The notes under the pieces: model-generated
Seen by the model: only the letters and a program-made list of their open reading frames with translations
Database searches by the model: none
Told to the model about the DNA's origin: nothing
From: Bacteroidales bacterium
GTDB taxonomy: Bacteria > Bacteroidota > Bacteroidia > Bacteroidales > Rikenellaceae
Assembly: GCA_910574205.1 (NCBI GenBank)
Contig: CAJSYJ010000002.1
Location: 248,001-312,000 of the forward strand
Length of the DNA: 64,000 bases
Direction of reading: 5' to 3'
Shown: one piece after another, positions 1 to 64,000 of the stretch
Layout: every line of letters starts with the position of its first letter
Position numbering within the stretch: the stretch's first letter is position 1
Made by a program: the position numbers and the translations under genes

Positions 1-841
1 GGGTGCCCGGCACGAGCACGCGGTGGTCGCCGTTGCGGAACAGCATCCGTGCGACGTGGGGCATAGCAAGACCGATAAAACCTATCGGGCCGCAGAAAGC
101 CGTTACTGTGCCGGCCAGCAGTGTTGTCGAGAGAAACAGCAGTCCGAGCGAGCGGCGGATATTCAGCCCCATAGTTACGGCATATTCCTCTCCGAATAGC
201 AGGAGGTTGAGCGGCTTGATCGTGATTACCGCCAGCAGTAAGCCGGCGATAACCGACGGCACGAGGACAGCGAGTTGTGGCACCGTCACGTCGCCGAGCG
301 ACCCCATCGTCCAGACGACGAAGGCTTTCAAGGCCTCCTCTTTGCTTAGGTATTGCAGGATTTGCACTACGGCACCCACACCGGACGAGAACATCATGCC
401 GAGAATCAGGATGACCATGATGTCCTTGATGCGGTGGCCTACGGCGGCGATTACGAGCAGCACGGCGGCCGCTCCCGCCCATGCGGCCGTGGCGATGCCG
501 ACCGACGAGCCGACGCCGGCAAGCACCACGAGCGCCACGCCGAGGCTCGCGCCCGAACTGATGCCGAGCACGTAGGGACCTGCCAGCGGGTTGCGGAACA
601 GCGTCTGCATCTGCAAGCCGCTGACCGACAGCGCCGCGCCCGCCAGCAGAGCCATAATTGCCTTTATCAGGCGGATATTCAGGACGATTTTCGCCGTCGC
701 TTGCGGACAGTCGCCGCCCGTCAGAGCCGCCCACACGTCGCCGAGGGGAATGCGCACCGCACCGACGACCAGATCCAGCAGGAAAAGGCCGACCGTAAGC
801 ACGGACAAAGTGACAAAAAGCATGGCGGAACGCGAACGCAT
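1..841 (-). CDS. btuC: FecCD/BtuC-type ABC transporter permease (3' end outside window)
   Basis: This is an inner-membrane permease of the FecCD family, which moves corrinoids or siderophores from the periplasm with a binding protein and an ATPase. About 280 residues are visible, reading leftwards without a stop. The start is the ATG at 841-839, which directly follows the TAG of the upstream binding protein, so translation is probably coupled. The N-terminus (MRSRSAMLFVTLSV) is a hydrophobic helix, and the family-typical stretches LFRNPLAGPYVLGISSGAS and FCGPIGFIGLAMPHVARML are present. B12 specificity is inferred from the riboswitch and BtuB/BtuG-like neighbours. The ATPase gene is expected further left, outside the window. 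Confidence 0.9.
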   Translation of the reverse strand, partial: MRSRSAMLFVTLSVLTVGLFLLDLVVGAVRIPLGDVWAALTGGDCPQATAKIVLNIRLIKAIMALLAGAALSVSGLQMQTLFRNPLAGPYVLGISSGASLGVALVVLAGVGSSVGIATAAWAGAAAVLLVIAAVGHRIKDIMVILILGMMFSSGVGAVVQILQYLSKEEALKAFVVWTMGSLGDVTVPQLAVLVPSVIAGLLLAVITIKPLNLLLFGEEYAVTMGLNIRRSLGLLFLSTTLLAGTVTAFCGPIGFIGLAMPHVARMLFRNGDHRVLVPGT

Positions 842-1981
842 CTATTTCAGCCGTTTGTAATAGACGAACGGTTCCTCCACCAGTTCGGGGTGGAATATCT
901 TTACCAGATCGCGCAGCAAGAGGTCGGGATGCACGACTGCTGATTCGAAGTAGTCGTTGCCTCCGGCGGCGTTGGTGCAGGCGTTGTTGTTATAGACGTA
1001 TCCGTTGCGGAAGCAGCGGGTGTCGGCGAACTTCGGGCAGGCGGCTTTCACCTCGCCGAGCGTGCTCGCCATACCCACGTTCAGCCATAGATCGGCAGCC
1101 GAAGCGAGCAGGTATGCCTCCTCCATGTCGACGGGCGTCGAGGCGTTGCCCGTGTTCTTCTTGTAGATATAATCTCCGCCCGCGTCCTCGATCAGCCGCA
1201 CGGCATAGCTCCCGGCCGAGGGCATGAACCACGAATCGCCGTATGGCATGTTGAGCATGACAGACGGGGCGTCGAGGGCATTCTCCGCCACCCGCTGTTT
1301 CAGGGCGTTGTATCGGACGGGAATCTCCGCGAAAACCTTTTCGCCCTCCGACCGACAACCGACGACCTCCGAGAGGGCCACCATCCACTCGGCCTTACCC
1401 AACGGCGACTCTTCGAGGTAATCGCCTACGTACATGAACGGGATGCCCAGCTCGCGCAGCTTCGGCTCCATGCCGCTGGCACCGTTCACGCCGTAGAGCA
1501 GCACGAGGTCGGGATCGAGCGACAACAGCAATTCATAGTTGATATTCCCTTCGTAGCCCACGTCGCCGATGCGGTCGCGGCGCGCCTGAATGTCGGGATT
1601 GGAGATGTAGTCGATGCCCGATACGCCGACCACGCGGTCGACCTCGCCTATGGCGTCGAGCATGGCGATATAGGTCGAGGACATCGCCACGATACGTTCG
1701 GCATCGCCTTCAAGCACCTGTCCGTCGAAGCCCTCGGGAGCGGTTTCGCCGTCGCGGGCGATGAATAACTGCACGGCGATGCCGTCCGCGCCCTGCCACG
1801 GATTCGTGACGGTAAGCAGTACGCTTTGTTTGCTGTCGGCCCCCTTAATGTCGAATCCCGAAGCGTATTCGAGCATGTAGACCGGCTTGTCAAAATCTTC
1901 GAGCGAAACGCTCTTGCGACCACAGGCCGCGACGACTATCGCGCACAGAGCGACTACCGCCAACTGAATCCATCGTTTCAT
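842..1981 (-). CDS. btuF: BtuF-like periplasmic corrinoid-binding lipoprotein
   Basis: This is a class III substrate-binding protein that would deliver cobalamin to the adjacent permease. The chosen start (MKRWIQLAVVALC) gives 379 residues and a clean lipoprotein signal ending in VVAACG. An upstream in-frame MKTNKRT start is possible; the still longer 419-residue reading lacks a sensible signal. Typical binding-protein stretches are ERIVAMSSTYIAMLDAIGEVDRVVGVSG and DLVLLYGVN, followed by a second lobe containing EDAGGDYIYKKNTGN. Its stop abuts the permease start. It could bind a siderophore-like ligand instead, but the riboswitch-controlled operon argues for cobalamin. Confidence 0.87.
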   Translation of the reverse strand: MKRWIQLAVVALCAIVVAACGRKSVSLEDFDKPVYMLEYASGFDIKGADSKQSVLLTVTNPWQGADGIAVQLFIARDGETAPEGFDGQVLEGDAERIVAMSSTYIAMLDAIGEVDRVVGVSGIDYISNPDIQARRDRIGDVGYEGNINYELLLSLDPDLVLLYGVNGASGMEPKLRELGIPFMYVGDYLEESPLGKAEWMVALSEVVGCRSEGEKVFAEIPVRYNALKQRVAENALDAPSVMLNMPYGDSWFMPSAGSYAVRLIEDAGGDYIYKKNTGNASTPVDMEEAYLLASAADLWLNVGMASTLGEVKAACPKFADTRCFRNGYVYNNNACTNAAGGNDYFESAVVHPDLLLRDLVKIFHPELVEEPFVYYKRLK

Positions 1982-2215
1982 AGTTCTTTTATTCGTTTTC
2001 ATTCGGTTCAAAAAAGGGGGAAACGGGGCTGTTCGTCCGTTTCCCCTCGATAGCATGGGCGAAAATCCGATTAAGTCGTTATGGCAAATAACACTCTGCA
2101 ACTAATCTCTAATCAGTCTTTCGGCTCTCGTCCATACAAAACACCGCAGCGAATAATCTTTTACGAAGAAGGTTTGCAAAGGTTTCCGCGATGAAAAGGG
2201 ACGCTGCCGTTATCT

Positions 2216-4348
2216 CTATCTCTTTTTACCCCATTTGGGCCGTATATCGAGGAATACCTCGAAATTCATGCGCGGCATGGGACGCGAGAGCACCGATTCG
2301 TACTCCTCGTTGAAAAGGTTCTTTACGGCTACCTTGACCGAGAAATCCGACCAATGCAGCGAAAAGAGTTTTTCCAGCGACACGTCGCTCATGTAGTAGG
2401 GCAATACGCGCGAGATCTTGCTTTTCATGTCGTTGTCCGAGGTAGTGAAACGCTCGCTGTAATAGCACCACTTGTAAACGAGACGCCACGATCGGTACGA
2501 CAATCGGCCTGTCGCCGAAGCGGAGTATTCGGGGACATAGACCAGCTGTTTGCCGATCGCCTTGTCGGCCCAGTCCACTGGGTCACCGTTGTTGATCGAG
2601 GGTGTCCACGAAAACGAGACGTCTGCGCCCAACTGCCAGTTCTTCGAGAGCCGCACCGTCGCATCGGCTTTCAGTTCGACGCCGTAAGCGTGTACCTCCT
2701 TGACGTTCTTCGGCGTCCAGAAACCCTTGAACGTCGGCAGCCACACGATCCAGTCGTCGATATACGAGTCGAACCACGTCGCCGAACCGTTGAGCGAATA
2801 GATGCCCTCCTTACCCACGGCGAACGAAAATCCGGCGTCGTAGGTGAACCCCTGCTCCTTTTTCAGATCGGGATTGCCGCCCGGCAGGAAGTAGAGGTCG
2901 TTAAGCGTCGGAAAGCGATAGTTGCGCGATACGGAGGCTTTGGCTACGATGCTGCCGCGTTTCGAGACCACATAGTCGGCGAAAAAGGCCGGAATGACGG
3001 GCGACCACTCCTCGCCGTACATCTCTTCGCGCAAGGCCACCGACACTCCCAACCGGTCGGTCGGCATCCACTTGGCCGAGGCATAGGCCGATACTTCAAC
3101 GCGCCCCTTATCATATCCCACGACCACTTTCTTGTTATTTCCCTGCGCCAACGACTGCGAATTGAGTTCGAGGACATTCTTGTCGCGGCTCTCCACGAAA
3201 TGCTGGTGCACCGAGACATTCGCCATGAAGAGCCATTTCTTGCCGATGTAGTATTCACCCTCAGCCTGTCCGTACAACGTGTTTATCTTGCTGCGCGAGC
3301 GGATCATCTCCGCCATCGTGCCGTTGCCTTTGTCCTTCGAGAAATCGTAGCCCTGTCCCGTATGGATATAGCCGGCGCGCAAGCCTACTTTGTAGTTGCC
3401 GCGCAGCCGGTCCCACGACAGAATGCCGCGAAAGGTCTGCTCCGTCTGCTCGTTCACGTATTCGTCGTCCGAGCGGTGATCGACCGACAGCATCGGCACG
3501 CCGCGCTTCGAGTCGAGGAACCACGCCTGCAATCCGAAGCGGTCGCCGCGGCCGGTATTGTAGTACACCTCCTGCAAGATGTGAAAATCACGGAACGCAC
3601 CGCATTTGTTGCGTTCGGTAGGATAGTAGGTGCCGACGATTTGGTGGTCATCGTCATAGATATTCATCTTCTTGTTGTAGTTCCTGTACTTGAAATCGTT
3701 GTCGGAAGATGAATAGACCGCACGGGTCGAGACCTGCCAATGCTTGTCGCCGTAAGTCAGGCGCAAAAATTCGTCGAACGTCTTGAACGACCCGACGCCC
3801 TGCACGTATTGCAACCCGAATCCGTCGGCTTCGGCGGGTTTCGTGGAGAGTTTCACGGCACCGCCCAGTCCGCCGCCCGTCTCGTTGACCGACGAGGTGC
3901 CGTGCAGCAGCGAGGCGTCGTCGATGAAGTAGGAGGGAATCATCGAAAAGTCGGTCATGCCGAGCATCGGCGAGTTGATGCGCATGCCGTTCCATGTTAC
4001 CTGCGTATGCGAGGGCGACGTACCGCGGAACGCTACGGTCGAGAGCGTGGCGCGACCGTACTGCTTGACGAAGATCGAGGTATTGAACGTCAGCACGTCG
4101 GCCATCGAAAGGGCGATATTCTCTTTCAGCACCGTCGAATCGAGTTTGGTCTGCTGCATACCGATTTCTTTCATCGGCCGCCGCGCCGTAACGTAAACCT
4201 CCGGAATCGGCTGGACGAACGACGGATTGTCGTTCCACCAGCCTTTGCCCGATCTTGCGGGCGGTTGCCCGTCGCTCTTCGACTTTTCCTGCGCGAAGCC
4301 GGAGAATCCGAGAAGCAAGGCGAATAGGAATGCCGTCAGTTTCTTCAT
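2216..4348 (-). CDS. btuB: BtuB-like TonB-dependent outer-membrane receptor
   Basis: This 710-residue protein has a signal peptide (MKKLTAFLFALLLGFSGFAQ), a TonB-box-like stretch (PEVYVTARR), a plug domain at roughly residues 50-190 (ending near GGGLGGAVKLSTKPAE) and a 22-strand-type barrel with a C-terminal aromatic strand. No SusC-type carboxypeptidase-like N-terminal extension is visible, which fits the shorter BtuB class. It would import cobalamin across the outer membrane, capped by the surface lipoproteins encoded upstream. It lies 55 bp downstream of the L-domain lipoprotein and 234 bp upstream of the btuF start, in the same orientation. Specificity is inferred from the cobalamin riboswitch and context. 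Confidence 0.9.
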   Translation of the reverse strand: MKKLTAFLFALLLGFSGFAQEKSKSDGQPPARSGKGWWNDNPSFVQPIPEVYVTARRPMKEIGMQQTKLDSTVLKENIALSMADVLTFNTSIFVKQYGRATLSTVAFRGTSPSHTQVTWNGMRINSPMLGMTDFSMIPSYFIDDASLLHGTSSVNETGGGLGGAVKLSTKPAEADGFGLQYVQGVGSFKTFDEFLRLTYGDKHWQVSTRAVYSSSDNDFKYRNYNKKMNIYDDDHQIVGTYYPTERNKCGAFRDFHILQEVYYNTGRGDRFGLQAWFLDSKRGVPMLSVDHRSDDEYVNEQTEQTFRGILSWDRLRGNYKVGLRAGYIHTGQGYDFSKDKGNGTMAEMIRSRSKINTLYGQAEGEYYIGKKWLFMANVSVHQHFVESRDKNVLELNSQSLAQGNNKKVVVGYDKGRVEVSAYASAKWMPTDRLGVSVALREEMYGEEWSPVIPAFFADYVVSKRGSIVAKASVSRNYRFPTLNDLYFLPGGNPDLKKEQGFTYDAGFSFAVGKEGIYSLNGSATWFDSYIDDWIVWLPTFKGFWTPKNVKEVHAYGVELKADATVRLSKNWQLGADVSFSWTPSINNGDPVDWADKAIGKQLVYVPEYSASATGRLSYRSWRLVYKWCYYSERFTTSDNDMKSKISRVLPYYMSDVSLEKLFSLHWSDFSVKVAVKNLFNEEYESVLSRPMPRMNFEVFLDIRPKWGKKR

Positions 4349-4403
4349 AAGGAAAGTAAAACCGCCTACGGCCCGTAAAGGTCGCAGACGGTTTTCGAAA
4401 TGG

Positions 4404-6593
4404 TTATTCTTTCTTGTATTTTCCGTTCTTCATGTCCTGCCATGTCGGACTATAGGAACAATCCTCGTGGACGAACCATGTTTCGTCCGATAATTGTCCG
4501 ACAACAGGTGCAAAGGCACTGAAATCCGTAACCGAACACCCTTCGATATGTACGGATCCGATCTTTGCGATGACAGGAAGTGCGATTCGTTCCAGAGGGG
4601 CGGCCGGTGTCATTCCCGGACCGTTTTGGTGGATCTGGAAAATCCCATCCACCTCTTCGAGTAAAGGCAGTGACAGCTCTTCCAAATACGACATGCCGCC
4701 GCCCAGCCCGAGGTCGAGGGTAAAGCCGGCGCCGCCGATCTTCCGCAGTTTAGGAAGATGCAGACCATCGTAGCTTGTAAGCGCGCAGGAGCCGTACAGG
4801 GCTTCCTTGTAATACTTATCGTTCGCCCCCGCCTTGTAGTATGCCGGATCGGCGGCCGTACCGATCTCCTCCAATTCCGGCATATCGATAGCTGCGTAAA
4901 TATTGGTACTGTCGAAGTAAAGTTGGCCGCCGATCTTGCGCAGGACGCGGAAGTCGCACGCCGTTCCGCTATCGTCGCTGACGTTGTCGCTTACGGCCAG
5001 ATAACCACCTACTTCGATAAGTTTCGGATAACCGATCTTTTCGACATCGTTCAACAGGTTGCCGCCGACCTTTTCGAGCTGGGGCGTAGAGATCGTCGTT
5101 TGAGGACCGTTGCTGAACGAAACATCGCCCCGGACACTCTTCAGCGAAGAGAACGAGCAGTCCGTTCCGGGTACATAAACGAGTCCTGCAAGCTCTTCGA
5201 CGCCATCAACCTTGCCCAACAGTTTGTTGTACCGCAGTTCGAGCGTTACATCCGCCTGCACAGGCAACGTAAGCGTTGTAATAAGATTCATGTTGGTAAG
5301 CAGGAGCCGGCCACCGCCCGAGAAAGTCGTTTGGGAAAGATTCAGCGGATCGGGCACTTTACTTAAGCTGACAAGCTCGATGCCTTTTACCTTGATTCCG
5401 TTCAGAGAAGGTATCTCGCGAAGTTCTGCGAACGCAGAGAGGACGATCGTGCCGTCCACTTCCGACAGAGAGTTCATGTCGATGGTCTTGACGCCCGTAT
5501 TCATCGCCATGCCGCCGATAGAGGTGGCGTCGGTGTTGGCGATAAGCTGAATGTCGCCGCCCACCTCGGAAAGCACTGGCAACGAAATCGTCTCGAACTC
5601 GTATGGAATCGTCGGCAACAGCACAGCTCCGGCCGAAGTCAGCGCTTCGAATTTCACGGCGTTGAGTTTCGCAAAGTTCTTGATGTTGATTTTACCGCCG
5701 ACAGATGCAAGTGCTTTCATCTCGACAATAGTCATATCGCCGCCTGCCTTCTCCTCGTTCGAGCCCTGCAACTCGAAATCGCTGCCGACTGTCGCCAAAG
5801 CGGGCGTCGTTACCGACGTAAGTGCCGCCGAGCGCATGACCAGCGAACCGCCGATTGCCGTCAGTTTCTCGGCTTCGAACCACTGCAATTTGTCGTTGCA
5901 TATCGTTATGTCGCCCGCAATCTCTTCGAGCGATCGGAGGCTCGCATAGTAGAGTTCGGGAGCGGTAGACGCCGCCTCGGTCGAGCCGATGTGCAGGCCG
6001 CCGATCTTCACAACATTTTCCAGACCGTCCAGTGTCGTGCCCTTATAGGTGTCGTTGATGACGATGTCGCCTTCGACCTGCGTGAGTGCCGAAAGCGCCT
6101 CGATGTTTGTCACGGAGTTGTCTCCGCTCGCCTCGCCGACGATAAGGTCGCCCTTGATAATCGTCACGCCTTTGTCGGCGAATGCCTTGACCTCGGCATC
6201 GGTTTTAAGCACGACATCGCCCTCTTCGCGGATATCGTCTTTTACGACGAGGTATTTGTAGTCGTTCGTCCGACCGTTGTAGGAGGTCACGCGGAACTGA
6301 CGTTCGGTATTCCAATCGGTGATTTCGGCCGGATCGGGCATGATCGTCGCCGACGGCGTGTACTTGAATTCGGCCGCAGCTCCGTCGAGCGATACGTTGT
6401 AGGGAACCGTTACGGTAATGTCGTTCCCTTCGATCGCCGCAGCATAGGAGGTTTCGCCGACGGTCAGCACCACCGATGTGATGAAGTTGTCGTCCGCATC
6501 TTCAGGAATCGGATTGATCGGATCATCATCGCTGCAACCGGCCAACATCAGAAAACCGACGGTGACCAACAATAGCATTTTTTTCAAATTCAT
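4404..6593 (-). CDS. Surface lipoprotein with L-domain/beta-helix-like repeats, B12 locus
   Basis: This is a 729-residue predicted lipoprotein (MNLKKMLLLVTVGFLMLAGCSDDD). The ATG at 6593 gives the signal peptide; the longer open frame to 6794 runs into the upstream gene and is not coding. After a short N-terminal beta domain (about residues 30-120) come many irregular repeats of the kind sLxxVxGdIxIxn...LtxIGGsLxL, the pattern of receptor L-domain or BspA-like right-handed solenoids. The SDDDP run after the lipid cysteine resembles Bacteroidetes surface-export signals. Its place between the PKD lipoprotein and btuB suggests a role at the cell surface in corrinoid capture. I know of no proven function. 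Confidence 0.8.
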   Translation of the reverse strand: MNLKKMLLLVTVGFLMLAGCSDDDPINPIPEDADDNFITSVVLTVGETSYAAAIEGNDITVTVPYNVSLDGAAAEFKYTPSATIMPDPAEITDWNTERQFRVTSYNGRTNDYKYLVVKDDIREEGDVVLKTDAEVKAFADKGVTIIKGDLIVGEASGDNSVTNIEALSALTQVEGDIVINDTYKGTTLDGLENVVKIGGLHIGSTEAASTAPELYYASLRSLEEIAGDITICNDKLQWFEAEKLTAIGGSLVMRSAALTSVTTPALATVGSDFELQGSNEEKAGGDMTIVEMKALASVGGKINIKNFAKLNAVKFEALTSAGAVLLPTIPYEFETISLPVLSEVGGDIQLIANTDATSIGGMAMNTGVKTIDMNSLSEVDGTIVLSAFAELREIPSLNGIKVKGIELVSLSKVPDPLNLSQTTFSGGGRLLLTNMNLITTLTLPVQADVTLELRYNKLLGKVDGVEELAGLVYVPGTDCSFSSLKSVRGDVSFSNGPQTTISTPQLEKVGGNLLNDVEKIGYPKLIEVGGYLAVSDNVSDDSGTACDFRVLRKIGGQLYFDSTNIYAAIDMPELEEIGTAADPAYYKAGANDKYYKEALYGSCALTSYDGLHLPKLRKIGGAGFTLDLGLGGGMSYLEELSLPLLEEVDGIFQIHQNGPGMTPAAPLERIALPVIAKIGSVHIEGCSVTDFSAFAPVVGQLSDETWFVHEDCSYSPTWQDMKNGKYKKE

Positions 6594-6612
6594 AATTTTA
6601 TATAGTTTCTGG

Positions 6613-8430
6613 TTATTTATTGTTTTCGTTATCGGGCGCAACGGACAAATCCGAGAAAGAGAATACCTCCGTCGAGACCTCTCCGAGCCAGCCGCTCTTG
6701 ACCTGCACGCCCGTCTGAACCTTGATGAAGTCCACGTATTGGAGATCGACCGGCGTGCCGTCCCGATACATGGCATTGGCGATGCGGAAGCCATTGGTCT
6801 GGCCGCTGCCGTCTACCACGTCGCCGCCGAGGTTGTCTGTTTCGCTGAAATTGTCGACATACCCCCAGCCATAGGATTGATTATCCCAGTATCCAGTGGT
6901 CGGGTCCTGCACATTGTTCGGAGCCAGACGGGTTCCGTAAAGAGTGTAGGTATCCGATTTGATCCAAGCAGGATAGTAATAATCCTGCTGATGGTAAGTA
7001 ATCAGGTAATCGATACACCCCGATTTGCCCTCCGAATCGGTCCACTGCACGTCCATCTGTTTGCCGGCGGGACGATAATAAGTGACAGCGTAATTCTGAA
7101 TAGTCCCCTCCTTATCCGTGTCGCTGCCGCGCAGTTCGTACCACTCGTCATCGGGCTCGCCGTTTTTATTGATGTCCTGCATAACCCAAACGATACCCGG
7201 TTCCGACGATCCGTCGAAAGCGTTGCCCTGAATCGTGAAGTCGTATTCGCCCTCTGCCATCGCCCGTTTGGGGATACTATGGTCGAAGCCTACGACGATG
7301 TAGCCGCCGAAAGCACCAAGCGACACCCATATCTTCTCTTTCAGACGCCCCTCGGCATAAGCTACAGCTGCCTCCTGCGTCGTCTCCGTGCCGTCGAACC
7401 CGCCCGTCTTCATCTCGCCGACGAACTGTCCCGGAGCAGGTGTATATTCCCATACCTTGTTCCACAGCGGAGAACTGTCTCCCGTGGCCGGACGGTAGCG
7501 GTCCTCTTGCGCAGCATCGACGCAGGTAACCTTTACCTCGGCCGTGAACGCCGTTTCGGCACGGATAATGTTGCGGGTAAGTTGTTTGGCCTGCTGCTTC
7601 GCTTCGCTTACCGTAACCCGGACGATATGCTCTCCCGCTTCAGTCGGTGTGTACCGGAACATGCGCGCTACGGCATCGGGAACCGTCTCGCCGTCCACGC
7701 TCCATACAAACTGCGGATTGTCGAAATAGGAGAGCTGCGGTTCGAGGAAGATCGGCGTGCCGATATAAACATAGCGGTCCGTCGATGTCCGGAAGATGGA
7801 TTGTGTGTGGAAGAAAACTTCGTAAGGGAGTTCGTCCACGACTTCGAGCGTAATCTCTTTCGTCGTCTCGCCGTCGATATTCGAAGCGTGGCAAACAACC
7901 GTATAGGTGCCAAGCTCCGCCTCGTTGAACGTATAAGTTACGCTTTCGGACACGACCTCGCCCTCGCGCAGCCATTCGCATCGAAACTCCTCCAAATCGG
8001 AGTTCTGAATATCGGGTGTAAAGATGTAGTCCGTGTTTTGCAGTACCTTCAACCCTTTTGACGGCAGAGCCAGCGAAATGACCGGTGGAGCCATCTCCAA
8101 CACCACCACTTTCAACTCCTCTTCGGCCTTGCCGTTTTCGTTCTGCACCGTGAACATTACGTACACTTCGGCCGCTTCGCTCCATGTATGGGTCAATGTC
8201 GGTTCCGTGGAGAGCAGTTTCCCGTCCAACGTCCACGAGAAAAGGGCGTTTTCTGCATACTGCACCGTTGGGGCGATGGTCAGTTCGCGGCCGACTTTTA
8301 CCGTATAGATTCCATCCTCGCTGTCGAGCGTGATTTGCGGCGTCATCGGCTGGTCGATTTCGACCTGCCCGTCCTTGTTGCATCCCGCAAGAAAGACCGT
8401 AATCAAAAAGAGAGTGTAAAGTTTTTTCAT
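6613..8430 (-). CDS. PKD-domain surface lipoprotein, B12 locus
   Basis: This is a 605-residue predicted lipoprotein (MKKLYTLFLITVFLAGCNKD). Three immunoglobulin/PKD-like modules occupy about residues 25-290, with repeated patterns such as FSWTLDGKLL, FRCEWLREGEVV and FVWSVDGETVP. A C-terminal domain of about 290 residues contains GGYIVVGFDHSIP and a calcium-loop-like DINKNGEPDDEWYEL. The start at 8430 is 13 bp after the stop of the propeller gene. Proteins of this architecture occur in Bacteroidetes corrinoid loci as surface binding proteins; equivalence to BtuH or another named binder cannot be decided from sequence alone. Confidence 0.82.
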   Translation of the reverse strand: MKKLYTLFLITVFLAGCNKDGQVEIDQPMTPQITLDSEDGIYTVKVGRELTIAPTVQYAENALFSWTLDGKLLSTEPTLTHTWSEAAEVYVMFTVQNENGKAEEELKVVVLEMAPPVISLALPSKGLKVLQNTDYIFTPDIQNSDLEEFRCEWLREGEVVSESVTYTFNEAELGTYTVVCHASNIDGETTKEITLEVVDELPYEVFFHTQSIFRTSTDRYVYIGTPIFLEPQLSYFDNPQFVWSVDGETVPDAVARMFRYTPTEAGEHIVRVTVSEAKQQAKQLTRNIIRAETAFTAEVKVTCVDAAQEDRYRPATGDSSPLWNKVWEYTPAPGQFVGEMKTGGFDGTETTQEAAVAYAEGRLKEKIWVSLGAFGGYIVVGFDHSIPKRAMAEGEYDFTIQGNAFDGSSEPGIVWVMQDINKNGEPDDEWYELRGSDTDKEGTIQNYAVTYYRPAGKQMDVQWTDSEGKSGCIDYLITYHQQDYYYPAWIKSDTYTLYGTRLAPNNVQDPTTGYWDNQSYGWGYVDNFSETDNLGGDVVDGSGQTNGFRIANAMYRDGTPVDLQYVDFIKVQTGVQVKSGWLGEVSTEVFSFSDLSVAPDNENNK

Positions 8431-8443
8431 AATCCGATGATTT

Positions 8444-9526
8444 TTATCTCCAGCAAAAAGCTCCCGGAATGATGCCGACGGTAAAAGTGTCGAGCAACTC
8501 GCCCTCGGCCGAATAGCGCAGCACCACGCCGTTCTGCACGTAGTCGATGGCATCGGCGATATAAACGTCGCCGTTTACGGGATTGATAGTCAATCCGTAG
8601 TAAAGTGTGTTATGATATTCGAGAAACGGTTTTACCGGCACACGATCGGCTGTCACATCCATGCACCAAACCGAATTGTTGAGCCAGTAGACCTTGTCTT
8701 TCGTTCCGTTCAGCTGCACCTCCGAGGGCCAGTCGCCGAACTTGAACTTGAACTGCTTTTCGATTTTGAACGTCTCGGCGTCGATGCGATAGAGCGACGG
8801 CGCCTCGTGCCCGTAGGGCGATCCTTCGTAACCGCCGTCGGTAATCGTCCACATCTTATTGTTGCAATCCATTACCAGCGAGGTGGGTTGGATACCCACG
8901 ACCAGTTCATCGACAACCTCATCAGTTTCAGTGTCGATTTTCAGAATACGGTTCTGGTACGACCAGCAATTTGTAAAGACGTATTTGCCGTATTGCACCA
9001 TCTGCTCCGTAGAACCCGATTCGTAGTCCATGTCTGTCTCGACGTACCCTGTAATCTGGTAGGTCTTGGGATTGACGATATAGATGCGCGGATCCCATAT
9101 CTGCGTCACATAGGCTTTTTCGTCCGATAGGAAATGAATGTATCTCGGCGAGGTAAAACCCGTAATGCGTCCCACCTCCTTGAACGTATTGGGGTCGATG
9201 GCGAAGATGACGCCCGAGTTGTTCACTACAATCCAGCCCAGACCGCCGTGCATGGTCATCGACTGCGCCACGTCGCCTAATTTCTGGGCATTGGCACGGG
9301 CGAATACCTCGTTCTCCACCCGTTTCGTTTCGGGATCGTAGTAGGATAACGACGCATTGCCGTACATGAAGTTCCCCTCGTTGGTAATGAACAACCCCTT
9401 GCCTGTAACCTCGCTTCCGTCACCGAAATTGCCGTCTATATAAAACGTTTCCTCGTCGATGGGCCCATACCCCATACATGAGGTCAATAGGAGTGCGAAT
9501 AAAAAATAAAATATACGCTTTGTCAT
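8444..9526 (-). CDS. btuG: BtuG-like surface beta-propeller lipoprotein
   Basis: This is a 360-residue lipoprotein (MTKRIFYFLFALLLTSCMG) made of YncE/DUF5074-like propeller repeats. Successive blades read as DPNTFKEVGRITGF, NPKTYQITGYVETD, DTETDEVVDELVVG and DAETFKIEKQFKFK. BtuG of Bacteroides is a surface-exposed seven-bladed propeller that binds cobalamin very tightly and lids BtuB. Size, fold pattern and the riboswitch-controlled locus with a btuB gene all fit that role. The assignment is by fold and context; ligand residues were not checked. Confidence 0.82.
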   Translation of the reverse strand: MTKRIFYFLFALLLTSCMGYGPIDEETFYIDGNFGDGSEVTGKGLFITNEGNFMYGNASLSYYDPETKRVENEVFARANAQKLGDVAQSMTMHGGLGWIVVNNSGVIFAIDPNTFKEVGRITGFTSPRYIHFLSDEKAYVTQIWDPRIYIVNPKTYQITGYVETDMDYESGSTEQMVQYGKYVFTNCWSYQNRILKIDTETDEVVDELVVGIQPTSLVMDCNNKMWTITDGGYEGSPYGHEAPSLYRIDAETFKIEKQFKFKFGDWPSEVQLNGTKDKVYWLNNSVWCMDVTADRVPVKPFLEYHNTLYYGLTINPVNGDVYIADAIDYVQNGVVLRYSAEGELLDTFTVGIIPGAFCWR

Positions 9527-9583
9527 GGATCAAACAAGTGGAAATGGAGACGAGCCATCTCCATTTCCACCCCGGTTATTTAA

Positions 9584-10516
9584 TTAGTTTCTAGAAATAC
9601 GAACGTCGTCAATGCAGACATAAGCCGGCGTGTTCAACCCGTAGGCTCCTGAATCCGAACCCACGAAATCGAACTCGATACGATTTACGGCCTGTTTTTT
9701 GATGTTCGTCAGATCGAATAACGTCCACTCGGTAAGACAAACATTGCTTTCGTTCCGATAGTCCGCAAGATAGATTTCGTCCGTCGCCACAGGAGCCGTA
9801 GCTCCGGTCTTATAACCGCGAACCACCAGCTTGAACCAACCGTTCTTGCTCGGTAAGCTGCCCTGCGTGAAGCTGTTGCCATTGACGATTACGCCGTATG
9901 CGTAAGAAGAGTTGCAGACATACATTCGGTCGAACTTGCGTTCCGCATTGTTTGCCAGCGACATCTGCGCACAAGCGATGAATCCCGAGTAAGTGTCGGT
10001 ATATCCGTAAACCACGCCGAAGTTCGATCCGCTGTGTCCGGCATTTTCATTGGCATTATCTACGGACGCCGTATTGTAAACGCTGCATTGGTTTTGGTAG
10101 GAATACCACCAATCGCCCGAATGACCGTCGACGTTGGAGCGGATATTCCAGTTCGAAACGGCAATACCTCCGTTCCAATAATTATACGTGCCTCCGTAAC
10201 CGTCTTCATTCAATCCGTATACGATGTTGAAAAGCCGAGCTGCTCGGTCGGTGTAGGTGGTGAAACGGGTCGGATTCGATCCAGTGTAGCCATCGTATAG
10301 ATTGGCACCATAGGAAGTCGGACCGGCAAGCTGATTGGAGGATACATCATCGAAAGTCACTGTAACCCATTCACTTTCCACATTGGCTCGGGTGTCGGGA
10401 GCCGCTTCGTCATGCAGAGGTTCTGCGAAAAAATCGTCATCCGCATTGCAAGCGGAGAACGTCACGGCGGCCATTGCTGCAACGGCCATCGCCATCAATC
10501 TGAAATTCTTTTTCAT
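9584..10516 (-). CDS. DUF4465-type lipoprotein, first gene of B12 operon
   Basis: This is a 310-residue predicted lipoprotein (MKKNFRLMAMAVAAMAAVTFSACNADDD). The ATG at 10516 is used; the frame upstream to 10651 runs towards the riboswitch. Aspartate-rich residues follow the lipid cysteine, then a DUF4465-like beta-rich domain rich in Tyr, Trp and Asn (WNGGIAVSNWN, YSGFIACAQMS, ending VCIDDVRISRN). DUF4465 proteins recur in Bacteroidetes cobalamin loci and are presumed surface ligand binders. As the first gene behind the riboswitch, it is the most directly B12-repressed gene here. Its function is not established. Confidence 0.8.
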   Translation of the reverse strand: MKKNFRLMAMAVAAMAAVTFSACNADDDFFAEPLHDEAAPDTRANVESEWVTVTFDDVSSNQLAGPTSYGANLYDGYTGSNPTRFTTYTDRAARLFNIVYGLNEDGYGGTYNYWNGGIAVSNWNIRSNVDGHSGDWWYSYQNQCSVYNTASVDNANENAGHSGSNFGVVYGYTDTYSGFIACAQMSLANNAERKFDRMYVCNSSYAYGVIVNGNSFTQGSLPSKNGWFKLVVRGYKTGATAPVATDEIYLADYRNESNVCLTEWTLFDLTNIKKQAVNRIEFDFVGSDSGAYGLNTPAYVCIDDVRISRN

Positions 10517-10689
10517 AACCTTGTTTATTAAAAAGTTAAACAAAAGGTACGCACACGTCAAATCGTTCCTTGCGATGGATTCGCAACGAACGGGTGCGGA
10601 CAAGTTATCAAAAAGAAATGTGAGGTATCTGTATGATGAACCTTGTTTCATTTTGATCGAGCGCCAATTACCCGTGGTCGCTGAATCAC

Positions 10690-10865
10690 ATTGCTCATCA
10701 AGCAGGTCTTCTGACTCGTCCCATTTGTCGCGCCTTCCCAGTTTACACCAGTGGCAAAGAGTGCGACAAACATTTGCGGGGACTTACAGCTGCAGGTACA
10801 GCTCGGATTTTCACCGAATTCCCTTTTAATTCCATGCAGGCGGTACGCCTATGGAAACTTGACTG
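10690..10865 (-). ncRNA. Cobalamin (adenosylcobalamin-type) riboswitch
   Basis: Read on the minus strand, the leader contains the hallmark segments in order: a GGGAAUUCGGUGAAAAUCC stretch, CUGCAGCUGUAAGUCCC, the GCCACUGG...GGGAAGGC arm, and the B12 box AGTCAGAAGACCTGC (plus-strand positions 10702-10716). This is the classical B12 aptamer. It lies about 175 bp upstream of the DUF4465 gene and points into the uptake operon, so cobalamin is expected to switch the whole operon off. Boundaries are approximate. Confidence 0.95.
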
Positions 10866-10868
10866 GTA

Positions 10869-10876
10869 CAAAGGTA
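10869..10876 (-). promoter_or_regulatory. Bacteroidetes -7 box for the B12 operon
   Basis: TACCTTTG on the minus strand exactly matches the Bacteroidetes TAnnTTTG -7 element. It lies directly upstream of the riboswitch, so the transcript would begin at the aptamer's 5' edge. The sequence further upstream (10,880-10,960) is very AT-rich, as expected for a promoter. No clear -33 TTTG was seen. Confidence 0.6.
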
Positions 10877-11044
10877 GCATTTTTATTCTTTCGTTCTACT
10901 CTTTTTCTGATTTTTTGTTCAACTTTTTAATAGGTATAATCTATATTTATTTTGTAAGCACTTGTTTTTCATATGTGGAAACGCCGATATGGCTTGTAGT
11001 AGAGAATCGCGGCATCATCTAAAACAAACGGAGGTCGCCAGAAA

Positions 11045-11664
11045 GTGAATTGCGCAACGGCGCAGGGAATGTTCCGTATCATTCAGTCGATCCCGTCGCC
11101 GAAAGCGGAGCCATTCAAGCAGTGGATGGCTCAAGTCGCTGCCGACCGTCTCGACCAGATGCAGGACCCCGAATTGTCGATTCAGCAGGCGATGGCCGAT
11201 TATAAGCAATTGGGGTATTCGGACAACTGGATCAATCAGCGATTAAAAGCGATCGAGGTGCGCAAGGACTTGACCGACGCATGGAAAAAGCGCGGAGTGC
11301 AGGAGGGGCAGCAGTTCGCTACGCTGACCGACATAATTACCAATACGTGGTCGGGTTTTACCACACGCGAGTACAAGGCGTACAAGGGACTGCATAAAGA
11401 GAACTTGCGGACAACATGACCAACACCGAGCTGATTCTCAATATGCTCGCGGAGGCATCTACCAAAGACATAACCGAGGGAACCGAGCCCCGAACGCTGG
11501 CGGCACACAAAGCGGTCGCACGGCAAGGTGGCACGATCGCCCGCAATGCCCGATTGGAACTCGAAGCCCGAACAGGCAAAAAGGTGGTTTCGCGTCTCAA
11601 TGCCAAACAGGTCTTGGCTGCAAAGAACGCCGAACAAATCGAAATGTCAAAAGATGAAAAATAA
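11045..11664 (+). pseudogene. Degraded DinD/Bro-N-like gene (N-terminal truncation plus frameshift)
   Basis: Two adjacent plus-strand frames (11045-11419 and 11416-11664) together match the C-terminal two thirds of the Bro-N/DinD family as I recall it. The first carries FRIIQSIPSPKAEPFKQWMA, LSIQQAMADYKQLGYSDNWI and FATLTDIIT; the second continues with MTNTELILNMLAEASTKDI and LEARTGKKVVSRLNAKQ. The first frame ends AACTTGCGGACAACATGA where relatives encode LRDNMTN, which is explained by one lost G near 11410. The N-terminal Bro-N domain is absent and there is no proper start. The family is DNA-damage- or phage-antirepressor-related; this copy is probably dead. Confidence 0.82.
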
Positions 11665-11843
11665 ATCGTTATAGATATTGCGAATAACGCAAAAAGAATT
11701 ACTTTTGCAATAAGATTAACGAGTTGTTTGAAATCGTGAAAATGAAGTGATCTTACACACTTTACGATTTACTTATCCATTGCCTTTTTTCACGATGATT
11801 TTCTCATATCGCTTGCAGTCAAGCAATTATTTCCCACTGCATT

Positions 11844-12072
11844 AAAGATACGAATAAGCGAGGGCAATGCCAAATTTATTTGAGCATTGCCGAGCAGGAG
11901 TATCTTCGACGCAGTCAAAGTACGAATAAGCGAGGGCAAATGCAAACGTGTTTGCAATTTGCCGAACGAGAGGATCTTCGGCAAAGCCAAAGATACGAAT
12001 AAGCGAGGGCAAAAGCAAGATCGCTTGCATTTTGCCGAGCGAGAGTATCTTCGGCGCAGCCAAAGTACGAAA
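11844..12072 (+). repeat. Three tandem palindromic extragenic repeats of about 72 bp
   Basis: Three head-to-tail units share the flanks AAAG(A)TACGAATAAGCGAGG on the left and TTGCCGAGCGAGAGTATCTTC on the right, enclosing a hairpin. The stems differ but stay paired: GGCAATGC with GCATTGCC in unit 1, GGCAAAT-GCAAAC with GTTTGC-A-ATTTGCC in unit 2, and GGCAAAA-GCAAG with CTTGC-A-TTTTGCC in unit 3. A fourth AAAGTACGAA start follows at about 12,061. Related units occur near 53,728-53,875 on the other strand. The region has no gene. Confidence 0.85.
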
Positions 12073-12187
12073 GGTCGGGAGCACAAACAAGCGTCGGCTC
12101 GCTTTACACCGGTCGAGAAGGGTATCGTCGGCCGGGGCAGTGCTGCAAGAAAACGATTCGGATACGACGAATTTCAAACAATTTATG

Positions 12188-12195
12188 TATATTTG
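12188..12195 (+). promoter_or_regulatory. -7 box of glmS
   Basis: TATATTTG matches TAnnTTTG and lies 48 bp before the glmS ATG. No glmS ribozyme core is visible between this box and the start codon. Confidence 0.55.
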
Positions 12196-12242
12196 CGGAC
12201 TTTACATGACATACGCAGAAACTAACTAAAAAATATAGAAGC

Positions 12243-14087
12243 ATGTGTGGAATCGTCGGTTATATAGGTAAGAGCGAAGCATACCCGATATTGATTCAGG
12301 GACTTCACAGACTCGAATACCGTGGTTACGACAGCGCCGGAGTGGCACTTATAAACCACTCGGGGGAGTTGAAGGTATACAAGAGCAAGGGCAAGGTATC
12401 GGCGCTCGAACACTATGCCGAAGACAAGGACACCTGCGGCACCGTCGGCATAGCCCACACGCGCTGGGCTACGCACGGCGAGCCGAGCGACGTCAACGCC
12501 CATCCCCACTACTCGCAGTCGGACAACATAGCCATAGTCCACAACGGCACGATAGAGAATTATGCCGTAATAAAGCAGGCGCTTACGGGACACGGCTATA
12601 CGTTCCGCAGCGACACCGACACCGAAGTCATAGTGCAGCTCATAGAGTATATCATGGAGCAGAACGCATGCTCGCTCTACGAGGCTGTATTGCAGGCTAC
12701 GAAAGAGATAGTCGGCGCATATGCCATAGCCGTAATAGACAAGGACAACCCCGACCAGATCATAGCCGCACGCCGCAGCTCGCCGCTGGTAATAGGCATA
12801 GGCAACGACTTCTACTATCTGGCCTCCGACGCAACGCCGATAGTCGAATACACCAAAAAGGTGGTCTACCTCGAAGACGGCGAAATAGCGATCATCAACC
12901 GCGACCAGCCTCTGAGGATCATGACCGAGGAGAACGTCGAGTCGAAGATCAACATCTGCAAGTTGAAGATGAGCATCTCGGAGCTCGAAAAGGGCGGTTA
13001 TCCCCACTTCATGCTCAAAGAGATATTCGAACAGCCCAAGACGCTGCTCGACTGCCTGAGCGGACGCGTGAGTCTCGACGGCAAGCATGTAGCCATATCT
13101 GGCATCATCGACAACAAGGAGCGCTTCCTGCGCGCCGAACGCGTCATAATCGTGGCTTGCGGCACCTCGTGGCATGCCGGATTGATAGGCAAGCATCTCA
13201 TCGAGGACTTCTGCCGCATACCTGTGGTCGTCGAGTATGCCAGCGAATTTCGTTACAGCAACCCCGTGGTTACCGACCGCGACATCCTGATAGCCATATC
13301 GCAGTCGGGCGAGACGGCCGACACGCTGGCGGCGTTGGAGCTCGCCAAGTCGCACGGAGCGTTCGTATTCGGCATCTGCAACGTCATCGGCTCGTCCATT
13401 CCGCGCGCCACGCATTCGGGCTGTTACATACACGTAGGACCCGAGATCGGCGTAGCATCCACGAAGGCATTTACCGGCCAGGTTACCGTGCTGGCGATGA
13501 TAGCGCTCGTCGTGGGCAAGCTGCGCGGCACGATCGACGAAGACAAATACGAATTGGTCGCCGGCGACCTGCGTCGCGTGCCCTCGCTCATAAGCAAGGT
13601 GCTCGAACTCGACGGCCGCATACGCGACCTGTCGAAGATATTCACTTACGCACACAACTTCATCTACCTCGGACGCGGCTACAACTACCCCACCGCCATG
13701 GAGGGTGCTTTGAAGCTGAAAGAGATATCGTACATCCACGCCGAGGGTTATCCCGCAGCCGAGATGAAACACGGCCCCATTGCCCTGATCGACAACGAGA
13801 TGCCGACCGTCGTCATCGCCACGGCCGACAGCATATACGACAAGACGGTAAGCAACATACAGCAGATCAAGGCTCGCGGCGGCCGCGTAATGGCGATCGT
13901 CACGGAGGGCGATACGGTCGCATCGGCAATCGCCGACTACGTGATCGAGATACCAGAGATCACGGAGTGTCTGTCGCCGCTTCTGACGTCGGTGCCGTTG
14001 CAGCTGCTGGCATACTACATCGCAGTAAACAAGGGACGCGACGTCGACCAGCCGCGCAATCTGGCGAAGTCGGTAACGGTAGAATAA
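12243..14087 (+). CDS. glmS: Glutamine--fructose-6-phosphate aminotransferase (isomerizing)
   Basis: This enzyme makes glucosamine-6-phosphate from fructose-6-phosphate and glutamine, the first step to UDP-GlcNAc for peptidoglycan and LPS. The 614-residue length is normal. Cys2 of MCGIVGYIG is the glutaminase nucleophile, and HTRWATHGEPSDVNAHPH follows in that domain. Two SIS domains cover the C-terminal half (ACGTSWHAGLIGKHLIE, SQSGETADTLAALELAK, GRGYNYPTAMEGALKLKE), ending in the conserved KSVTVE. Isoleucine is mostly ATA here. It is followed after 13 bp by engB, probably on the same transcript. Confidence 0.98.
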   Translation: MCGIVGYIGKSEAYPILIQGLHRLEYRGYDSAGVALINHSGELKVYKSKGKVSALEHYAEDKDTCGTVGIAHTRWATHGEPSDVNAHPHYSQSDNIAIVHNGTIENYAVIKQALTGHGYTFRSDTDTEVIVQLIEYIMEQNACSLYEAVLQATKEIVGAYAIAVIDKDNPDQIIAARRSSPLVIGIGNDFYYLASDATPIVEYTKKVVYLEDGEIAIINRDQPLRIMTEENVESKINICKLKMSISELEKGGYPHFMLKEIFEQPKTLLDCLSGRVSLDGKHVAISGIIDNKERFLRAERVIIVACGTSWHAGLIGKHLIEDFCRIPVVVEYASEFRYSNPVVTDRDILIAISQSGETADTLAALELAKSHGAFVFGICNVIGSSIPRATHSGCYIHVGPEIGVASTKAFTGQVTVLAMIALVVGKLRGTIDEDKYELVAGDLRRVPSLISKVLELDGRIRDLSKIFTYAHNFIYLGRGYNYPTAMEGALKLKEISYIHAEGYPAAEMKHGPIALIDNEMPTVVIATADSIYDKTVSNIQQIKARGGRVMAIVTEGDTVASAIADYVIEIPEITECLSPLLTSVPLQLLAYYIAVNKGRDVDQPRNLAKSVTVE

Positions 14088-14100
14088 AATTCCGGACAGA

Positions 14101-14697
14101 ATGGGCATCAACAAAGCCGTATTCAAGTGCAGCTCGCAACGCATTTCGCAGGTCCCGAAGGACGATCTGCGCGACATAGCCTTTATCGGGCGCAGCAACG
14201 TCGGCAAGTCGTCGCTTATAAACATGCTGACGGGCAACCGCTCGCTGGCCAAGGTCTCGGGCACGCCCGGCAAGACGAAGCTGATAAACCACTTTCTGAT
14301 CGATGACAGCTGGTATCTGGTCGATCTGCCCGGTTACGGATATGCACGCGTGTCGAAGAGCGAGCGGGGCGAATTTTCGAAGCTGATAACAGACTACGTG
14401 CTGCGCTGCGAGAAGATGCACTATCTGTTCGTGCTGATCGACTCGCGGCTCGAACCGCAGCGCATAGACCTGCGCTTCATAGAGATGCTCGGACGCGAAG
14501 GCATCCCTTTCGGCATCATCTTCACAAAGGCCGACAAGCTGTCGGCGGCCAAGCGCAACCGCAACATAGCGCTGTTCCGCTCGACGCTTGCCGAGCAGTG
14601 GGAGGAGCTGCCGACGATGCTGCTCTCGTCGAGTGAAAAGGGCATCGGCCGCGACGAAATACTGGCACATATAGCACAATGTTTAGAAGAATGTTGA
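14101..14697 (+). CDS. engB: Ribosome biogenesis GTPase EngB/YsxC/YihA
   Basis: This is a small TrmE-Era-family GTPase needed for large-subunit ribosome assembly. The 198-residue protein shows all G motifs: GRSNVGKSSLI (P-loop), a switch I threonine in GTPGKTKLIN, DLPGYG (G3), TKADK (G4) and SSSEKG (G5). It lies 13 bp after glmS and is closed by a hairpin at 14704-14720. Confidence 0.96.
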   Translation: MGINKAVFKCSSQRISQVPKDDLRDIAFIGRSNVGKSSLINMLTGNRSLAKVSGTPGKTKLINHFLIDDSWYLVDLPGYGYARVSKSERGEFSKLITDYVLRCEKMHYLFVLIDSRLEPQRIDLRFIEMLGREGIPFGIIFTKADKLSAAKRNRNIALFRSTLAEQWEELPTMLLSSSEKGIGRDEILAHIAQCLEEC

Positions 14698-14702
14698 AAA
14701 AT

Positions 14703-14726
14703 CCGGCGCATTATGCGCCGATTTTC
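14703..14726 (+). terminator. Rho-independent-type terminator after engB
   Basis: CGGCGCATTATGCGCCG forms a tight stem followed by ATTTTCTT, directly after the engB stop and before the prs promoter box. Confidence 0.7.
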
Positions 14727-14739
14727 TTATACGGAATAT

Positions 14740-14747
14740 TATATTTG
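14740..14747 (+). promoter_or_regulatory. -7 box of prs
   Basis: TATATTTG (TAnnTTTG consensus) lies 24 bp before the prs ATG and after the engB terminator, so prs is a separate transcription unit. Confidence 0.6.
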
Positions 14748-14771
14748 CATTAACATATAACCTAACTCGAT

Positions 14772-15713
14772 ATGGCTATCCATAAAATCAAGTTTTTTGC
14801 AGGCAGGGGCTCTCGTTACCTTGCCGAGAAAATCGCTGCCGAATACGGTACAAAGCTCGGAGACTCGGATGTGGTGCAGTTCAGCGACGGCGAGTTCCAG
14901 CCCTGTTACAACGAATCGATCCGCGGATGCACCGTGTTCATCATCCAGTCGACATTTCCGCCCTCGGACAATCTGATGGAGCTTCTGATGATGGCCGACG
15001 CCGCACGCCGCGCCTCGGCTTACCACGTCATCGCCGTAATACCCTACTTCGGCTGGGCGCGTCAGGATCGCAAGGATCGCCCGAGAGTTCCGATCACGGC
15101 ACGTCTGGTAGCCAACATGCTCGTAGCCGCAGGCGTCGACCGCGTTATGACTATGGACCTGCATGCCGACCAGATACAGGGTTTCTTCGATCTGCCCGTC
15201 GACGCGCTCTATGCCAGCGGAATATTCATCCCCTACATGAAGGGTCTCAACATCGACGATCTTTCGATCGCAGCACCCGACATGGGCGGTGCGAAGCGCG
15301 CCAGCGCCTACGCCAAGCATCTCGGCACACCGATCATCATATCGCATAAGGAGCGCGCCAAGGCCAACGTCGTGGGCAGCATGACTGCCATAGGCGAAGT
15401 CGAGGGACGCAACGTCATCATCGTCGACGACATGATCGATACGGCAGGCACGATCTGCATGGCCGCCGACATGCTTATGGAGCGCGGCGCCAAGAGCGTG
15501 CGCGCGGCAATTACCCACCCCGTATTGTCGGGCAAGGCATACGACCGCATCAATGCCAGCGCTTTGGAGGAGGTCATAACGACCGATACCATTCCGCTCA
15601 AACAGACCGAGGATCTGCACAAATTTACCGTTCTGAGCGTCGCGCCCATATTCGCCGACGTCATCGAACGCGTACACAACTACAAGCCGATAAGCTCGAT
15701 ATTCTATAAATAA
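14772..15713 (+). CDS. prs: Ribose-phosphate pyrophosphokinase
   Basis: This enzyme makes PRPP from ribose-5-phosphate and ATP for nucleotide, His, Trp and NAD synthesis. The 313-residue length is standard. Seen motifs are FSDGEFQPCYNESIRG, GWARQDRKDRPR (ATP binding), DLHADQIQGFFD and the PRPP-binding loop VIIVDDMIDTAGT. Ile codons here are mostly ATC, as expected for a well-expressed gene, unlike the ATA-rich glmS. Confidence 0.98.
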   Translation: MAIHKIKFFAGRGSRYLAEKIAAEYGTKLGDSDVVQFSDGEFQPCYNESIRGCTVFIIQSTFPPSDNLMELLMMADAARRASAYHVIAVIPYFGWARQDRKDRPRVPITARLVANMLVAAGVDRVMTMDLHADQIQGFFDLPVDALYASGIFIPYMKGLNIDDLSIAAPDMGGAKRASAYAKHLGTPIIISHKERAKANVVGSMTAIGEVEGRNVIIVDDMIDTAGTICMAADMLMERGAKSVRAAITHPVLSGKAYDRINASALEEVITTDTIPLKQTEDLHKFTVLSVAPIFADVIERVHNYKPISSIFYK

Positions 15714-15765
15714 GAACCGCGCGACGGCCGCAACGAAAGTCGTTAGGCACCCGTCGCATCGATAG

Positions 15766-15799
15766 AACGGCCGCGAAGCCTTACCGGTTTCGCGGCCGT
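15766..15799. terminator. Hairpin downstream of prs
   Basis: ACGGCCGCGAA and TTTCGCGGCCGT form an 11-bp stem about 55 bp after the prs stop. There is no strong T-tract, but the position suits termination of prs. The rest of 15,714-16,037 shows no gene. Confidence 0.5.
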
Positions 15800-15967
15800 A
15801 TCGTATCACATCCCCGATACACATACTATGCTTCGCTGCGGCATAGAATGAATGCTTGCACCCGCTCCGAGTATAATCTCTCTACCCTATTCGACCGCAC
15901 AGGATCGATCCATGATACCCCATTGTGCATTTCGGGAATAATGCCGACAGCATCATATTATAAAGAA

Positions 15968-15995
15968 CGATACCCGCGCATCTGCGCGGGTATCG
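15968..15995. terminator. Hairpin between convergent prs and mmdB
   Basis: CGATACCCGCGCA and TGCGCGGGTATCG form a near-perfect stem 43 bp beyond the mmdB stop, suitable as a terminator for the decarboxylase operon on the minus strand. Confidence 0.6.
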
Positions 15996-16037
15996 ATTAT
16001 TGAGATAAAAGGATAAGCTCCTTTCTGGCCACGTATG

Positions 16038-17423
16038 TTATGCCACGGGGAAGAACGAGAGCAGAATACCGGCAGCAACGGCCGAACCGATCACGCCGGC
16101 CACGTTGGGGCCCATGGCGTGCATCAGCAGGAAGTTGCCGGGATTGTACTTCTGACCCACCGTCTGCGACACGCGTGCGGCCATAGGAACGGCCGAAACG
16201 CCAGCCGAGCCGATCAGCGGGTTGATCTTCTCCTTGCTGAACAGGTTTATGACCTTGGCAAGAATAACGCCCGAAGCCGAACCCAGCGAGAAGGCTATCA
16301 CACCCATGACCATGATCTTAATGGTCTGACCGCTGAGGAACGTTGCCGCCGTAGCCGTAGCTCCGACCGAGATACCGAGGAATATCGTAACGATATTCAT
16401 CAGCTCGTTCTGCACGGTCTTGCTCAGACGCTCCGTGACACCGCACTCCTTCAACAGGTTGCCCAACATAAGACAGCCGATCAGAGGAGCGGCCGAAGGC
16501 AGCAGCAGCGAAATGATGATCGTGATGATGATCGGGAAGAGGATCTTCTCGGTCTTCGACACGCTGCGCAGCTGCTTCATCTCGATCTTGCGCTCTTTCT
16601 CCGTGGTCAGAGCCTTCATGATAGGCGGCTGGATAACCGGCACCAAAGCCATATACGAGTAGGCCGCAACGGCGATCGGCGCAAGCAGCGACGGAGCGAG
16701 TTTAGATGTCAGATAGATCGACGTAGGACCGTCGGCACCGCCGATGATACCTATCGAACCGGCCTCCCAGTAGTTGAATCCGAGAGCCAGCGCTCCGAGG
16801 AACGTAGCGAAGATACCGAACTGAGCGGCAGCACCCAGCAGCAGGCTCTTCGGGTTGGCGATCAGAGGGCCGAAGTCGGTCATGGCGCCTACGCCCACGA
16901 AGATAAGACAGGGGTAGATACCGAGCTTGACGCCCAGATAGAGGTAGTCAATCAGACCGGCCGGGTTGTTAGGGTCGCCGAACAGCCCCCAGTGTACATG
17001 TCCTCCTGCAAAGAGGTGTTCATGAAACATGTTGGCACCGGGAAGGTTGGTAAGCAGCATACCGAAAGCTATGGGCAGCAGCAGCAGCGGCTCGAACTTC
17101 TTGACGATAGCCAGATAAAGCAGCACCAGCGAGATCAGAATCATGATGACGAATCCGTAATGCTGCACGAAGCCTTCGAAGCCCTCGGCATCGGCCTTGT
17201 CCTGCGGCACACGCGCATAGAAGCCCGTCTCGTCGACGAACTTCGACAGCGTGGAGCCTACATCGAAGATCTTGTCGAAATCCTCGTTGCTCTTCTGCGT
17301 ATCGGCGCCTGCAACGGCAGCCTCACCGTCAGCGGCGACGGCGGCCGAGGCCGAAGCGGGAGCGGCGAATGTAACCGCAACCAGAGCTACGAGTAACGAA
17401 AAGAATAGTTTAACGCTCTTCAT
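16038..17423 (-). CDS. mmdB: Na+-translocating methylmalonyl-CoA decarboxylase, beta subunit
   Basis: This is the membrane subunit of the biotin-dependent sodium-pumping decarboxylase (OadB/GcdB/MmdB family); it decarboxylates carboxybiotin and exports Na+. Of 461 residues, the first 25 form a signal-like segment and about the first 70 an extracytoplasmic extension. Then come 9-11 membrane segments with the family signatures [18 protein letters not shown] (Asp implicated in Na+ binding) and [15 protein letters not shown]. It is the last gene of mce-mmdA-mmdD-mmdC-mmdB. Methylmalonyl-CoA is the likely substrate because mce and mmdA are in the operon. Confidence 0.94.
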
Positions 17424-17445
17424 TGTTTCAAAAATTTACTGTTTT

Positions 17446-17877
17446 CTACTCCAAATCGACAAGCGCTTCACCCTGCTGTACGGCCTTGCCCTCCTGAACG
17501 TAAAGTTTCTTCACGGTACCGGCGGCGGGAGCGAGAATCTCATTCTCCATCTTCATAGCCTCCAAAACGATCAGGACATCGCCTGCGTTTACCTTGGCAC
17601 CCTCCTGTACCTTGACCTTGGCCACGTTGCCGGGCAGCGGAGCCTTGATCGATCCGGCATTGCCCATCTCGACCGTCGGCTCGACGAATGTCTCGGCTGC
17701 GGCCGACTTCTTGGAGCGTTTCGGCTTAGCGATCAAGGGCGATGCCACAGCCTCCTCCTTCTCCACTTCGACGATATACGCTTTGCCGTTGAGCTCGATC
17801 GAAGCCACGTTATGCTCCTTCTCCGATACGACGGCCTCATAGCTTTTTCCGTTTATCTTGAATTTAAGTTTCTGCAT
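17446..17877 (-). CDS. mmdC: Biotin carrier subunit of methylmalonyl-CoA decarboxylase
   Basis: This is a 143-residue biotinyl carrier. A flexible Lys/Ala linker (KPKRSKKSAAAE) precedes the biotinyl domain, with the biotin-attachment lysine in VLEAMKMENEI. It carries the carboxyl group from the MmdA carboxyltransferase to membrane subunit MmdB, and it lies between mmdD and mmdB as in other Bacteroidetes. Confidence 0.95.
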   Translation of the reverse strand: MQKLKFKINGKSYEAVVSEKEHNVASIELNGKAYIVEVEKEEAVASPLIAKPKRSKKSAAAETFVEPTVEMGNAGSIKAPLPGNVAKVKVQEGAKVNAGDVLIVLEAMKMENEILAPAAGTVKKLYVQEGKAVQQGEALVDLE

Positions 17878-17898
17878 AATAGAGTTTTTGTTTGCCTG

Positions 17899-18225
17899 TT
17901 ATTTAAGCTGTTTGGAGATCGCCTTGATCTGCCACGGCGTGTATTCGCTGTCATGACGGAACGTCAGCACGTCGCTCTCCTCGTCGTGGCGGTTATAAAA
18001 GAGGTGGAGCGCCATAGCTATGGCGGCCACCTCCTCGTCGGTAATGCCGTCGGCAGCGACCGCCGGCATCGCAATATCGCTTTGAGCCTGAGGCTTCTTC
18101 TCGTTGAATGCGATTCCGAAGATCTTGATGACGCCGATCAGAAGCACCAGCACCAGAAAGACCATCGAAAAACTTATCAGCGCGATCAAGCCTGCATTGA
18201 CCCAATTTACTGCCAATATCATCAT
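17899..18225 (-). CDS. mmdD: OadG/MmdD-type small membrane subunit
   Basis: This is a 108-residue protein with one N-terminal membrane helix (about residues 10-36) and a soluble tail ending FRHDSEYTPWQIKAISKQLK. It matches the OadG/MmdD family, which stabilises the decarboxylase complex. The position between the alpha and biotin-carrier genes supports the call, although this family is poorly conserved. Confidence 0.88.
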   Translation of the reverse strand: MMILAVNWVNAGLIALISFSMVFLVLVLLIGVIKIFGIAFNEKKPQAQSDIAMPAVAADGITDEEVAAIAMALHLFYNRHDEESDVLTFRHDSEYTPWQIKAISKQLK

Positions 18226-18238
18226 GTCTTACCCGTCT

Positions 18239-19801
18239 TTACAGAGGAATGTTGTTATGACGCTTGGCAGGATTTTCCAGACGCTTGTTCTTCAACTGCT
18301 GCAACGCGCGGATCACGCGGAAACGCGTATTGCGCGGCTCGATCACATCGTCGATATAGCCGTAACGCGCAGCGTTGTAGGGGTTAGAGAACTTGTCGCG
18401 GTACTCCTGCTCCTTCTCGGCAACGAACTTGGCCTTGTCCTCGGCATTCTCGAATGCGGCCAGAGCCTTGGCCTGCAATACCTCGACGGCACCGCTGGCG
18501 CCCATGACGGCGATCTCGGCAGTAGGCCATGCGTAGTTGATGTCACCGCGGATATGCTTCGAAGACATGACGATGTACGCACCGCCGTATGCCTTTCTGA
18601 GCGTAACGGTAACCTTGGGAACGGTAGCCTCGCAGTATGCGAACAGCAGCTTGGCGCCGTGCGTGATGACACCGCCGTACTCCTGAGCCGTACCCGGCAG
18701 GAAGCCCGGCACGTCGACCAGCGTTACCAGCGGAATGTTGAACGCGTCGCAGAAACGGACGAAGCGCGCAGCCTTGCGGCTTGCGTTGATATCCAGTACG
18801 CCGGCCATGAACTTGGGCTGGTTGGCGATGATACCGACGCTCTGACCGTTGAAGCGGGCGAAGCAGGTAATGATGTTCTTGGCGTAGCCGGCAGCAGATT
18901 CGAGGTACTCGCCGTTGTCGACGATCGACTTGATGACCTCGGCCATGTCGTAAGGCTTGTTGGGGTTGTCGGGGATGATCTCGTTGAGAATATCCTCCTT
19001 GCGTGCGATGTCGTCGGTGCAGTCTACCACGGGAGTCTTCTCCGTATAGTTCTGAGGCATGTACGACAGCAGATCGCGGATCAGGGCTATACCCTCCTCC
19101 TCGGTGTCGACGGCGAACTGAGCCACGCCAGACTTGGTGGTGTGCATGTTGGCACCGCCCAGCTGCTCCTGCGTAACATCCTCGCCCGTAACGGTCTTGA
19201 CCACCTTCGGGCCGGTAAGGAACATGTTCGACGTCTCGCGACGCATGATGATGAAGTCGGTCAGAGCCGGCGAATATACCGCACCGCCTGCGCAGGGGCC
19301 GAAGATCGCCGAAATCTGCGGGATGACGCCCGAAGCCATGACGTTACGCTGGAAGATGTTGGCGTAACCGGCCAGAGCGTTGACGCCCTCCTGAATACGT
19401 GCGCCGCCCGAGTCGTTGAGACCGATGCAGGGAGCGCCGTTGTGCATGGCCATATCCATGACCTTGCAGATCTTGTCCGACATCGAGATCGACAGCGAAC
19501 CTGCCGTAACGGTAAAGTCCTGTGCGAAGACATATACCAGACGTCCGGCGATAGTACCGTAACCCGTTACCACGCCGTCGCCGAAAGTATGCTTGGCATC
19601 CATGCCGAAGTCGTAGCAGCGATGAGTAACGAACATGTCGAACTCCTCGAAGCTGCCCTCGTCGAGCAACATCGCGATACGCTCGCGCGCCGTGTACTTG
19701 CCCTTGTCGTGCTGTTTGTCGATAGCTTTCTGTCCGCCGCCCAGACGCGCGGTCTCGCGGTTGGCGATAAGTTTTTCGATCTGATTCTGAATTTCGCTCA
19801 T
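18239..19801 (-). CDS. mmdA: Methylmalonyl-CoA decarboxylase alpha subunit (carboxyltransferase)
   Basis: This is a 520-residue carboxyltransferase that moves CO2 from methylmalonyl-CoA to biotin. The [16 protein letters not shown] start is chosen; the frame upstream to 19894 overlaps mce and is unlikely. Acyl-CoA carboxyltransferase motifs are present: [44 protein letters not shown] and a C-terminal KRHNNIPL. A propionyl-CoA carboxylase beta subunit would look alike, but linked MmdB/C/D membrane subunits favour the Na+-pumping decarboxylase. Confidence 0.95.
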
Positions 19802-19826
19802 AAAACGCTTTGTTATCTTAGTTTGA

Positions 19827-20237
19827 TTATTTGTTCTTGTTCTCGCAAAGCTCCGTGAGAATGCCCTGCGTCGACTTCGGATGCAGGAACGCAATGGTCA
19901 TGCCCTCGGCGCCCTTGCGCGGAGTCTTGTCGATGAGACGGATGCCCTGAGCCTCGGCGTCGGCCAGCTGCTCCTCGATATTCTCGACAGCCAGAGCCAT
20001 GTGGTGGATACCCACGCCGCGGTTCTCGATATACTTGGCTATGGTCGACTCCTCAGAGGTCGGCTCCAAAAGCTCGATCTTGGTCTGTCCCAGCATGAAG
20101 AATGCGGTCTTTACCTTCTGGTCGGCCACCTCCTCGACGGCGTAACATTTCAGACCCAATACATTCTCCCAATAGGGAACGGCTTCTTCAAGACTCTTTA
20201 CGGCAATGCCCAAATGCTCGATGTGAGATACTTTCAT
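19827..20237 (-). CDS. mce: Methylmalonyl-CoA epimerase
   Basis: This is a 136-residue VOC-fold enzyme that interconverts the (R) and (S) forms of methylmalonyl-CoA, linking B12-dependent mutase to the decarboxylase. Metal ligands appear in [25 protein letters not shown] and GILTELCE. It is the first gene of the operon, with a TAnnTTTG box about 55 bp upstream. Confidence 0.96.
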
Positions 20238-20291
20238 AGTTTTAGATTTTATAGTTTAACATATGTTTGCTTACGATTTTCAAAAATCATC

Positions 20292-20299
20292 CAAAGGTA
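20292..20299 (-). promoter_or_regulatory. -7 box of the mce-mmd operon
   Basis: TACCTTTG on the minus strand matches TAnnTTTG and sits about 55 bp before the mce ATG in the divergent intergenic region. Confidence 0.55.
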
Positions 20300-20493
20300 A
20301 TTTATATATTCGAAACAAAGAAATATTTTCGACGAAATATTTTCAGACCCGCGTCGCCCGGCACGGCACCATAGCGCGTGCGGCGCACGAGCCGTATCGG
20401 GCGTCGCATCTGGCATGCGCATTGATTTTTCGCCGTTATAGATTGTTTTTCGACAAATAATCGTTAACTTCGCATTGAATAAAACCTGTTGCC

Positions 20494-20976
20494 ATGAAAC
20501 GGAAACTATGGTTGGCTCTGGCGGCTCTCGTTATGACGACGGCGACGAGCGCACAGAATATCTGTCTGGGCGAGCGTATCCCCGACATGAACATATCGTC
20601 GTCGATAGGAGTACCGGTCGAGCAGATAACCACCGACTACGTATGTCTGATATTCATGCACACGGGCAGCGCGCCCTGCGTCGAGGCCGTCAGCTCGTTC
20701 GTCGCCGCAGCCGGCATGTACGCCGATCTGCTGAGCGTCGTACTGCTGACAAACGAACAGAGCGACGGCAGCCGCGACGTGCTGCGACCCTTCGTGCGCG
20801 ACAATGTGAGCGTCGCATTCGACCGCGACGGGCGCACGTTCGAGAATTTCGGCATCCGCTACGTTCCGTTCGTTGTCGTATACGACACCAAGCGCCGCAA
20901 GGCGCAATGGTGCGGCACCATACGCCAGCTCGACAAACAGAGACTCAATGCCCTGATAATGCAAAAACCGCAATAG
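20494..20976 (+). CDS. Exported thioredoxin-fold protein with a single active-site-region Cys
   Basis: This 160-residue protein has a signal peptide (MKRKLWLALAALVMTTATSAQ) and a TlpA/AhpC-like thioredoxin fold: LGERIPDMNIS, then VCLIFMHTGSAPCVEAVSSF where WCxxC normally sits, and the cis-Pro-like loop RYVPFVVVYD. Only one cysteine of the usual CxxC pair remains (SAPC), so it cannot be an ordinary dithiol oxidoreductase; it may be a one-Cys redoxin or a binding protein. Its stop is 2 bp before the meaB start. A weak TAACTTCG box lies at 20465-20472. Confidence 0.8.
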   Translation: MKRKLWLALAALVMTTATSAQNICLGERIPDMNISSSIGVPVEQITTDYVCLIFMHTGSAPCVEAVSSFVAAAGMYADLLSVVLLTNEQSDGSRDVLRPFVRDNVSVAFDRDGRTFENFGIRYVPFVVVYDTKRRKAQWCGTIRQLDKQRLNALIMQKPQ

Positions 20977-20978
20977 AA

Positions 20979-22097
20979 ATGTCATTCACGAAGATAGAAC
21001 ATTACGAAAAAGAGTATCTCGACATGCACCACGACAGCGCACTCAACGTGACCGAGGGCGTCGACGACAAACCCGTAGTCAACCCCCATTTCGTCAAGCG
21101 CAAGCGCCGCACCATGTCGGTCGACGAGTATGTCGCGGGCATTCTGGCCGGCGACATAACGATTCTCGCCCAAGCCATAACGCTGATCGAGAGCAACAAT
21201 CCCGACCACTACGCGCAGGCGCAGCAGATAATCGAGCGCTGCCTGCCCCATGCCGGGCGCTCGGTAAGAATAGGTATAACGGGAGTACCGGGAGCCGGCA
21301 AGTCGACCTTCATCGAGGCCGTGGGCAACATGGTAACCTCGCTACACCACAAACTGGCCGTGCTGGCTATCGACCCCAGCTCGGAACGCAGCGGCGGTTC
21401 GATCCTCGGCGACAAGACGCGCATGGAGAGCATCTGCAACAATCCCGACGTATTCGTGCGCCCCTCGCCCTCGGCGGGCTCGCTGGGAGGCGTGGCACGC
21501 AAGACGCGCGAGACGATCGTGCTGTGCGAGGCGGCGGGCTTCGATGTAATATTCATCGAGACCGTCGGCGTGGGACAATCCGAGACGGCCGTACACTCCA
21601 TGGTCGACATGTTCATGCTGTTGCAGATCTCGGGCGCAGGCGACGAGTTGCAGGGAATCAAACGCGGCATCATGGAGATGGCCGACATGATGGTCATAAC
21701 CAAGGCCGACGGCGAAAACATCCACAAGGCGGAGCTTGCCAAGGCGCAGTTCCAAGGGGCGCTGCACCTGTTCCCGCTGCCCGATTCGCAGTGGCGCGCC
21801 AAGGTATATACCTGCTCGTCGCTCGACGGCACGGGTCTGGAAGAGGTGTGGAAAGGGGTCGAGGAGTATCTCGACTTCATACAGGCCAACGGTTATTACG
21901 ACGACAACCGCAACCGCCAGAACAAATACTGGATGTACGAGACGATCAACGAGACATTGAAAAGCAGCTTCTACAACAATCCGCAGATCGAATCTCGCAT
22001 CGCCGAGGTCGAGCAGCGCGTCCTCGAAGCGAAACTCTCGTCGTTCATCGCAGCCAAAGAGCTGCTGGATATATATTTCCGAAGAGAGGATAAATAG
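20979..22097 (+). CDS. meaB: Methylmalonyl-CoA mutase-associated GTPase MeaB
   Basis: This is a G3E-family GTPase chaperone that guards loading and repair of adenosylcobalamin in methylmalonyl-CoA mutase. The start MSFTKIEHYEKEYL gives 372 residues; the longer frame from 20475 runs through the thioredoxin gene in another frame. Motifs are GVPGAGKSTFIE (P-loop), DPSSERSGGSILGDKTRM, ETVGVGQSE and TKADG. It is divergent from mce-mmd, the next steps of the same pathway. The mutase genes themselves are not in this window. Confidence 0.96.
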   Translation: MSFTKIEHYEKEYLDMHHDSALNVTEGVDDKPVVNPHFVKRKRRTMSVDEYVAGILAGDITILAQAITLIESNNPDHYAQAQQIIERCLPHAGRSVRIGITGVPGAGKSTFIEAVGNMVTSLHHKLAVLAIDPSSERSGGSILGDKTRMESICNNPDVFVRPSPSAGSLGGVARKTRETIVLCEAAGFDVIFIETVGVGQSETAVHSMVDMFMLLQISGAGDELQGIKRGIMEMADMMVITKADGENIHKAELAKAQFQGALHLFPLPDSQWRAKVYTCSSLDGTGLEEVWKGVEEYLDFIQANGYYDDNRNRQNKYWMYETINETLKSSFYNNPQIESRIAEVEQRVLEAKLSSFIAAKELLDIYFRREDK

Positions 22098-22110
22098 ACC
22101 GAAATACCTC

Positions 22111-22130
22111 GGGCGGCATTAAGCCGCCCG
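22111..22130 (+). terminator. Hairpin after meaB
   Basis: GGGCGGC-ATTAA-GCCGCCC forms a strong stem 14 bp after the meaB stop, without a clear T-tract. Bases 22,131-22,388 hold nothing I recognise. Confidence 0.55.
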
Positions 22131-22388
22131 AATTGCTTCATACCCGACGGGCTCTGCGACGGCCGTCGCCGTCGTACGATTCCGTTCGGCACCGGACTCC
22201 TCCCTCCAAGAGGAGCATATGGTCGCTGCGCTATAAGTGTAGTATTGGAGAGTACCCGCACGTGCTCCGCGCATAACCTGCAAACGGTTTCCGTTTGTTC
22301 AATCTCAGCCCGACCGTTTTCAACATAGCGCAGTTGAACAAGCATTCTTCCCGTCTGTCCCGATGAATGCGCAGCAGACAGCGAATAT

Positions 22389-22672
22389 CATGAGATGCTG
22401 ACTAAGAATCGTTAACTATTTTGTTCGTCAAAAGCGGCATTATACAACGCAACGACGGAGTGAGGCGATGGGCTGTACTCGACGTACTGCCCATTGCCGA
22501 GCGACGAGGCGCGGCAATAAAATACCGCATTATGAGATGCAGCTTAAAAACCACTGCCAATTTTTTCGTCTAAAGCGGCATTATACAACGCAACGACGGA
22601 GTGAGGCGATGGGCTGTACTCGACGTACTGCCCATTGCCGAGCGACGAGGCGCGGCAGTAGAATGCCGCTTT
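22389..22672 (+). repeat. Tandem pair of about 141-bp palindromic repeats
   Basis: Two copies (about 22,389-22,530 and 22,529-22,672) share an almost identical 85-bp core that begins GCGGCATTATACAACGCAAC and contains GGCGATGGGC paired with GCCCATTGCC around an ACTCGACGTACT loop. In copy 2 the outer arms AAGCGGCATT and AATGCCGCTT also pair. Overall layout (GTGAGG, stem, ATTGCCGAGCGACGAG) resembles the repeats at 11.8 kb, so they may be a longer relative. No gene is present. Confidence 0.8.
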
Positions 22673-22684
22673 TCACGAAAAAAA

Positions 22685-23500
22685 TCAGTATTGCTCCTGC
22701 TTATTTGGAAAACTCCCGCTCTTGACATCGCCTACATAACTGGATACGGCAGTGGATATGACGGAGTGGAGATCGGCGTAACGGCGCAGGAAACGGGGAG
22801 AGAAATCCTGAGTTATGCCCAAGAGGTCGTGGACGACAAGCACCTGACCGTCGACACCGCCGCCGGCACCGATGCCTATGACGGGTATAGAGACCTCGGC
22901 GGCAACGCGCGAGGCAAGATCGGCCGGAATCTTTTCGAGCACTATGGCGAAGCATCCCGCCTGCTCCAATAGATGTGCGTCGTGCAGGAGCTTTTCGGCC
23001 TCGGCCTGCTCCTTGGCACGGACGTTATAGGTGCCGAACTTATGTATTGACTGCGGCGTAAGGCCGAGATGTCCCATGACGGGGATGCCCGCCGAGAGGA
23101 TGCGCTCGACCGACTCCATGACCTCCGCGCCGCCCTCCAACTTGACGGCATCGGCCTCGGTCTCCTTCATGATGCGGACGGCCGAGTCGAGTGCGACCTT
23201 CGAGTTGCCCTGATAGGTGCCGAAGGGCAGGTCGACGACCACCAGTGCGCGGTTCACGGCACGCACGACAGAGCGCGCATGATAGATCATCATATCCAGA
23301 GTTATGGGGAGTGTGGTCTCGTAACCGGCCATTACGTTGGCGGCCGAGTCGCCGACCAGAATCACGTCTATGCCTGCGGCATCGACGATCTTGGCCATCG
23401 AATAGTCGTAAGAGGTTAGCATCGCTATCTTCTCTGCGCGACGTTTCATCTCCGTAAGGCGGAGCGTAGTCACGGCTCTGACAGAACTTTCTACTGACAT
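22685..23500 (-). CDS. panB: 3-methyl-2-oxobutanoate hydroxymethyltransferase
   Basis: This is the first step of pantothenate synthesis: hydroxymethyl transfer from methylene-THF to ketoisovalerate. The 271-residue TIM barrel shows [52 protein letters not shown] and the catalytic-Glu region [19 protein letters not shown] box lies upstream at 23533-23540. Its 3' end reaches the palindromic repeats. Confidence 0.97.
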
Positions 23501-23532
23501 CGGATTATAATTTCTTTATTAACAATCGGCCG

Positions 23533-23540
23533 CAAATGTA
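23533..23540 (-). promoter_or_regulatory. -7 box of panB
   Basis: TACATTTG on the minus strand matches TAnnTTTG, 33 bp upstream of the panB ATG. Confidence 0.55.
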
Positions 23541-23574
23541 GTAAATAAATCGATACGGCAAAACTATGCGCGAT

Positions 23575-24105
23575 CTATCGCATCAATGTACTGAACAGCT
23601 GCCACAACACCACGCCGCCCGACACCGACACGTTGAGCGAGTGTTTTGTGCCCGCCTGCGGAATCTCGACGGCCATGTCGCACATGTCGACCGCACGCTG
23701 GTCTACACCGTCGACTTCGTTGCCGAACACGAGGGCATACTTGCGATCGGGCTGCGGCACGAACCCGCCTAACATGACGGCACCCTCGACCTGCTCGACG
23801 GCCACGACAGTCCACCCGTCGCGGCGCAGCGAGCCGATGCACTCGGACGTCGTCGGCCAGTAGCGCCAAGGCACGCTGAGCTCGGCTCCCAGAGCCGTCT
23901 TGTGTATGTCGCGATTGGGCGGCGTAGCGGTTATGCCGCACAGCGAGAGGCTCTCGACGGCAAAGGCGTCGCAAGTACGGAAGAAAGAACCTACGTTCTG
24001 CAACGAACGCACGTTGTCGAGCACGACAGCGACCGGCATCTTCTTCATGGCCGCGAACTCGTCGACAGAGGGACGGTGCAGCTCCTGATTGGTTATCTTT
24101 CGCAT
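23575..24105 (-). CDS. TrmH/SpoU-family RNA 2'-O-methyltransferase
   Basis: This is a 176-residue SPOUT methyltransferase, starting MRKITNQELHRPSV. Motif 1 is DNVRSLQNVGSFFRT, motif 2 LVFGNEVDGV and motif 3 IPQAGTKHSLNVSVSGG, the knotted SAM site. It probably modifies a tRNA or rRNA ribose; the exact target cannot be told. A TACCTTTG box at 24126-24133 sits only about 20 bp before the ATG, implying a very short leader. The longer open frame to 24318 is not coding. Confidence 0.9.
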   Translation of the reverse strand: MRKITNQELHRPSVDEFAAMKKMPVAVVLDNVRSLQNVGSFFRTCDAFAVESLSLCGITATPPNRDIHKTALGAELSVPWRYWPTTSECIGSLRRDGWTVVAVEQVEGAVMLGGFVPQPDRKYALVFGNEVDGVDQRAVDMCDMAVEIPQAGTKHSLNVSVSGGVVLWQLFSTLMR

Positions 24106-24202
24106 GGCATCAGCTTTTTCGGGGACAAAGGTAGGTATTTTCCCGCGATGCGGCAAGCCGGCAGCGGCATGCAATTTGCCGCACGTGAAAAAAAACGAAA
24201 TC

Positions 24203-25288
24203 ATGAACAAGCGCATCTGTCTGCCGGTGGTCATGGCCGCCGCATTCAACCACGCCGCAACGGCATGCACCGGCATAACGTTCAAGGCGACCGACACCTC
24301 GACGGTGGTGGCTCGCACGATCGAATGGGGAGGCAGCTATCTGGCAAGCCGCTATGTAGTCGTGCCGCGAGGCCACAGCCAACAGTCATACGCACCCGAC
24401 GGCAAAGGCGGCATGGAGTTCACGGCCGACTACGGATATGTCGGCATAGCGGTGCAGAGCGAAGAGTTCGTAGCCGAGGGCATCAACGAGGCCGGACTGT
24501 CGGCCGGTCTGTTCTACTTCCCCGGCAGCGGCGAGTACGAGCCGTTCGACCCGCAGATGAGGGAACGCACGGCGGCCGACCTGCAATTGGTGTCGATAGT
24601 GTTGGGACGCTGCGCAAGCGTCGAAGAAGTTATAAAATTCGTAAGGCGGATACGTATCGTCGGCATCGTACCGGGCGCCTCGACCATACACTGGCGATTC
24701 GCAGACAAAACGGGGCGGCAGGTGGTGTTGGAGATAATAGCGCGTCAGACGATATTTCACGAAAACAGACTCGGCGTGCTGACCAACTCGCCCCGTTTCG
24801 ACTGGCATCTGACCAATCTCGACAACTATATAAATCTGTATCCGGGATCGGCCCCGACGCACTATATGGGCGGTATAGAGCTGTCGCCGCTGAGCAGTGC
24901 CAGCGGTTCGCTGGGTCTGCCGGGCGACTTCACATCGCCCTCGCGCTTCGTGCGAGCGGCATTCTTCCAGACCACGGCGCCCCAACCGGCCACGGGCATC
25001 GATGCCGTAAGGCTGTGTTTTCAGATCTTGAACAACTTCGACATCCCGATCGGAGTGGAATTTGCCGTGGGCGACACCCCTCCCGCGATGCCCAGCGCGA
25101 CGCAGTGGACATCGGCCACCGACCTGAATGCCTGCCGGTTCTACTTCCGCACGATGTACGATTCGCGCATCCGGTGCATCGATCTGCGAGGCATAGACTT
25201 CTCGCTGACGGAGTACCTATCGCGTCCGATAGACCCCGTGCAGCAGACCGAGATCGTGGACATAACCTCGGCGATAACTCAAAAATAA
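24203..25288 (+). CDS. Choloylglycine hydrolase family (bile salt hydrolase / penicillin V acylase-like)
   Basis: This is an Ntn-hydrolase that cleaves amide bonds of conjugated bile acids or related amides. The ATG at 24203 gives 361 residues: a signal segment MNKRICLPVVMAAAFNHAATA followed by Cys22, the expected autocatalytic nucleophile (CTGITF). Family residues include the Arg in VVARTIEWG, TNSPRFDWH, and the Arg in PSRFVRAAFF. Position 3 after that first Arg is Glu where BSH enzymes usually have Asp (RTxD). Export suggests a periplasmic enzyme. Bile-salt specificity is plausible for a gut Bacteroidales but not proven. Confidence 0.88.
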   Translation: MNKRICLPVVMAAAFNHAATACTGITFKATDTSTVVARTIEWGGSYLASRYVVVPRGHSQQSYAPDGKGGMEFTADYGYVGIAVQSEEFVAEGINEAGLSAGLFYFPGSGEYEPFDPQMRERTAADLQLVSIVLGRCASVEEVIKFVRRIRIVGIVPGASTIHWRFADKTGRQVVLEIIARQTIFHENRLGVLTNSPRFDWHLTNLDNYINLYPGSAPTHYMGGIELSPLSSASGSLGLPGDFTSPSRFVRAAFFQTTAPQPATGIDAVRLCFQILNNFDIPIGVEFAVGDTPPAMPSATQWTSATDLNACRFYFRTMYDSRIRCIDLRGIDFSLTEYLSRPIDPVQQTEIVDITSAITQK

Positions 25289-25320
25289 CGCGCCGGGAGA
25301 TACAACCAAACGATTTTTTG

Positions 25321-25366
25321 CCTAATTTTGAGCCGGTTTATACGGTTTTCGAAAATCAAAATTAGG
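25321..25366. promoter_or_regulatory. Perfect 10-bp inverted repeat in the glnS promoter
   Basis: CCTAATTTTG (25321-25330) and CAAAATTAGG (25357-25366) are exact inverted repeats separated by 26 bp, ending 8 bp before the glnS ATG. The left arm contains TAATTTTG, a TAnnTTTG -7 match. This could be an operator or a 5'-leader stem over the start region. Confidence 0.5.
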
Positions 25367-25374
25367 ATCATAAT

Positions 25375-27054
25375 ATGACTATTGAAACGAACGAGACGAG
25401 AGAAAAGTCGCTCAATTTCCTTGAAGAGATCATCGAAGAGTCTATCGCAAAAGGCGACAGCCGCGTACAGACGCGATTCCCGCCCGAGCCCAACGGCTAT
25501 CTTCATATAGGTCATGCCAAGAGCATCTGCATAAACTTCGGTCTTGCCAAGAAATACGGCGGCAAGTGCAACCTGCGTTTCGACGACACCAACCCCGTCA
25601 AGGAGGACACGGAGTATGTCGACTCGATAAAGCGCGACATATCGTGGCTGGGATTCGAGTGGGCCGAGGAGCGTTATGCCTCGGATTACTTCGACCAGCT
25701 GTACCTGTGGGCCGTCGAGCTTATAAAGAAAGGGCTGGCTTACGTCGACGACCAGACGCAGGAGCAGATACGTCTGACGCGAGGAACGGTCTCCGAGCCG
25801 GGAACACCGTCGCCATGGCGCGATAGGTCGGTGGAGGAGAATCTCGATCTGTTCGAGCGCATGCGTCGCGGCGAGTTCGCCGACGGCGAGAAGGTGTTGC
25901 GCGCCAAGATAGACATGGCGCACCCCAACATGCTCTTCCGCGACCCGATCATGTACCGTATAATCCATGCCGAACACCACCGCACGGGCGACAAGTGGTG
26001 CATCTACCCCATGTATGACTATGCTCACGGCCAGTGCGACTCGATCGAGCGCATCACGCACTCGATCTGTACGTTGGAGTTCGACGTGCACCGTCCGCTC
26101 TACGACTGGTTCATCGAGGCGCTCGCCATATATCCCTCGCACCAGTACGAGTTCGCGCGCCTGAATCTGACATACACGATGATGTCGAAGCGCAACCTTC
26201 TGAAACTGGTCAAGGAGGGCGCCGTAATGGGTTGGGACGACCCGCGCATGCCGACTATCTGCGCACTGCGCCGCAAGGGCTATACGCCCGCCTCGGTAAG
26301 GGCGTTCGCCGAAATGGTCGGCGTAGCCAAGCGCGACAACGTCATAGATCTGGCCAAAATGGAGTTCTGCGTAAGAGAGGACCTGAACAAGGTAGCCGAG
26401 CGCCGCATGGCCGTTCTGAACCCATTGAAGGTCGTTATAACCAACTGGGAGGAGGGACGAGTAGAGATGCGCGAGGCGGTCAACAACCCCGAGGACGAGG
26501 CTGCCGGCACGCGTCAGGTACCCTTCTCGAAGGTCATCTACATCGACCGCGACGACTTCATGGAGAACCCTCCGAAGAAATATTTCCGTCTGAGCCCCGG
26601 CGGCGAGGTGCGTCTGCGCTACTCGTATCTGATAAAGTGCGACGAAGTGATAAAGGATGCCGAGGGCAACATCATCGAGCTGCACTGCACGTACGATCCC
26701 CTCTCGGGCGACGGCTCGTCGAGCGACGGCCGCCGCGTGAAGGGTGTCATACACTGGGTTTCGGCCGAGCACGCCTTCGAGGCGGAGATACGTCTGTTCA
26801 ACCCGCTGTTCCTGACCGAGGACCCCAACGACAGCTCTGCCGGACAGACCTCGTGGGAGGATAACCTCAACCCCGAATCTCTGGTCAAGGTCAAGGGACT
26901 GCTCGAACCCTCGCTCAAAGATGCGCCCATAGGCCGCACCTACCAGTTCGAGCGCGTGGGTTACTTCTGCCCCGATACCGACTCGACGCCCGAGCATCCG
27001 GTATTCAACCGTACCGTGACGCTGAAAGACTCGTGGGCTAAGATCAACAAATAA
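25375..27054 (+). CDS. glnS: Glutaminyl-tRNA synthetase
   Basis: This class I synthetase charges tRNA-Gln directly. The 559-residue length is standard. The HIGH motif is in [18 protein letters not shown], the KMSKS-like motif is MSKRN, and GlnRS-specific stretches include [18 protein letters not shown] and [20 protein letters not shown]. Two C-terminal beta-barrel anticodon-binding domains follow. A GC-rich hairpin lies just downstream. Confidence 0.98.
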
Positions 27055-27070
27055 TCGTAGCGAGAGAGTA

Positions 27071-27104
27071 ACGATCGGGCGGCGAGGTCTCGCCGCCCGA
27101 TCGT
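27071..27104 (+). terminator. GC-rich hairpin after glnS
   Basis: ACGATCGGGCGGCGAGG pairs with CGCCGCCCGATCGT 16 bp after the glnS stop. There is no T-run, so the terminator function is inferred from position. Confidence 0.55.
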
Positions 27105-27144
27105 CGATAATACGGGGCGGCTCCGTTTCGAAGCACAAAACATT

Positions 27145-27152
27145 TACCTTTG
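27145..27152 (+). promoter_or_regulatory. -7 box immediately before the U32 gene
   Basis: TACCTTTG ends 5 bp before the ATG at 27158. Because Bacteroidetes transcription starts about 5-8 nt after this box, the mRNA may be leaderless or nearly so. Confidence 0.5.
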
Positions 27153-27157
27153 CATCC

Positions 27158-28978
27158 ATGCGAACGATAGAACTTCTTGCGCCTGCGCGCGATCTGCATT
27201 CGGCCGTCGCAGCCGTAGACTGCGGTGCCGATGCCGTCTACATGGGCGGCAGCGGATTCAGCGCACGTCAGGCCGCAGCCAACACCACCGACGACATACG
27301 CCGCGCGGCGGAGTATGCCCACCGGTACGGCGCACGGCTCTACGCCACGCTCAACACGGTGGTCTTCGAGTCGGAGTTGGAGCAAGCCGAACATCTCGCA
27401 CGCGAGCTTATCGCGGCCGATGTCGACGCCCTGATAATACAGGACATGGCCTATCGCGAGATGTCGCTGCCGGTCGAGCTGCACGCCTCGACGCAGATGT
27501 GCAACATGGAGCCCGGCGAAGCGGCCTTTCTGGAACGGTGCGGATTCTCGCGCGTGGTGCTCGAACGCGCCTTGTCGATCGACGAGATACGCCGTATACG
27601 CGCTGCGACATCTGTCGAATTGGAGTGCTTCATCCACGGTGCGATATGCGTCGGCCACAGCGGCAGGTGCTTTCTGTCGCGGTCGATGTCGGAGCGCTCG
27701 GGCAACCGCGGGCAGTGCAGCCAGCCCTGCCGGCTCAGCTACGACCTGTGCGACGAGTCGGGACGGGAGATAATCCGCGGGCGTCATCTGCTGTCGGTAC
27801 GCGACATGGACCTGTCGGGCAGGATCGGCGAGATGCTCGACGCGGGCATAGCATCGTTCAAGATCGAGGGCAGGCTCAAAGACGAAGTATACTTGCGCAA
27901 TACGGTCGCCTACTACCGTCGCGCGATAGACGACGCACTCGCACGCCGCAGCGACTGCCGGCGTTCGTCGGCCGGCGTGTCGACATACGACTTCACGCCC
28001 GATCCGGCCAAGAGCTTCACGCGCGGCGCGAGCGAATATATGTTCTCGGGCAAGCGAGCCGACGTAGCCTCGTTCTCGACACCCAAGGCCGTGGGCGAAC
28101 GTCTCGGCCGTGTGGCAAAGGTGCATAAGGACGGCTTCACGATAGACCGCAGCGTCGACATCGCCACCGGCGACGGGCTGTGCTTCCTTTCAGACGATGT
28201 ATTCGCGGGCGCAGGGGTCAACGGCGTGGACGGACGCCGCATAACGACCAACCGCCGCGAGGGCATTGCCGTCGGTGCGGAGGTATACCGTAACTACGAC
28301 CGCCGCTTCGCCATGTCGGTCGAGCGCAGCCGCGTAAGACGCATCATCGACGCCCGATGCCGGATCGACATCTTAGAGGACTCGGTTGCAATGACATACA
28401 CCGACACGGAGGGCGTCACGGCCTCGGCGCGGCGCTCCATGCGTCTCGACGCGGCTAATGACCCGGCAAAGGCCGAAAACGTCATGCGCGAGCAGGCCGC
28501 ACGCAGCGGCGCCACGATGTTCCGCATTACCGGAACGGAGATTTGCGGCGAAATGCGTTTCGTCCCGATATCGGTGGCGGGCGAGCTAAGACGCGAGGCG
28601 TTGGAGAGGCTTACGGAGGCACGGACGGCACTCATGCCCGAGCGTCGCATACTGCCCGACGATCCGACCGCACGCTACCCCCGTACACGCATAACGAAAT
28701 ACGAAAACGTCGTCAACTCGCTCGCCGAACGCTTTTACCGGCGGCACGGCGTCGACGAGATAGAACGCGGACTCGATATCGAGCCGTCGACCGAGGGGTG
28801 CTGCGTCATGCGGTCGAGCTACTGTCTGCGACGCGAGATCGGCGAGTGTCTGCGCAAAGGCTCGCAGCTGGGCGGCCGGCTCTACCTCGTGCACGGGCGG
28901 CATCGCTACCGTCTCGGATTCGACTGCGACCGCTGCGAGATGACGCTCACGGATTGCAGCGACAAAAGGAGACAATAG
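27158..28978 (+). CDS. U32 family protein (RlhA/YdcP-like)
   Basis: This 606-residue protein has the U32 TIM-barrel start ELLAPARDLHSAVAAVDCGADAVYMGG and the cysteine signature ECFIHGAICVGHSGRCFLS...NRGQCSQPC typical of U32 iron-sulfur enzymes. A C-terminal extension holds the later Cys residues seen in long U32 proteins. RlhA, a member, hydroxylates a 23S rRNA cytidine; older annotation calls the family collagenase-like peptidase. The next gene is an RNA methyltransferase, which supports an RNA-modification role. Confidence 0.88.
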   Translation: MRTIELLAPARDLHSAVAAVDCGADAVYMGGSGFSARQAAANTTDDIRRAAEYAHRYGARLYATLNTVVFESELEQAEHLARELIAADVDALIIQDMAYREMSLPVELHASTQMCNMEPGEAAFLERCGFSRVVLERALSIDEIRRIRAATSVELECFIHGAICVGHSGRCFLSRSMSERSGNRGQCSQPCRLSYDLCDESGREIIRGRHLLSVRDMDLSGRIGEMLDAGIASFKIEGRLKDEVYLRNTVAYYRRAIDDALARRSDCRRSSAGVSTYDFTPDPAKSFTRGASEYMFSGKRADVASFSTPKAVGERLGRVAKVHKDGFTIDRSVDIATGDGLCFLSDDVFAGAGVNGVDGRRITTNRREGIAVGAEVYRNYDRRFAMSVERSRVRRIIDARCRIDILEDSVAMTYTDTEGVTASARRSMRLDAANDPAKAENVMREQAARSGATMFRITGTEICGEMRFVPISVAGELRREALERLTEARTALMPERRILPDDPTARYPRTRITKYENVVNSLAERFYRRHGVDEIERGLDIEPSTEGCCVMRSSYCLRREIGECLRKGSQLGGRLYLVHGRHRYRLGFDCDRCEMTLTDCSDKRRQ

Positions 28979-29068
28979 TTAAAGACATACGACGGCGCAA
29001 GCCGCAACGACATGCCGTCCGGCAACAGAGCGGCGGCACGAAGACTTACATGCGTCAACAGATTGATT

Positions 29069-29953
29069 ATGATACAAGAACTTACACCCGATTTCAAAGA
29101 TTACGAGCTGCTCGACACAGGCGACTTCGAGAAGCTCGAACGCTTCGGCCGCTACACCGTGCGGCGCCCCGAGCCGCAGGCTATATGGCACCGCTCGCTC
29201 GGCGACGAGGTATGGAACGCGGCCGACGCATCGTTCATACGCGATAAGCGCAGCGACGAACGCGGAGAGTGGCGGCTGCGCCGCGGCGTGGAGCAGAGCT
29301 GGACGATCGGCTATTGCTACGATCAGATGCGGCTGAGAATGCGGCTGGCGCTCACGTCGTTCAAACATGTGGGAATATTTCCCGAGCAGGCGGCCAATTG
29401 GAACTTCATATACGACACATGCAGGCAGTTGCGTGCTAAGGGCATCGACGAGCCGCGCGTTCTGAATCTGTTCGCCTACACTGGCGGCGCGACGCTCGCG
29501 GCACGAGCAGCCGGGGCTGCCGTAACGCATGTCGACTCGGTAAAGCCTGTGGTAACGTGGGCGCGCGAGAATATGGAGCTCTCGGGAATGGACTCGGTGC
29601 GCTGGATAGTCGAAGACGCCTTGAAGTTCGTCCGTCGCGAAGTGAGACGCGGCAGCCGCTACCACGGCATCATACTCGACCCGCCGGCATACGGCCGCGG
29701 CGCCGACGGCGAAAAGTGGGTATTGGAGCAGAACATATGCGAGATGTTGGAGTGCTGCGCACGGTTGTTGGAGCAGCGCGACGCATTTCTCGTGTTCAAC
29801 CTATACTCTATGGGGCTCTCGGCGATGCTGGCCGGCACGGCCGTGCACCAGGCATTCGGCACGCCGCCGCAGGAGCAGTCGGGCGAGTTGTACTTCGAGG
29901 ACCGGGCGGCGAAACGCATTCCGTTCGGAACATATTACAGATTCAGACGTTAG
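29069..29953 (+). CDS. Class I SAM-dependent rRNA methyltransferase (RlmI/YccW-like)
   Basis: This is a 294-residue Rossmann methyltransferase starting MIQELTPDFKDYELL. The SAM loop reads VLNLFAYTGGATLAARAAGA, the acidic ribose-binding strand THVDSVKPVVTWARENM, and the catalytic motif IILDPPAYGRG. It resembles SAM-dependent methyltransferases of the RlmI/YccW group that act on large-subunit rRNA, but without the PUA domain. It lies 90 bp after the U32 gene and 3 bp before chrA. Confidence 0.87.
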   Translation: MIQELTPDFKDYELLDTGDFEKLERFGRYTVRRPEPQAIWHRSLGDEVWNAADASFIRDKRSDERGEWRLRRGVEQSWTIGYCYDQMRLRMRLALTSFKHVGIFPEQAANWNFIYDTCRQLRAKGIDEPRVLNLFAYTGGATLAARAAGAAVTHVDSVKPVVTWARENMELSGMDSVRWIVEDALKFVRREVRRGSRYHGIILDPPAYGRGADGEKWVLEQNICEMLECCARLLEQRDAFLVFNLYSMGLSAMLAGTAVHQAFGTPPQEQSGELYFEDRAAKRIPFGTYYRFRR

Positions 29954-29956
29954 GCC

Positions 29957-30493
29957 ATGTTGTTCGATATATTCAAAACGTTTTTCAAGATCGGCGTATT
30001 TACTTTCGGCGGCGGATATGCCATGATACCGCTTATCGGAGCAGAGGTAATCGACCGCCGCGGCTGGATAGCCGAAAAGGATTTCCTCGAACTGCTGACG
30101 CTCGCACAGTCGGCACCCGGCCCCATAGCGCTCAACACGGCGGTATTCGTGGGATATAAGATGCAGCGTTATGCCGGAGCCTTGGCGGCCGTAATGGGGG
30201 TCGTGGTGCCGTCGTTCACGATAATACTTATCATAGCGATGTTTTTCAGCGACATACGCGATAACCAGTGGGTCGACGCAGCCTTTCGCGGCATGCGTCC
30301 GGCCGTCGTGGCGCTGATCGTCGCCCCCGTAATAGGCCTTGCACGCGGCATGCACGCGGCTTTGATTGCCGTAGCAGCGGCGGTCGCAGCGGCCGTATGG
30401 TACTGGGGATTCTCGCCCGTATGGCTGCTGCTTGCGGGAGCTGCGGCCGGGGCGTTGTGGGTAGCGCTCAGAGGAAAGGAGGCGGGACTATGA
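29957..30493 (+). CDS. Chromate transporter family, half-length protein 1
   Basis: This is a 178-residue short-chain ChrA-type membrane protein, one half of the usual transporter. The family motifs FGGGYAMIPLI and SAPGPIALNTAVFVGYK are present, with 4-6 membrane helices. Its stop overlaps the start of the second half by 4 bp (ATGA), so the two are probably made together as a heterodimer. Substrate (chromate, sulfate or other) is not certain. Confidence 0.9.
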   Translation: MLFDIFKTFFKIGVFTFGGGYAMIPLIGAEVIDRRGWIAEKDFLELLTLAQSAPGPIALNTAVFVGYKMQRYAGALAAVMGVVVPSFTIILIIAMFFSDIRDNQWVDAAFRGMRPAVVALIVAPVIGLARGMHAALIAVAAAVAAAVWYWGFSPVWLLLAGAAAGALWVALRGKEAGL

Positions 30494-31038
30494 TAGCGAC
30501 GCTGTGCCAGCTCTTCGCGAGCTATCTGAAAATAGGGTTCTTCGGCTTCGGCGGCGGATATGCCATGCTGTCGCTGATACAGAACGAGGTGGTCGTACAA
30601 CATGCGTGGCTGAGCGAGGCTCAGTTCGCCGACATAGTGGCCGTGTCGCAGATGACGCCCGGACCGATAGCCATAAACTCGGCGACATACGTCGGGTACG
30701 AGGTCGCCGGGATCGTCGGATCGGTGGTGGCGACGCTGGCCGTATGTCTGCCCGCGCTGACGATAATGATGCTCATAACGCGTTTCTTCATGCGCCTGCA
30801 CGGCAACCGTTACGTAAAGGGCATAGTAGGCGGCATGCAGCCGGTCGTGATAGGCATGATAGGCGCAGCGGCGCTGCTGTTGATATTTCCCTCGTCGGAC
30901 GACGCGCGCAGCTTCATAGATGCTTGGAGCTGGATACTATTCGCGCTGACGCTCTTGGGATCGCTGCGCAAGGTCAATCCCATACTGTTGATATTGCTCT
31001 CGGCCGCGGCCGGTATATTGATCTACGGAGTATTCTGA
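30490..31038 (+). CDS. Chromate transporter family, half-length protein 2
   Basis: This 182-residue partner starts MIATLCQLFASYLKIG inside the 3' end of the first half. It repeats the same signature (GFFGFGGGYAMLSLI, QMTPGPIAINSATYVGYEV) and has the same topology, consistent with an ancient duplication and an antiparallel dimer. It converges on the FAD oxidoreductase 3 bp away. Confidence 0.9.
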   Translation: MIATLCQLFASYLKIGFFGFGGGYAMLSLIQNEVVVQHAWLSEAQFADIVAVSQMTPGPIAINSATYVGYEVAGIVGSVVATLAVCLPALTIMMLITRFFMRLHGNRYVKGIVGGMQPVVIGMIGAAALLLIFPSSDDARSFIDAWSWILFALTLLGSLRKVNPILLILLSAAAGILIYGVF

Positions 31039-31041
31039 TCC

Positions 31042-32607
31042 TTATCTGCCGAGACCCGACAGATAACGCACCACCGCATCGGCGACCTTCTCGCCGTCCA
31101 GTGCGGCCGAGACTATGCCGCCGGCATATCCCGCACCCTCGCCCGAGGGGAACAGACCGTCGATCTCGACATGCATCAGCGTCTCGGGATCGCGGGGAAT
31201 ACGCACCGGCGTAGAGGTGCGCGACTCGACGCCCACGACGATAGCCTCGTCGGTAACGAATCCCTTCATCTTGCGTCCGAACGACGCAATACCGCTCCGG
31301 AGGCTCATAGCAAGCGTCTCGGGAATCCACTCGTCCAGGCGCGACGACACAAGACCGGGTATATACGATGTGCGCGGCAGCGACGCACTGCGGCGCCCCG
31401 CAACGAAGTCCGACACACGCTGTGCCGGAGCCACCTGCTTCGCACCGCTGTTCTCGCGCGCCAGCACCTCGAACTGATGCTGATAGACCAAACCGGCCAG
31501 CTCGCCCCACTGCCCGCGCAGGTGGGCATAATCTTCCTCGCGTACCTCCGTGACGATACCCGAATTGGCGAATGCCGAGTTTCGGCCGCTCGGCGACATG
31601 CCATTGACAACCGACTGTGCGGCATCGGTCATGGCCGGGACGATGAAGCCGCCCGGACACATGCAGAACGAATACACACCGCGGCCGCCCTGCTGGCTGA
31701 CCAGAGAGTACGAGGCCGCAGGAAGCCACTCGCCGCGCTCGGCGCGGTGGTATTGTATCGAGTCGATCAGCGTCTGCGGATGTTCGATCCTGACACCCAT
31801 GGCAAAAGGTTTTGCCTCGACACGGACACCCGAGTCGTATAGCGACATATAGATGTCGCGGGCAGAGTGACCGGTAGCCAGCACGACCGCGGCACCCTCT
31901 ATAAGCGTATCGCCCACATACACACCGGTCATGCGCCTGCCGACGATCTTGAAACCCGAGACCTTATGGTTGAACAGTATGCGTCCGCCCGCCTCGGTAA
32001 TCGTGCGGCATATATTGGATATTATACGCGGCAGCTTGTCGGTGCCGATATGCGGATGCGCCTCGAAGAGTATCTCGGGGTTGGCGCCGTGAAAGACAAG
32101 CGTCTGCAACGCCTTGTTGTAGTCGCCTCGTTTCTTGCTGCGCGTAAAGAGCTTGCCGTCAGAAAAGGTGCCCGCACCGCCCTCGCCGAAAGCATAGTTC
32201 GAATCGGGATCGATAGCGCCGTTGCGGTTGATCTGCGCTATGTCGTGCTTGCGCGGCAGGACGGACTTACCGCGTTCGAGCACTATCGGTCTGTATCCCG
32301 ACTCGATGAGTCGCAGAGCGGCGAAGAGTCCCGCAGGCCCCGAACCTACGACGATTACCTCCGTGCGGCCGTCGACCGACGGATAGTCGAAGTGCACCGG
32401 CTGCGGCTGCGGCTCGGTGTCGACATATATTTCGAGTGTTAGGTTTACCTTGGGCATGCGCTGCCGCGCGTCGATCGAGCGCTTGACGATTCTGGCCAGC
32501 GCGATGTCGCTCTGCCGTATGCCGATATGTCGGGCTGCCAGCGGGATATAGAATTTCTCGTCGGCCGATTGCTTCGGCGATAGTTGCAGAGTGACGGTTT
32601 TCGGCAT
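31042..32607 (-). CDS. FAD-dependent oxidoreductase (COG2509-like)
   Basis: This 521-residue flavoprotein has an about 85-residue N-terminal domain (LQLSPKQSADEKFYIPLAARH) and then the dinucleotide-binding GxGxxG loop in VIVVGSGPAGLFAALRL. Further family motifs are GEGGAGTFSDGKLFTR, VVLATGHSARDIY and GEGAGYAGGIVSAALDG. The family is widespread and often called uncharacterised FAD-dependent dehydrogenase; the substrate is unknown. A TACATTTG box at 32647-32654 marks its promoter. Confidence 0.88.
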   Translation of the reverse strand: MPKTVTLQLSPKQSADEKFYIPLAARHIGIRQSDIALARIVKRSIDARQRMPKVNLTLEIYVDTEPQPQPVHFDYPSVDGRTEVIVVGSGPAGLFAALRLIESGYRPIVLERGKSVLPRKHDIAQINRNGAIDPDSNYAFGEGGAGTFSDGKLFTRSKKRGDYNKALQTLVFHGANPEILFEAHPHIGTDKLPRIISNICRTITEAGGRILFNHKVSGFKIVGRRMTGVYVGDTLIEGAAVVLATGHSARDIYMSLYDSGVRVEAKPFAMGVRIEHPQTLIDSIQYHRAERGEWLPAASYSLVSQQGGRGVYSFCMCPGGFIVPAMTDAAQSVVNGMSPSGRNSAFANSGIVTEVREEDYAHLRGQWGELAGLVYQHQFEVLARENSGAKQVAPAQRVSDFVAGRRSASLPRTSYIPGLVSSRLDEWIPETLAMSLRSGIASFGRKMKGFVTDEAIVVGVESRTSTPVRIPRDPETLMHVEIDGLFPSGEGAGYAGGIVSAALDGEKVADAVVRYLSGLGR

Positions 32608-32646
32608 AATGATCGAATTTACGTATGCGCTTTCGCATTAATCGGA

Positions 32647-32654
32647 CAAATGTA
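32647..32654 (-). promoter_or_regulatory. -7 box of the FAD oxidoreductase
   Basis: TACATTTG on the minus strand matches TAnnTTTG, 40 bp before the ATG at 32607. Confidence 0.5.
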
Positions 32655-32698
32655 CTAAAATTAATCGGGATACAGTAGAGCCGTTCATAAAAATTTAT

Positions 32699-32706
32699 TA
32701 CCTTTG
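32699..32706 (+). promoter_or_regulatory. -7 box of tRNA-Leu
   Basis: TACCTTTG matches TAnnTTTG, 38 bp before the tRNA-Leu 5' end. Confidence 0.55.
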
Positions 32707-32743
32707 CCGGCGCATATCGCGGCCAACAGCCGCAGACACCGAT

Positions 32744-32825
32744 GCGGATATGGTGTAATTGGTAGCCACGTCAGACTTAGGATCTGATGCCGAGAGGCGT
32801 GGGGGTTCGAGTCCCTTTATCCGCA
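32744..32825 (+). tRNA. tRNA-Leu (anticodon UAG)
   Basis: The acceptor arms GCGGATA (32744-32750) and TATCCGC (32818-32824) pair, with discriminator A. The anticodon stem TCAGA...TCTGA encloses TAG, giving tRNA-Leu for CUA codons. A long variable arm (TGCCGAGAGGCGTG region) is class II, as for Leu, and the T-loop reads GGTTCGAGTCC. No CCA is encoded. A terminator follows. Confidence 0.95.
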
Positions 32826-32844
32826 CTTTTCGAATAGTGCATGA

Positions 32845-32873
32845 ACGACCGAGAGGATTCTCGGTCGTTTTTT
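32845..32873 (+). terminator. Terminator of tRNA-Leu
   Basis: ACGACCGAGA and TCTCGGTCGT form a stem followed by six T residues, a textbook Rho-independent terminator. Confidence 0.85.
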
Positions 32874-32916
32874 CATATGCAGAATTGTTTACAAGCAAGC
32901 ACACAAACTATCAGAC

Positions 32917-33036
32917 ATGGGATTCACGCCCCGAGAACTGTACATGTTGTTTTCGCTGAACAATATAAACAGCGTATATGTAAAGATCTCACGTATGAAC
33001 AAGAGACTCAAAGAGTCCGGAGAAGCCCCAGTGTAA
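32917..33036 (+). CDS. Possible 39-residue small protein or gene remnant
   Basis: A small open frame (MGFTPRELYMLFSLNNINSV..., ending KRLKESGEAPV) lies just after the tRNA-Leu terminator. The predicted peptide is amphipathic and basic, and its pattern recalls the C-terminal recognition helix of a DNA-binding protein. No promoter or ribosome-binding site stands out. It could be the tail of an integrated element's regulator or a chance frame. Confidence 0.3.
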   Translation: MGFTPRELYMLFSLNNINSVYVKISRMNKRLKESGEAPV

Positions 33037-33058
33037 CGCAGTTATAGATGAATAGACC

Positions 33059-33090
33059 CGAGGCTGTCTGCAATTTGTCAGACGGCCTCG
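33059..33090. terminator. Hairpin between tRNA-Leu and the SH3-like genes
   Basis: CGAGGCTGTCTG and CAGACGGCCTCG form a near-perfect stem with a short loop. It lies about 95 bp beyond the stop of the minus-strand SH3 gene and may end that transcript. No other feature was seen in 33,037-33,184. Confidence 0.45.
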
Positions 33091-33184
33091 ACTACTATTT
33101 TCGGATATAGAGAAGAGGCTATCTAACAAGTCTTAAACAGCCCCTTTATTATTCAATACAATTATTACGAATAATATAAATTAG

Positions 33185-33724
33185 TTACCCCCCCACTTCA
33201 TAAGAATTATATACATTGTCGCCATATTTGTCAACCCACCCCACATGCAGTTCATCATTGAGATAAAACATGACTTTAAACCATCTTCCTTCAGCATAAT
33301 CTATTGCTGTAAGAAGTACAGGATCGCCCGATTCGTAAACTTTTACGAAATCGGCATTTGCGTCCGCACGGGCATACAGTTTGATATACGGTCTTTTATT
33401 TACATCATAATAGCAACGGCTGTACACCCCGCAGATATTTTTATCTACCCACCCGATCATTTTAGGATAAACACCGGTTGAATCCGTGTCTAATGTTATA
33501 TTGACCTTATATCTCAACGGCGATTCTTCCAGCACTTCTGCGTTAAAAAACACCTCATAAATACTATCCTGCATTATCCGATAATTGACTTCTGTCCCGA
33601 TCGGACTGTGATAGACAGGAAATTGCTTATTAACGGGCATCAATACGACAAAACGCCGTCTGTCCTGTGATAACGCCTGACCGCATATTATCATGCAGAC
33701 AAGAAGGAATGTTAATTTTTTCAT
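33185..33724 (-). CDS. Exported SH3-like protein, copy 2 of a tandem pair
   Basis: This 179-residue protein has a signal peptide (MKKLTFLLVCMIICGQALSQ) followed by two SH3-like beta modules, with GWVDKNICGVYSR and HVGWVDKYGDNVY ending each. It is clearly paralogous to the gene 21 bp upstream: MQDSI.E.FF, SPLRYKVNIT and YIKL are shared. Base composition is far more AT-rich than the flanking core genes, which suggests horizontal origin. A role as a periplasmic immunity or wall-binding protein is conjecture based on the neighbouring fragment. Confidence 0.75.
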   Translation of the reverse strand: MKKLTFLLVCMIICGQALSQDRRRFVVLMPVNKQFPVYHSPIGTEVNYRIMQDSIYEVFFNAEVLEESPLRYKVNITLDTDSTGVYPKMIGWVDKNICGVYSRCYYDVNKRPYIKLYARADANADFVKVYESGDPVLLTAIDYAEGRWFKVMFYLNDELHVGWVDKYGDNVYNSYEVGG

Positions 33725-33745
33725 AACCGTTATTAGCTATATAGT

Positions 33746-34282
33746 TTAATTACAAGAGTCGTATATGCTGTCACAATACCTGTCAACCCACCCTTCATAG
33801 AGCTTGCCGTCGTGATAAAACATTACTTTAAGCCAGTTATCATCAGCATAATCTACTACGATCCATTCTCCGGATTCGTTATGTGGCGACGCGTATATTT
33901 TCACGAAACTCGATTTCGAATCCGGTCGGGAAAAGAGTTTGATATACGATTTATTATTCTCGTCATAATAATGACGACTGAATACACTGCATATACTTTT
34001 ATCTATCCAGCCTACAATACCAGGAAAAACATTATCATGGTCTTCGGTAGATGTTATATTAACCTTGTATCTCAACGGGGATTTTTCCAGTATTTCCACG
34101 AAAAAGAACAACTCATGAATACTATCCTGCATTATTCGATAACTGATTTCGTTCCCGATCGGACTCCTATATACCGGAATCTCCTCGTTTACAACCGTCA
34201 ATACAACAAAACGGTGATGCTCTTGCGATAACGCCTGACCGCATATTATCATGCAGACAAGAAAGAATGTTAATCTTCTCAT
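33746..34282 (-). CDS. Exported SH3-like protein, copy 1 of a tandem pair
   Basis: This 178-residue protein has a signal peptide (MRRLTFFLVCMIICGQALSQ) almost identical to that of its downstream paralogue, then two SH3-like modules (GWIDKSICSVFSR and YEGWVDRYCDSIY). Its ATG overlaps the TGA of the preceding start-less fragment by 4 bp, the mark of translational coupling, so the fragment was once a real operon partner. It is AT-rich. The function is unknown. Confidence 0.75.
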   Translation of the reverse strand: MRRLTFFLVCMIICGQALSQEHHRFVVLTVVNEEIPVYRSPIGNEISYRIMQDSIHELFFFVEILEKSPLRYKVNITSTEDHDNVFPGIVGWIDKSICSVFSRHYYDENNKSYIKLFSRPDSKSSFVKIYASPHNESGEWIVVDYADDNWLKVMFYHDGKLYEGWVDRYCDSIYDSCN

Positions 34283-34560
34283 AATGTTCGTTTTAATATA
34301 ACTTTATAATCTCGACCTCCAATCTGATTATCGTAATCCTCCCAATCAGCTGCCAATATTAATAAACACCCAGACGAAACATCTTTCTTTTTGACTGGAT
34401 TATCTCCTGCAAAACCGTTATTATTTGTCCTATGAATATATATTCTATCTTTTTGAGTCGGACTATATGGGTGATATTCCGCGGGACTGGGGTTATTATC
34501 ATTTATACAATTAACAGGATCTCCATTATTTATTATATGCGTTTTGGGAATATTACCCGA
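34279..34560 (-). pseudogene. C-terminal fragment with an L,D-transpeptidase-like motif
   Basis: A minus-strand frame of 93 residues, opened by an in-frame TGA at 34563 and with no usable start codon, reads as real protein. It holds DRIYIHRTNNNGF then VSSGCLLI, spaced like the His...(S/T)-x-Gly-Cys catalytic core of YkuD-type L,D-transpeptidases, and ends DYKVILKRTL. It stops in an ATGA overlap with the SH3 gene. It looks like the C-terminal end of a longer gene whose 5' part is lost or frameshifted. The fold call is tentative, since the usual SHGC is SSGC here. Confidence 0.55.
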
Positions 34561-34751
34561 TCACGCAGATGACGTATGTCGCCACTCCTTCTGTTATCGG
34601 AGCCCACATTTTGGTTACTTGCTTCGGTAAGTTACGATAATTATACGACACTTGCAAGGCCTATGATATTAAAGTTTGACTGACGTCCGCAATAAATAAC
34701 AACGGTATATACAGTGCAGCAAAGCGGCAGAATCGTCGTTCGCTCTTGGTT

Positions 34752-34781
34752 GAAGAAATTATAAACGGGCAGATAATATCT
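34752..34781 (-). terminator. Terminator downstream of pepD
   Basis: AAACGGGCAGATA and TATCTGCCCGTTT pair perfectly, about 120 bp beyond the pepD stop. The remaining 34,561-34,751 and 34,782-34,901 show no convincing gene. Confidence 0.6.
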
Positions 34782-34901
34782 GCCCGTTTGAAATCGGATC
34801 ATGCAGACATCGGCGTCCGCACGGTTCGGGTATATCATCGAGTGGCGTCGAAGAATATCGCCGACGTACAAGACGGCTGCGATAATTCGCCGGATGCCGG
34901 G

Positions 34902-36350
34902 TTACAGACGTGCGAGCACGTCGCAGAGCAGGCGCCAGAACTTGTCGACGGTCGCTATCTTCAAGCGCTCGTCGGGCGAGTGCACGCCACGCAGAGTGGG
35001 ACCGAACGACACCATTTCCAGATCGGGATATTTTTCGAGGAACAGGCCGCACTCCAAGCCGGCATGAATGGCCCGCACCTTAGGCTTCACATCGAACAGA
35101 CGGCGGTAGCTCTCGACAGTGATTTCGAGCAGCTTCGATTCGGGGTCGGGAGTCCAGCCCGGGTAGCCGTCGGAGTGGACGACTTCGGCACCGGCCAATG
35201 CGAAGACCGACTCGACGGTCTGCATAGCGTAGAACTTAGCGCTTTCGACCGAAGAGCGCTGCGAAGTCGTGATAACGATGCGGTCGTCGCCCTCGAACTT
35301 GACCGATGCCAGATTGGTCGAGGTCTCGACGAGCCCCTCGACGGCGAACGACATTGCCAGCACACCATTGGGGACACCGACCAGAGCACCCAGAAGCGCA
35401 CGCTGCGACGCCGGGTCGAGCACCTTGTCGACAGCAGGCATCTCATTGAGCGAAAGTGCCATGCGCGGCTCCGTGAAATGATATTCGGCCTTGACCTCCT
35501 CGGCGAACTGCTCGAAGCGTCCGACGAAATCCGACGCCGCAACGGTCGGCACGCCCACTATGGCATATGCCTCGCGCGGAATGGCATTGCGAAGATTGCC
35601 GCCTGAGAAATAGCTCAGGCGCGCATCGAAGCGTTCGGCAGCTTCGTAGAGCAGTCGTGCGACGATCTTGTTGGAGTTGGCGCGTCCCTTGTCGATATCG
35701 TCGCCCGAGTGGCCTCCGAGCAGATCCGAGACGTCGACACGATAGTAGGTGTATGTAGCCGGTGCGGGCTCGGTCTTGTAACGCAGCGTGGCGAGCGTAT
35801 CGACGCCGCCGGCACAGCCGATGAATATCTCGCCCTCGTCCTCCGAGTCGAGGTTGATGAGGTACTTGCCCGTAAGCATGCCCTCGCCCAGCTCGAACGC
35901 ACCCGTAAGGCCGGTCTCCTCGTCGACGGTAAACAGCGCCTCGACGGCACCGTGGGTCAGGCTGTCATCGACCATGACGGCCAGAGCCGCAGCCATGCCT
36001 ATGCCGCAGTCGGCACCGAGCGTCGTGCCCTCGGCACGCACCCACTCGCCGTCGACACGCGTGCGGATAGGATCGTTCTCGAAGTCGAATGCGACGTCCG
36101 AGTTCTTTTCGCATACCATATCCATATGCGATTGCAGTATTACCGTCGGACGGTCCTCCATGCCCTCGGTGGCGGGCTTGCGCATGACGACATTGCCTAT
36201 CTTGTCGCGTTTGCACTCCAAGTCGTGACGACGTGCGAAGTCGATAAGCCACTCTATGATCTTGCCCTCCTTCTTCGAGGGGCGCGGCACGGCCGTGATC
36301 TCGTCGAATATCTCCCACACTCTGCGCGGGTTCAAATCTCGTATAGTCAT
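34902..36350 (-). CDS. pepD: Aminoacyl-histidine dipeptidase (peptidase D)
   Basis: This is a 482-residue M20-family metallopeptidase that cleaves X-His and other dipeptides in the cytosol. Zinc-site segments are ILQSHMDMVCEKN, TTLGADCGIGMA, VDEETGLTGAFELG and INLDSEDEGEIFIGCAGG; the lid domain holds LLGGHSGDDIDKGRAN. The start MTIRDLNPRRVWEIFDEI is typical. A TATATTTG box lies at 36442-36449. Confidence 0.96.
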   Translation of the reverse strand: MTIRDLNPRRVWEIFDEITAVPRPSKKEGKIIEWLIDFARRHDLECKRDKIGNVVMRKPATEGMEDRPTVILQSHMDMVCEKNSDVAFDFENDPIRTRVDGEWVRAEGTTLGADCGIGMAAALAVMVDDSLTHGAVEALFTVDEETGLTGAFELGEGMLTGKYLINLDSEDEGEIFIGCAGGVDTLATLRYKTEPAPATYTYYRVDVSDLLGGHSGDDIDKGRANSNKIVARLLYEAAERFDARLSYFSGGNLRNAIPREAYAIVGVPTVAASDFVGRFEQFAEEVKAEYHFTEPRMALSLNEMPAVDKVLDPASQRALLGALVGVPNGVLAMSFAVEGLVETSTNLASVKFEGDDRIVITTSQRSSVESAKFYAMQTVESVFALAGAEVVHSDGYPGWTPDPESKLLEITVESYRRLFDVKPKVRAIHAGLECGLFLEKYPDLEMVSFGPTLRGVHSPDERLKIATVDKFWRLLCDVLARL

Positions 36351-36441
36351 AATTTCGGTTTTAAGTTTTTTTCATACTGCGAGCGCCGCCGCAGGCATCC
36401 GGTATCGGCAACGCCGTGCCTCAGTGAGCGCATCACTTCAA

Positions 36442-36449
36442 CAAATATA
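36442..36449 (-). promoter_or_regulatory. -7 box of pepD
   Basis: TATATTTG on the minus strand matches TAnnTTTG, about 92 bp upstream of the pepD ATG. Confidence 0.5.
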
Positions 36450-36525
36450 CTGTTTTTATATGTGGTATAATATAAAATAACCGAAAAAAACTCGTCGAAA
36501 ATTTTGTTTATAATATAAACTACTT

Positions 36526-36533
36526 TATATTTG
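36526..36533 (+). promoter_or_regulatory. -7 box of the membrane-protein/regulator pair
   Basis: TATATTTG matches TAnnTTTG, 87 bp before the ATG at 36621. It is divergent from the pepD box in the same intergenic region. Confidence 0.5.
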
Positions 36534-36620
36534 CATACGAAAGCCACGTAGTAACGTGCTATCGGCAATGAATCGAACAAGACACACGGAAGAACAACAC
36601 ACCTATAAACCATCAGCATT

Positions 36621-37205
36621 ATGGAAAATTCACAAATGACAGCCGCACAGAGCATCGATCTGATTGCCCGCACTCTTCGCGAAACGCGTCTTCACGTCGA
36701 ACGTCGCACCTACAAGCCATTCATCATCTGGGGCTGGTCGACCGTAATAGTATCGCTCGCCGTATGGTATGCGGTACGCACAACGTCCGACCCCGCATAT
36801 TTCTGGCTCTGGTTCGCCATACCCGTCGCAGGTTGGCCCGCCATGCTGGTCGCAACACGCCACAAGACCGACAAGGGTCATCTGCGCACGGAGATCGACC
36901 GCATGATATCGTGCACGTGGTGTGTACTCGGCGCCACATGTCTTGCCGTGAGCATAGCGGCCATGTTCACACACCTGCCCATACTCTTCATCAACATCCT
37001 GCTCATGGGCTCGGGCACGGCCGTAACGGGGCTCGCGCTGCGCTCGACGACGCTGGCCTGCGCAGGATTCGCCGCGACAGCCGCCTCGACGCTGCTGTTA
37101 GTGGTCACGGGCATAGATCAATGTCTCGTCTTCGGAGCGATATTTCTGGTAATGATGGTCATACCGGGACATATCCTGCAACGGAAGACCATAAAGGAGC
37201 GTTAG
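36621..37205 (+). CDS. Four- to six-helix membrane protein of unknown function
   Basis: This 194-residue protein starts MENSQMTAAQSIDLIARTL, has an amphipathic N-terminus of about 35 residues and then several membrane helices (IIWGWSTVIVSLAVWYAV, WFAIPVAGWPAMLVA, ILFINILLMGSGTAVTGL). Its stop lies 2 bp before a winged-helix regulator. Such membrane protein plus small regulator pairs are common in Bacteroidetes, where the regulator may control or respond to the partner. No function is known. Confidence 0.8.
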   Translation: MENSQMTAAQSIDLIARTLRETRLHVERRTYKPFIIWGWSTVIVSLAVWYAVRTTSDPAYFWLWFAIPVAGWPAMLVATRHKTDKGHLRTEIDRMISCTWCVLGATCLAVSIAAMFTHLPILFINILLMGSGTAVTGLALRSTTLACAGFAATAASTLLLVVTGIDQCLVFGAIFLVMMVIPGHILQRKTIKER

Positions 37206-37207
37206 CC

Positions 37208-37501
37208 ATGTTCAGGGAACTCGATCCGCTGCTGCACTCCGAGCTGCGCCTCGCCGTAATGTCGATCCTCGCCGGCGCCGACGAAGCCGACTTCGTATAC
37301 ATGCGCGAGCAGACCCGCGCGTCGGCGGGCAACCTGAGCGTACAGATCGACAAGTTGCAGAAAGCGGGGTACATATCCGTCGAAAAGGGATTCAAAGGGC
37401 GCATGCCGCGCACGGTATGCCGCATGACCGACGCAGGCCGCAAGGCCTTCGAAGACTATGTAGACGCACTCAGGAGTTACATAGGAGATATACGAAAATA
37501 G
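37208..37501 (+). CDS. Winged-helix transcriptional regulator
   Basis: This is a 97-residue MarR/HTH_34-like protein. The ATG at 37208 follows the previous stop by 2 bp. The helix-turn-helix is ASAGNLSVQIDKLQKAGYISV, and the wing is VEKGFKGRMPRTVCRMTDAG, typical of transcriptional regulators lacking an effector domain. It probably regulates its own operon with the membrane protein. Confidence 0.88.
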   Translation: MFRELDPLLHSELRLAVMSILAGADEADFVYMREQTRASAGNLSVQIDKLQKAGYISVEKGFKGRMPRTVCRMTDAGRKAFEDYVDALRSYIGDIRK

Positions 37502-37583
37502 AGTTGAGATGATCGCCTCGGCGGTGGACGACATCGATACGCGACGCCCCCGCAGAGACTGACAGCCCTTCGTTACCGCAAAC

Positions 37584-37618
37584 AAAAACCCCGGCCGCGT
37601 ATGAGGCCGGGGTTTTTA
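37584..37618. terminator. Bidirectional terminator
   Basis: AAAAACCCCGGCC and GGCCGGGGTTTTT form a strong stem with A- and T-tracts on both sides. It serves the plus-strand regulator gene and the minus-strand BI-1 gene. Confidence 0.85.
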
Positions 37619-37634
37619 TTTGACTTTCAAGGTG

Positions 37635-38336
37635 CTAATCCCTATTGCCGCCCAGAATGCGGAGCAGGAACAGAAACAGATTGATAAAGTCGAGATAGAG
37701 CGTCAACGCGCCCAGCAGCGCAATCTTCTGCGTGGTCTCGTCGACCGTATCCGCCGTCATGAAGATGTTTTTGAGCTTCTGCGTGTCGTATGCGATAAGA
37801 CCTACGAACACCGCTACGCCGACATAGGTAATGATCCAGTACAAAGTCGGCGACTTCATGAAGATATTGACCACAGTGGCAATGACGATACCGATGAGCA
37901 GCATCAACAATATGTTGCCCACACGCGAAAGGTCGATGCGCGCGACATATCCCAGAATGCTCATCGCCAGAAAGGTACCGGCCGTAACGAAGAACGTCGT
38001 GGCTATGGTAGCTTGGGTAAAGGCGAGGAATATTACAGAGAACGTAACGCCCGTAAGCACCGAGTAGAGGATGAACAGCAGCGTCGCAGCCGTCATGGAC
38101 ATTCTCAGCGCACGCGACGAAAGCCACATGACGACACCCAACTGCGCTAAGATCAATATCCATACGCTCGCGCGGCTGCTGAATATGGCCGCCAGCAGAT
38201 CGGGCGACGAAGCTATGAACCATGCCGTAAGACCCGTTATCGTGAGGGCTGCGGCCATTTGCATATAAACGCTCTTGAAGAGCGCCGAGACCACCGACTG
38301 ACGGCCGGCAGAGGCTGAAACAACTTGATTTTCCAT
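37635..38336 (-). CDS. Bax inhibitor-1/YccA family membrane protein
   Basis: This 233-residue protein has seven predicted helices. The family pattern includes LTGVTFSVIFLAF, ITYVGVAVFVGLIAYDTQKLKNI and a C-terminal LYLDFINLFLFLLRILG. Bacterial members are proposed Ca2+/H+ leak channels or partners of FtsH; no specific role can be given here. Confidence 0.93.
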   Translation of the reverse strand: MENQVVSASAGRQSVVSALFKSVYMQMAAALTITGLTAWFIASSPDLLAAIFSSRASVWILILAQLGVVMWLSSRALRMSMTAATLLFILYSVLTGVTFSVIFLAFTQATIATTFFVTAGTFLAMSILGYVARIDLSRVGNILLMLLIGIVIATVVNIFMKSPTLYWIITYVGVAVFVGLIAYDTQKLKNIFMTADTVDETTQKIALLGALTLYLDFINLFLFLLRILGGNRD

Positions 38337-38381
38337 AATTCCTTATCTTTTCAATAATTATCAACGTTACCTCGCAGAGCT

Positions 38382-39056
38382 TTATTGTCTTGCGCAGGAT
38401 CTTTTCCAAGCCACGAGCCCGAGCGCAGCGAATGCCGCCGACGTGACGGCATACACTTTAAGTCCGAAGCAGCTCTTGACGGCCACGTATCCGTAAACCA
38501 CATCGAGGACATCGGAAGCCATTTTAGCGCCGTTGCGCACGTCGTCGGGCAGCATCCCCGATACTACGTCCGAGCGCAGCAGGTCGGCCACGCTGTCGTC
38601 GCCGCCACCGCCCACGTAAGTATTCAGCTCGACGAAATCGGGCGTGAAGAACATCGCGGCCACAGCCAGAGCCACACCGGCGATACCGACCGCCGCTGCC
38701 CACGCATAACGCTTGCAGACGACAAGTATCACGGCCATGAATGCCACGCCCAGCGATATAAGTCCGTAACACGTATTTACGCCGGAGTAGGCGGGCAAGA
38801 TGCGCGCCGCGAAGTTGGCCAGCGCATCGATCGGCTCATCACCCATGTTGACCGAGACTCGGTACCACGACATGAACGTCGCGAATATCATGAATACGGC
38901 CATGCCGATAAGGGTCTTGTCGACAATATCCGCGCCGAAGCCGCCTGTCGACGTCATGGGGCACACGCCCGCAGGATAGGCCGCCGAACGTGCCCCGCAC
39001 GACGGGCAGTGTTTCATCTCGGGCGCGAGCTGCGCACCGCATACGCTACAAAACAT
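38382..39056 (-). CDS. Zinc-ribbon membrane protein
   Basis: This 224-residue protein has an N-terminal zinc ribbon (MFCSVCGAQLAPEMKHCPSCG, two CxxC pairs) followed by about five membrane helices and a loop with GGGGDDSVADLLRSDVV. Zinc-ribbon membrane proteins of this kind are common in gut Bacteroidetes and uncharacterised. It is 45 bp upstream of the BI-1 gene. Confidence 0.8.
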   Translation of the reverse strand: MFCSVCGAQLAPEMKHCPSCGARSAAYPAGVCPMTSTGGFGADIVDKTLIGMAVFMIFATFMSWYRVSVNMGDEPIDALANFAARILPAYSGVNTCYGLISLGVAFMAVILVVCKRYAWAAAVGIAGVALAVAAMFFTPDFVELNTYVGGGGDDSVADLLRSDVVSGMLPDDVRNGAKMASDVLDVVYGYVAVKSCFGLKVYAVTSAAFAALGLVAWKRSCARQ

Positions 39057-39216
39057 ACTCTTTCGATTTTAATATAATACGTCGCTCTCAGCATAGGCCG
39101 CATCGGTAATGCCGATTTGCGAAGGTAATAAAAAAATACCATAAACGAACGACGGAGAGGCATTTTCCATACCTCCCCGCCATTACCGCGCAGGAAAATC
39201 ATCCTGCCGGCCTACC

Positions 39217-40440
39217 CTACTCGGCGATCTCGGCCTCAACCTCCTCGACGGCAGTCTCCTCTGCCGGCTCGTTGATAGGCTGGGGAGTCACGGCGGGCTT
39301 AGGCTCCTCGTAAGGCTTCACTTCGACGATCTCGACGTTGAATACCAGAGCCTCGTTAGCACCTATCATGCGGCCTGCGCCCTCGGGGCCGTAAGCCAGA
39401 TTCGACGGAATCCACAGCGTGATGCTGCCGCCCTCGCCGACGAGCTTCATACCCTCGGTCCAACCCTTGATAACGCGGTTGAGCGGAAACTCGACGGTCT
39501 CGCTCTGCTCCAACTGCTGCTGCAACATATCGCGGCGACCGGCTTTCTGCTCCTCGGTCATCTCCTGATTCTCGTCCAGCTCGGCGATCATCTTGCGAAT
39601 CTGCTCAGCACGCTCGTAGCTCGAATCGAACACCTCGCCGTTACGGAGCTTACCCTCGTACTTGACGCGAACGATATCGCGGTCGTCCGTAGCATGCTTC
39701 TTGCCGCCCTTGCTGTTGACGCGATAGAGCAGACCCGACTCGGTCTTCTCGACGCCCTTCTTGCCGGCGACCTCTTCGAGCCACTTCTCAGACAGCTCGG
39801 CATTGCGTGCCGGCACGGTCTGCTGGAAATAGGTCATCAGAGCATTCAGCACTTCGTCTTCGCTTATGGCCAGCGACGCAGCGATATCGTCCTTCTCGGC
39901 CTTCTGCGAGTCGTCCATAGCGCGGAAGAACCAGTAAAGGTTGATCGGCGCATTCATCTTGACGAGGTTCTCGCCCATATCGACACCGAAGTTATAAGAC
40001 ATCTGCTCGCGCGTATACTGCTCGTCGAAGATTGCCGGAAGCTCCGTCATGTCGATCTGAGCCGTCTGGCCCTCGGCAGCCTCGGCCTCGCGCTCCTTCT
40101 GCATGAGTGCCATGCGGTATGCCTGATACTTCTCGCGGAGGAACGAATTGATCTTCTCGCGCGCCTCGTCGGCCGTTACGCTCTGCTTGCCGGCCACGCG
40201 GTCGGTAATACCGGCCTCGACACGATCCATATCGAAATCGATGCCCGCGAGCTGGAAGTGCAGGCTGAGACCCAAATTCGCACCCATGGCATACGACAGA
40301 GTGTCGAGCTGGGGAACCTCTTCGGTGTAGATCGCGATATTCTCGCTGCCAGTCTGGCAGTAATCGGCCTTGCTCTTGCTGCCGCAGGCGGCCATGCTCA
40401 CACACGCGGCGGCGGCCATAAGATAAACTAACTTTTTCAT
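39217..40440 (-). CDS. FKBP-type peptidyl-prolyl isomerase lipoprotein (long)
   Basis: This is a 407-residue predicted lipoprotein, taking the start MKKLVYLMAAAACVSMAACGS at 40440 rather than the in-frame Met 10 codons earlier. FKBP-N dimerisation modules (LSYAMGANLGLSLH and MSYNFGVDMGENLV) are followed by an FKBP domain (RVKYEGKLRNGEVFDSSY, WTEGMKLVGEGGSITLWIP, NLAYGPEGAG). The C-terminal tail is rich in Glu and Pro. It would catalyse proline isomerisation in the periplasm. It follows a second FKBP gene and nhaA. Confidence 0.93.
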   Translation of the reverse strand: MKKLVYLMAAAACVSMAACGSKSKADYCQTGSENIAIYTEEVPQLDTLSYAMGANLGLSLHFQLAGIDFDMDRVEAGITDRVAGKQSVTADEAREKINSFLREKYQAYRMALMQKEREAEAAEGQTAQIDMTELPAIFDEQYTREQMSYNFGVDMGENLVKMNAPINLYWFFRAMDDSQKAEKDDIAASLAISEDEVLNALMTYFQQTVPARNAELSEKWLEEVAGKKGVEKTESGLLYRVNSKGGKKHATDDRDIVRVKYEGKLRNGEVFDSSYERAEQIRKMIAELDENQEMTEEQKAGRRDMLQQQLEQSETVEFPLNRVIKGWTEGMKLVGEGGSITLWIPSNLAYGPEGAGRMIGANEALVFNVEIVEVKPYEEPKPAVTPQPINEPAEETAVEEVEAEIAE

Positions 40441-40485
40441 TACGATTGTTTTTAACTGTTTATGAATCATTTGTTATATTGTATG

Positions 40486-41181
40486 CTATCTGTTCCGGCG
40501 CTCCACGTCGAGCAGTTCGACATCGTAGAAGACCATGACATTGGCCTTAACGCCGAGCGAATCGCACCCTCCGGCGCCGAAGCCGATACGCGACGGCAGC
40601 CACGCCTCGACATGTCCGCCCTTGCCGATGATCTTCAACGTCTCCTGCAACCCCTTGCTCAGATCGCCCACGGCCATACGGACCGTGTCGCCGCGCTCGT
40701 ATGTCGAGTCGAACACCTCGCCGTCGACGGTCGAGGCCTTATATACGATCGATACGGTATCGCGGTTGGTGCGCACCGCCTCGCGCGGGTTGCCCAACTC
40801 GATGATCTTGTATGTCAGACCCGACTGCGTGCGCACGAATTTGCGGTCTGCGGCTCGCAGATCGTTGAGAAACTGCTCCTCGATACGTTGCACGCGCTCG
40901 TAGTTGTCGTAGTTCATGAATCTCAGAAACGACGTCCGCGCCTCCTCGGCGGTCATGCGCTCGCTCGCGGCATAGGCGTCGCGAATGGCCATACACACCA
41001 TGTCGACATTGATCGTCGAGTCGATCTCCATAAGATTGTAAGCGATATTCATGCCCAACACGTACGACATCGAATCGACGTCGTTACGCATCGCGGCACT
41101 CTCGACTGCGCCCTTTCCGCCGCCGCATGCCGTGGCGGCCGCGGCCAGCGCAACTATCGCGAAAGAGAATGCGCGCCTCAT
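40486..41181 (-). CDS. FKBP-type peptidyl-prolyl isomerase lipoprotein (short)
   Basis: This is a 231-residue predicted lipoprotein (MRRAFSFAIVALAAAATACGG). It has an N-terminal FKBP-N-like segment (MSYVLGMNIAYNLMEI) and a C-terminal FKBP domain (GEVFDSTYERGDTV, LSKGLQETLKIIGKGGHVEAWLPS, GFGAGGCDSLG). Its ATG overlaps the nhaA stop by 4 bp (ATGA). The conserved AYG flap reads GFGAGG, so isomerase activity may be altered. Confidence 0.9.
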   Translation of the reverse strand: MRRAFSFAIVALAAAATACGGGKGAVESAAMRNDVDSMSYVLGMNIAYNLMEIDSTINVDMVCMAIRDAYAASERMTAEEARTSFLRFMNYDNYERVQRIEEQFLNDLRAADRKFVRTQSGLTYKIIELGNPREAVRTNRDTVSIVYKASTVDGEVFDSTYERGDTVRMAVGDLSKGLQETLKIIGKGGHVEAWLPSRIGFGAGGCDSLGVKANVMVFYDVELLDVERRNR

Positions 41182-42590
41182 CGGTCGACGTGTTTTTTCG
41201 CGCCGCGGCGCGAGAACAGGATGATGAGAGCGGAGCCCAGCAGCGCAGCGCAGGCCGATCCCATGAGTATCGCGATCTTGCCCTTGTCGATGAACTCGGC
41301 ATGGGTCTGCTTGTCGAATGCGAGCGAGTCGACGAAGATCGACATCGTAAAGCCTATACCGCCCAGACATGCCACCGCCAGCAGCATCTTCCACGAAGCA
41401 CCCGCCGGACGCTCGGCGATGCCGCACTTGACTGCGATGAGGCTCGTCAGCCAGATGCCCAGAGGCTTGCCCACCAGAAGGCCGAAGAATATGCCCATGC
41501 CTACCGAGCCCCACTCGGCTGAGTACTGGAATATGTCGAAATACTCCAACGATTCGATCTTGACACCGGCATTGGCCAGTGCGAAAACAGGCATTATAAG
41601 GAATGTCACGTAGGGCGACAGTGCATATTCCAGACGATGACTCATGCCGGCCGACCCGTCGGAGAGCTGCTTCATGCGGCGAAGATTGTAGCGATAGACC
41701 TCCTCCGCCTCCTCGTGATCCTCGATCTGCGTCGAGGCCAGAATACTCTTCTCGATCATATCGGCCTTATGCAGGAAATAGGCCTTGTTGTAACGCGGAC
41801 GCGACGGGATGAGCATCGCCATGGCCACACCCGATATGGTGGCATGGATGCCCGAATAGTAGAACAGCACCCATATTACCACCGCCGGCACCATATAGGC
41901 GAACATACGCTTTTCGCCCATACGATTCATGTAGTAGACGGCGACCATTATCAGCACGGCTATGCCCAGCAGCGCCATGTTCGGAGCCTCGCCGTAGAAG
42001 AAAGCTATGACAAGTATGGCGCCAAGATCGTCGGCTATGGCGAGCGCCGTAAGGAACACCTTCAACGATATGGGCACACGGTCGCCCAGAAGCGACATTA
42101 TACCTATGGCGAATGCTATGTCGGTCGCCGTCGGGATACCCCAGCCGTGAGCCACGCCCGTCGAGCCGTTGAACAGCGTATATATCAACGCCGGGAAAAG
42201 CATACCGCCGGCAGCGGCTATCACAGGCAGGGCGGCCTTCTTGGGCGACGAGAGCTGACCGTGCATGATCTCGCGCTTGATCTCCAAACCGACGGTAAAG
42301 AAAAATATCACCATAAGGCCGTCGTTGATGATCTTCTCGACGGTCATCCCGCGCGGGAAAGTGCCCTCGACGCGATGCAGCGCATCGTGACCGGTGCTGT
42401 AAAATATCGACAGATCCATGTGCAGCAGATCGTGATATATGTCCGACGTAGCCGGCAGATTGGCCAGCAGCATGGCCACCGCGACGCAGAGTATCAGCAC
42501 GACGCCTCCGGCCCACGGAGCTTTGAGAAAGTTCCGGCCTCTCTCGGCCAGAACGTAACGGTGTTTGACCCACCCGTACTTGGTAAACAT
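41178..42590 (-). CDS. nhaA: Na+/H+ antiporter NhaA
   Basis: This is a 470-residue inner-membrane antiporter with 12 helices. The family signatures STGVAHGWGIPTATDIAFAIG and LTALAIADDLGAILVIAFFY hold the essential paired aspartates. A hydrophilic insert of about 60 residues (ADMIEKSILASTQIEDHEEAEEV) follows helix 8, as in longer NhaA forms. It is translationally coupled to a periplasmic FKBP lipoprotein. Confidence 0.97.
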   Translation of the reverse strand: MFTKYGWVKHRYVLAERGRNFLKAPWAGGVVLILCVAVAMLLANLPATSDIYHDLLHMDLSIFYSTGHDALHRVEGTFPRGMTVEKIINDGLMVIFFFTVGLEIKREIMHGQLSSPKKAALPVIAAAGGMLFPALIYTLFNGSTGVAHGWGIPTATDIAFAIGIMSLLGDRVPISLKVFLTALAIADDLGAILVIAFFYGEAPNMALLGIAVLIMVAVYYMNRMGEKRMFAYMVPAVVIWVLFYYSGIHATISGVAMAMLIPSRPRYNKAYFLHKADMIEKSILASTQIEDHEEAEEVYRYNLRRMKQLSDGSAGMSHRLEYALSPYVTFLIMPVFALANAGVKIESLEYFDIFQYSAEWGSVGMGIFFGLLVGKPLGIWLTSLIAVKCGIAERPAGASWKMLLAVACLGGIGFTMSIFVDSLAFDKQTHAEFIDKGKIAILMGSACAALLGSALIILFSRRGAKKHVDR

Positions 42591-42611
42591 ATTATAATCG
42601 GTTTAGTTTTA

Positions 42612-43670
42612 TCATATCACATCCGGCGCATCGACATGCTTCAACGCCGCGCCGCATAGCTTGAACAACATCCTCGCGGCCACGACCGCATCGATCCTGT
42701 CCTCGATCACGGGCACGACTTCCACCAGATCGAAGCCGACAATGCTGCGCCCCGAATCGGCTATGCGCCCCAGCAAGTAGGTAGCCTCGACGAACGACAG
42801 TCCGCCCGGCACGGGCGTGCCCGTGTGCGGGCAGCACTCCACCGAAAGGCCGTCTATGTCGAGCGATACGTATACCTTCTGCGGCAGGCTTTCGATGATG
42901 CGGTCGCATTGCTCGCGCCATGTCATACCCTCCGCCCTCTGCGTCGAAAGGAGATGTCCCGAGAACATCGCTATGCGCTCGTCGGACTGTGCACGCTCCC
43001 ACTCCCTGTGCGAGAACTCCCTCACACCGACCTGCACCAGACGCTCGATCTGGGGCACGTCGCGCAGCACGTTCGACATTATGGAGGCATGCGAGTGCTC
43101 GAAACCCTCGTAGGAGTCCCTCAGGTCGCAGTGCGCGTCGATCTGCAACACGCCGAACGAGCCGTGACGCTCGCCGACGGCGCGTATCAAACCGTAGGCC
43201 GTCGAGTGGTCGCCGCCGACCAGACCGACGATCCTTCCCTCGGCGAGCCAGTGCTGCGACTGGGCGAATATCTTGCCGTTGACCTCGGCCGAAGCCTCGT
43301 TTATCTTGCGCACCTTGCGCGCGTAGAACTCGTCGGCTATGATGCGGCTGCCGCCCTCTTCGAGGTTTGCGATCACACGCTCGGCATCGCGCCGCAGGCG
43401 GTGCGAGACATCCTGTATCGAGTAGTCGATAGGCGCCGTGGCTATGCCCTTGCGCCATGCGTCGGGAGCTGCCGGATCGTAAAAATCGATCTGGCGCGAC
43501 ACATCTATTATCGCGTCGGGGGCATAAGAGGTGCCCGCCCTGTATGATACCGTGACATCCCACGGAGCCGATATCAACACCAGTGCCGAGTCCTCCGGCC
43601 GCAGCGGCATGCCGAAATAGTTGCCGTTGTCGGAGATTACCTCCTCGGGATCGAAGCTGCCTACATCCAT
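42612..43670 (-). CDS. Agmatinase/arginase-family ureohydrolase
   Basis: This 352-residue manganese hydrolase has the metal-ligand motifs GLVGGDHSTAYG, QIDAHCDLRDSYEG and VSLDIDGLSVECCPHTGTP. It probably releases urea from agmatine (polyamine synthesis); arginine or guanidino acids are alternatives. It is 21 bp upstream of nhaA. A TATATTTG box at 43692-43699 precedes it. Confidence 0.9.
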   Translation of the reverse strand: MDVGSFDPEEVISDNGNYFGMPLRPEDSALVLISAPWDVTVSYRAGTSYAPDAIIDVSRQIDFYDPAAPDAWRKGIATAPIDYSIQDVSHRLRRDAERVIANLEEGGSRIIADEFYARKVRKINEASAEVNGKIFAQSQHWLAEGRIVGLVGGDHSTAYGLIRAVGERHGSFGVLQIDAHCDLRDSYEGFEHSHASIMSNVLRDVPQIERLVQVGVREFSHREWERAQSDERIAMFSGHLLSTQRAEGMTWREQCDRIIESLPQKVYVSLDIDGLSVECCPHTGTPVPGGLSFVEATYLLGRIADSGRSIVGFDLVEVVPVIEDRIDAVVAARMLFKLCGAALKHVDAPDVI

Positions 43671-43691
43671 AATGCGTCGGTTTTAATCGTG

Positions 43692-43699
43692 CAAATATA
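43692..43699 (-). promoter_or_regulatory. -7 box of the agmatinase-nhaA-FKBP operon
   Basis: TATATTTG on the minus strand matches TAnnTTTG, 22 bp upstream of the ureohydrolase ATG. Confidence 0.55.
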
Positions 43700-43733
43700 C
43701 ATAAAATTTATCGTACCGTCACCCATAATTGCA

Positions 43734-43741
43734 TATCTTTG
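43734..43741 (+). promoter_or_regulatory. -7 box of pdxB
   Basis: TATCTTTG matches TAnnTTTG, 33 bp before the pdxB ATG. It is divergent from the agmatinase box. Confidence 0.55.
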
Positions 43742-43773
43742 TCCTGCAAAAGAGATTAAAATATCCGAATGCG

Positions 43774-44769
43774 ATGAAAGTAATTATCGACAGAGACATT
43801 CCGTTCGTCGGGGGGCTGCTCGAACCCTACGCCGAAGTGCTTTATCAGCGCGGCGAGCTGATCGACGCACGCGCCGCGGCCGACTGCGACGCCATGCTGA
43901 TACGAACGCGCACCAGATGCGATGCAGCGCTGCTCGACTCTTCGCGCGTCAGGTTCATAGCCACCGCCACGATCGGATACGACCATATAGACACCCGCTA
44001 CTGCCGCGAGCATGCGATCGAGGTGCGGCGCGCCGAAGGGTGCAACGCCCGCGGCGTATTGCAGTGGGTGGCGGGAGCGCTGGCGCATCTGCTCGCCGCC
44101 GACCACCTGACACCCGACCGATGCACACTGGGCATCGTGGGCGTGGGACATATCGGCTCACTTGTGGAGCGGTACGCCCGCCACTGGGGCTTTCGGGTGC
44201 TGTGCTGCGATCCGCCGCGACAGGTGCGCGAGGGCGGCGATTTCATTCCGCTCGACGAGCTTGCCGCACGCGCCGACATACTTACGTTCCACACCCCGCT
44301 CGACGACACCACACGCCGCATGGTCGACGGCAGGCTGCTGTCGCTCACGCGCCCCGGCGCCATTATCCTCAACGCCTCGCGCGGAGAGGTGGTCGACGGC
44401 CGTGCGCTGCTCGCATCAGGCCGCCGCTATGTCCTCGACGTATGGGAGCACGAGCCGCATATAGACCGCAGCGTGCTCGACGGCGCCCTTTACGCCACAA
44501 CGCACATCGCCGGCTACTCGGCTCAGGGCAAGGCCAATGCCTCGGCAGCCGTGATACGCAGTCTGGCCGAGCGGTTCGACCTGCCGCTCAAAGAGTGGTA
44601 TCCGCAGCAGGTCGCCCCCGTCGAGCCGCAGCTTATATCGTGGAACGATATGTGCCGCACGATCGACAGCCGTTTCGACATCGAAGCCGAGACGCACCGG
44701 CTGCGCGCCGAACCGGAAGCGTTCGAACGCATACGCAGCACTTACGACTACCGGCAGGAGTATTTTTAG
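43774..44769 (+). CDS. pdxB: 4-phosphoerythronate dehydrogenase
   Basis: This is a D-2-hydroxyacid dehydrogenase of the PdxB type for pyridoxal phosphate synthesis. The start MKVIIDRDIPFVGGLLEPYA gives 331 residues. The NAD-binding loop is LGIVGVGHIGSLVERYA, the catalytic region THIAGYSAQGKANAS and the specific start DRDIPF; a short C-terminal domain follows. The length and the C-terminus suit PdxB better than SerA. Confidence 0.93.
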   Translation: MKVIIDRDIPFVGGLLEPYAEVLYQRGELIDARAAADCDAMLIRTRTRCDAALLDSSRVRFIATATIGYDHIDTRYCREHAIEVRRAEGCNARGVLQWVAGALAHLLAADHLTPDRCTLGIVGVGHIGSLVERYARHWGFRVLCCDPPRQVREGGDFIPLDELAARADILTFHTPLDDTTRRMVDGRLLSLTRPGAIILNASRGEVVDGRALLASGRRYVLDVWEHEPHIDRSVLDGALYATTHIAGYSAQGKANASAAVIRSLAERFDLPLKEWYPQQVAPVEPQLISWNDMCRTIDSRFDIEAETHRLRAEPEAFERIRSTYDYRQEYF

Positions 44770-44799
44770 CGCGAAAGTACATCGTAATACTTATTTTGT

Positions 44800-44807
44800 T
44801 ATTTTTG
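44800..44807 (+). promoter_or_regulatory. -7 box of pyrD-cinA-pncB
   Basis: TATTTTTG matches TAnnTTTG, 17 bp before the pyrD ATG. Confidence 0.5.
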
Positions 44808-44824
44808 TCGAAAATTATTCACGG

Positions 44825-45904
44825 ATGAAATATTCGTCGACAGGGACCTCGCTCCCGCTGCTGAATCCCGAAACGGCACACAACGCCGCCCTTGCGGCAC
44901 TGCGCGCAGCAGGCGCCCTGCCCGGAGGCAAATGGCTGCTGTCGAAGCGTTACGCGCTGCGTTCGCCCGATCTCGAACGCGAGGTGTTCGGCATGCGCTT
45001 TCCCAACCCCGTCGGCGTCGCGGCCGGGTACGATCCCGACGGCGACACGATCGAGGAGCTGTCGGCCGCAGGCTTCGGCTTCATCGAGATAGGAGCCGTC
45101 ACGCCGCGTCCGCAGCCGGGAAGTCCGCGTCCGCGCATATTCTCCATAAAGTCCGACAACGCCATACTCGACCGCTCGGGCTACCCCAACAAGGGCCTGG
45201 AATATGCCATGGGCAACGTCCGCAACCGGCACAAGGGGATCATCGTCGGCTGCAACATCGCCAAAAATAACATAACATCCGACGAGGCGGCCGCAGGCGA
45301 CTACCTGAAAGTGTTCCGCAACATGTATCAGTATGTCGATTACTTTACCGTCAACGTCGCCTGCAACACCACGGCCAAGAGCTACGTGCTCTCGGGCAGA
45401 GAGCGCATAGAGGAGCTGCTGGCGCCGCTGTTCGAGTTCCGCCGCGGTCAGCTCGACTACCGTCCGATACTGCTCAAAATATCCCCCGACCTTACGCACG
45501 AAGAGCTCGACGAAATAGTGACGGCACTCATAGAGCTGCCGCTCGACGGCATAGTGGCCGTCGCGGGCACCCTCTCGCGAGACGGTCTCGACCGCGGACG
45601 GGAGTATGCCGATGCAAGGGGCGAGGGCGCTATAAGCGGCGCTCCGCTGACCGAGCGCGCCATAGCCGCCGTGCGATACATACACGAGAAATCGGGCGGC
45701 GTCTATCCTATCGTCGGCTCGGGAGGCATGATGACGCCCGACGACGTGCGCCGCATGCTCGATGCGGGAGCCTCGCTCGTACAGCTCAATACCGGCATCA
45801 GATACGGAGGCTTGGGCATATTGAAGCGCATATGCCGGCATCTGCTCGCCGACGCTGCGAAGCGGCAAAAGGAGCAGCCTGACGCACAACAAGACAATCA
45901 ATGA
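44825..45904 (+). CDS. pyrD: Dihydroorotate dehydrogenase (class 2-like)
   Basis: This FMN enzyme oxidises dihydroorotate in pyrimidine synthesis. At 359 residues with an N-terminal segment before NPVGVAAGYDPDGDTIEELSA and a GSGGMMTPDDVRRMLDAGAS phosphate loop, it looks like the quinone-linked class 2. The active-site loop is odd: it reads VNVACNTTAKS where class 2 has N-x-S-S-P-N-T and class 1 has N-L-S-C-P-N, so a Cys sits at the catalytic-base position and the Pro-Asn is missing. Its stop overlaps cinA by ATGA. Confidence 0.92.
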   Translation: MKYSSTGTSLPLLNPETAHNAALAALRAAGALPGGKWLLSKRYALRSPDLEREVFGMRFPNPVGVAAGYDPDGDTIEELSAAGFGFIEIGAVTPRPQPGSPRPRIFSIKSDNAILDRSGYPNKGLEYAMGNVRNRHKGIIVGCNIAKNNITSDEAAAGDYLKVFRNMYQYVDYFTVNVACNTTAKSYVLSGRERIEELLAPLFEFRRGQLDYRPILLKISPDLTHEELDEIVTALIELPLDGIVAVAGTLSRDGLDRGREYADARGEGAISGAPLTERAIAAVRYIHEKSGGVYPIVGSGGMMTPDDVRRMLDAGASLVQLNTGIRYGGLGILKRICRHLLADAAKRQKEQPDAQQDNQ

Positions 45905-47154
45905 AAGCCACAGTCATAACCATAGGCGACGAGATCCTGATAGGACAGATCGTCGACACCAACACCGTATCGATAGCCCGCCACCTCAACTCGGCAGGCA
46001 TAACCGTCGTCGAGAAGTCGTCGGTAGGCGACAACGCCGCGGATATATGCTCGGCAGTAGGCCGCGGACTCGACATAAGCGACATCGTAATCATTACGGG
46101 AGGTCTCGGACCGACCAAGGACGACATAACAAAACACACGCTCTGCGAGCTGTTCGGCTCTCATCTGGTCTTCGCCCCGGCCGAAGCGGAGCACATACGC
46201 ACGCTCTTGGACAGACGCGGCATAGAGTTCAGCGAGCTAAACCGTGCGCAGGCCTTGGTGCCCGAGTGCTGCACAGTGCTGCACAACGCCCACGGCACGG
46301 CGCCGGGAATGTGGTTCGACTGCGGCACCGACGGCTCGAAAGTGGTCGTATCGCTGCCGGGCGTACCATTCGAAATGGAGCACCTGATGCTGGACGAAGT
46401 GATGCCGCGGCTGCGCAGCCGCTTCGCCCTGCACTCGATCGTACACCGCACGATGATTACGCGCGGCATAGCCGAATCCGTCCTCGCACAGCGCATAGCC
46501 TCATGGGAGGATGCTCTGCCCGGCGGACTCCGGCTCGCCTACCTGCCCTCGCCCAATATAGTCAGGCTAAGGCTGTCGGCATACGATGTCGACAGAGACG
46601 AGGCGGCAGCCCGGATCGACTCGCAGTTCGCCAAGCTGCATGCTATAATCCCCGACAACATCGTAGGTTACGACGATGCCACGGTCGAACGCATCGTGCA
46701 CGATCTTCTGATCGAACGCAAGGCTACGCTGGCCGTAGCCGAGAGCTGCACGGGCGGCGCGATAGCCTCTAAATTCACGGCAATGGCCGGAGCCTCGGCC
46801 TACTTCCTGTGCGGCGTGGTATCCTACTCCAACGAATCGAAGCGCGACGTGCTGGGAGTCGACTACGACGACATACTGCGCTGCGGCGCCGTCAGCGAGA
46901 CGGTAGCCCGACAGATGGCCGAAGGCGTCAGACGCATATCGGGAGCCGACTACGGCATCGCCACCACCGGCATCGCCGGCCCCACGGGCGGTTCGGCCGA
47001 AAAGCCGGTCGGCACGGTATGGTTCGGCATAGCCACGCCCGAGGGCAGCTGCGCCGTGATGCGCAACTCGGGCACCGACCGCTCGCAGATCATAGGCCGC
47101 GCATCGGCATACGCCATAGAGATGCTGCTGGCCGAGCTGACAAAAAAGAATTAA
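45901..47154 (+). CDS. cinA: CinA: NMN deamidase / ADP-ribose pyrophosphatase family
   Basis: This 417-residue protein has an N-terminal MoCF/COG1058 domain (ITIGDEILIGQIVDTNT, ITGGLGPTKDDITKHTLCELF) and a C-terminal CinA domain (LAVAESCTGGAIASKFTAMAG, GIATTGIAGPTGGSAEKPVGTV). CinA proteins recycle pyridine nucleotides; the next gene, pncB, is also NAD salvage, which supports that role over DNA uptake. It starts inside the pyrD stop codon overlap. Confidence 0.95.
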   Translation: MKATVITIGDEILIGQIVDTNTVSIARHLNSAGITVVEKSSVGDNAADICSAVGRGLDISDIVIITGGLGPTKDDITKHTLCELFGSHLVFAPAEAEHIRTLLDRRGIEFSELNRAQALVPECCTVLHNAHGTAPGMWFDCGTDGSKVVVSLPGVPFEMEHLMLDEVMPRLRSRFALHSIVHRTMITRGIAESVLAQRIASWEDALPGGLRLAYLPSPNIVRLRLSAYDVDRDEAAARIDSQFAKLHAIIPDNIVGYDDATVERIVHDLLIERKATLAVAESCTGGAIASKFTAMAGASAYFLCGVVSYSNESKRDVLGVDYDDILRCGAVSETVARQMAEGVRRISGADYGIATTGIAGPTGGSAEKPVGTVWFGIATPEGSCAVMRNSGTDRSQIIGRASAYAIEMLLAELTKKN

Positions 47155-47170
47155 CCAAAACTACGACACA

Positions 47171-48328
47171 ATGATACAGTCGATTCTCGACACGGATCTT
47201 TACAAGTTTACCACATCCTACGCCTACTTCAAACTCTATCCCGAGGCACGCGGCACATTCACGTTCAACGACCGCGCCAAGACCGAGTACGACGAGCAGT
47301 TCGTCGACGATCTGCACGACGCGCTCGACTCGCTCTCGCGCCTGTCGCTCACGGACGAGGAGTTCGAGTACATGATCGCCAACTGCAAATACATACCGCA
47401 GAACTACTTCGAATGGCTCAAAGGCTTCCGCTTCGAGTCGTCGAAGATCGAGGTAAGCCTCGACAGCGAGCGGCACCTGCATATAGAGGTAACTGATTTC
47501 ATGTACAAAGTCACGCTCTACGAGATAGCCGTACTGGCTACGGTCTCGGAGCTGGTCAACCGCAACCGCACGGTCGATATCGAAGCCATGATCTCGCGTC
47601 TGGAACAGAAGGAGGAGATAGCCCGCAGCAGCGACATGCGCTTCTCGGATTTCGGCACGCGCCGCCGCTTCTCGTTCGACATACAGCAAATGGTGGTCAA
47701 GCACCTTCGCGACCACGAGTGCGGCTTCGTCGGCACGTCCAACTGCTATCTGGCCATGAAGCTGGGCACCAGAATGATAGGCACCTACCCCCACGAGCTG
47801 CCCATGTTCATCGCGGCGGTCAACGGCGGTCCGCGCAACGCCAACTACCTGACGATGGAGGACTGGGTAAAGGTCTTCGACGGATATCTCGGCACGGCGC
47901 TTACCGACAGCTTCGGCTCGGAGGTCTTTTTCAAGAACTTCTCGAAGAAACACGCCTCGCTCTTCGACGGCGTGCGCCACGACTCTGGCGACCCGATACG
48001 TTTCATCGACATGGCCATAGCCCGCTACAAGGAGCTGGGCATCGACCCTATGGTCAAGACCATAATTTTCAGCGATGCGCTCGACTTCCCGCGCGCCGCC
48101 GAGCTGAAAAAGGCCTGCGAAGGCCGCATCCGCTGCTCGTTCGGCATAGGCACCAATCTTACGAACGACACGGGATACGCCCCCTGCAACATCGTCATGA
48201 AGCTGTCGAAGTGCCAGATCAACCGCCGTCAGCCCATGGAGTTGTGCGTCAAGCTGTCGGACGTTCCGGGCAAAGAGATGGGCGATCCGCGCGAGATCGA
48301 GGTATACCGCTATCTGCTGCGCAACTGA
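47171..48328 (+). CDS. pncB: Nicotinate phosphoribosyltransferase
   Basis: This enzyme converts nicotinate and PRPP to NaMN for NAD salvage. The 385-residue length is typical of Gram-negative PncB. Recognisable parts are DTDLYKFTTSYAYFKLYPEA, the FGTRRRFSFDIQ active-site loop, LGTRMIGTYPHELPMF and FDGVRHDSGDP. It is 16 bp after cinA, so the two probably act in the same NAD cycle. Confidence 0.96.
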   Translation: MIQSILDTDLYKFTTSYAYFKLYPEARGTFTFNDRAKTEYDEQFVDDLHDALDSLSRLSLTDEEFEYMIANCKYIPQNYFEWLKGFRFESSKIEVSLDSERHLHIEVTDFMYKVTLYEIAVLATVSELVNRNRTVDIEAMISRLEQKEEIARSSDMRFSDFGTRRRFSFDIQQMVVKHLRDHECGFVGTSNCYLAMKLGTRMIGTYPHELPMFIAAVNGGPRNANYLTMEDWVKVFDGYLGTALTDSFGSEVFFKNFSKKHASLFDGVRHDSGDPIRFIDMAIARYKELGIDPMVKTIIFSDALDFPRAAELKKACEGRIRCSFGIGTNLTNDTGYAPCNIVMKLSKCQINRRQPMELCVKLSDVPGKEMGDPREIEVYRYLLRN

Positions 48329-48389
48329 GAACAAGGCAAAAAAATGGCGCAGTATAGCCGCGACATATTGTAATTAAGAAAATAATTGC

Positions 48390-48397
48390 TAACTTTG
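48390..48397 (+). promoter_or_regulatory. -7 box of rpmB-rpmG-bL38
   Basis: TAACTTTG matches TAnnTTTG, 44 bp upstream of rpmB. Confidence 0.6.
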
Positions 48398-48441
48398 TGC
48401 GCTTTTGTGCACGGTAGCACGAAAGGAAAATTTTTACGACA

Positions 48442-48675
48442 ATGAAAGTTTGCGAAATTACAGGTAAGGTTGCGATCGTGGGTAACAATGTTTCTCACTC
48501 GCACATCCGCACGAAGCGCAAGTTCAATCCCAATTTGAAGACTAAGCGTTTCTGGTCGGAGGAGGAGGGTCGCTGGATCACCTTGAAGGTATCGGCAGCC
48601 GGCATCAAAACAATCAACAAGAAGGGTCTGGCAGTTGCACTGCGCGAGGCTAAGGCACCCAAGTCAGTTTACTAA
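48442..48675 (+). CDS. rpmB: 50S ribosomal protein L28
   Basis: This is a 77-residue L28 ([56 protein letters not shown]). It is followed 14 bp later by rpmG, the conserved Bacteroidetes order. Codon usage is typical of a highly expressed gene. Confidence 0.98.
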
Positions 48676-48689
48676 AATCGGATTGAGAA

Positions 48690-48872
48690 ATGGCAAAGAA
48701 AGGTAACAGAGTTCAGGTGATTTTGGAGTGCACCGAACAGAAGGAGAGCGGCGTTGCAGGCATGTCACGCTACATTACCACCAAGAACAAGAAGAATACT
48801 CCCGACCGTTTGGAGCGCAAAAAGTACAACCCGTATCTGAAACGAGTGACTGTACACCGTGAAATTAAATAA
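48690..48872 (+). CDS. rpmG: 50S ribosomal protein L33
   Basis: This is a 60-residue L33 ([40 protein letters not shown]). The usual zinc cysteines are absent, so it is the C-minus paralogue type. It lies between rpmB and the bL38 gene. Confidence 0.98.
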
Positions 48873-48885
48873 TCTTTAAGAGAGT

Positions 48886-49044
48886 ATGGCAAAGAAAGTA
48901 GTTGCAACCCTTAAAACGGGTACGAGCAAGAAGTACACGAAGTGTATCAAGATGGTAAAGTCGGAGAAGACCGGAGCCTACGCTTTCCAGGAGCAGAATC
49001 TGCTCAGCGACGAGGATATCAAGGCATTCTTCGCTCAGAAATAA
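48886..49044 (+). CDS. DUF4295 small ribosomal protein (bL38)
   Basis: This is a 52-residue basic protein (MAKKVVATLKTGTSKKYTKC, ending DEDIKAFFAQK) 13 bp after rpmG. DUF4295 is restricted to Bacteroidetes, always next to rpmG, and to my recollection was seen as a ribosomal protein (bL38) in the Flavobacterium johnsoniae ribosome structure. It is easily missed because of its size. A terminator follows. Confidence 0.93.
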   Translation: MAKKVVATLKTGTSKKYTKCIKMVKSEKTGAYAFQEQNLLSDEDIKAFFAQK

Positions 49045-49068
49045 TTTATATTAGTCTGCTGACTAATA

Positions 49069-49096
49069 CAAAAGGCAACCCTCGGGTTGCCTTTTG
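49069..49096 (+). terminator. Terminator of the rpmB operon
   Basis: AAAAGGCAACCC and GGGTTGCCTTTT form a stem with flanking A and T tracts 25 bp after the bL38 stop. It also faces the convergent nhaD gene. Confidence 0.85.
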
Positions 49097-49108
49097 TGTT
49101 TGCTGCGG

Positions 49109-50437
49109 TTATCCCAGCAACAGATATTCCAAATATATTACCGCTATGCCCGCCGCATAACCCGCCAGCGCAGGCAATGCCGCATGGCGGAGATACCAGC
49201 CGAAGTCGATCTTCTCCAAGCCCATGGCCACCACCCCGGCCGCCGAGCCTATGATAAGTATGCTGCCGCCTACGCCGGCGCAATATGTCAGCAGATGCCA
49301 GAAGATGCCGTCGTGCGCAAAGGCCGCAGCATACGACGGATCGGCGGCCGAGGCCACCGCAGCCGCATCGGCTATCGGATACATGCCCATGCAGGCCGCG
49401 ACAAGCGGTACGTTGTCGATGATCGACGACATTAGTCCCACCACGGTCGCTATCGGGAAGACATGGTGTACGGCACGGTTGAGGAAGTCTGCGGCCGAGG
49501 AGAGCACGCCGGCACTCTGCAACCCTGCCACCGCAAGCAATATACCCAGAAAGAAGAGTATCGTCGGCATGTCGATCGTCCTGACCACGCGCGACACGCG
49601 GTTGGGCTGCTCGGAATCGCGCCCGCGGTTGCGGGCATACACGATCTCCGTCATGACCCACAGCACGGCCAGCGACAGCATCATGCCCATGTATGGAGGC
49701 AACCCCGTAAGGCTCTTGAACACCGGCACGAACAATAACCCGGCAACACCGACTATCAGCACCGCACGGCTCAGTGCAGGCGTCACGCCCGCAGGCAGCG
49801 TGCTCGAACCGATATGCGCCACGACGGTCCCGCCGCCGCGACCTATGCGCCGCATGGCAACCGCTGCGGGTATGGCGAGCGCCACGGCGCACGGCAGCAG
49901 CAGGCGCGTAATCAACGGTACGGCACCGACGTTGCCGCCCGTCCACAGCATGATCGTCGTAACGTCGCCTATGGGCGACCAAGCACCGCCGCAGTTGGCC
50001 GCTATGATTATCACGCTCGCAAACCACAGCCGCTCGTGTGTCGACCCCACAAGACGACGCATGACCATTATCATTATGATCGTCGTTGTCATGTTGTCCA
50101 GCACGGCCGACATAAAGAATGTCATCACGGCGATTATCCACAGCAGACGGTGTCCCCTGCGCGTGGAGATACGGCCGGTCAGAATCGAGAAGCCGCCGTG
50201 GGCGTCGATCATGCCGACTATCGTCATCGCCCCTATCAGAAATATCAATGTCTGGCACGTATCGCCCAGATGCGACATCAGCTCGGACGATACATCCGCC
50301 CTGCCCGACAGCGCCAGAACAGACCATACGGCCGCCGACATCAACAGCGCGACGGCCGCCTTGTCGATCTTCAACCTACTCTCCAAGGCTATGCACGCAT
50401 AGCCCGCAACGAATATCGCTACAATAGAAACTATCAT
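49109..50437 (-). CDS. nhaD: NhaD-type Na+/H+ antiporter
   Basis: This is a 442-residue ion transporter of the NhaD/ArsB superfamily with 11-13 helices. Signatures include TLIFLIGAMTIVGMIDAHGGF, FFMSAVLDNMTTTIIMIMVM, IIIAANCGGAWSPIGDVTTIMLW and the mirrored AGVGGSILIIGSAAGVVAMG near the C-terminus. Together with NhaA and the Na+-pumping decarboxylase it makes this window rich in sodium handling. Confidence 0.94.
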   Translation of the reverse strand: MIVSIVAIFVAGYACIALESRLKIDKAAVALLMSAAVWSVLALSGRADVSSELMSHLGDTCQTLIFLIGAMTIVGMIDAHGGFSILTGRISTRRGHRLLWIIAVMTFFMSAVLDNMTTTIIMIMVMRRLVGSTHERLWFASVIIIAANCGGAWSPIGDVTTIMLWTGGNVGAVPLITRLLLPCAVALAIPAAVAMRRIGRGGGTVVAHIGSSTLPAGVTPALSRAVLIVGVAGLLFVPVFKSLTGLPPYMGMMLSLAVLWVMTEIVYARNRGRDSEQPNRVSRVVRTIDMPTILFFLGILLAVAGLQSAGVLSSAADFLNRAVHHVFPIATVVGLMSSIIDNVPLVAACMGMYPIADAAAVASAADPSYAAAFAHDGIFWHLLTYCAGVGGSILIIGSAAGVVAMGLEKIDFGWYLRHAALPALAGYAAGIAVIYLEYLLLG

Positions 50438-50674
50438 TTCACTTCAATTGTCAAACGGCCTTGGCCATGCAAATGCCGTACCTCGAACAGCCCCCGAAGC
50501 AGGAAGATCATCGGCAGGACGATGCTTACCGAGACAGTATAAAATTGGAAACGGGTGTTTGGAAGGTGTCTGCTCCGACAAAATGACATTCTCCGATTTA
50601 ATGATAACGATAAACGGTCTGAAATTCCACATGACAACCGTAACCCGAGATCGGTTTATAATTTAGGTCAGACC

Positions 50675-51716
50675 GCAAGATGCAACGCAGGCCTCACGGC
50701 GGCAGCGGCTCGTAGAGACGGCGAAAATGGCGGAGGGCGGAGGGTGCTCGCACACTCGACGCACGACGGCATATGCGCCGGGATTCGGAAGAAGACCGGC
50801 TGCCGCCAAACAAAATACAAAAAAACCGCTTTCTTGCGAAAGCGGCTGTGAACTCGCCGGGGCTCGAACGGCACAGCCGTCGCCGGAATACAGCTGAAAT
50901 AAAACATCATTTATTCCGGCAACCCGCTATAAGTGAGAGCGCCGGCGAGGACATACCCGGCTGCAAGTTGCTGCGCAGGCCTCACGGCGGCAGCGGCTCG
51001 TAGAGACGGCAAAAATGGCGGAGGGCGGAGGGTGCTCGCACACTCGACGCACGACGGCATATGCGCCGGGATTCGGAAGAAGACCGGCTGCCGCCAAATA
51101 AAATACAAAAAAACCGCTTTCTTGCGAAAGCGGCTGTGAACTCGCCGGGGCTCGAACGGCACAGCCGTCGCCGGAATACAGCTGAAATAAAACATCATTT
51201 ATTCCGGCAACCCGAAATAAGTGAGAGCGCCGGCGAGAACACACCCGGCTGCAAGATGTGCTACGCAAGCCTTACGGCGGCAACGGCTAGTAGAGACGGT
51301 GCAAATGGCGGAGGGCGGAGGGTGCTCGCACACTCGACGCACGACGACATATGCGCCGGGATTCGGAAGAAGACCGGCTGCCGCCAAATAAAATACAAAA
51401 AAACCGCTTTCTTGCGAAAGCGGCTGTGAACTCGCCGGGGCTCGAACGGCACAGCCGTCGCCGGAATACAGCTGAAATAAAACATCATTTATTCCGGCAA
51501 CCCGAAATAAGTGAGAGCGCCGGCGAGAACACACCCGGCTGCAAGATGTGCTACGCAAGCCTTACGGCGGCAACGGCTAGTAGAGACGGTGCAAATGGCG
51601 GAGGGCGGAGGGTGCTCGCACACTCGACGCACGACAACATATGCGCCGGGATTCGGAAGAAGACCGGCTGCCGCCAAATAAAATACAAAAAAACCGCTTT
51701 CTTGCGAAAGCGGCTG
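50675..51716 (-). repeat. Tandem array of a 289-290 bp unit carrying the tRNA-Lys 3' end
   Basis: The array consists of one partial unit (50675-50847) and three full units (50848-51136, 51137-51426, 51427-51716), the last joining the real tRNA-Lys gene. Every full unit begins, on the plus strand, with TGAACTCGCCGGGGCTCGAAC, the complement of the tRNA's last 21 nt, preceded by a copy of its terminator hairpin. Identity then stops: the true gene continues CCGGGACC, the copies GGCACAGCC. Units also hold a TATTCCGG-type hairpin. Apparent ORFs repeated in the array are periodic by-products. Confidence 0.9.
51687..51714 (-). terminator. Terminator of tRNA-Lys (repeated in every array unit)
   Basis: On the minus strand, AGCCGCTTTC and GAAAGCGGTT pair around GCAA and are followed by a T-tract. 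Copies occur at about 50818-50846, 51107-51134 and 51397-51424. Confidence 0.85.
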
Positions 51717-51789
51717 TGAACTCGCCGGGGCTCGAACCCGGGACCCCAACATTAAAAGTGTTGTGCTCTACCGACTGAGCTACGAATTC
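51717..51789 (-). tRNA. tRNA-Lys (anticodon UUU)
   Basis: On the minus strand the gene starts GAATTCGTAGCTCAGTCGG. The acceptor arms GAATTCG and CGAGTTC pair with one G-U. The anticodon stem-loop CAACACTTTTAATGTTG presents TTT, and the T-arm GGGTTCGAGCCC is complete. The length is 73 nt with discriminator A and no encoded CCA. The 3' end is repeated in the array downstream. Confidence 0.95.
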
Positions 51790-51825
51790 ATCCCGACCGA
51801 AAGAGCATGCTCCGTTTCGGTGGTG

Positions 51826-51833
51826 CAAATGTA
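51826..51833 (-). promoter_or_regulatory. -7 box of tRNA-Lys
   Basis: TACATTTG on the minus strand matches TAnnTTTG, 37 bp upstream of the tRNA 5' end. Confidence 0.55.
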
Positions 51834-51946
51834 GACATAATTTTTCTTTTGACAAAATAATTCGCAAACTTTATAATGCAACGCATCGCAATATGGGACA
51901 TAGCGCACAGCAATGCCGTGCAGTTGTAAAGTCCCGAAAGATTTAC

Positions 51947-51954
51947 TACATTTG
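51947..51954 (+). promoter_or_regulatory. -7 box of the UpxY-like gene
   Basis: TACATTTG matches TAnnTTTG and lies 20 bp before the ATG at 51975. Confidence 0.55.
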
Positions 51955-51974
51955 TCCGAAGATAAAAGATTGCA

Positions 51975-52496
51975 ATGGACGACACTGCCAAACACTGGTA
52001 TGCTCTGCGTGTGACATACGCCCGAGAATTGAAGGTCAAGAGCTTCTTCGACGACATCGACGTCGAGAGCTTCATACCCATGCAGTGCATCGAGCTGCCC
52101 GCTGCGGGACGGCGCAAGCGCAAGGCGATAGTGCCGGCCGTACACAATCTCATCTTCGTCAATATCGAGACCGAGAGGTTGAAGCAGATCAAGCGGCATA
52201 CGTCGCTGCCGATATGCTATATAATGAATCCGGCCGACAAGCGCCCCGTGATTATCGACGATAGGTCGATGCAGGACTTCATCGCTATAAGCCGCTCGCA
52301 GCTGCGCGGTTTGGAGTGGATCGAATGCACGCCCGCCGAGCTGGCCTCGGGCGACAGGGTGGAGATCGTCGACGGAGCTTTCAGCGGCGTGCGCGGCATC
52401 ATGCTGCACCGCAACGGCCGCGGCCGCTTCGTCGTATCTATCGAGGTCGCCGCAGTGGCCGTATCGCTGCCGGCGAAGTATCTAAAAAAGGTCTGA
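51975..52496 (+). CDS. UpxY/NusG-like transcription antiterminator
   Basis: This 173-residue NusG paralogue has an N-terminal NGN domain (KHWYALRVTYARELKVKSFF, ESFIPMQCIELPAAGRRK, NLIFVNIETERLKQIK) and a C-terminal KOW motif (ASGDRVEIVDGAFSGVRGIM). In Bacteroidetes such UpxY proteins allow read-through of capsule or exopolysaccharide operons that begin immediately downstream. Here the next genes are ybaK and a HAD phosphatase on the opposite strand, so it is an orphan or acts elsewhere. Confidence 0.87.
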   Translation: MDDTAKHWYALRVTYARELKVKSFFDDIDVESFIPMQCIELPAAGRRKRKAIVPAVHNLIFVNIETERLKQIKRHTSLPICYIMNPADKRPVIIDDRSMQDFIAISRSQLRGLEWIECTPAELASGDRVEIVDGAFSGVRGIMLHRNGRGRFVVSIEVAAVAVSLPAKYLKKV

Positions 52497-52517
52497 CCGC
52501 CGGCCAAGGCGCCCCGC

Positions 52518-53012
52518 TCAGGGCTCGGCGCGGCTGATAGCGGCCGTAGAGGCGTGTACGAATGCTATAAGATCCGTCGGTGCGATACATATCTGCATGC
52601 CGCGCACACCGGCACTTATATATATACGCTCGTGCGCCAGACAACTCTCGTCGATGAATGTCGGCAGCGGCTTCTTCATGCCTATCGGCGAGCAGCCGCC
52701 GCGGATATAACCCGTTGCCGGCAGCAGCTCTTTCATCGGTATCAGATCGCACTTCTTGTTTGCGGAGACTGCGGCCGCCGCTTTCAGATCGACCGACCTG
52801 TCGCCAGGTATCACACACACGAACAAGCCGTTGCGGTCGCCGCGCAGCACCAGTGTCTTGAACACGGTGGCTATATCCTCGCCCAGCTCGCGGGCGACGT
52901 GCGTGGCCGCAAGATCGTTTTCGTCGACCGTATAGGGAATCAGCGAATACTCTATCTTGGCCCTGTCCAACAGGCGCGCCGCATTGGTCTTATCTACCCT
53001 CTTGGCTGTCAT
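52518..53012 (-). CDS. ybaK: Cys-tRNA(Pro)/Cys-tRNA(Cys) deacylase YbaK
   Basis: This 164-residue YbaK/EbsC protein, starting MTAKRVDKTNAARLLDRAKI, hydrolyses misacylated Cys-tRNA(Pro). The catalytic Lys is in ATVFKTLVLRGD, with GDRSVDLKAAAAVSANKKC and GGCSPIGMKKPLPTFIDE following. The MTAKRV start is 4 bp after the HAD stop; an earlier in-frame Met would overlap it. It converges on the UpxY-like gene 21 bp away. Confidence 0.93.
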   Translation of the reverse strand: MTAKRVDKTNAARLLDRAKIEYSLIPYTVDENDLAATHVARELGEDIATVFKTLVLRGDRNGLFVCVIPGDRSVDLKAAAAVSANKKCDLIPMKELLPATGYIRGGCSPIGMKKPLPTFIDESCLAHERIYISAGVRGMQICIAPTDLIAFVHASTAAISRAEP

Positions 53013-53016
53013 GGCT

Positions 53017-53688
53017 CTACTCTGCAAGACCGACCAGCATATCGATATCCACCTGAGTGAAATCGGCCACGATAAGATCGGCAGCCGTATCTCTGAGGAA
53101 GTCGGCCGAAAATGTCGTGCTCAGCGCCACGACCTTCATGCCGGCGCGCTTGCCGGCCACTATACCCGCCTCGGCATCCTCGAAGACGATACACTCGGCA
53201 GGCGCAAGCCCCAGCGCTGCGGCCGCCGTAAGGTATATTTCGGGATCGGGCTTGCAGCGACGCACGCGGTCGCCTGCCACGACAGCCTCGAAGTTGTCGC
53301 GTATGCCGCAGCCGTCGAGCACGAAGTCGACATTGGCCATGCAGCCCGACGAGCCTACGGCACACTTCAATCCCCGCCTGCGACACTCTGACAGAAACTC
53401 CGTAAGGCCGCGCGTAGGAGCGATCGTCGGCGCATATATCTCGCGGTATATAGCCTCTTTCTCATATCCCAGCTCGCGCAGTCCTACCCTCTCGACAACC
53501 TCGGCGGGCATCAGCTCGCGCATGATATCGTCGTTGCCCTTGCCGAACATGCGGCTCAACTCCTCAATGGATTTGTCGACGCCGTACCGGCTGAAAAACA
53601 GGCGGAACGCGCGCTTGTGAACGTCGAGGTTGTCGACCAGCACTCCGTCCATATCGAAAAGCAGACCTTTGATCATAATATCTTTCAT
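53017..53688 (-). CDS. HAD-superfamily phosphatase/phosphomutase (beta-PGM-like)
   Basis: This 223-residue HAD hydrolase has nucleophile motif LLFDMDGVLVDNLDVH, motif II CAVGSSG, motif III with CKPDPEIYL and motif IV CIVFEDAEAGIVAGKRAGM. The alpha-helical cap after motif I resembles beta-phosphoglucomutase. The start could be MKDIM or the internal MIKGLL. It forms a two-gene unit with ybaK. The substrate is unknown. Confidence 0.92.
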   Translation of the reverse strand: MKDIMIKGLLFDMDGVLVDNLDVHKRAFRLFFSRYGVDKSIEELSRMFGKGNDDIMRELMPAEVVERVGLRELGYEKEAIYREIYAPTIAPTRGLTEFLSECRRRGLKCAVGSSGCMANVDFVLDGCGIRDNFEAVVAGDRVRRCKPDPEIYLTAAAALGLAPAECIVFEDAEAGIVAGKRAGMKVVALSTTFSADFLRDTAADLIVADFTQVDIDMLVGLAE

Positions 53689-53727
53689 TTAACAACCCGC
53701 GAATATACGAATAAATTCGCTACATTC

Positions 53728-53875
53728 GACTGCGCCGCAGATACTGCCGTTCGGCAAATCGCAAGTGAACTTGCAGTTGCTGTCTCTTATTGTTATCTTT
53801 GACTTCGTCGGCAATACTTCCGTTCGGCAATGCTCTAATAAATTTGGCATTGCCCTCACTTATCCGTATCTTTGC
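53728..53875 (-). repeat. Two palindromic repeats of the 11.8-kb family, reverse orientation
   Basis: Read on the minus strand, one unit (about 53797-53875) gives AAAGATACGGATAAGTGAGG, then the stem GGCAATGC...GCATTGCC and GCCGACGAAGTC. It closely matches unit 1 at 11.84 kb. A second, more diverged unit (about 53728-53800) follows with a GGCAAATCGCAAG-type stem. They mark host chromosomal DNA up to about 53.9 kb. Confidence 0.8.
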
Positions 53876-54017
53876 AGACTGAAGTTACGAAAAGAGTGTA
53901 ATTTATTGGAAATGAGCGTAGGTTAATTGCTCTTGATAGTAATAGGTTACGATTTAGTTAGTTATCTACTGCATTATCCTTCTGCGCGTTGCGTAACCTT
54001 CAAAGAACTCTTCGTAT

Positions 54018-54027
54018 GCAAAAGTAG
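54018..54027 (-). other. Candidate CTnDOT-type attachment core at the element edge
   Basis: CTACTTTTGC on the minus strand matches nine of ten positions of GTANNTTTGC, the core I recall for CTnDOT attachment sites. It sits between the last host-type repeat (53.88 kb) and the first element gene (54.89 kb). The same motif resembles TAnnTTTG promoters, so chance is possible. Confidence 0.35.
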
Positions 54028-54173
54028 CTATTTAATTCGAGATTTTGATATAAACTCCCGTTTTTTATCCCCTCATTCATAAGAATTTTCCGTAAAAGCG
54101 GTATTGTCCGTCGGCACACCATTGCCCAAAACGAGTTTGGAACAAACGTGTGCCGACTACCGCATAGCTGGAG

Positions 54174-54235
54174 AAAAGGGCATTGCCTCACGCCTAAACG
54201 ATGTTTAGACAGATGAAGCAATGCCCCTTTCTTTT
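54174..54235. terminator. Large hairpin near the element edge
   Basis: AAAAGGGCATTGC pairs with GCAATGCCCCTTT over a 31-nt interior that itself holds CTAAACGATGTTTAG. T-rich sequence follows, so it can act as a terminator shielding chromosome from element. Confidence 0.6.
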
Positions 54236-54890
54236 GCGCCTATGCCAAGAGATGCTTTTACGGGTTTTCAAATGATTTTTCTTTTTTCGCTGTCTCTTTT
54301 GCCGGAAGCGGAAAGTGAATGCAGAGTGTGTCAGCCTGCCCCATGAATGAAACAGGCGCCCACACACAGCCGGACAAACCGGGAAGAATGATTGTTGCCA
54401 CCCGGCTGAACAAGTTCCGTCGGATCGGAAACAATCATACTTCCTTTGTTGTGGTTTGCCCTTTTCACGCTTCCGGTGATGTCTTTTTCCTTTTGGTGAT
54501 TCTTTTTTTTACGGATTTTCCCCTGAAGTTTTTTTCTACACAATCTGCCTCTGTTTTCGTTTACCTCCATTTTGCGCCTTTCAGTAAGCCGCATCAGTCA
54601 GTCATTTTCGTTCTGGGCGCAAAGGTAATTCCGGGATTGGACGGGAAAGCAAGGTCAAGCCTCCTGTTTTCGGTAAAAATCTCCAGCCCTGCGGGTAGTA
54701 TTTTGACCGAAAAACCTTGCATTCCCTAATCCCTACCTTTTCAAGCACCCGAAACGAAAACGACCGATGCGACAGAAAGACGCATAAAAAAAATGTCGGA
54801 TAAACGAGAGGCAGATAAGATAGTTTGAAACTCAACTCCCTCAGCTCTTGAATCCGCATTAAAAACAAAAAAATCAAAAACAGCGAAGAT
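54236..54890. other. Element leader region without a convincing gene
   Basis: No frame here looks like a real protein. The sequence holds a 9-bp inverted repeat, ATGATTGTT (54388-54396) and AACAATCAT (54430-54438), and long T-rich runs. It precedes the plus-strand accessory operon and may carry its promoter and leader. A lysine-rich minus-strand frame at 54331-54594 is possible but unsupported. Confidence 0.5.
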
Positions 54891-55106
54891 ATGACGGCAA
54901 CGGCAAATTTCAGACAAATGGCGCAACACATCGGGTTGGCGATATGCGGCTTGATGATGCGCACCGCCTTCGGGGTGTTCGGCATCCTTTGGGGCATCAT
55001 CAGAGAGATTGTAAACGGAGTGTTCCGAGTGGCGATAGGTGTAATCGTGGCTATCCTTTCCACCATTGCCTTCTTTGGCTTCATCCTTTGGTTATTCACC
55101 CTTTAA
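54891..55106 (+). CDS. Small element membrane protein
   Basis: This 71-residue protein starts MTATANFRQMAQHIGLAICG and has one or two hydrophobic segments (VFRVAIGVIVAILSTIAFFG). It heads the accessory gene cluster of the conjugative element, 11 bp before the next gene. I recognise it only as an element-associated hypothetical. Confidence 0.7.
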   Translation: MTATANFRQMAQHIGLAICGLMMRTAFGVFGILWGIIREIVNGVFRVAIGVIVAILSTIAFFGFILWLFTL

Positions 55107-55117
55107 CCCTTACCGAC

Positions 55118-55339
55118 ATGGCAAAAAGAAACAGCAAGACGGCAGCGCAGCAGTGCAGATATTACGAGGTGGACAACATCTTCGTGTATATGGTGGAAAC
55201 GTACATCAACGGCAATTTTGAAACTTTCCGAAGATTGTACCACGAACTGAACAAGGACGCACGGAGGGATTTCATGGACTTCCTTCTCAGCGAGGTAGAG
55301 CCGACCTATTGGAGAGAGATACTGAAACAGATAATCTAA
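55118..55339 (+). CDS. Element-associated small hypothetical protein
   Basis: This 73-residue protein (MAKRNSKTAAQQCRYYEVDN, NGNFETFRRLYHELNKDARR, ending EPTYWREILKQII) is charged and helical. The ATG at 55118 is preceded by the previous stop; the longer frame upstream overlaps the membrane protein. It lies 13 bp before pcfK. Function is unknown. Confidence 0.75.
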   Translation: MAKRNSKTAAQQCRYYEVDNIFVYMVETYINGNFETFRRLYHELNKDARRDFMDFLLSEVEPTYWREILKQII

Positions 55340-55352
55340 AAATGACAGCGAT

Positions 55353-55769
55353 ATGAAAGGAACAGACCATTTCAAGAGAACGATATATATGTACTTGGAA
55401 CAGCGTGCGGAGGAAGATGCGCTATTTGCAAAGAAGTACCGCAACCCTGCCAAGAACATGGACGAGTGCGTGACCCACATTCTGAACTATGTGCAGAAAA
55501 GCGGTTGCAACGGTTTCACGGACGGAGAGATATTCGGGCAAGCCATCCACTACTATGAGGAAAACGAGATAGAGGTGGGCAAACCGATGGACTGCCAAGT
55601 GGTTGTGAACCACGTTGTGAAACTCACGGCAGAGGAAAAGGCGGAGGCACGTCAGAACGCTGTCCGCAAATACCAAGAGGAGGAACTCCGCAAGTTGCAG
55701 AACCGCCACAGACCGTCAGCGAGAAAAGAAAACCAACCCCAACCCTCATTATTTGATTTAGGCTTATGA
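55353..55769 (+). CDS. PcfK-like protein
   Basis: This 138-residue protein (MKGTDHFKRTIYMYLEQRAE, YRNPAKNMDECVTHILNYVQ, FGQAIHYYEENEIEVG) belongs to the PcfK-like family of conjugative elements and always precedes PcfJ. Its stop overlaps the PcfJ start (ATGA), giving coupled translation. The C-terminus ends PSLFDLGL, a short motif of the QxSLFDL beta-clamp-binding type seen in replication and repair proteins. The molecular role is not known. Confidence 0.88.
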   Translation: MKGTDHFKRTIYMYLEQRAEEDALFAKKYRNPAKNMDECVTHILNYVQKSGCNGFTDGEIFGQAIHYYEENEIEVGKPMDCQVVVNHVVKLTAEEKAEARQNAVRKYQEEELRKLQNRHRPSARKENQPQPSLFDLGL

Positions 55770-57097
55770 AACCGAAGACCAAGATACAGAAAGAGGTGGC
55801 AAGACTTTCCGCCAACCTTCGCCCCATATCAGCGACACAAATAGATTGGGCATACCGCCACTGCGTTGAGCATATCGGCTACCGCACCAAGAAAGGGAAC
55901 ATCACCTGTTCCGACTGCGGTCACGAGTGGCACAGCGACAGCGGACTATGCGACACCCTTGAAGGCTGCACCTGCCCCAAATGCCATGCCGAACTCAAAG
56001 TGCAGGACACACGCAGACGCATCTACAAGGAAACGCAGAATTTCAGCGTGATAACCACCTGCAAAGGGTATCAGGTAATCCGCGTGGCGCAGGTCAGATG
56101 CGAGAGCAGGAAAGGCGAACCGATGCGTTTCTACTGCCACGAGGTCGTGCAGCGTTGGATTTCACCCGACGGCAAGGTTACGGACATGGCGTTGCTCCGT
56201 GGCTTCCTTTTCTGCTATTGCGATGTGTGGGCATTAGGCAGCGATATGGAGGTAAGACCGCACAACAGCCTATACGATGATGTGGTGGCAAGAAGCTGTG
56301 CATATCCAAAGATGAGGATATTGCCCCAACTCAGACGTAACGGCTTCAAGGGCGATTTCCACGGCATCTCCCCCGTGCGTCTTTTCAAAGCCTTGCTTTC
56401 AGACCCAAGAATTGAAACCCTTATGAAAGGCGGTGAGATTGAGGTCATGAAACACTTTCTTTTCAATACCCGTACTGCCGATGAATGTTGGGCATCATAT
56501 CTGATTGCCAAGCGTCACAAGTATCAGATAGACAACCTCTCAATGTGGTGCGACTATCTGCGTATGCTCAAAAAACTCGGTCAAGACCTCCGTAACCCGA
56601 AGAACATCTGTCCCGAAGATTTCATGGCGGCACACGACAACGCAACCCGAAAAATTGAAGCCATACACGAGAAGGAAAGAGCCGCAGAGCAACGCCGTTG
56701 GGAGATTGAAAGGCGTGAGCGTGAGCAACAGCGACAACTCCAACGAAAGAAAGATGCGGAGGATTTCATCGCCAACAAATCCAAATTCTTCGGCTTGGTA
56801 ATCACGGACGAGGAAATAATCGTCAAGGTGCTTGAAAGCATAGACGAGTATTACAACGAGGGCAAGACGCAGGGCATCTGCGTGTTTGGCAGTGGATACT
56901 ACAAGAAAGCCGACACCCTCATACTATCGGCAAGGATTGGCGATGAGATTATTGAAACCGTAGAGGTGGACTTGCGAACCCTCGAAGTGGTGCAGTGCCA
57001 CGGCAAGCACAACCAGGACACCGAATATCACGAGCGCATCATAGACCTTGTGAACAAGAACGCCAACCTTATCCGTGAGCGGATGAAAGCGGCATAG
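55766..57097 (+). CDS. PcfJ-like protein
   Basis: This 443-residue protein has an N-terminal zinc-ribbon-like region (GNITCSDCGHEWHSDSGLCD, CTCPKCHAELKVQDT), a central alpha/beta region and a long charged coiled coil (EKERAAEQRRWEIERREREQ) before the C-terminal domain. PcfJ proteins accompany conjugation modules, including pCF10, and their function is unresolved. It is coupled to pcfK. Confidence 0.9.
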   Translation: MKPKTKIQKEVARLSANLRPISATQIDWAYRHCVEHIGYRTKKGNITCSDCGHEWHSDSGLCDTLEGCTCPKCHAELKVQDTRRRIYKETQNFSVITTCKGYQVIRVAQVRCESRKGEPMRFYCHEVVQRWISPDGKVTDMALLRGFLFCYCDVWALGSDMEVRPHNSLYDDVVARSCAYPKMRILPQLRRNGFKGDFHGISPVRLFKALLSDPRIETLMKGGEIEVMKHFLFNTRTADECWASYLIAKRHKYQIDNLSMWCDYLRMLKKLGQDLRNPKNICPEDFMAAHDNATRKIEAIHEKERAAEQRRWEIERREREQQRQLQRKKDAEDFIANKSKFFGLVITDEEIIVKVLESIDEYYNEGKTQGICVFGSGYYKKADTLILSARIGDEIIETVEVDLRTLEVVQCHGKHNQDTEYHERIIDLVNKNANLIRERMKAA

Positions 57098-57121
57098 CAT
57101 AACCCCTAAAACAACATTGAT

Positions 57122-57379
57122 ATGGAAGTAAGAATTGAAAGTATGATTTGTGTGTGGGATGATGCAATCCCCACGATGTTCCTTGAATTTGTGAACCTCC
57201 TCACTCTCACAACGAGTGAGGGGGAATTGAGAAAGAGCGTAAAGGAGTTTGCCGAGAAGCACGAACTTGACAAGTTTTTCCTTTACTGCTTCGGCTCACA
57301 CCATTTCTACCTGCACCAACGCTACACAAGCAACCCCGAAATGGTGATGAAGAACAGAGTTCTGTCAGTACATTTTTAA
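57122..57379 (+). CDS. Element-associated small hypothetical protein
   Basis: This 85-residue protein (MEVRIESMICVWDDAIPTMF, EKHELDKFFLYCFGSHHFYL) lies 24 bp after pcfJ and 19 bp before the DUF3873 gene. It has no recognised domain; it is known to me only from similar element clusters. Confidence 0.7.
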   Translation: MEVRIESMICVWDDAIPTMFLEFVNLLTLTTSEGELRKSVKEFAEKHELDKFFLYCFGSHHFYLHQRYTSNPEMVMKNRVLSVHF

Positions 57380-57398
57380 CCATCTAAAAAGCAACATT

Positions 57399-57632
57399 AT
57401 GACAACACGAATGACCATCAACGGAGTAAGCACCTGCGCGGAAGCAGGTACGGAGAAATACGAGCGTTTCCAATCGGGTATCGGAAGACGCAGGCGGACA
57501 CTTGTGCAGTACGACTACCGCCACCCCATAGACAGAGAATTGTTCTCTTGTGTCAAACCCACGTTGGACGAGTGCCGAGCCGCACGGGACAAGTGGCTGA
57601 ACGCAAAGAAGGGAAAGGAGGACAGACTATGA
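57399..57632 (+). CDS. DUF3873 family protein
   Basis: This 77-residue protein (MTTRMTINGVSTCAEAGTEK, RRRTLVQYDYRHPIDRELFS) matches DUF3873, a marker of Bacteroidetes conjugative transposons near traQ. Its stop overlaps the next start by 4 bp. Confidence 0.85.
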   Translation: MTTRMTINGVSTCAEAGTEKYERFQSGIGRRRRTLVQYDYRHPIDRELFSCVKPTLDECRAARDKWLNAKKGKEDRL

Positions 57633-57874
57633 ACACGACCTATCAAACGCTGATAGTCAAGTTCAGCGAACCTATCACGGCATTGGACGGTATCTTTGAC
57701 GATACCGGAGCGTGGGGAACGGACACCCTCAAGGGGTGGATAGATGATTACGAAAGCACACGTTTCACCGCCACCGACAGCCATACGGCAGTCATCACGA
57801 GCGAGTACAATATGGAATGTGTGAAAGAGTGGCTACAACGGCAGACCCCCATTTCCGAAATGCGAGAATTTTGA
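57629..57874 (+). CDS. Element-associated small hypothetical protein
   Basis: This 81-residue acidic protein (MNTTYQTLIVKFSEPITALD, DTLKGWIDDYESTRFTATDS) begins in an ATGA overlap with the DUF3873 gene. No domain is recognised. Confidence 0.72.
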   Translation: MNTTYQTLIVKFSEPITALDGIFDDTGAWGTDTLKGWIDDYESTRFTATDSHTAVITSEYNMECVKEWLQRQTPISEMREF

Positions 57875-57927
57875 ACGGGATGGCGGTGTCCGCACCGCCA
57901 ATACTTAAAACCCTAAAAACAAAAGAT

Positions 57928-58236
57928 ATGATAGCCAAGACGATATTACAGCAGATAGGCGGAAAACGCTTCACCGCCATGACAGGTAGCCGTGATTTCA
58001 TAGATATGGGCAACGGCTTACGGATGAGCCTTGCAAGGAACAAAACAAGTGCCAACCGCCTTGACATCATCTATGACGAAGGGGCAGACCTCTACAATAT
58101 GCGCTTCTACCGCAGGACGTTCAGCAAAAAGACCTTTGAGTGCAAGACAAAGGACATTGCCGTACACGAGGGTATCTATTTTGATATGCTGGAGGAAATG
58201 TTCACGATGGTGACGGGACTTTACACACGCTTTTGA
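57928..58236 (+). CDS. Element-associated hypothetical protein, last of plus-strand cluster
   Basis: This 102-residue protein starts MIAKTILQQIGGKRFTAMTG and contains NGLRMSLARNKTSANRLDII. It is beta-rich by pattern, with no recognised domain. A GGGCGGC-GAGA-GCCGCCC hairpin (58243-58260) lies directly after its stop and may end the cluster's transcript. Confidence 0.75.
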   Translation: MIAKTILQQIGGKRFTAMTGSRDFIDMGNGLRMSLARNKTSANRLDIIYDEGADLYNMRFYRRTFSKKTFECKTKDIAVHEGIYFDMLEEMFTMVTGLYTRF

Positions 58237-58723
58237 GTGGCGGGGCGGCGAGAGCCGCCCTACTTTCTTTCAGTGAGCATGATGGCGGACAAAGAAAGTA
58301 GCAAAGAAACCTTTGTCCAATCTGCGATAACTAAAAAATCCGCAAGTAAAACTTGCGGAGGCTATATATTGGGTCGTTATTTTTTGGTGGAGGGGAATGA
58401 TAATCTCGAACCGTTGAACTACACATTTCTGCTTCGTCTCCATTTCCCCCAACGATTTGATACGTTCAATCATTTTTGTTGTTCCTTTCTGAATTTTCCT
58501 AAATACTTTCTTCATAATTTCGCTATACTTTTTATGGTTAATAACTATGTTTTGTATTGCTCTCACAACACTTACAACTTGAAGTGTTATTTGGAAACCG
58601 ATAGGCAAAAATGGCTCAACGATGTCAATTAACGAGAAAATCCTACGATAATCTATCAAGTGATAGAGCAAAAGACGTGCCAAGTTAAATATGGCACGTC
58701 TTTTGCCAGTTTTGTCAGTCCTT
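58237..58723. other. Non-coding gap with hairpins inside the element
   Basis: A GC hairpin at 58243-58260 is followed by a perfect 10-bp inverted repeat, TACTTTCTTT (58261-58270) and AAAGAAAGTA (58291-58300). The rest is AT-rich. Frames on both strands look non-coding. At 58670-58705 AAAAGACGTGCCA and TGGCACGTCTTTT form a strong terminator for the minus-strand tra operon. Confidence 0.65.
58670..58705 (-). terminator. Terminator of the tra operon
   Basis: The stem AAAAGACGTGCCA/TGGCACGTCTTTT with A and T tracts lies 19 bp beyond the lysozyme stop on the minus strand. Confidence 0.75.
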
Positions 58724-59251
58724 TTATGGGATATACAACAGCGCAAACTCCGCCTTTCTCCGTTTGAGCAGCATGGCGTGGCGTTTTCCTTTGTAGTTGC
58801 AGAAGGCTATATACTCACGGTAGATGTTCCTGTCACCAGCTTCCAGCTTCTTGATTAAGGTGCTTTTGGGGATTGTTTTGCTGCCTAACAGCTTCGCCGG
58901 TCCCACATTGTAAGCTAACGTGCCAAGCAAAATCGAATCAACCCCGAATTTACGGAACATGGCGACAAATTTGCGCAGGTCTTTCCGCAAAAGTTCATCC
59001 GCATCCCGTTTTGTCATGGTTCGTGCCGAATACTTCTCGTTTGGCAAAAGTTTGTGACCCCAACCGACGTATGGGTAGTGTTTTTCTGAGTGCCAGCCTT
59101 CAAAGTAGCGGCAGCATAAAAAAGCACGTTCCATAAGCGGCAGTCGGTAGATTGCCGCCTGCCCGTCCGTTCCCTCTTGGCGGCTGATCTGCGCGGACAC
59201 AGAACAGACCGTCAGAAGTGAACAGAGCATTGTCATGAATACACGCATCAT
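58724..59251 (-). CDS. Conjugation-associated lysozyme (GH24-like)
   Basis: This is a 175-residue secreted muramidase with a signal peptide (MMRVFMTMLCSLLTVCSVSA). The catalytic-Glu region FEGWHSEKHYPYVGWGH resembles phage lysozymes, and ILLGTLAYNVGPAKLLGS follows. It opens the cell wall locally for assembly of the transfer channel. Its start overlaps the traQ stop (ATGA). Confidence 0.87.
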   Translation of the reverse strand: MMRVFMTMLCSLLTVCSVSAQISRQEGTDGQAAIYRLPLMERAFLCCRYFEGWHSEKHYPYVGWGHKLLPNEKYSARTMTKRDADELLRKDLRKFVAMFRKFGVDSILLGTLAYNVGPAKLLGSKTIPKSTLIKKLEAGDRNIYREYIAFCNYKGKRHAMLLKRRKAEFALLYIP

Positions 59252-59751
59252 TTCAACAAGGGGCTGAAGTTGCCGATGGGAACGATGGTAAGATCGTCGT
59301 CCTTTACATTCCTGTTGTTGAAGTCAAATTCCAGTTCGTAGGAGTTGCTAAAGTTATCCTCCACCACCACGATGAAATTATGCGCCTCATCACCCGCCGC
59401 CGTGTAGTACAGGCGGAATTTTTCGTTCTCCAGCAGGTAGCGGTCGTTAGGCAGGAAGGTGATGCCGTTATCCATTTTGAGCGAGCCTTCCCCCTCGAAC
59501 TGGAAATAGCGGATGGTATAGAGCGTACCCGAAAAGTCGCCCTCCTTTTTCAGTTCACAGCGGATTTCCACTGTCTGCCCCTTTACTACCTTGTTCGGCA
59601 CGGGCATGACCTCCACCGTGAAGGGATAGGACTGCTGGATGTCCATGTCATCGTCACATGACACGAGGGTGAATGACATGGCGGCTATCAGGCATAACGC
59701 CACTGCCTTGAATATTGATGTTCTCTTGTTTCTGTTGTTCAGTATGTTCAT
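59248..59751 (-). CDS. traQ: Conjugative transposon protein TraQ (DUF3872)
   Basis: This 167-residue lipoprotein (MNILNNRNKRTSIFKAVALC, then SFTLVSCDDD) has one beta-rich DUF3872 domain (FTVEVMPVPNKVVKGQTVEI, EGSLKMDNGITFLPNDRYLL). TraQ is part of the CTnDOT transfer set. Both ends overlap neighbours by 4 bp, showing a tightly coupled operon. Confidence 0.92.
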   Translation of the reverse strand: MNILNNRNKRTSIFKAVALCLIAAMSFTLVSCDDDMDIQQSYPFTVEVMPVPNKVVKGQTVEIRCELKKEGDFSGTLYTIRYFQFEGEGSLKMDNGITFLPNDRYLLENEKFRLYYTAAGDEAHNFIVVVEDNFSNSYELEFDFNNRNVKDDDLTIVPIGNFSPLLK

Positions 59752-60650
59752 TGTTCTTCGATTTTTAGATGGTTGTTTTTCTGTTTTTTCGTTGTCAGTT
59801 GCAGGTACTCGTTCAAGTCCTTGCAACCGTCATAGAGGGAGGAACGGTCGGTGACACGTTCCCCGTATCGCATGGTAAGTGCGGCAAGCGTCCGCCGTCC
59901 GGCTTCGTCACGGTCGAGGAAGCAGCCGATGCGCCCGTATCCGTCCAGCAATCCCGCCGCCTTCTCCACGTTGGCGACTGAGTTCAGCACAAGACAGTCA
60001 GCGTTACCGGTTACACCAAGCGTCACGGCAGAGAGAAAGTCCATGAAGCCCTCGAACACGAGGCACTCGTCAGCCGGGATGTCATTCGCCTTTACCAGTG
60101 ATACAGACTTCGGAGGTATGCAACCCTTGAAATATCGGCTTCTGACTTCATAGCCACCTGCCATGTTCGGAAAGCCAACGGCAAAATACCGTTTCCCACG
60201 CACACCGTAGTTCAAGCGGCAGCAGTGACGGGATGCGATGGCGTAAGGGATGCCCCGTTCCTCTAAATACTCCGTCAGCAGTGAGCGGAGCAGCGGAGCG
60301 ACCTCCACATCCTCAAAAACGGATTCGGTCGGCTTCGAGAGATAGACGGGCTTTTCCCATCCGGCAACCGTCATATTGGCGGCTTCCGCTATGAACTTCG
60401 CTTGCTTCATGAAGTCATCGCTTTGCAGAAACTCCCCGGCAAGCGTGAAGATGTCGCCGCCCTTGCCCAAACCGAAGTCGTACCAGAGCTGTTTCGCCAC
60501 GTTCACACGGAAAGAGGATGTGCGCTCGCCCCTGTACGGGGCAAGATACCACAGCTCGTTACCGCTCCTTCTGACAGGCTCATGCCCCAGCCGTGCGAGA
60601 AAATCCGCAAGCGGCATCCTTCTGACAGCATCTATTTCCGTCCTTTCCAT
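59748..60650 (-). CDS. traP: Conjugative transposon TraP, DNA-primase-like
   Basis: This 300-residue protein starts MERTEIDAVRRMPLADFLAR; the open frame upstream to 60785 is not coding. It has an N-terminal primase zinc-finger-like fold without the cysteines (YLAPYRGERTSSFRVNV, WYDFGLGKGGDIFTL) and a Toprim domain (CLVFEGFMDFLSAV, GCFLDRDEAGRRTL). It probably primes synthesis on the transferred strand. Confidence 0.92.
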   Translation of the reverse strand: MERTEIDAVRRMPLADFLARLGHEPVRRSGNELWYLAPYRGERTSSFRVNVAKQLWYDFGLGKGGDIFTLAGEFLQSDDFMKQAKFIAEAANMTVAGWEKPVYLSKPTESVFEDVEVAPLLRSLLTEYLEERGIPYAIASRHCCRLNYGVRGKRYFAVGFPNMAGGYEVRSRYFKGCIPPKSVSLVKANDIPADECLVFEGFMDFLSAVTLGVTGNADCLVLNSVANVEKAAGLLDGYGRIGCFLDRDEAGRRTLAALTMRYGERVTDRSSLYDGCKDLNEYLQLTTKKQKNNHLKIEEQ

Positions 60651-60657
60651 GCCCGTG

Positions 60658-61233
60658 TCAGTTGATGATGAACTTGATACCGACCCCGAACTGCGTGTGG
60701 AACTTCCGTGTGTCGCCACCCCAAAGGCAACGCTCCCGCAGGTTGGCAAGCAGGGCGATACGGTCTGCCACGTAACACTCCACATCGAGCGTCAGCGCAC
60801 CGCCGTAGATGAAGGCGTCCCGGTCGTGCAGCGTGGAGCCGTCATGCAGCACCTTCTTCCCCCAATTTACCGCCTCATATCCGGCGAGAGCCGAAGCCCC
60901 GGCATAGACGAAAACAATCTTTCGGGCGTCCGACAGTATCTTGAAGTAATAGCCGCCCTCCGCCGTGAACTGCGCCACGGGTATCTTGGTGTCCTTGTAG
61001 GGATTGTTCTTCAACAGGTATTCGCCACCGAACACCCACTTGTTCCCCTTCTTCGTGTAGGTGGAGAGAGCCGCCCCGAAGCTGTACCCGCCGTCCTTGC
61101 CGCCGAGATTGAAGCCGTCCGCCATGTCCGCCCTCACCTCGATGCCCTGCATCTTCGGCAGACACCGCTGGGCGTGCGCCTGCCCTGTAAAAAGGGCAAG
61201 CGACGCGATGATTATTGCGATGTACTTTCTCAT
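60658..61233 (-). CDS. traO: Conjugative transposon TraO outer-membrane protein
   Basis: This 191-residue protein has a signal peptide (MRKYIAIIIASLALFTGQAHA) and a small beta-barrel pattern (FGAALSTYTKKGNKWVFGGE, TAEGGYYFKIL, ending FGVGIKFIIN). It belongs to the transfer channel, probably in the outer membrane. It lies 7 bp before traP and 2 bp after traN. Confidence 0.92.
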   Translation of the reverse strand: MRKYIAIIIASLALFTGQAHAQRCLPKMQGIEVRADMADGFNLGGKDGGYSFGAALSTYTKKGNKWVFGGEYLLKNNPYKDTKIPVAQFTAEGGYYFKILSDARKIVFVYAGASALAGYEAVNWGKKVLHDGSTLHDRDAFIYGGALTLDVECYVADRIALLANLRERCLWGGDTRKFHTQFGVGIKFIIN

Positions 61234-61235
61234 GG

Positions 61236-62222
61236 TCAGCGTACTTGAAGTTCGTTGATGGTACCCGCGCGTACCAAATCCTCGTTCTCAATCACGAAGG
61301 ACTGGTGACGGCCGCCGTTCTTCTCGTTCAATTCCACCACGAGGCACTTGTCATCGGGGATGGTGAACTTCGCCATCGTGAAGACCGTGCGCTCGCTCTT
61401 TTTGCCCGGCACGAGGGTGGCGTAGTTCTGCGCGCGGAGCGGCAGAATAATCTGCTCCTGCACGGCAGTACGCTTCGCAACCTTCTTGTCCACGATTTTC
61501 CAAGTGATGTAGTCCACATCGAAAGGCACGTTGCTCTGGTTCTTTATCTCCGTGTGGAAATAAAGCAAGCCGTTGTGCGTGTAGATGCCTTTCAACAGGT
61601 ATTGGATGCCGAAACGCTTGCAGCCGATATGCTTCACCTCGCGCTTGTTCTGTTTGTGGATGGACTTCATGATAAGGCGCACCAGCATCGGGCTTTCGCT
61701 GCCCAGCTCTTTCAGATAGATTTCCTGCGCGTTGTTCGGGCGGTTCACCGTGCTGCCGTCATGGATGAAGTCGCACATCTCCACGTTGAGCAACAGCGGT
61801 TCGGCGGCGTACTTCACGTTGAAGGTGTAGAAACTGCCGTCCTCCGTGATGACGGACATATTCGTTTCGTTGGGAAAATTCCTTACGGTAGCCTTCACAC
61901 GGATGATGTTCTCCGCTCCGTCGGCTTTCCCGGCAATCAGGTCGGGCGAGCCTAAATCGACATAGCGCACCTCCGCCGGAAAAATGACGTGGACGGTCTT
62001 GTCGTAGGTCACTTCCAGACCGTGCGGCGGTATCATGCGGTCGAAGGTCAGCTTGCGTGACAGCCCGTGATATAGGTCGCCGTCCGCCTCCTTCTGCGGA
62101 TAGACCTCCTTCGTCAAGGTCGGTTGTTCACTTCCGTTGGTCGTTTCAACGGTTACATTCTCCTGCGCGTTGGCAGTTATGATGCCCATAGCGAGGGCAA
62201 ACATGATGATTACTTTTCTCAT
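61236..62222 (-). CDS. traN: Conjugative transposon TraN (VirB9-like)
   Basis: This 328-residue periplasmic protein has a signal peptide (MRKVIIMFALAMGIITANAQ) and the KTVHVIFPAEVRYVDLGSPD start typical of TraN. Its place between TraM and TraO suits a VirB9-like role in the core complex of the type IV secretion channel. Confidence 0.93.
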   Translation of the reverse strand: MRKVIIMFALAMGIITANAQENVTVETTNGSEQPTLTKEVYPQKEADGDLYHGLSRKLTFDRMIPPHGLEVTYDKTVHVIFPAEVRYVDLGSPDLIAGKADGAENIIRVKATVRNFPNETNMSVITEDGSFYTFNVKYAAEPLLLNVEMCDFIHDGSTVNRPNNAQEIYLKELGSESPMLVRLIMKSIHKQNKREVKHIGCKRFGIQYLLKGIYTHNGLLYFHTEIKNQSNVPFDVDYITWKIVDKKVAKRTAVQEQIILPLRAQNYATLVPGKKSERTVFTMAKFTIPDDKCLVVELNEKNGGRHQSFVIENEDLVRAGTINELQVR

Positions 62223-62256
62223 TACTTTTGGATTTTAGTGGTAATTTTTATTGTTT

Positions 62257-63609
62257 TCAATATTTTTCTTGGTAAAGCATGACCCTGTACCCGGCTTTCA
62301 GATGCACCTTGACGGTTCGCATCTTTTTGGCGATGTACTGGCTCGTGCCTTGTATCAGCCCCTTGCCCAAGTCGGAGGCGAGCTGCGCCCCGGCATTGGT
62401 GGAGATGTTGATGCTGCTTCCCAGCGAGCCGCCCATGTTGGCGGCGACCTCCCGGACGGCGTTCATCTCCATCGAGTTCGGGATGAAGATGCCGGGCTGT
62501 CCGTCCGTGTCATAGACCGCAAGCTCCACGGGGATAATCGTGCCGTCGTATTCCAGCGAGGTAATCTCGATGTCGAGCCGCTCACCCTGTATCTTGCCCG
62601 TGCCGACCACCACCGCACCCCGGGGTATTGTCCTGCCTGCCACCGCCATAGGCTCCAGCAGGCGCAGCCTTACCGTCTGCCCGTCCGTCACGCTCTGCGC
62701 CCCATGCACGCACGCCGGTATGGTGTTCCTGTCCAATACCTCCGCCGTGCCGACAGCCGTGTTGAAACCCCGGTTGCGTTCCTGCGATAAGGCGGCGACA
62801 AACTCCGCGTTACTCATAGGCTGTGAGAGTGAAGAAACTACTTGATGCTCCACCTGTCTGATAGGCATTGCCTTGTTCTTCTTCCCTTTCTGCACGGTAG
62901 TTGGCTCTGCCCTCTGTTCCGCCGATGGCTGTCCTCCGTTCTGACCGCCCATGTACTTTGCCGCCAGCTCGTAGGACTTCTCCATAAGAGCCACCTGCTC
63001 GTCCATAGAGGAAGCCTTGCCCCTCTCGCTTTCCAGTTCCGACTCCAGCGATGCGATGCGCTCCAACAATTCGTCCATCTCCGCATTGTCGTTTTTCGGC
63101 TGGTCGTAGAAGTTTCCGAGCGTGGCGTTCAGGTCACGGTAGGCGGCTGCGGAGGACTGGATGGTCTGCGGCGTGGCTGGCTTTGCCCTTTCTTCCTTGC
63201 CGCCCGGATTGGCGAGGTCGAAGTCCACTCCGTTCTCCGTTCCCGCTATCTCGCGGTCGAACATGTCGCCCAGCTGCCCGATGGCACGGTTGCGGCTCTC
63301 CTGACGCTCTTCCATCTCCCCATGCTCGTAGGCTTTCAGCTTGTCGCCGATAATCTGCCGGTTCGCCTTGTCAGCGTCGGGCATCTCGGTGTTGTATCCG
63401 TCCGTTCCCGGCGGTTGCTCCTTGCCGGAGGACGGGGCGAATATCAGCCACATCGCCCCGATGAACACCAACACCATAGCGGGCAGCACGATCATCTTCT
63501 GCCGTTTCAGCCGTTGCGCCTCTGTCAGCGGTTCGCGCTCCTTTTTCGGTTTCCCCGTTTCGGGAGCAGCTTTGTTCTCTTTCGTCGGTTCATTCTTTGT
63601 CTGTTCCAT
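62257..63609 (-). CDS. traM: Conjugative transposon TraM (VirB10-like)
   Basis: This 450-residue bitopic protein has a short cytoplasmic N-terminus, one membrane helix (MIVLPAMVLVFIGAMWLIFA), a coiled-coil region (MDELLERIASLESELESERG) and a C-terminal domain (VRLRLLEPMAVAGRTIPRGA, GSSINISTNAGAQLASDLGK). This layout is VirB10-like, spanning the envelope. It overlaps traL by 20 bp. Confidence 0.93.
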   Translation of the reverse strand: MEQTKNEPTKENKAAPETGKPKKEREPLTEAQRLKRQKMIVLPAMVLVFIGAMWLIFAPSSGKEQPPGTDGYNTEMPDADKANRQIIGDKLKAYEHGEMEERQESRNRAIGQLGDMFDREIAGTENGVDFDLANPGGKEERAKPATPQTIQSSAAAYRDLNATLGNFYDQPKNDNAEMDELLERIASLESELESERGKASSMDEQVALMEKSYELAAKYMGGQNGGQPSAEQRAEPTTVQKGKKNKAMPIRQVEHQVVSSLSQPMSNAEFVAALSQERNRGFNTAVGTAEVLDRNTIPACVHGAQSVTDGQTVRLRLLEPMAVAGRTIPRGAVVVGTGKIQGERLDIEITSLEYDGTIIPVELAVYDTDGQPGIFIPNSMEMNAVREVAANMGGSLGSSINISTNAGAQLASDLGKGLIQGTSQYIAKKMRTVKVHLKAGYRVMLYQEKY

Positions 63610-63898
63610 ATAAATAAGGTGTTAAGTGATTGCCTGTTTCCGCCGGGGTCGGCAGTTCCACCCGTCCGGCGTGTCCCGTTTCCATATGTGAGCCGTCGTT
63701 CCTGCCGATGTCATAGACGGCTCTGCCGAAGGTGTAAAGGGCAAGCACCGCGAAGGCGGCGAACATCCCCAGCACGATGCGGCGGCGTGTTTCCGGCGGC
63801 AAGCCGTCCAGATACCCTTTGAGACTTGCCGCCAAGCGTTTCCGTTTGTCGTGGAGTTTCCAATACATGCCCCACATTGATTTTCTGATACTTTTCAT
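63590..63898 (-). CDS. traL: Conjugative transposon TraL (DUF3989)
   Basis: This 102-residue single-span protein has a basic N-terminus (MKSIRKSMWGMYWKLHDKRK) and a membrane helix (IVLGMFAAFAVLALYTFGRA). It is a small inner-membrane component of the transfer apparatus, 6 bp after traK and overlapping traM. Confidence 0.9.
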   Translation of the reverse strand: MKSIRKSMWGMYWKLHDKRKRLAASLKGYLDGLPPETRRRIVLGMFAAFAVLALYTFGRAVYDIGRNDGSHMETGHAGRVELPTPAETGNHLTPYLYGTDKE

Positions 63899-63904
63899 GT
63901 CCTG

Positions 63905-64000
63905 TTACCGTTTGATAGTCTGTAAATCCTTGTTCTCAATGATGGTGAAACCCTCGATGGTAAAACCGTTCGGGTTGTCATCCGACCGCGATGCGTTCAG
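63905..64000 (-). CDS. traK: Conjugative transposon TraK, C-terminal end only
   Basis: The last 31 residues are visible (SDDNPNGFTIEGFTIIENKD, ending LQTIKR), matching the C-terminus of TraK, a VirB8-like inner-membrane protein. The 5' part lies beyond the window edge. Confidence 0.82.
   Translation of the reverse strand: MNASRSDDNPNGFTIEGFTIIENKDLQTIKR

Follow-up and report, generated by a model that had tools for sequence, protein, structure and literature searches.

Why should the 3' end of a tRNA gene recur several times, almost letter for letter, directly behind the gene that carries it? The question is raised by a locus in a 64,000-nucleotide stretch of DNA (hereafter the window, meaning the whole stretch that was analyzed), where three complete units (290, 290 and 288 bp) and a 173-bp partial unit stand in tandem 3' of a tRNA-Lys(UUU) gene on the minus strand. 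TRF recovered the array as a 290-bp tandem repeat at 50681-51737, with 3.7 copies and 97% matches. The initial annotation had already described three full units and one partial unit built on the tRNA-Lys tail, and this description holds in outline; the tail identity is, however, 22 nt rather than 21, the units measure 288-290 bp, and the partial unit, which lacks the core defined below, is the one farthest from the gene (50675-50847). The features of the locus are:

51826-51856, minus strand: Bacteroidota-type promoter of the tRNA-Lys gene, TTTG N19 TANNTTTG (pattern scan)
51716-51789, minus strand: intact tRNA-Lys(UUU) gene, anticodon ttt, whose 3' end at 51716-51737 is the source of the tail (ARAGORN; Rfam tRNA, 70.2 bits)
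51685-51713, minus strand: intrinsic terminator H1, directly 3' of the tRNA, repeated at 51395-51423, 51105-51133 and 50817-50845 (sequence)
51426-51715, minus strand: unit U1, 290 bp, composed of a terminator segment (A), a palindromic core and a tail copy (unit comparison)
51136-51425, minus strand: unit U2, 290 bp (unit comparison)
50848-51135, minus strand: unit U3, 288 bp (unit comparison)
50675-50847, minus strand: partial unit, 173 bp, terminator segment only, no core (unit comparison)
51429-51529, minus strand: core of U1 (model R1, E ~6e-28); the other cores lie at 51139-51239 and 50851-50951, and all are members of the R1 training set
51426-51447, minus strand: tail copy T(+), 22 nt, exact match; others at 51136-51157 and 50848-50869
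51515-51527, minus strand: inverted tail copy T(-), CTCGCCGGcGCTC, by complementarity to the tail; others at 51225-51237 and 50937-50949
51457-51501, minus strand: hairpin P2, with 12-nt arms GTCGCCGGAATA / TATTCCGGCAAC (inverted repeats and covariation)
51447-51457, minus strand: hairpin P3 (inverted repeats and covariation)

The tail itself, the 22-mer GTTCGAGCCCCGGCGAGTTCAC, extends from the T-loop to just past the discriminator and recurs exactly at +290, +580 and +868 relative to the end of the gene. The same H1 hairpin follows every copy, including the one in the gene. A single position in 290 separates U1 from U2 (289/290 identical, 99.7%), and U3 is ~95% identical to both (~5% differences); the partial unit is closest to U3 and ends just short of the core. 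When the whole assembly was searched, the array was found once, in the interior of a 463-kb contig. Its neighbors are a CitMHS-family transporter gene and a NusG-like gene; the latter (51975-52496, plus strand), possibly UpxY-like, lies directly upstream of the tRNA-Lys gene in divergent orientation. As a query, the NusG-like protein retrieved no relatives. No integrase gene was found within or beside the array, and the integrase matches of this genome on the same contig are ~50 kb or more away. The promoter of the tRNA gene is 37-67 bases upstream of it; the Bacteroidota-type pattern occurs 5 times in the window versus 0.3 expected, with no occurrence inside the units. We discarded the idea of protein-coding units, whose long ORFs are periodic by-products with no Pfam match, and that of a known RNA family, as only tRNA matched at the gathering threshold and OTKONC and others scored far below their cut-offs. 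Elsewhere, the window carries a 73-bp tandem repeat (11844-12071; 3.2 copies, 80% matches) and a cobalamin riboswitch (10684-10877, minus strand; Rfam RF00174, 98 bits).

Each unit is ordered, from the gene outward, as tail, segment A, inverted tail, core and tail. Segment A starts with the tRNA terminator H1, the T-run of which pairs with a later A-run (H2), and a small hairpin (H3) comes next; in many units an outer stem encloses H1-H3. In many units, too, H3 and the A-run before it resemble a terminator on the opposite strand, and the antisense of A folds better, so segment A may be a bidirectional terminator. The core is a stretch of ~100 nt that emerged from the common alignment of sequences just before tail copies at different tRNAs. 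It comprises a T-stem-like pairing (GGGTT/RRYCCC), hairpins P2 and P3, and a final T-loop motif (TTCGA); the P2 loop is conserved as TTTATTTTCA..GGTAT or as a longer type with an extra hairpin. Together these parts form a palindromic three-way junction whose 5' arm or edge is T(-), an inverted copy of the local tail, and the DNA strand of the window core folds into this junction far better than its shuffles (z = -4.6). In the window, T(-) is complementary to the tail at 12 of 13 positions, with a C.C mismatch at C61, and a mismatch opposite C61 recurs across units. Over 61 units, T(-) scored the tail of its own tRNA above those of other tRNAs (p = 4e-22), and for about half of them the own-tail score was in the top 5%. 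Among the direct copies, the length of the duplicated stretch is not fixed (about 20 to 55 bp or more), a point against the insertion reading given below. Decayed copies usually still contain TTCGARYCC, and many copies without the acceptor part of the tail keep their palindromes. Other palindromes were seen nearby. In units at tRNA-His and tRNA-Ser, the tail copies are split after the core by a second repeat, TGCGGCGAGCAGAAGGG..GGCGTTAAGCGGAGCGACC or similar (L127, L103, L136), and a dispersed palindrome, ATTCCCTCTAAATCCCCCTTTGaCAAAGGGGGA, adjoins several tRNA terminators 3' of tRNA-Lys (L071, L074, L085, L177).

The core is not peculiar to tRNA-Lys. A covariance model of the ~100-nt core preceding tail copies (R1) found it 7 times in the genome that holds the window and in 29 of 36 other genomes of the same genus (1-9 copies each). 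Leaving aside three copies that start too close to a contig end, 81 could be judged, a sample drawn through R1 matches and thus missing copies too diverged for the model. For all but one of them (80/81), a tRNA or tmRNA gene was located no more than 1.2 kb upstream, and most of the copies lie within 100-260 nt of it. Of the 81, 55 carried the tail of this very gene after the core (one mismatch or none over 17 nt), whereas the tail of one tRNA was found downstream of another in only 1.2% of control comparisons, even with two mismatches allowed. One seeming tail copy in that comparison (L221) was set aside, as it arose only because the alignment ran beyond the last base of the sequence. The genes with matching tails include 18 kinds of tRNA and the tmRNA. 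In the host genome, units were located beside tRNA-Val(tac), tRNA-Val(gac), tRNA-Ser(tga) and tRNA-Lys(ctt) in addition to the window locus, and the tail copies were found at +227 and +454 of tRNA-Val(tac), +438 of tRNA-Ser(tga) and +153 of tRNA-Lys(ctt).

The core family seems to be confined to one genus of Bacteroidota. A scan of 294 other Bacteroidales with R1 returned no credible copy; it gave one match that we took as chance (G261, with no tRNA nearby) and a weak one in G124. The latter belongs to another Bacteroidales family and carries, after tRNA-Ser(cga), a 120-bp, 2.8-copy array that repeats the tail of this gene (G124:C6, L126); it looks like a separate family resembling the tRNA-linked repeats (TLRs) discussed below. 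A family-wide trait was rejected, the core being absent from Alistipes sp. CHKCI003 and from 13 of the 14 other genomes reached via a flanking gene. It is present in the MAG Alistipes sp. RGIG7730, which, together with the lineage of the nearest named neighbor, suggests that the host genus is Alistipes-like, within the Rikenellaceae.

Comparison with close relatives supported the earlier proposal of recent amplification. In a sister species (G069), the array found at tRNA-Lys is homologous but diverged: its 305-bp units are 94% alike among themselves (288/305) and match those of the window at only about 73% of positions, against the single difference between U1 and U2. Two contigs of G069 (C7 and C12) terminate within array sequence. 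At the tRNA-Lys locus of a related clade we found two identical units (G028), two decayed units (G006), a remnant (G099) or none (G029). Unit number thus varies between genomes instead of being fixed across relatives. The partial unit in the window bears signs of tandem duplication only.

There are also signs of spread and exchange between loci. Cores at different tRNAs resemble one another more if they come from the same genome than if they come from different ones (excess 0.087, permutation p < 0.001); segment A follows the tRNA locus and has no same-genome excess (p = 0.48). In one genome (G030), the tail and terminator that close the tRNA-Lys unit are those of tRNA-Gln, and the tRNA-Gln unit closes with those of tRNA-Lys; the breakpoint is located between T(-) and T(+), within two nearly identical cores, and we conclude from the swapped ends that the exchange took place inside the cores. 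A filled and an empty site could be paired at tRNA-Lys as well: G017 has a unit and tail before the terminator and flank, and the same flank directly follows the tRNA in G056. This pair is support for insertion rather than proof, because the two genomes have little upstream sequence in common and the flank holds a dispersed repeat.

The most likely account of these observations is an insertion unit with later tandem amplification. We give a probability of roughly 55% to the reading that the array consists of repeats of the TLR kind known from Escherichia coli, that is, non-autonomous units that insert beside tRNA and tmRNA genes, restore the tail and the terminator, and then expand in tandem. 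According to this model, a small unit, in which terminator segment A is followed by the ~100-bp palindromic core and a repeat of the neighboring tRNA 3' end, would insert immediately 3' of a tRNA or tmRNA gene. The gene would stay functional despite the insertion, because the unit is flanked by the tail on both sides and brings its own terminator. The core could then spread within the genome to many different tRNAs, adopting the local tail as its border each time, and adjacent units would recombine via their identical tails and cores, leading to tandem growth, as in the window, or to exchange between loci. We infer that insertion, rather than RNA function, is the reason the units persist and that folded DNA would be the form in which they are recognized. 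A survey of Y1 transposases, reverse transcriptases and tyrosine recombinases in genomes of the genus found no enzyme dedicated to mobilizing the small units. RAYT/IS200 transposition was rejected, as none of the 38 genomes of the genus that were tested has Y1_Tnp (PF01797), and so was an origin by reverse transcription, with no reverse transcriptase in the core-rich genomes G001, G004, G008, G017, G020 and G034. A phage-borne element was also discarded: an exact-pattern scan of IMG/VR returned no viral contig with the core, and matches of the array query in phage and plasmid records covered the tRNA-gene part only.

A less likely reading, possible but not one that we favor, makes the units RNA genes. 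Transcription would read through the tRNA terminator, the RNA would be cut at the tail copy by the tRNA 3'-processing enzymes, and a second terminator would end it. The dual-terminator arrangement is what such a gene would have, and among the TLRs of E. coli, RttR and RrB have been annotated as RNAs or shown to be so, and read-through RNA with such processing has been proposed for the rRNA-linked TLR RNAs RrA/B/F (PMC8144298). The fold is conserved too, and the core folds better as the sense than as the antisense strand, a difference that loop effects may cause. The kind of pairing argues against an RNA, however. P2 and P3 contain 6 G-U versus 15 A.C in >1000 cells, a model-aligned count that depends on how the sequences were fitted to the structure, while the H1 hairpins of 54 units, counted by a strand-symmetric method, contain 12 G-U and 0 A.C, an unambiguous result; by that same method the core alone gave 6 G-U and 2 A.C, which is not significant. 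Strong covariation (205 pair-keeping double changes in the core structure versus about 51 in shuffles; 0 of 500 shuffles reach it) with almost no G-U in the core looks like selection, or homogenization, at the level of DNA rather than selection of a sense RNA. Our confidence in this view is moderate, given an alignment already fitted to the model and a core-alone count that lacks significance. Further, the units contain no promoter, the remainder of segment A (without H1) folds better in antisense, and palindromes are kept in the many copies that have lost the acceptor part of the tail. The initial annotation had considered the array a source of small RNAs; the E. coli precedent speaks for that idea, but the units have neither a Bacteroidota-type promoter nor the surplus of G-U pairs that marks a sense RNA under selection, which speaks against it.

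Tail copies do border larger elements in relatives of the host. In one genome, a 2-kb cassette of two DUF488 genes and one DuOB, possibly a small defense-type island, lies between tail copies at tRNA-Lys(CTT), next to TLR-like units (G015:C6, L177; +162 to +2184). In another (G071:C11, L084; about 5843-7190), a tyrosine-integrase gene follows a tail copy and terminator segment, and the tRNA-Lys tail is fused to the 5' half of a foreign pseudo-tRNA; this chimeric tRNA is the trace of recombination between two tRNAs across the T-arm. From the gene content at these two loci, tRNA tails appear to serve as integration sites in the relatives. The suggestion that the array is a reservoir of attachment sites was thus partly right, for the relatives and not for the window. 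It is nonetheless improbable that the units derive from ordinary tyrosine-recombinase islands using tRNA 3' ends, whether as minimal integrative elements or as remnants of att sites. The cassette, the integrase gene, the chimeric tRNA and the breakpoint in the T-loop are all in keeping with such an origin, but a single core at 18 tRNA kinds and the tmRNA, with unrelated tails, is unlike tRNA-specific att sites, and the identity of the core is mostly structural. An inverted tail copy is not known to have a role in an att site; moreover, one genome (G004) combines seven cores with no more than three tyrosine recombinases. The proposal that the array is a scar of integration and excision overlooked the main point, which is that the unit belongs to a conserved palindromic family spread genus-wide over these genes. 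Plain slipped-strand or unequal-crossover duplication of the tRNA 3' region, or an assembly artifact, with no conserved unit, would suit the 99.7% identity of U1 and U2 and the partial unit, but as a full account it is highly improbable and already contradicted by the presence of this core beside many tRNAs across dozens of genomes, the diverged homologous array in the sister species and the single-copy position of the array within its contig.

The preferred reading, insertion followed by amplification, can be set against known systems. REP/BIME sequences with RAYT are likewise non-coding palindromes of genome-specific sequence in several copies; the units described here differ in being always tied to tRNA tails and in genomes without Y1_Tnp (38/38). 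Tyrosine-recombinase islands and tandem att sites share the direct repeats of a tRNA 3' end, as well as the cargo and integrase at tails seen in G015 and G071, but the units here are non-coding, have the same core at many tRNAs and carry an inverted tail copy. Integron attC cassette arrays also consist of repeat-bordered units whose repeats fold as imperfect hairpins, yet the units here contain no genes.

The closest parallel is provided by the TLRs of E. coli. They have reportedly been known since 1978, when Egan and Landy are said to have described 178-bp repeats at tyrT, and Rudd is said to have treated the tRNA-linked repeats of E. coli in 1999. At the E. coli K-12 loci that we inspected, tail copies occur at tyrT/V, argV-argZ-argQ, lysT-Q, lysV and proK, and a palindromic core (AACGTTGCnnnnGCAACGGCCCGAAGGGCGAG..GAGT) is common to different tRNAs; a partial inverted tail copy precedes most of these cores, with the own tail best or tied in 11 of 12, a preference that is suggestive only. 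What defines a TLR is a stretch of 18-19 bp that duplicates the 3' end of the gene before it; TLRs number 1-5 per locus at ten loci, occur at rRNA operons too, and had no known function as of 2021 (PMC8144298). Both families lie directly downstream of tRNA genes, repeat the 3' end of that gene at the 3' end of each unit, form one to several units per locus (three in the window) at several loci per genome, have a terminator after the tail (in several E. coli units) and share a palindromic core between different tRNAs. They have no sequence similarity, and the units here have a different, three-way core and also occur at tmRNA genes. R1 matched none of 11 E. coli tRNA regions, and RtT was not listed in an Rfam cmscan of the array. 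In view of the tail copy, the location and the copy number, the array is by its anatomy of the TLR kind; the genus family has the anatomy that defines TLRs and is not a sequence homologue of those in E. coli. It is a doubtful, largely speculative step further to regard the TLRs of Enterobacteria and the units here as two cases of one unrecognized class of mobile DNA, with hairpin-forming cores bearing inverted and direct tail copies and an insertion site set by base pairing with the host tRNA tail, not by a sequence-specific transposase alone. If tail pairing does set the target, a changed tail would redirect the unit to another tRNA. The comparison also shows that classical islands are not alone in copying and reusing tRNA tails, which bears on the way in which tRNA genes turn into integration hotspots. 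And with an unrelated, genus-wide Bacteroidota family that has TLR anatomy, dozens of copies and signs of insertion, exchange and amplification, the origin of TLRs becomes testable by comparison.
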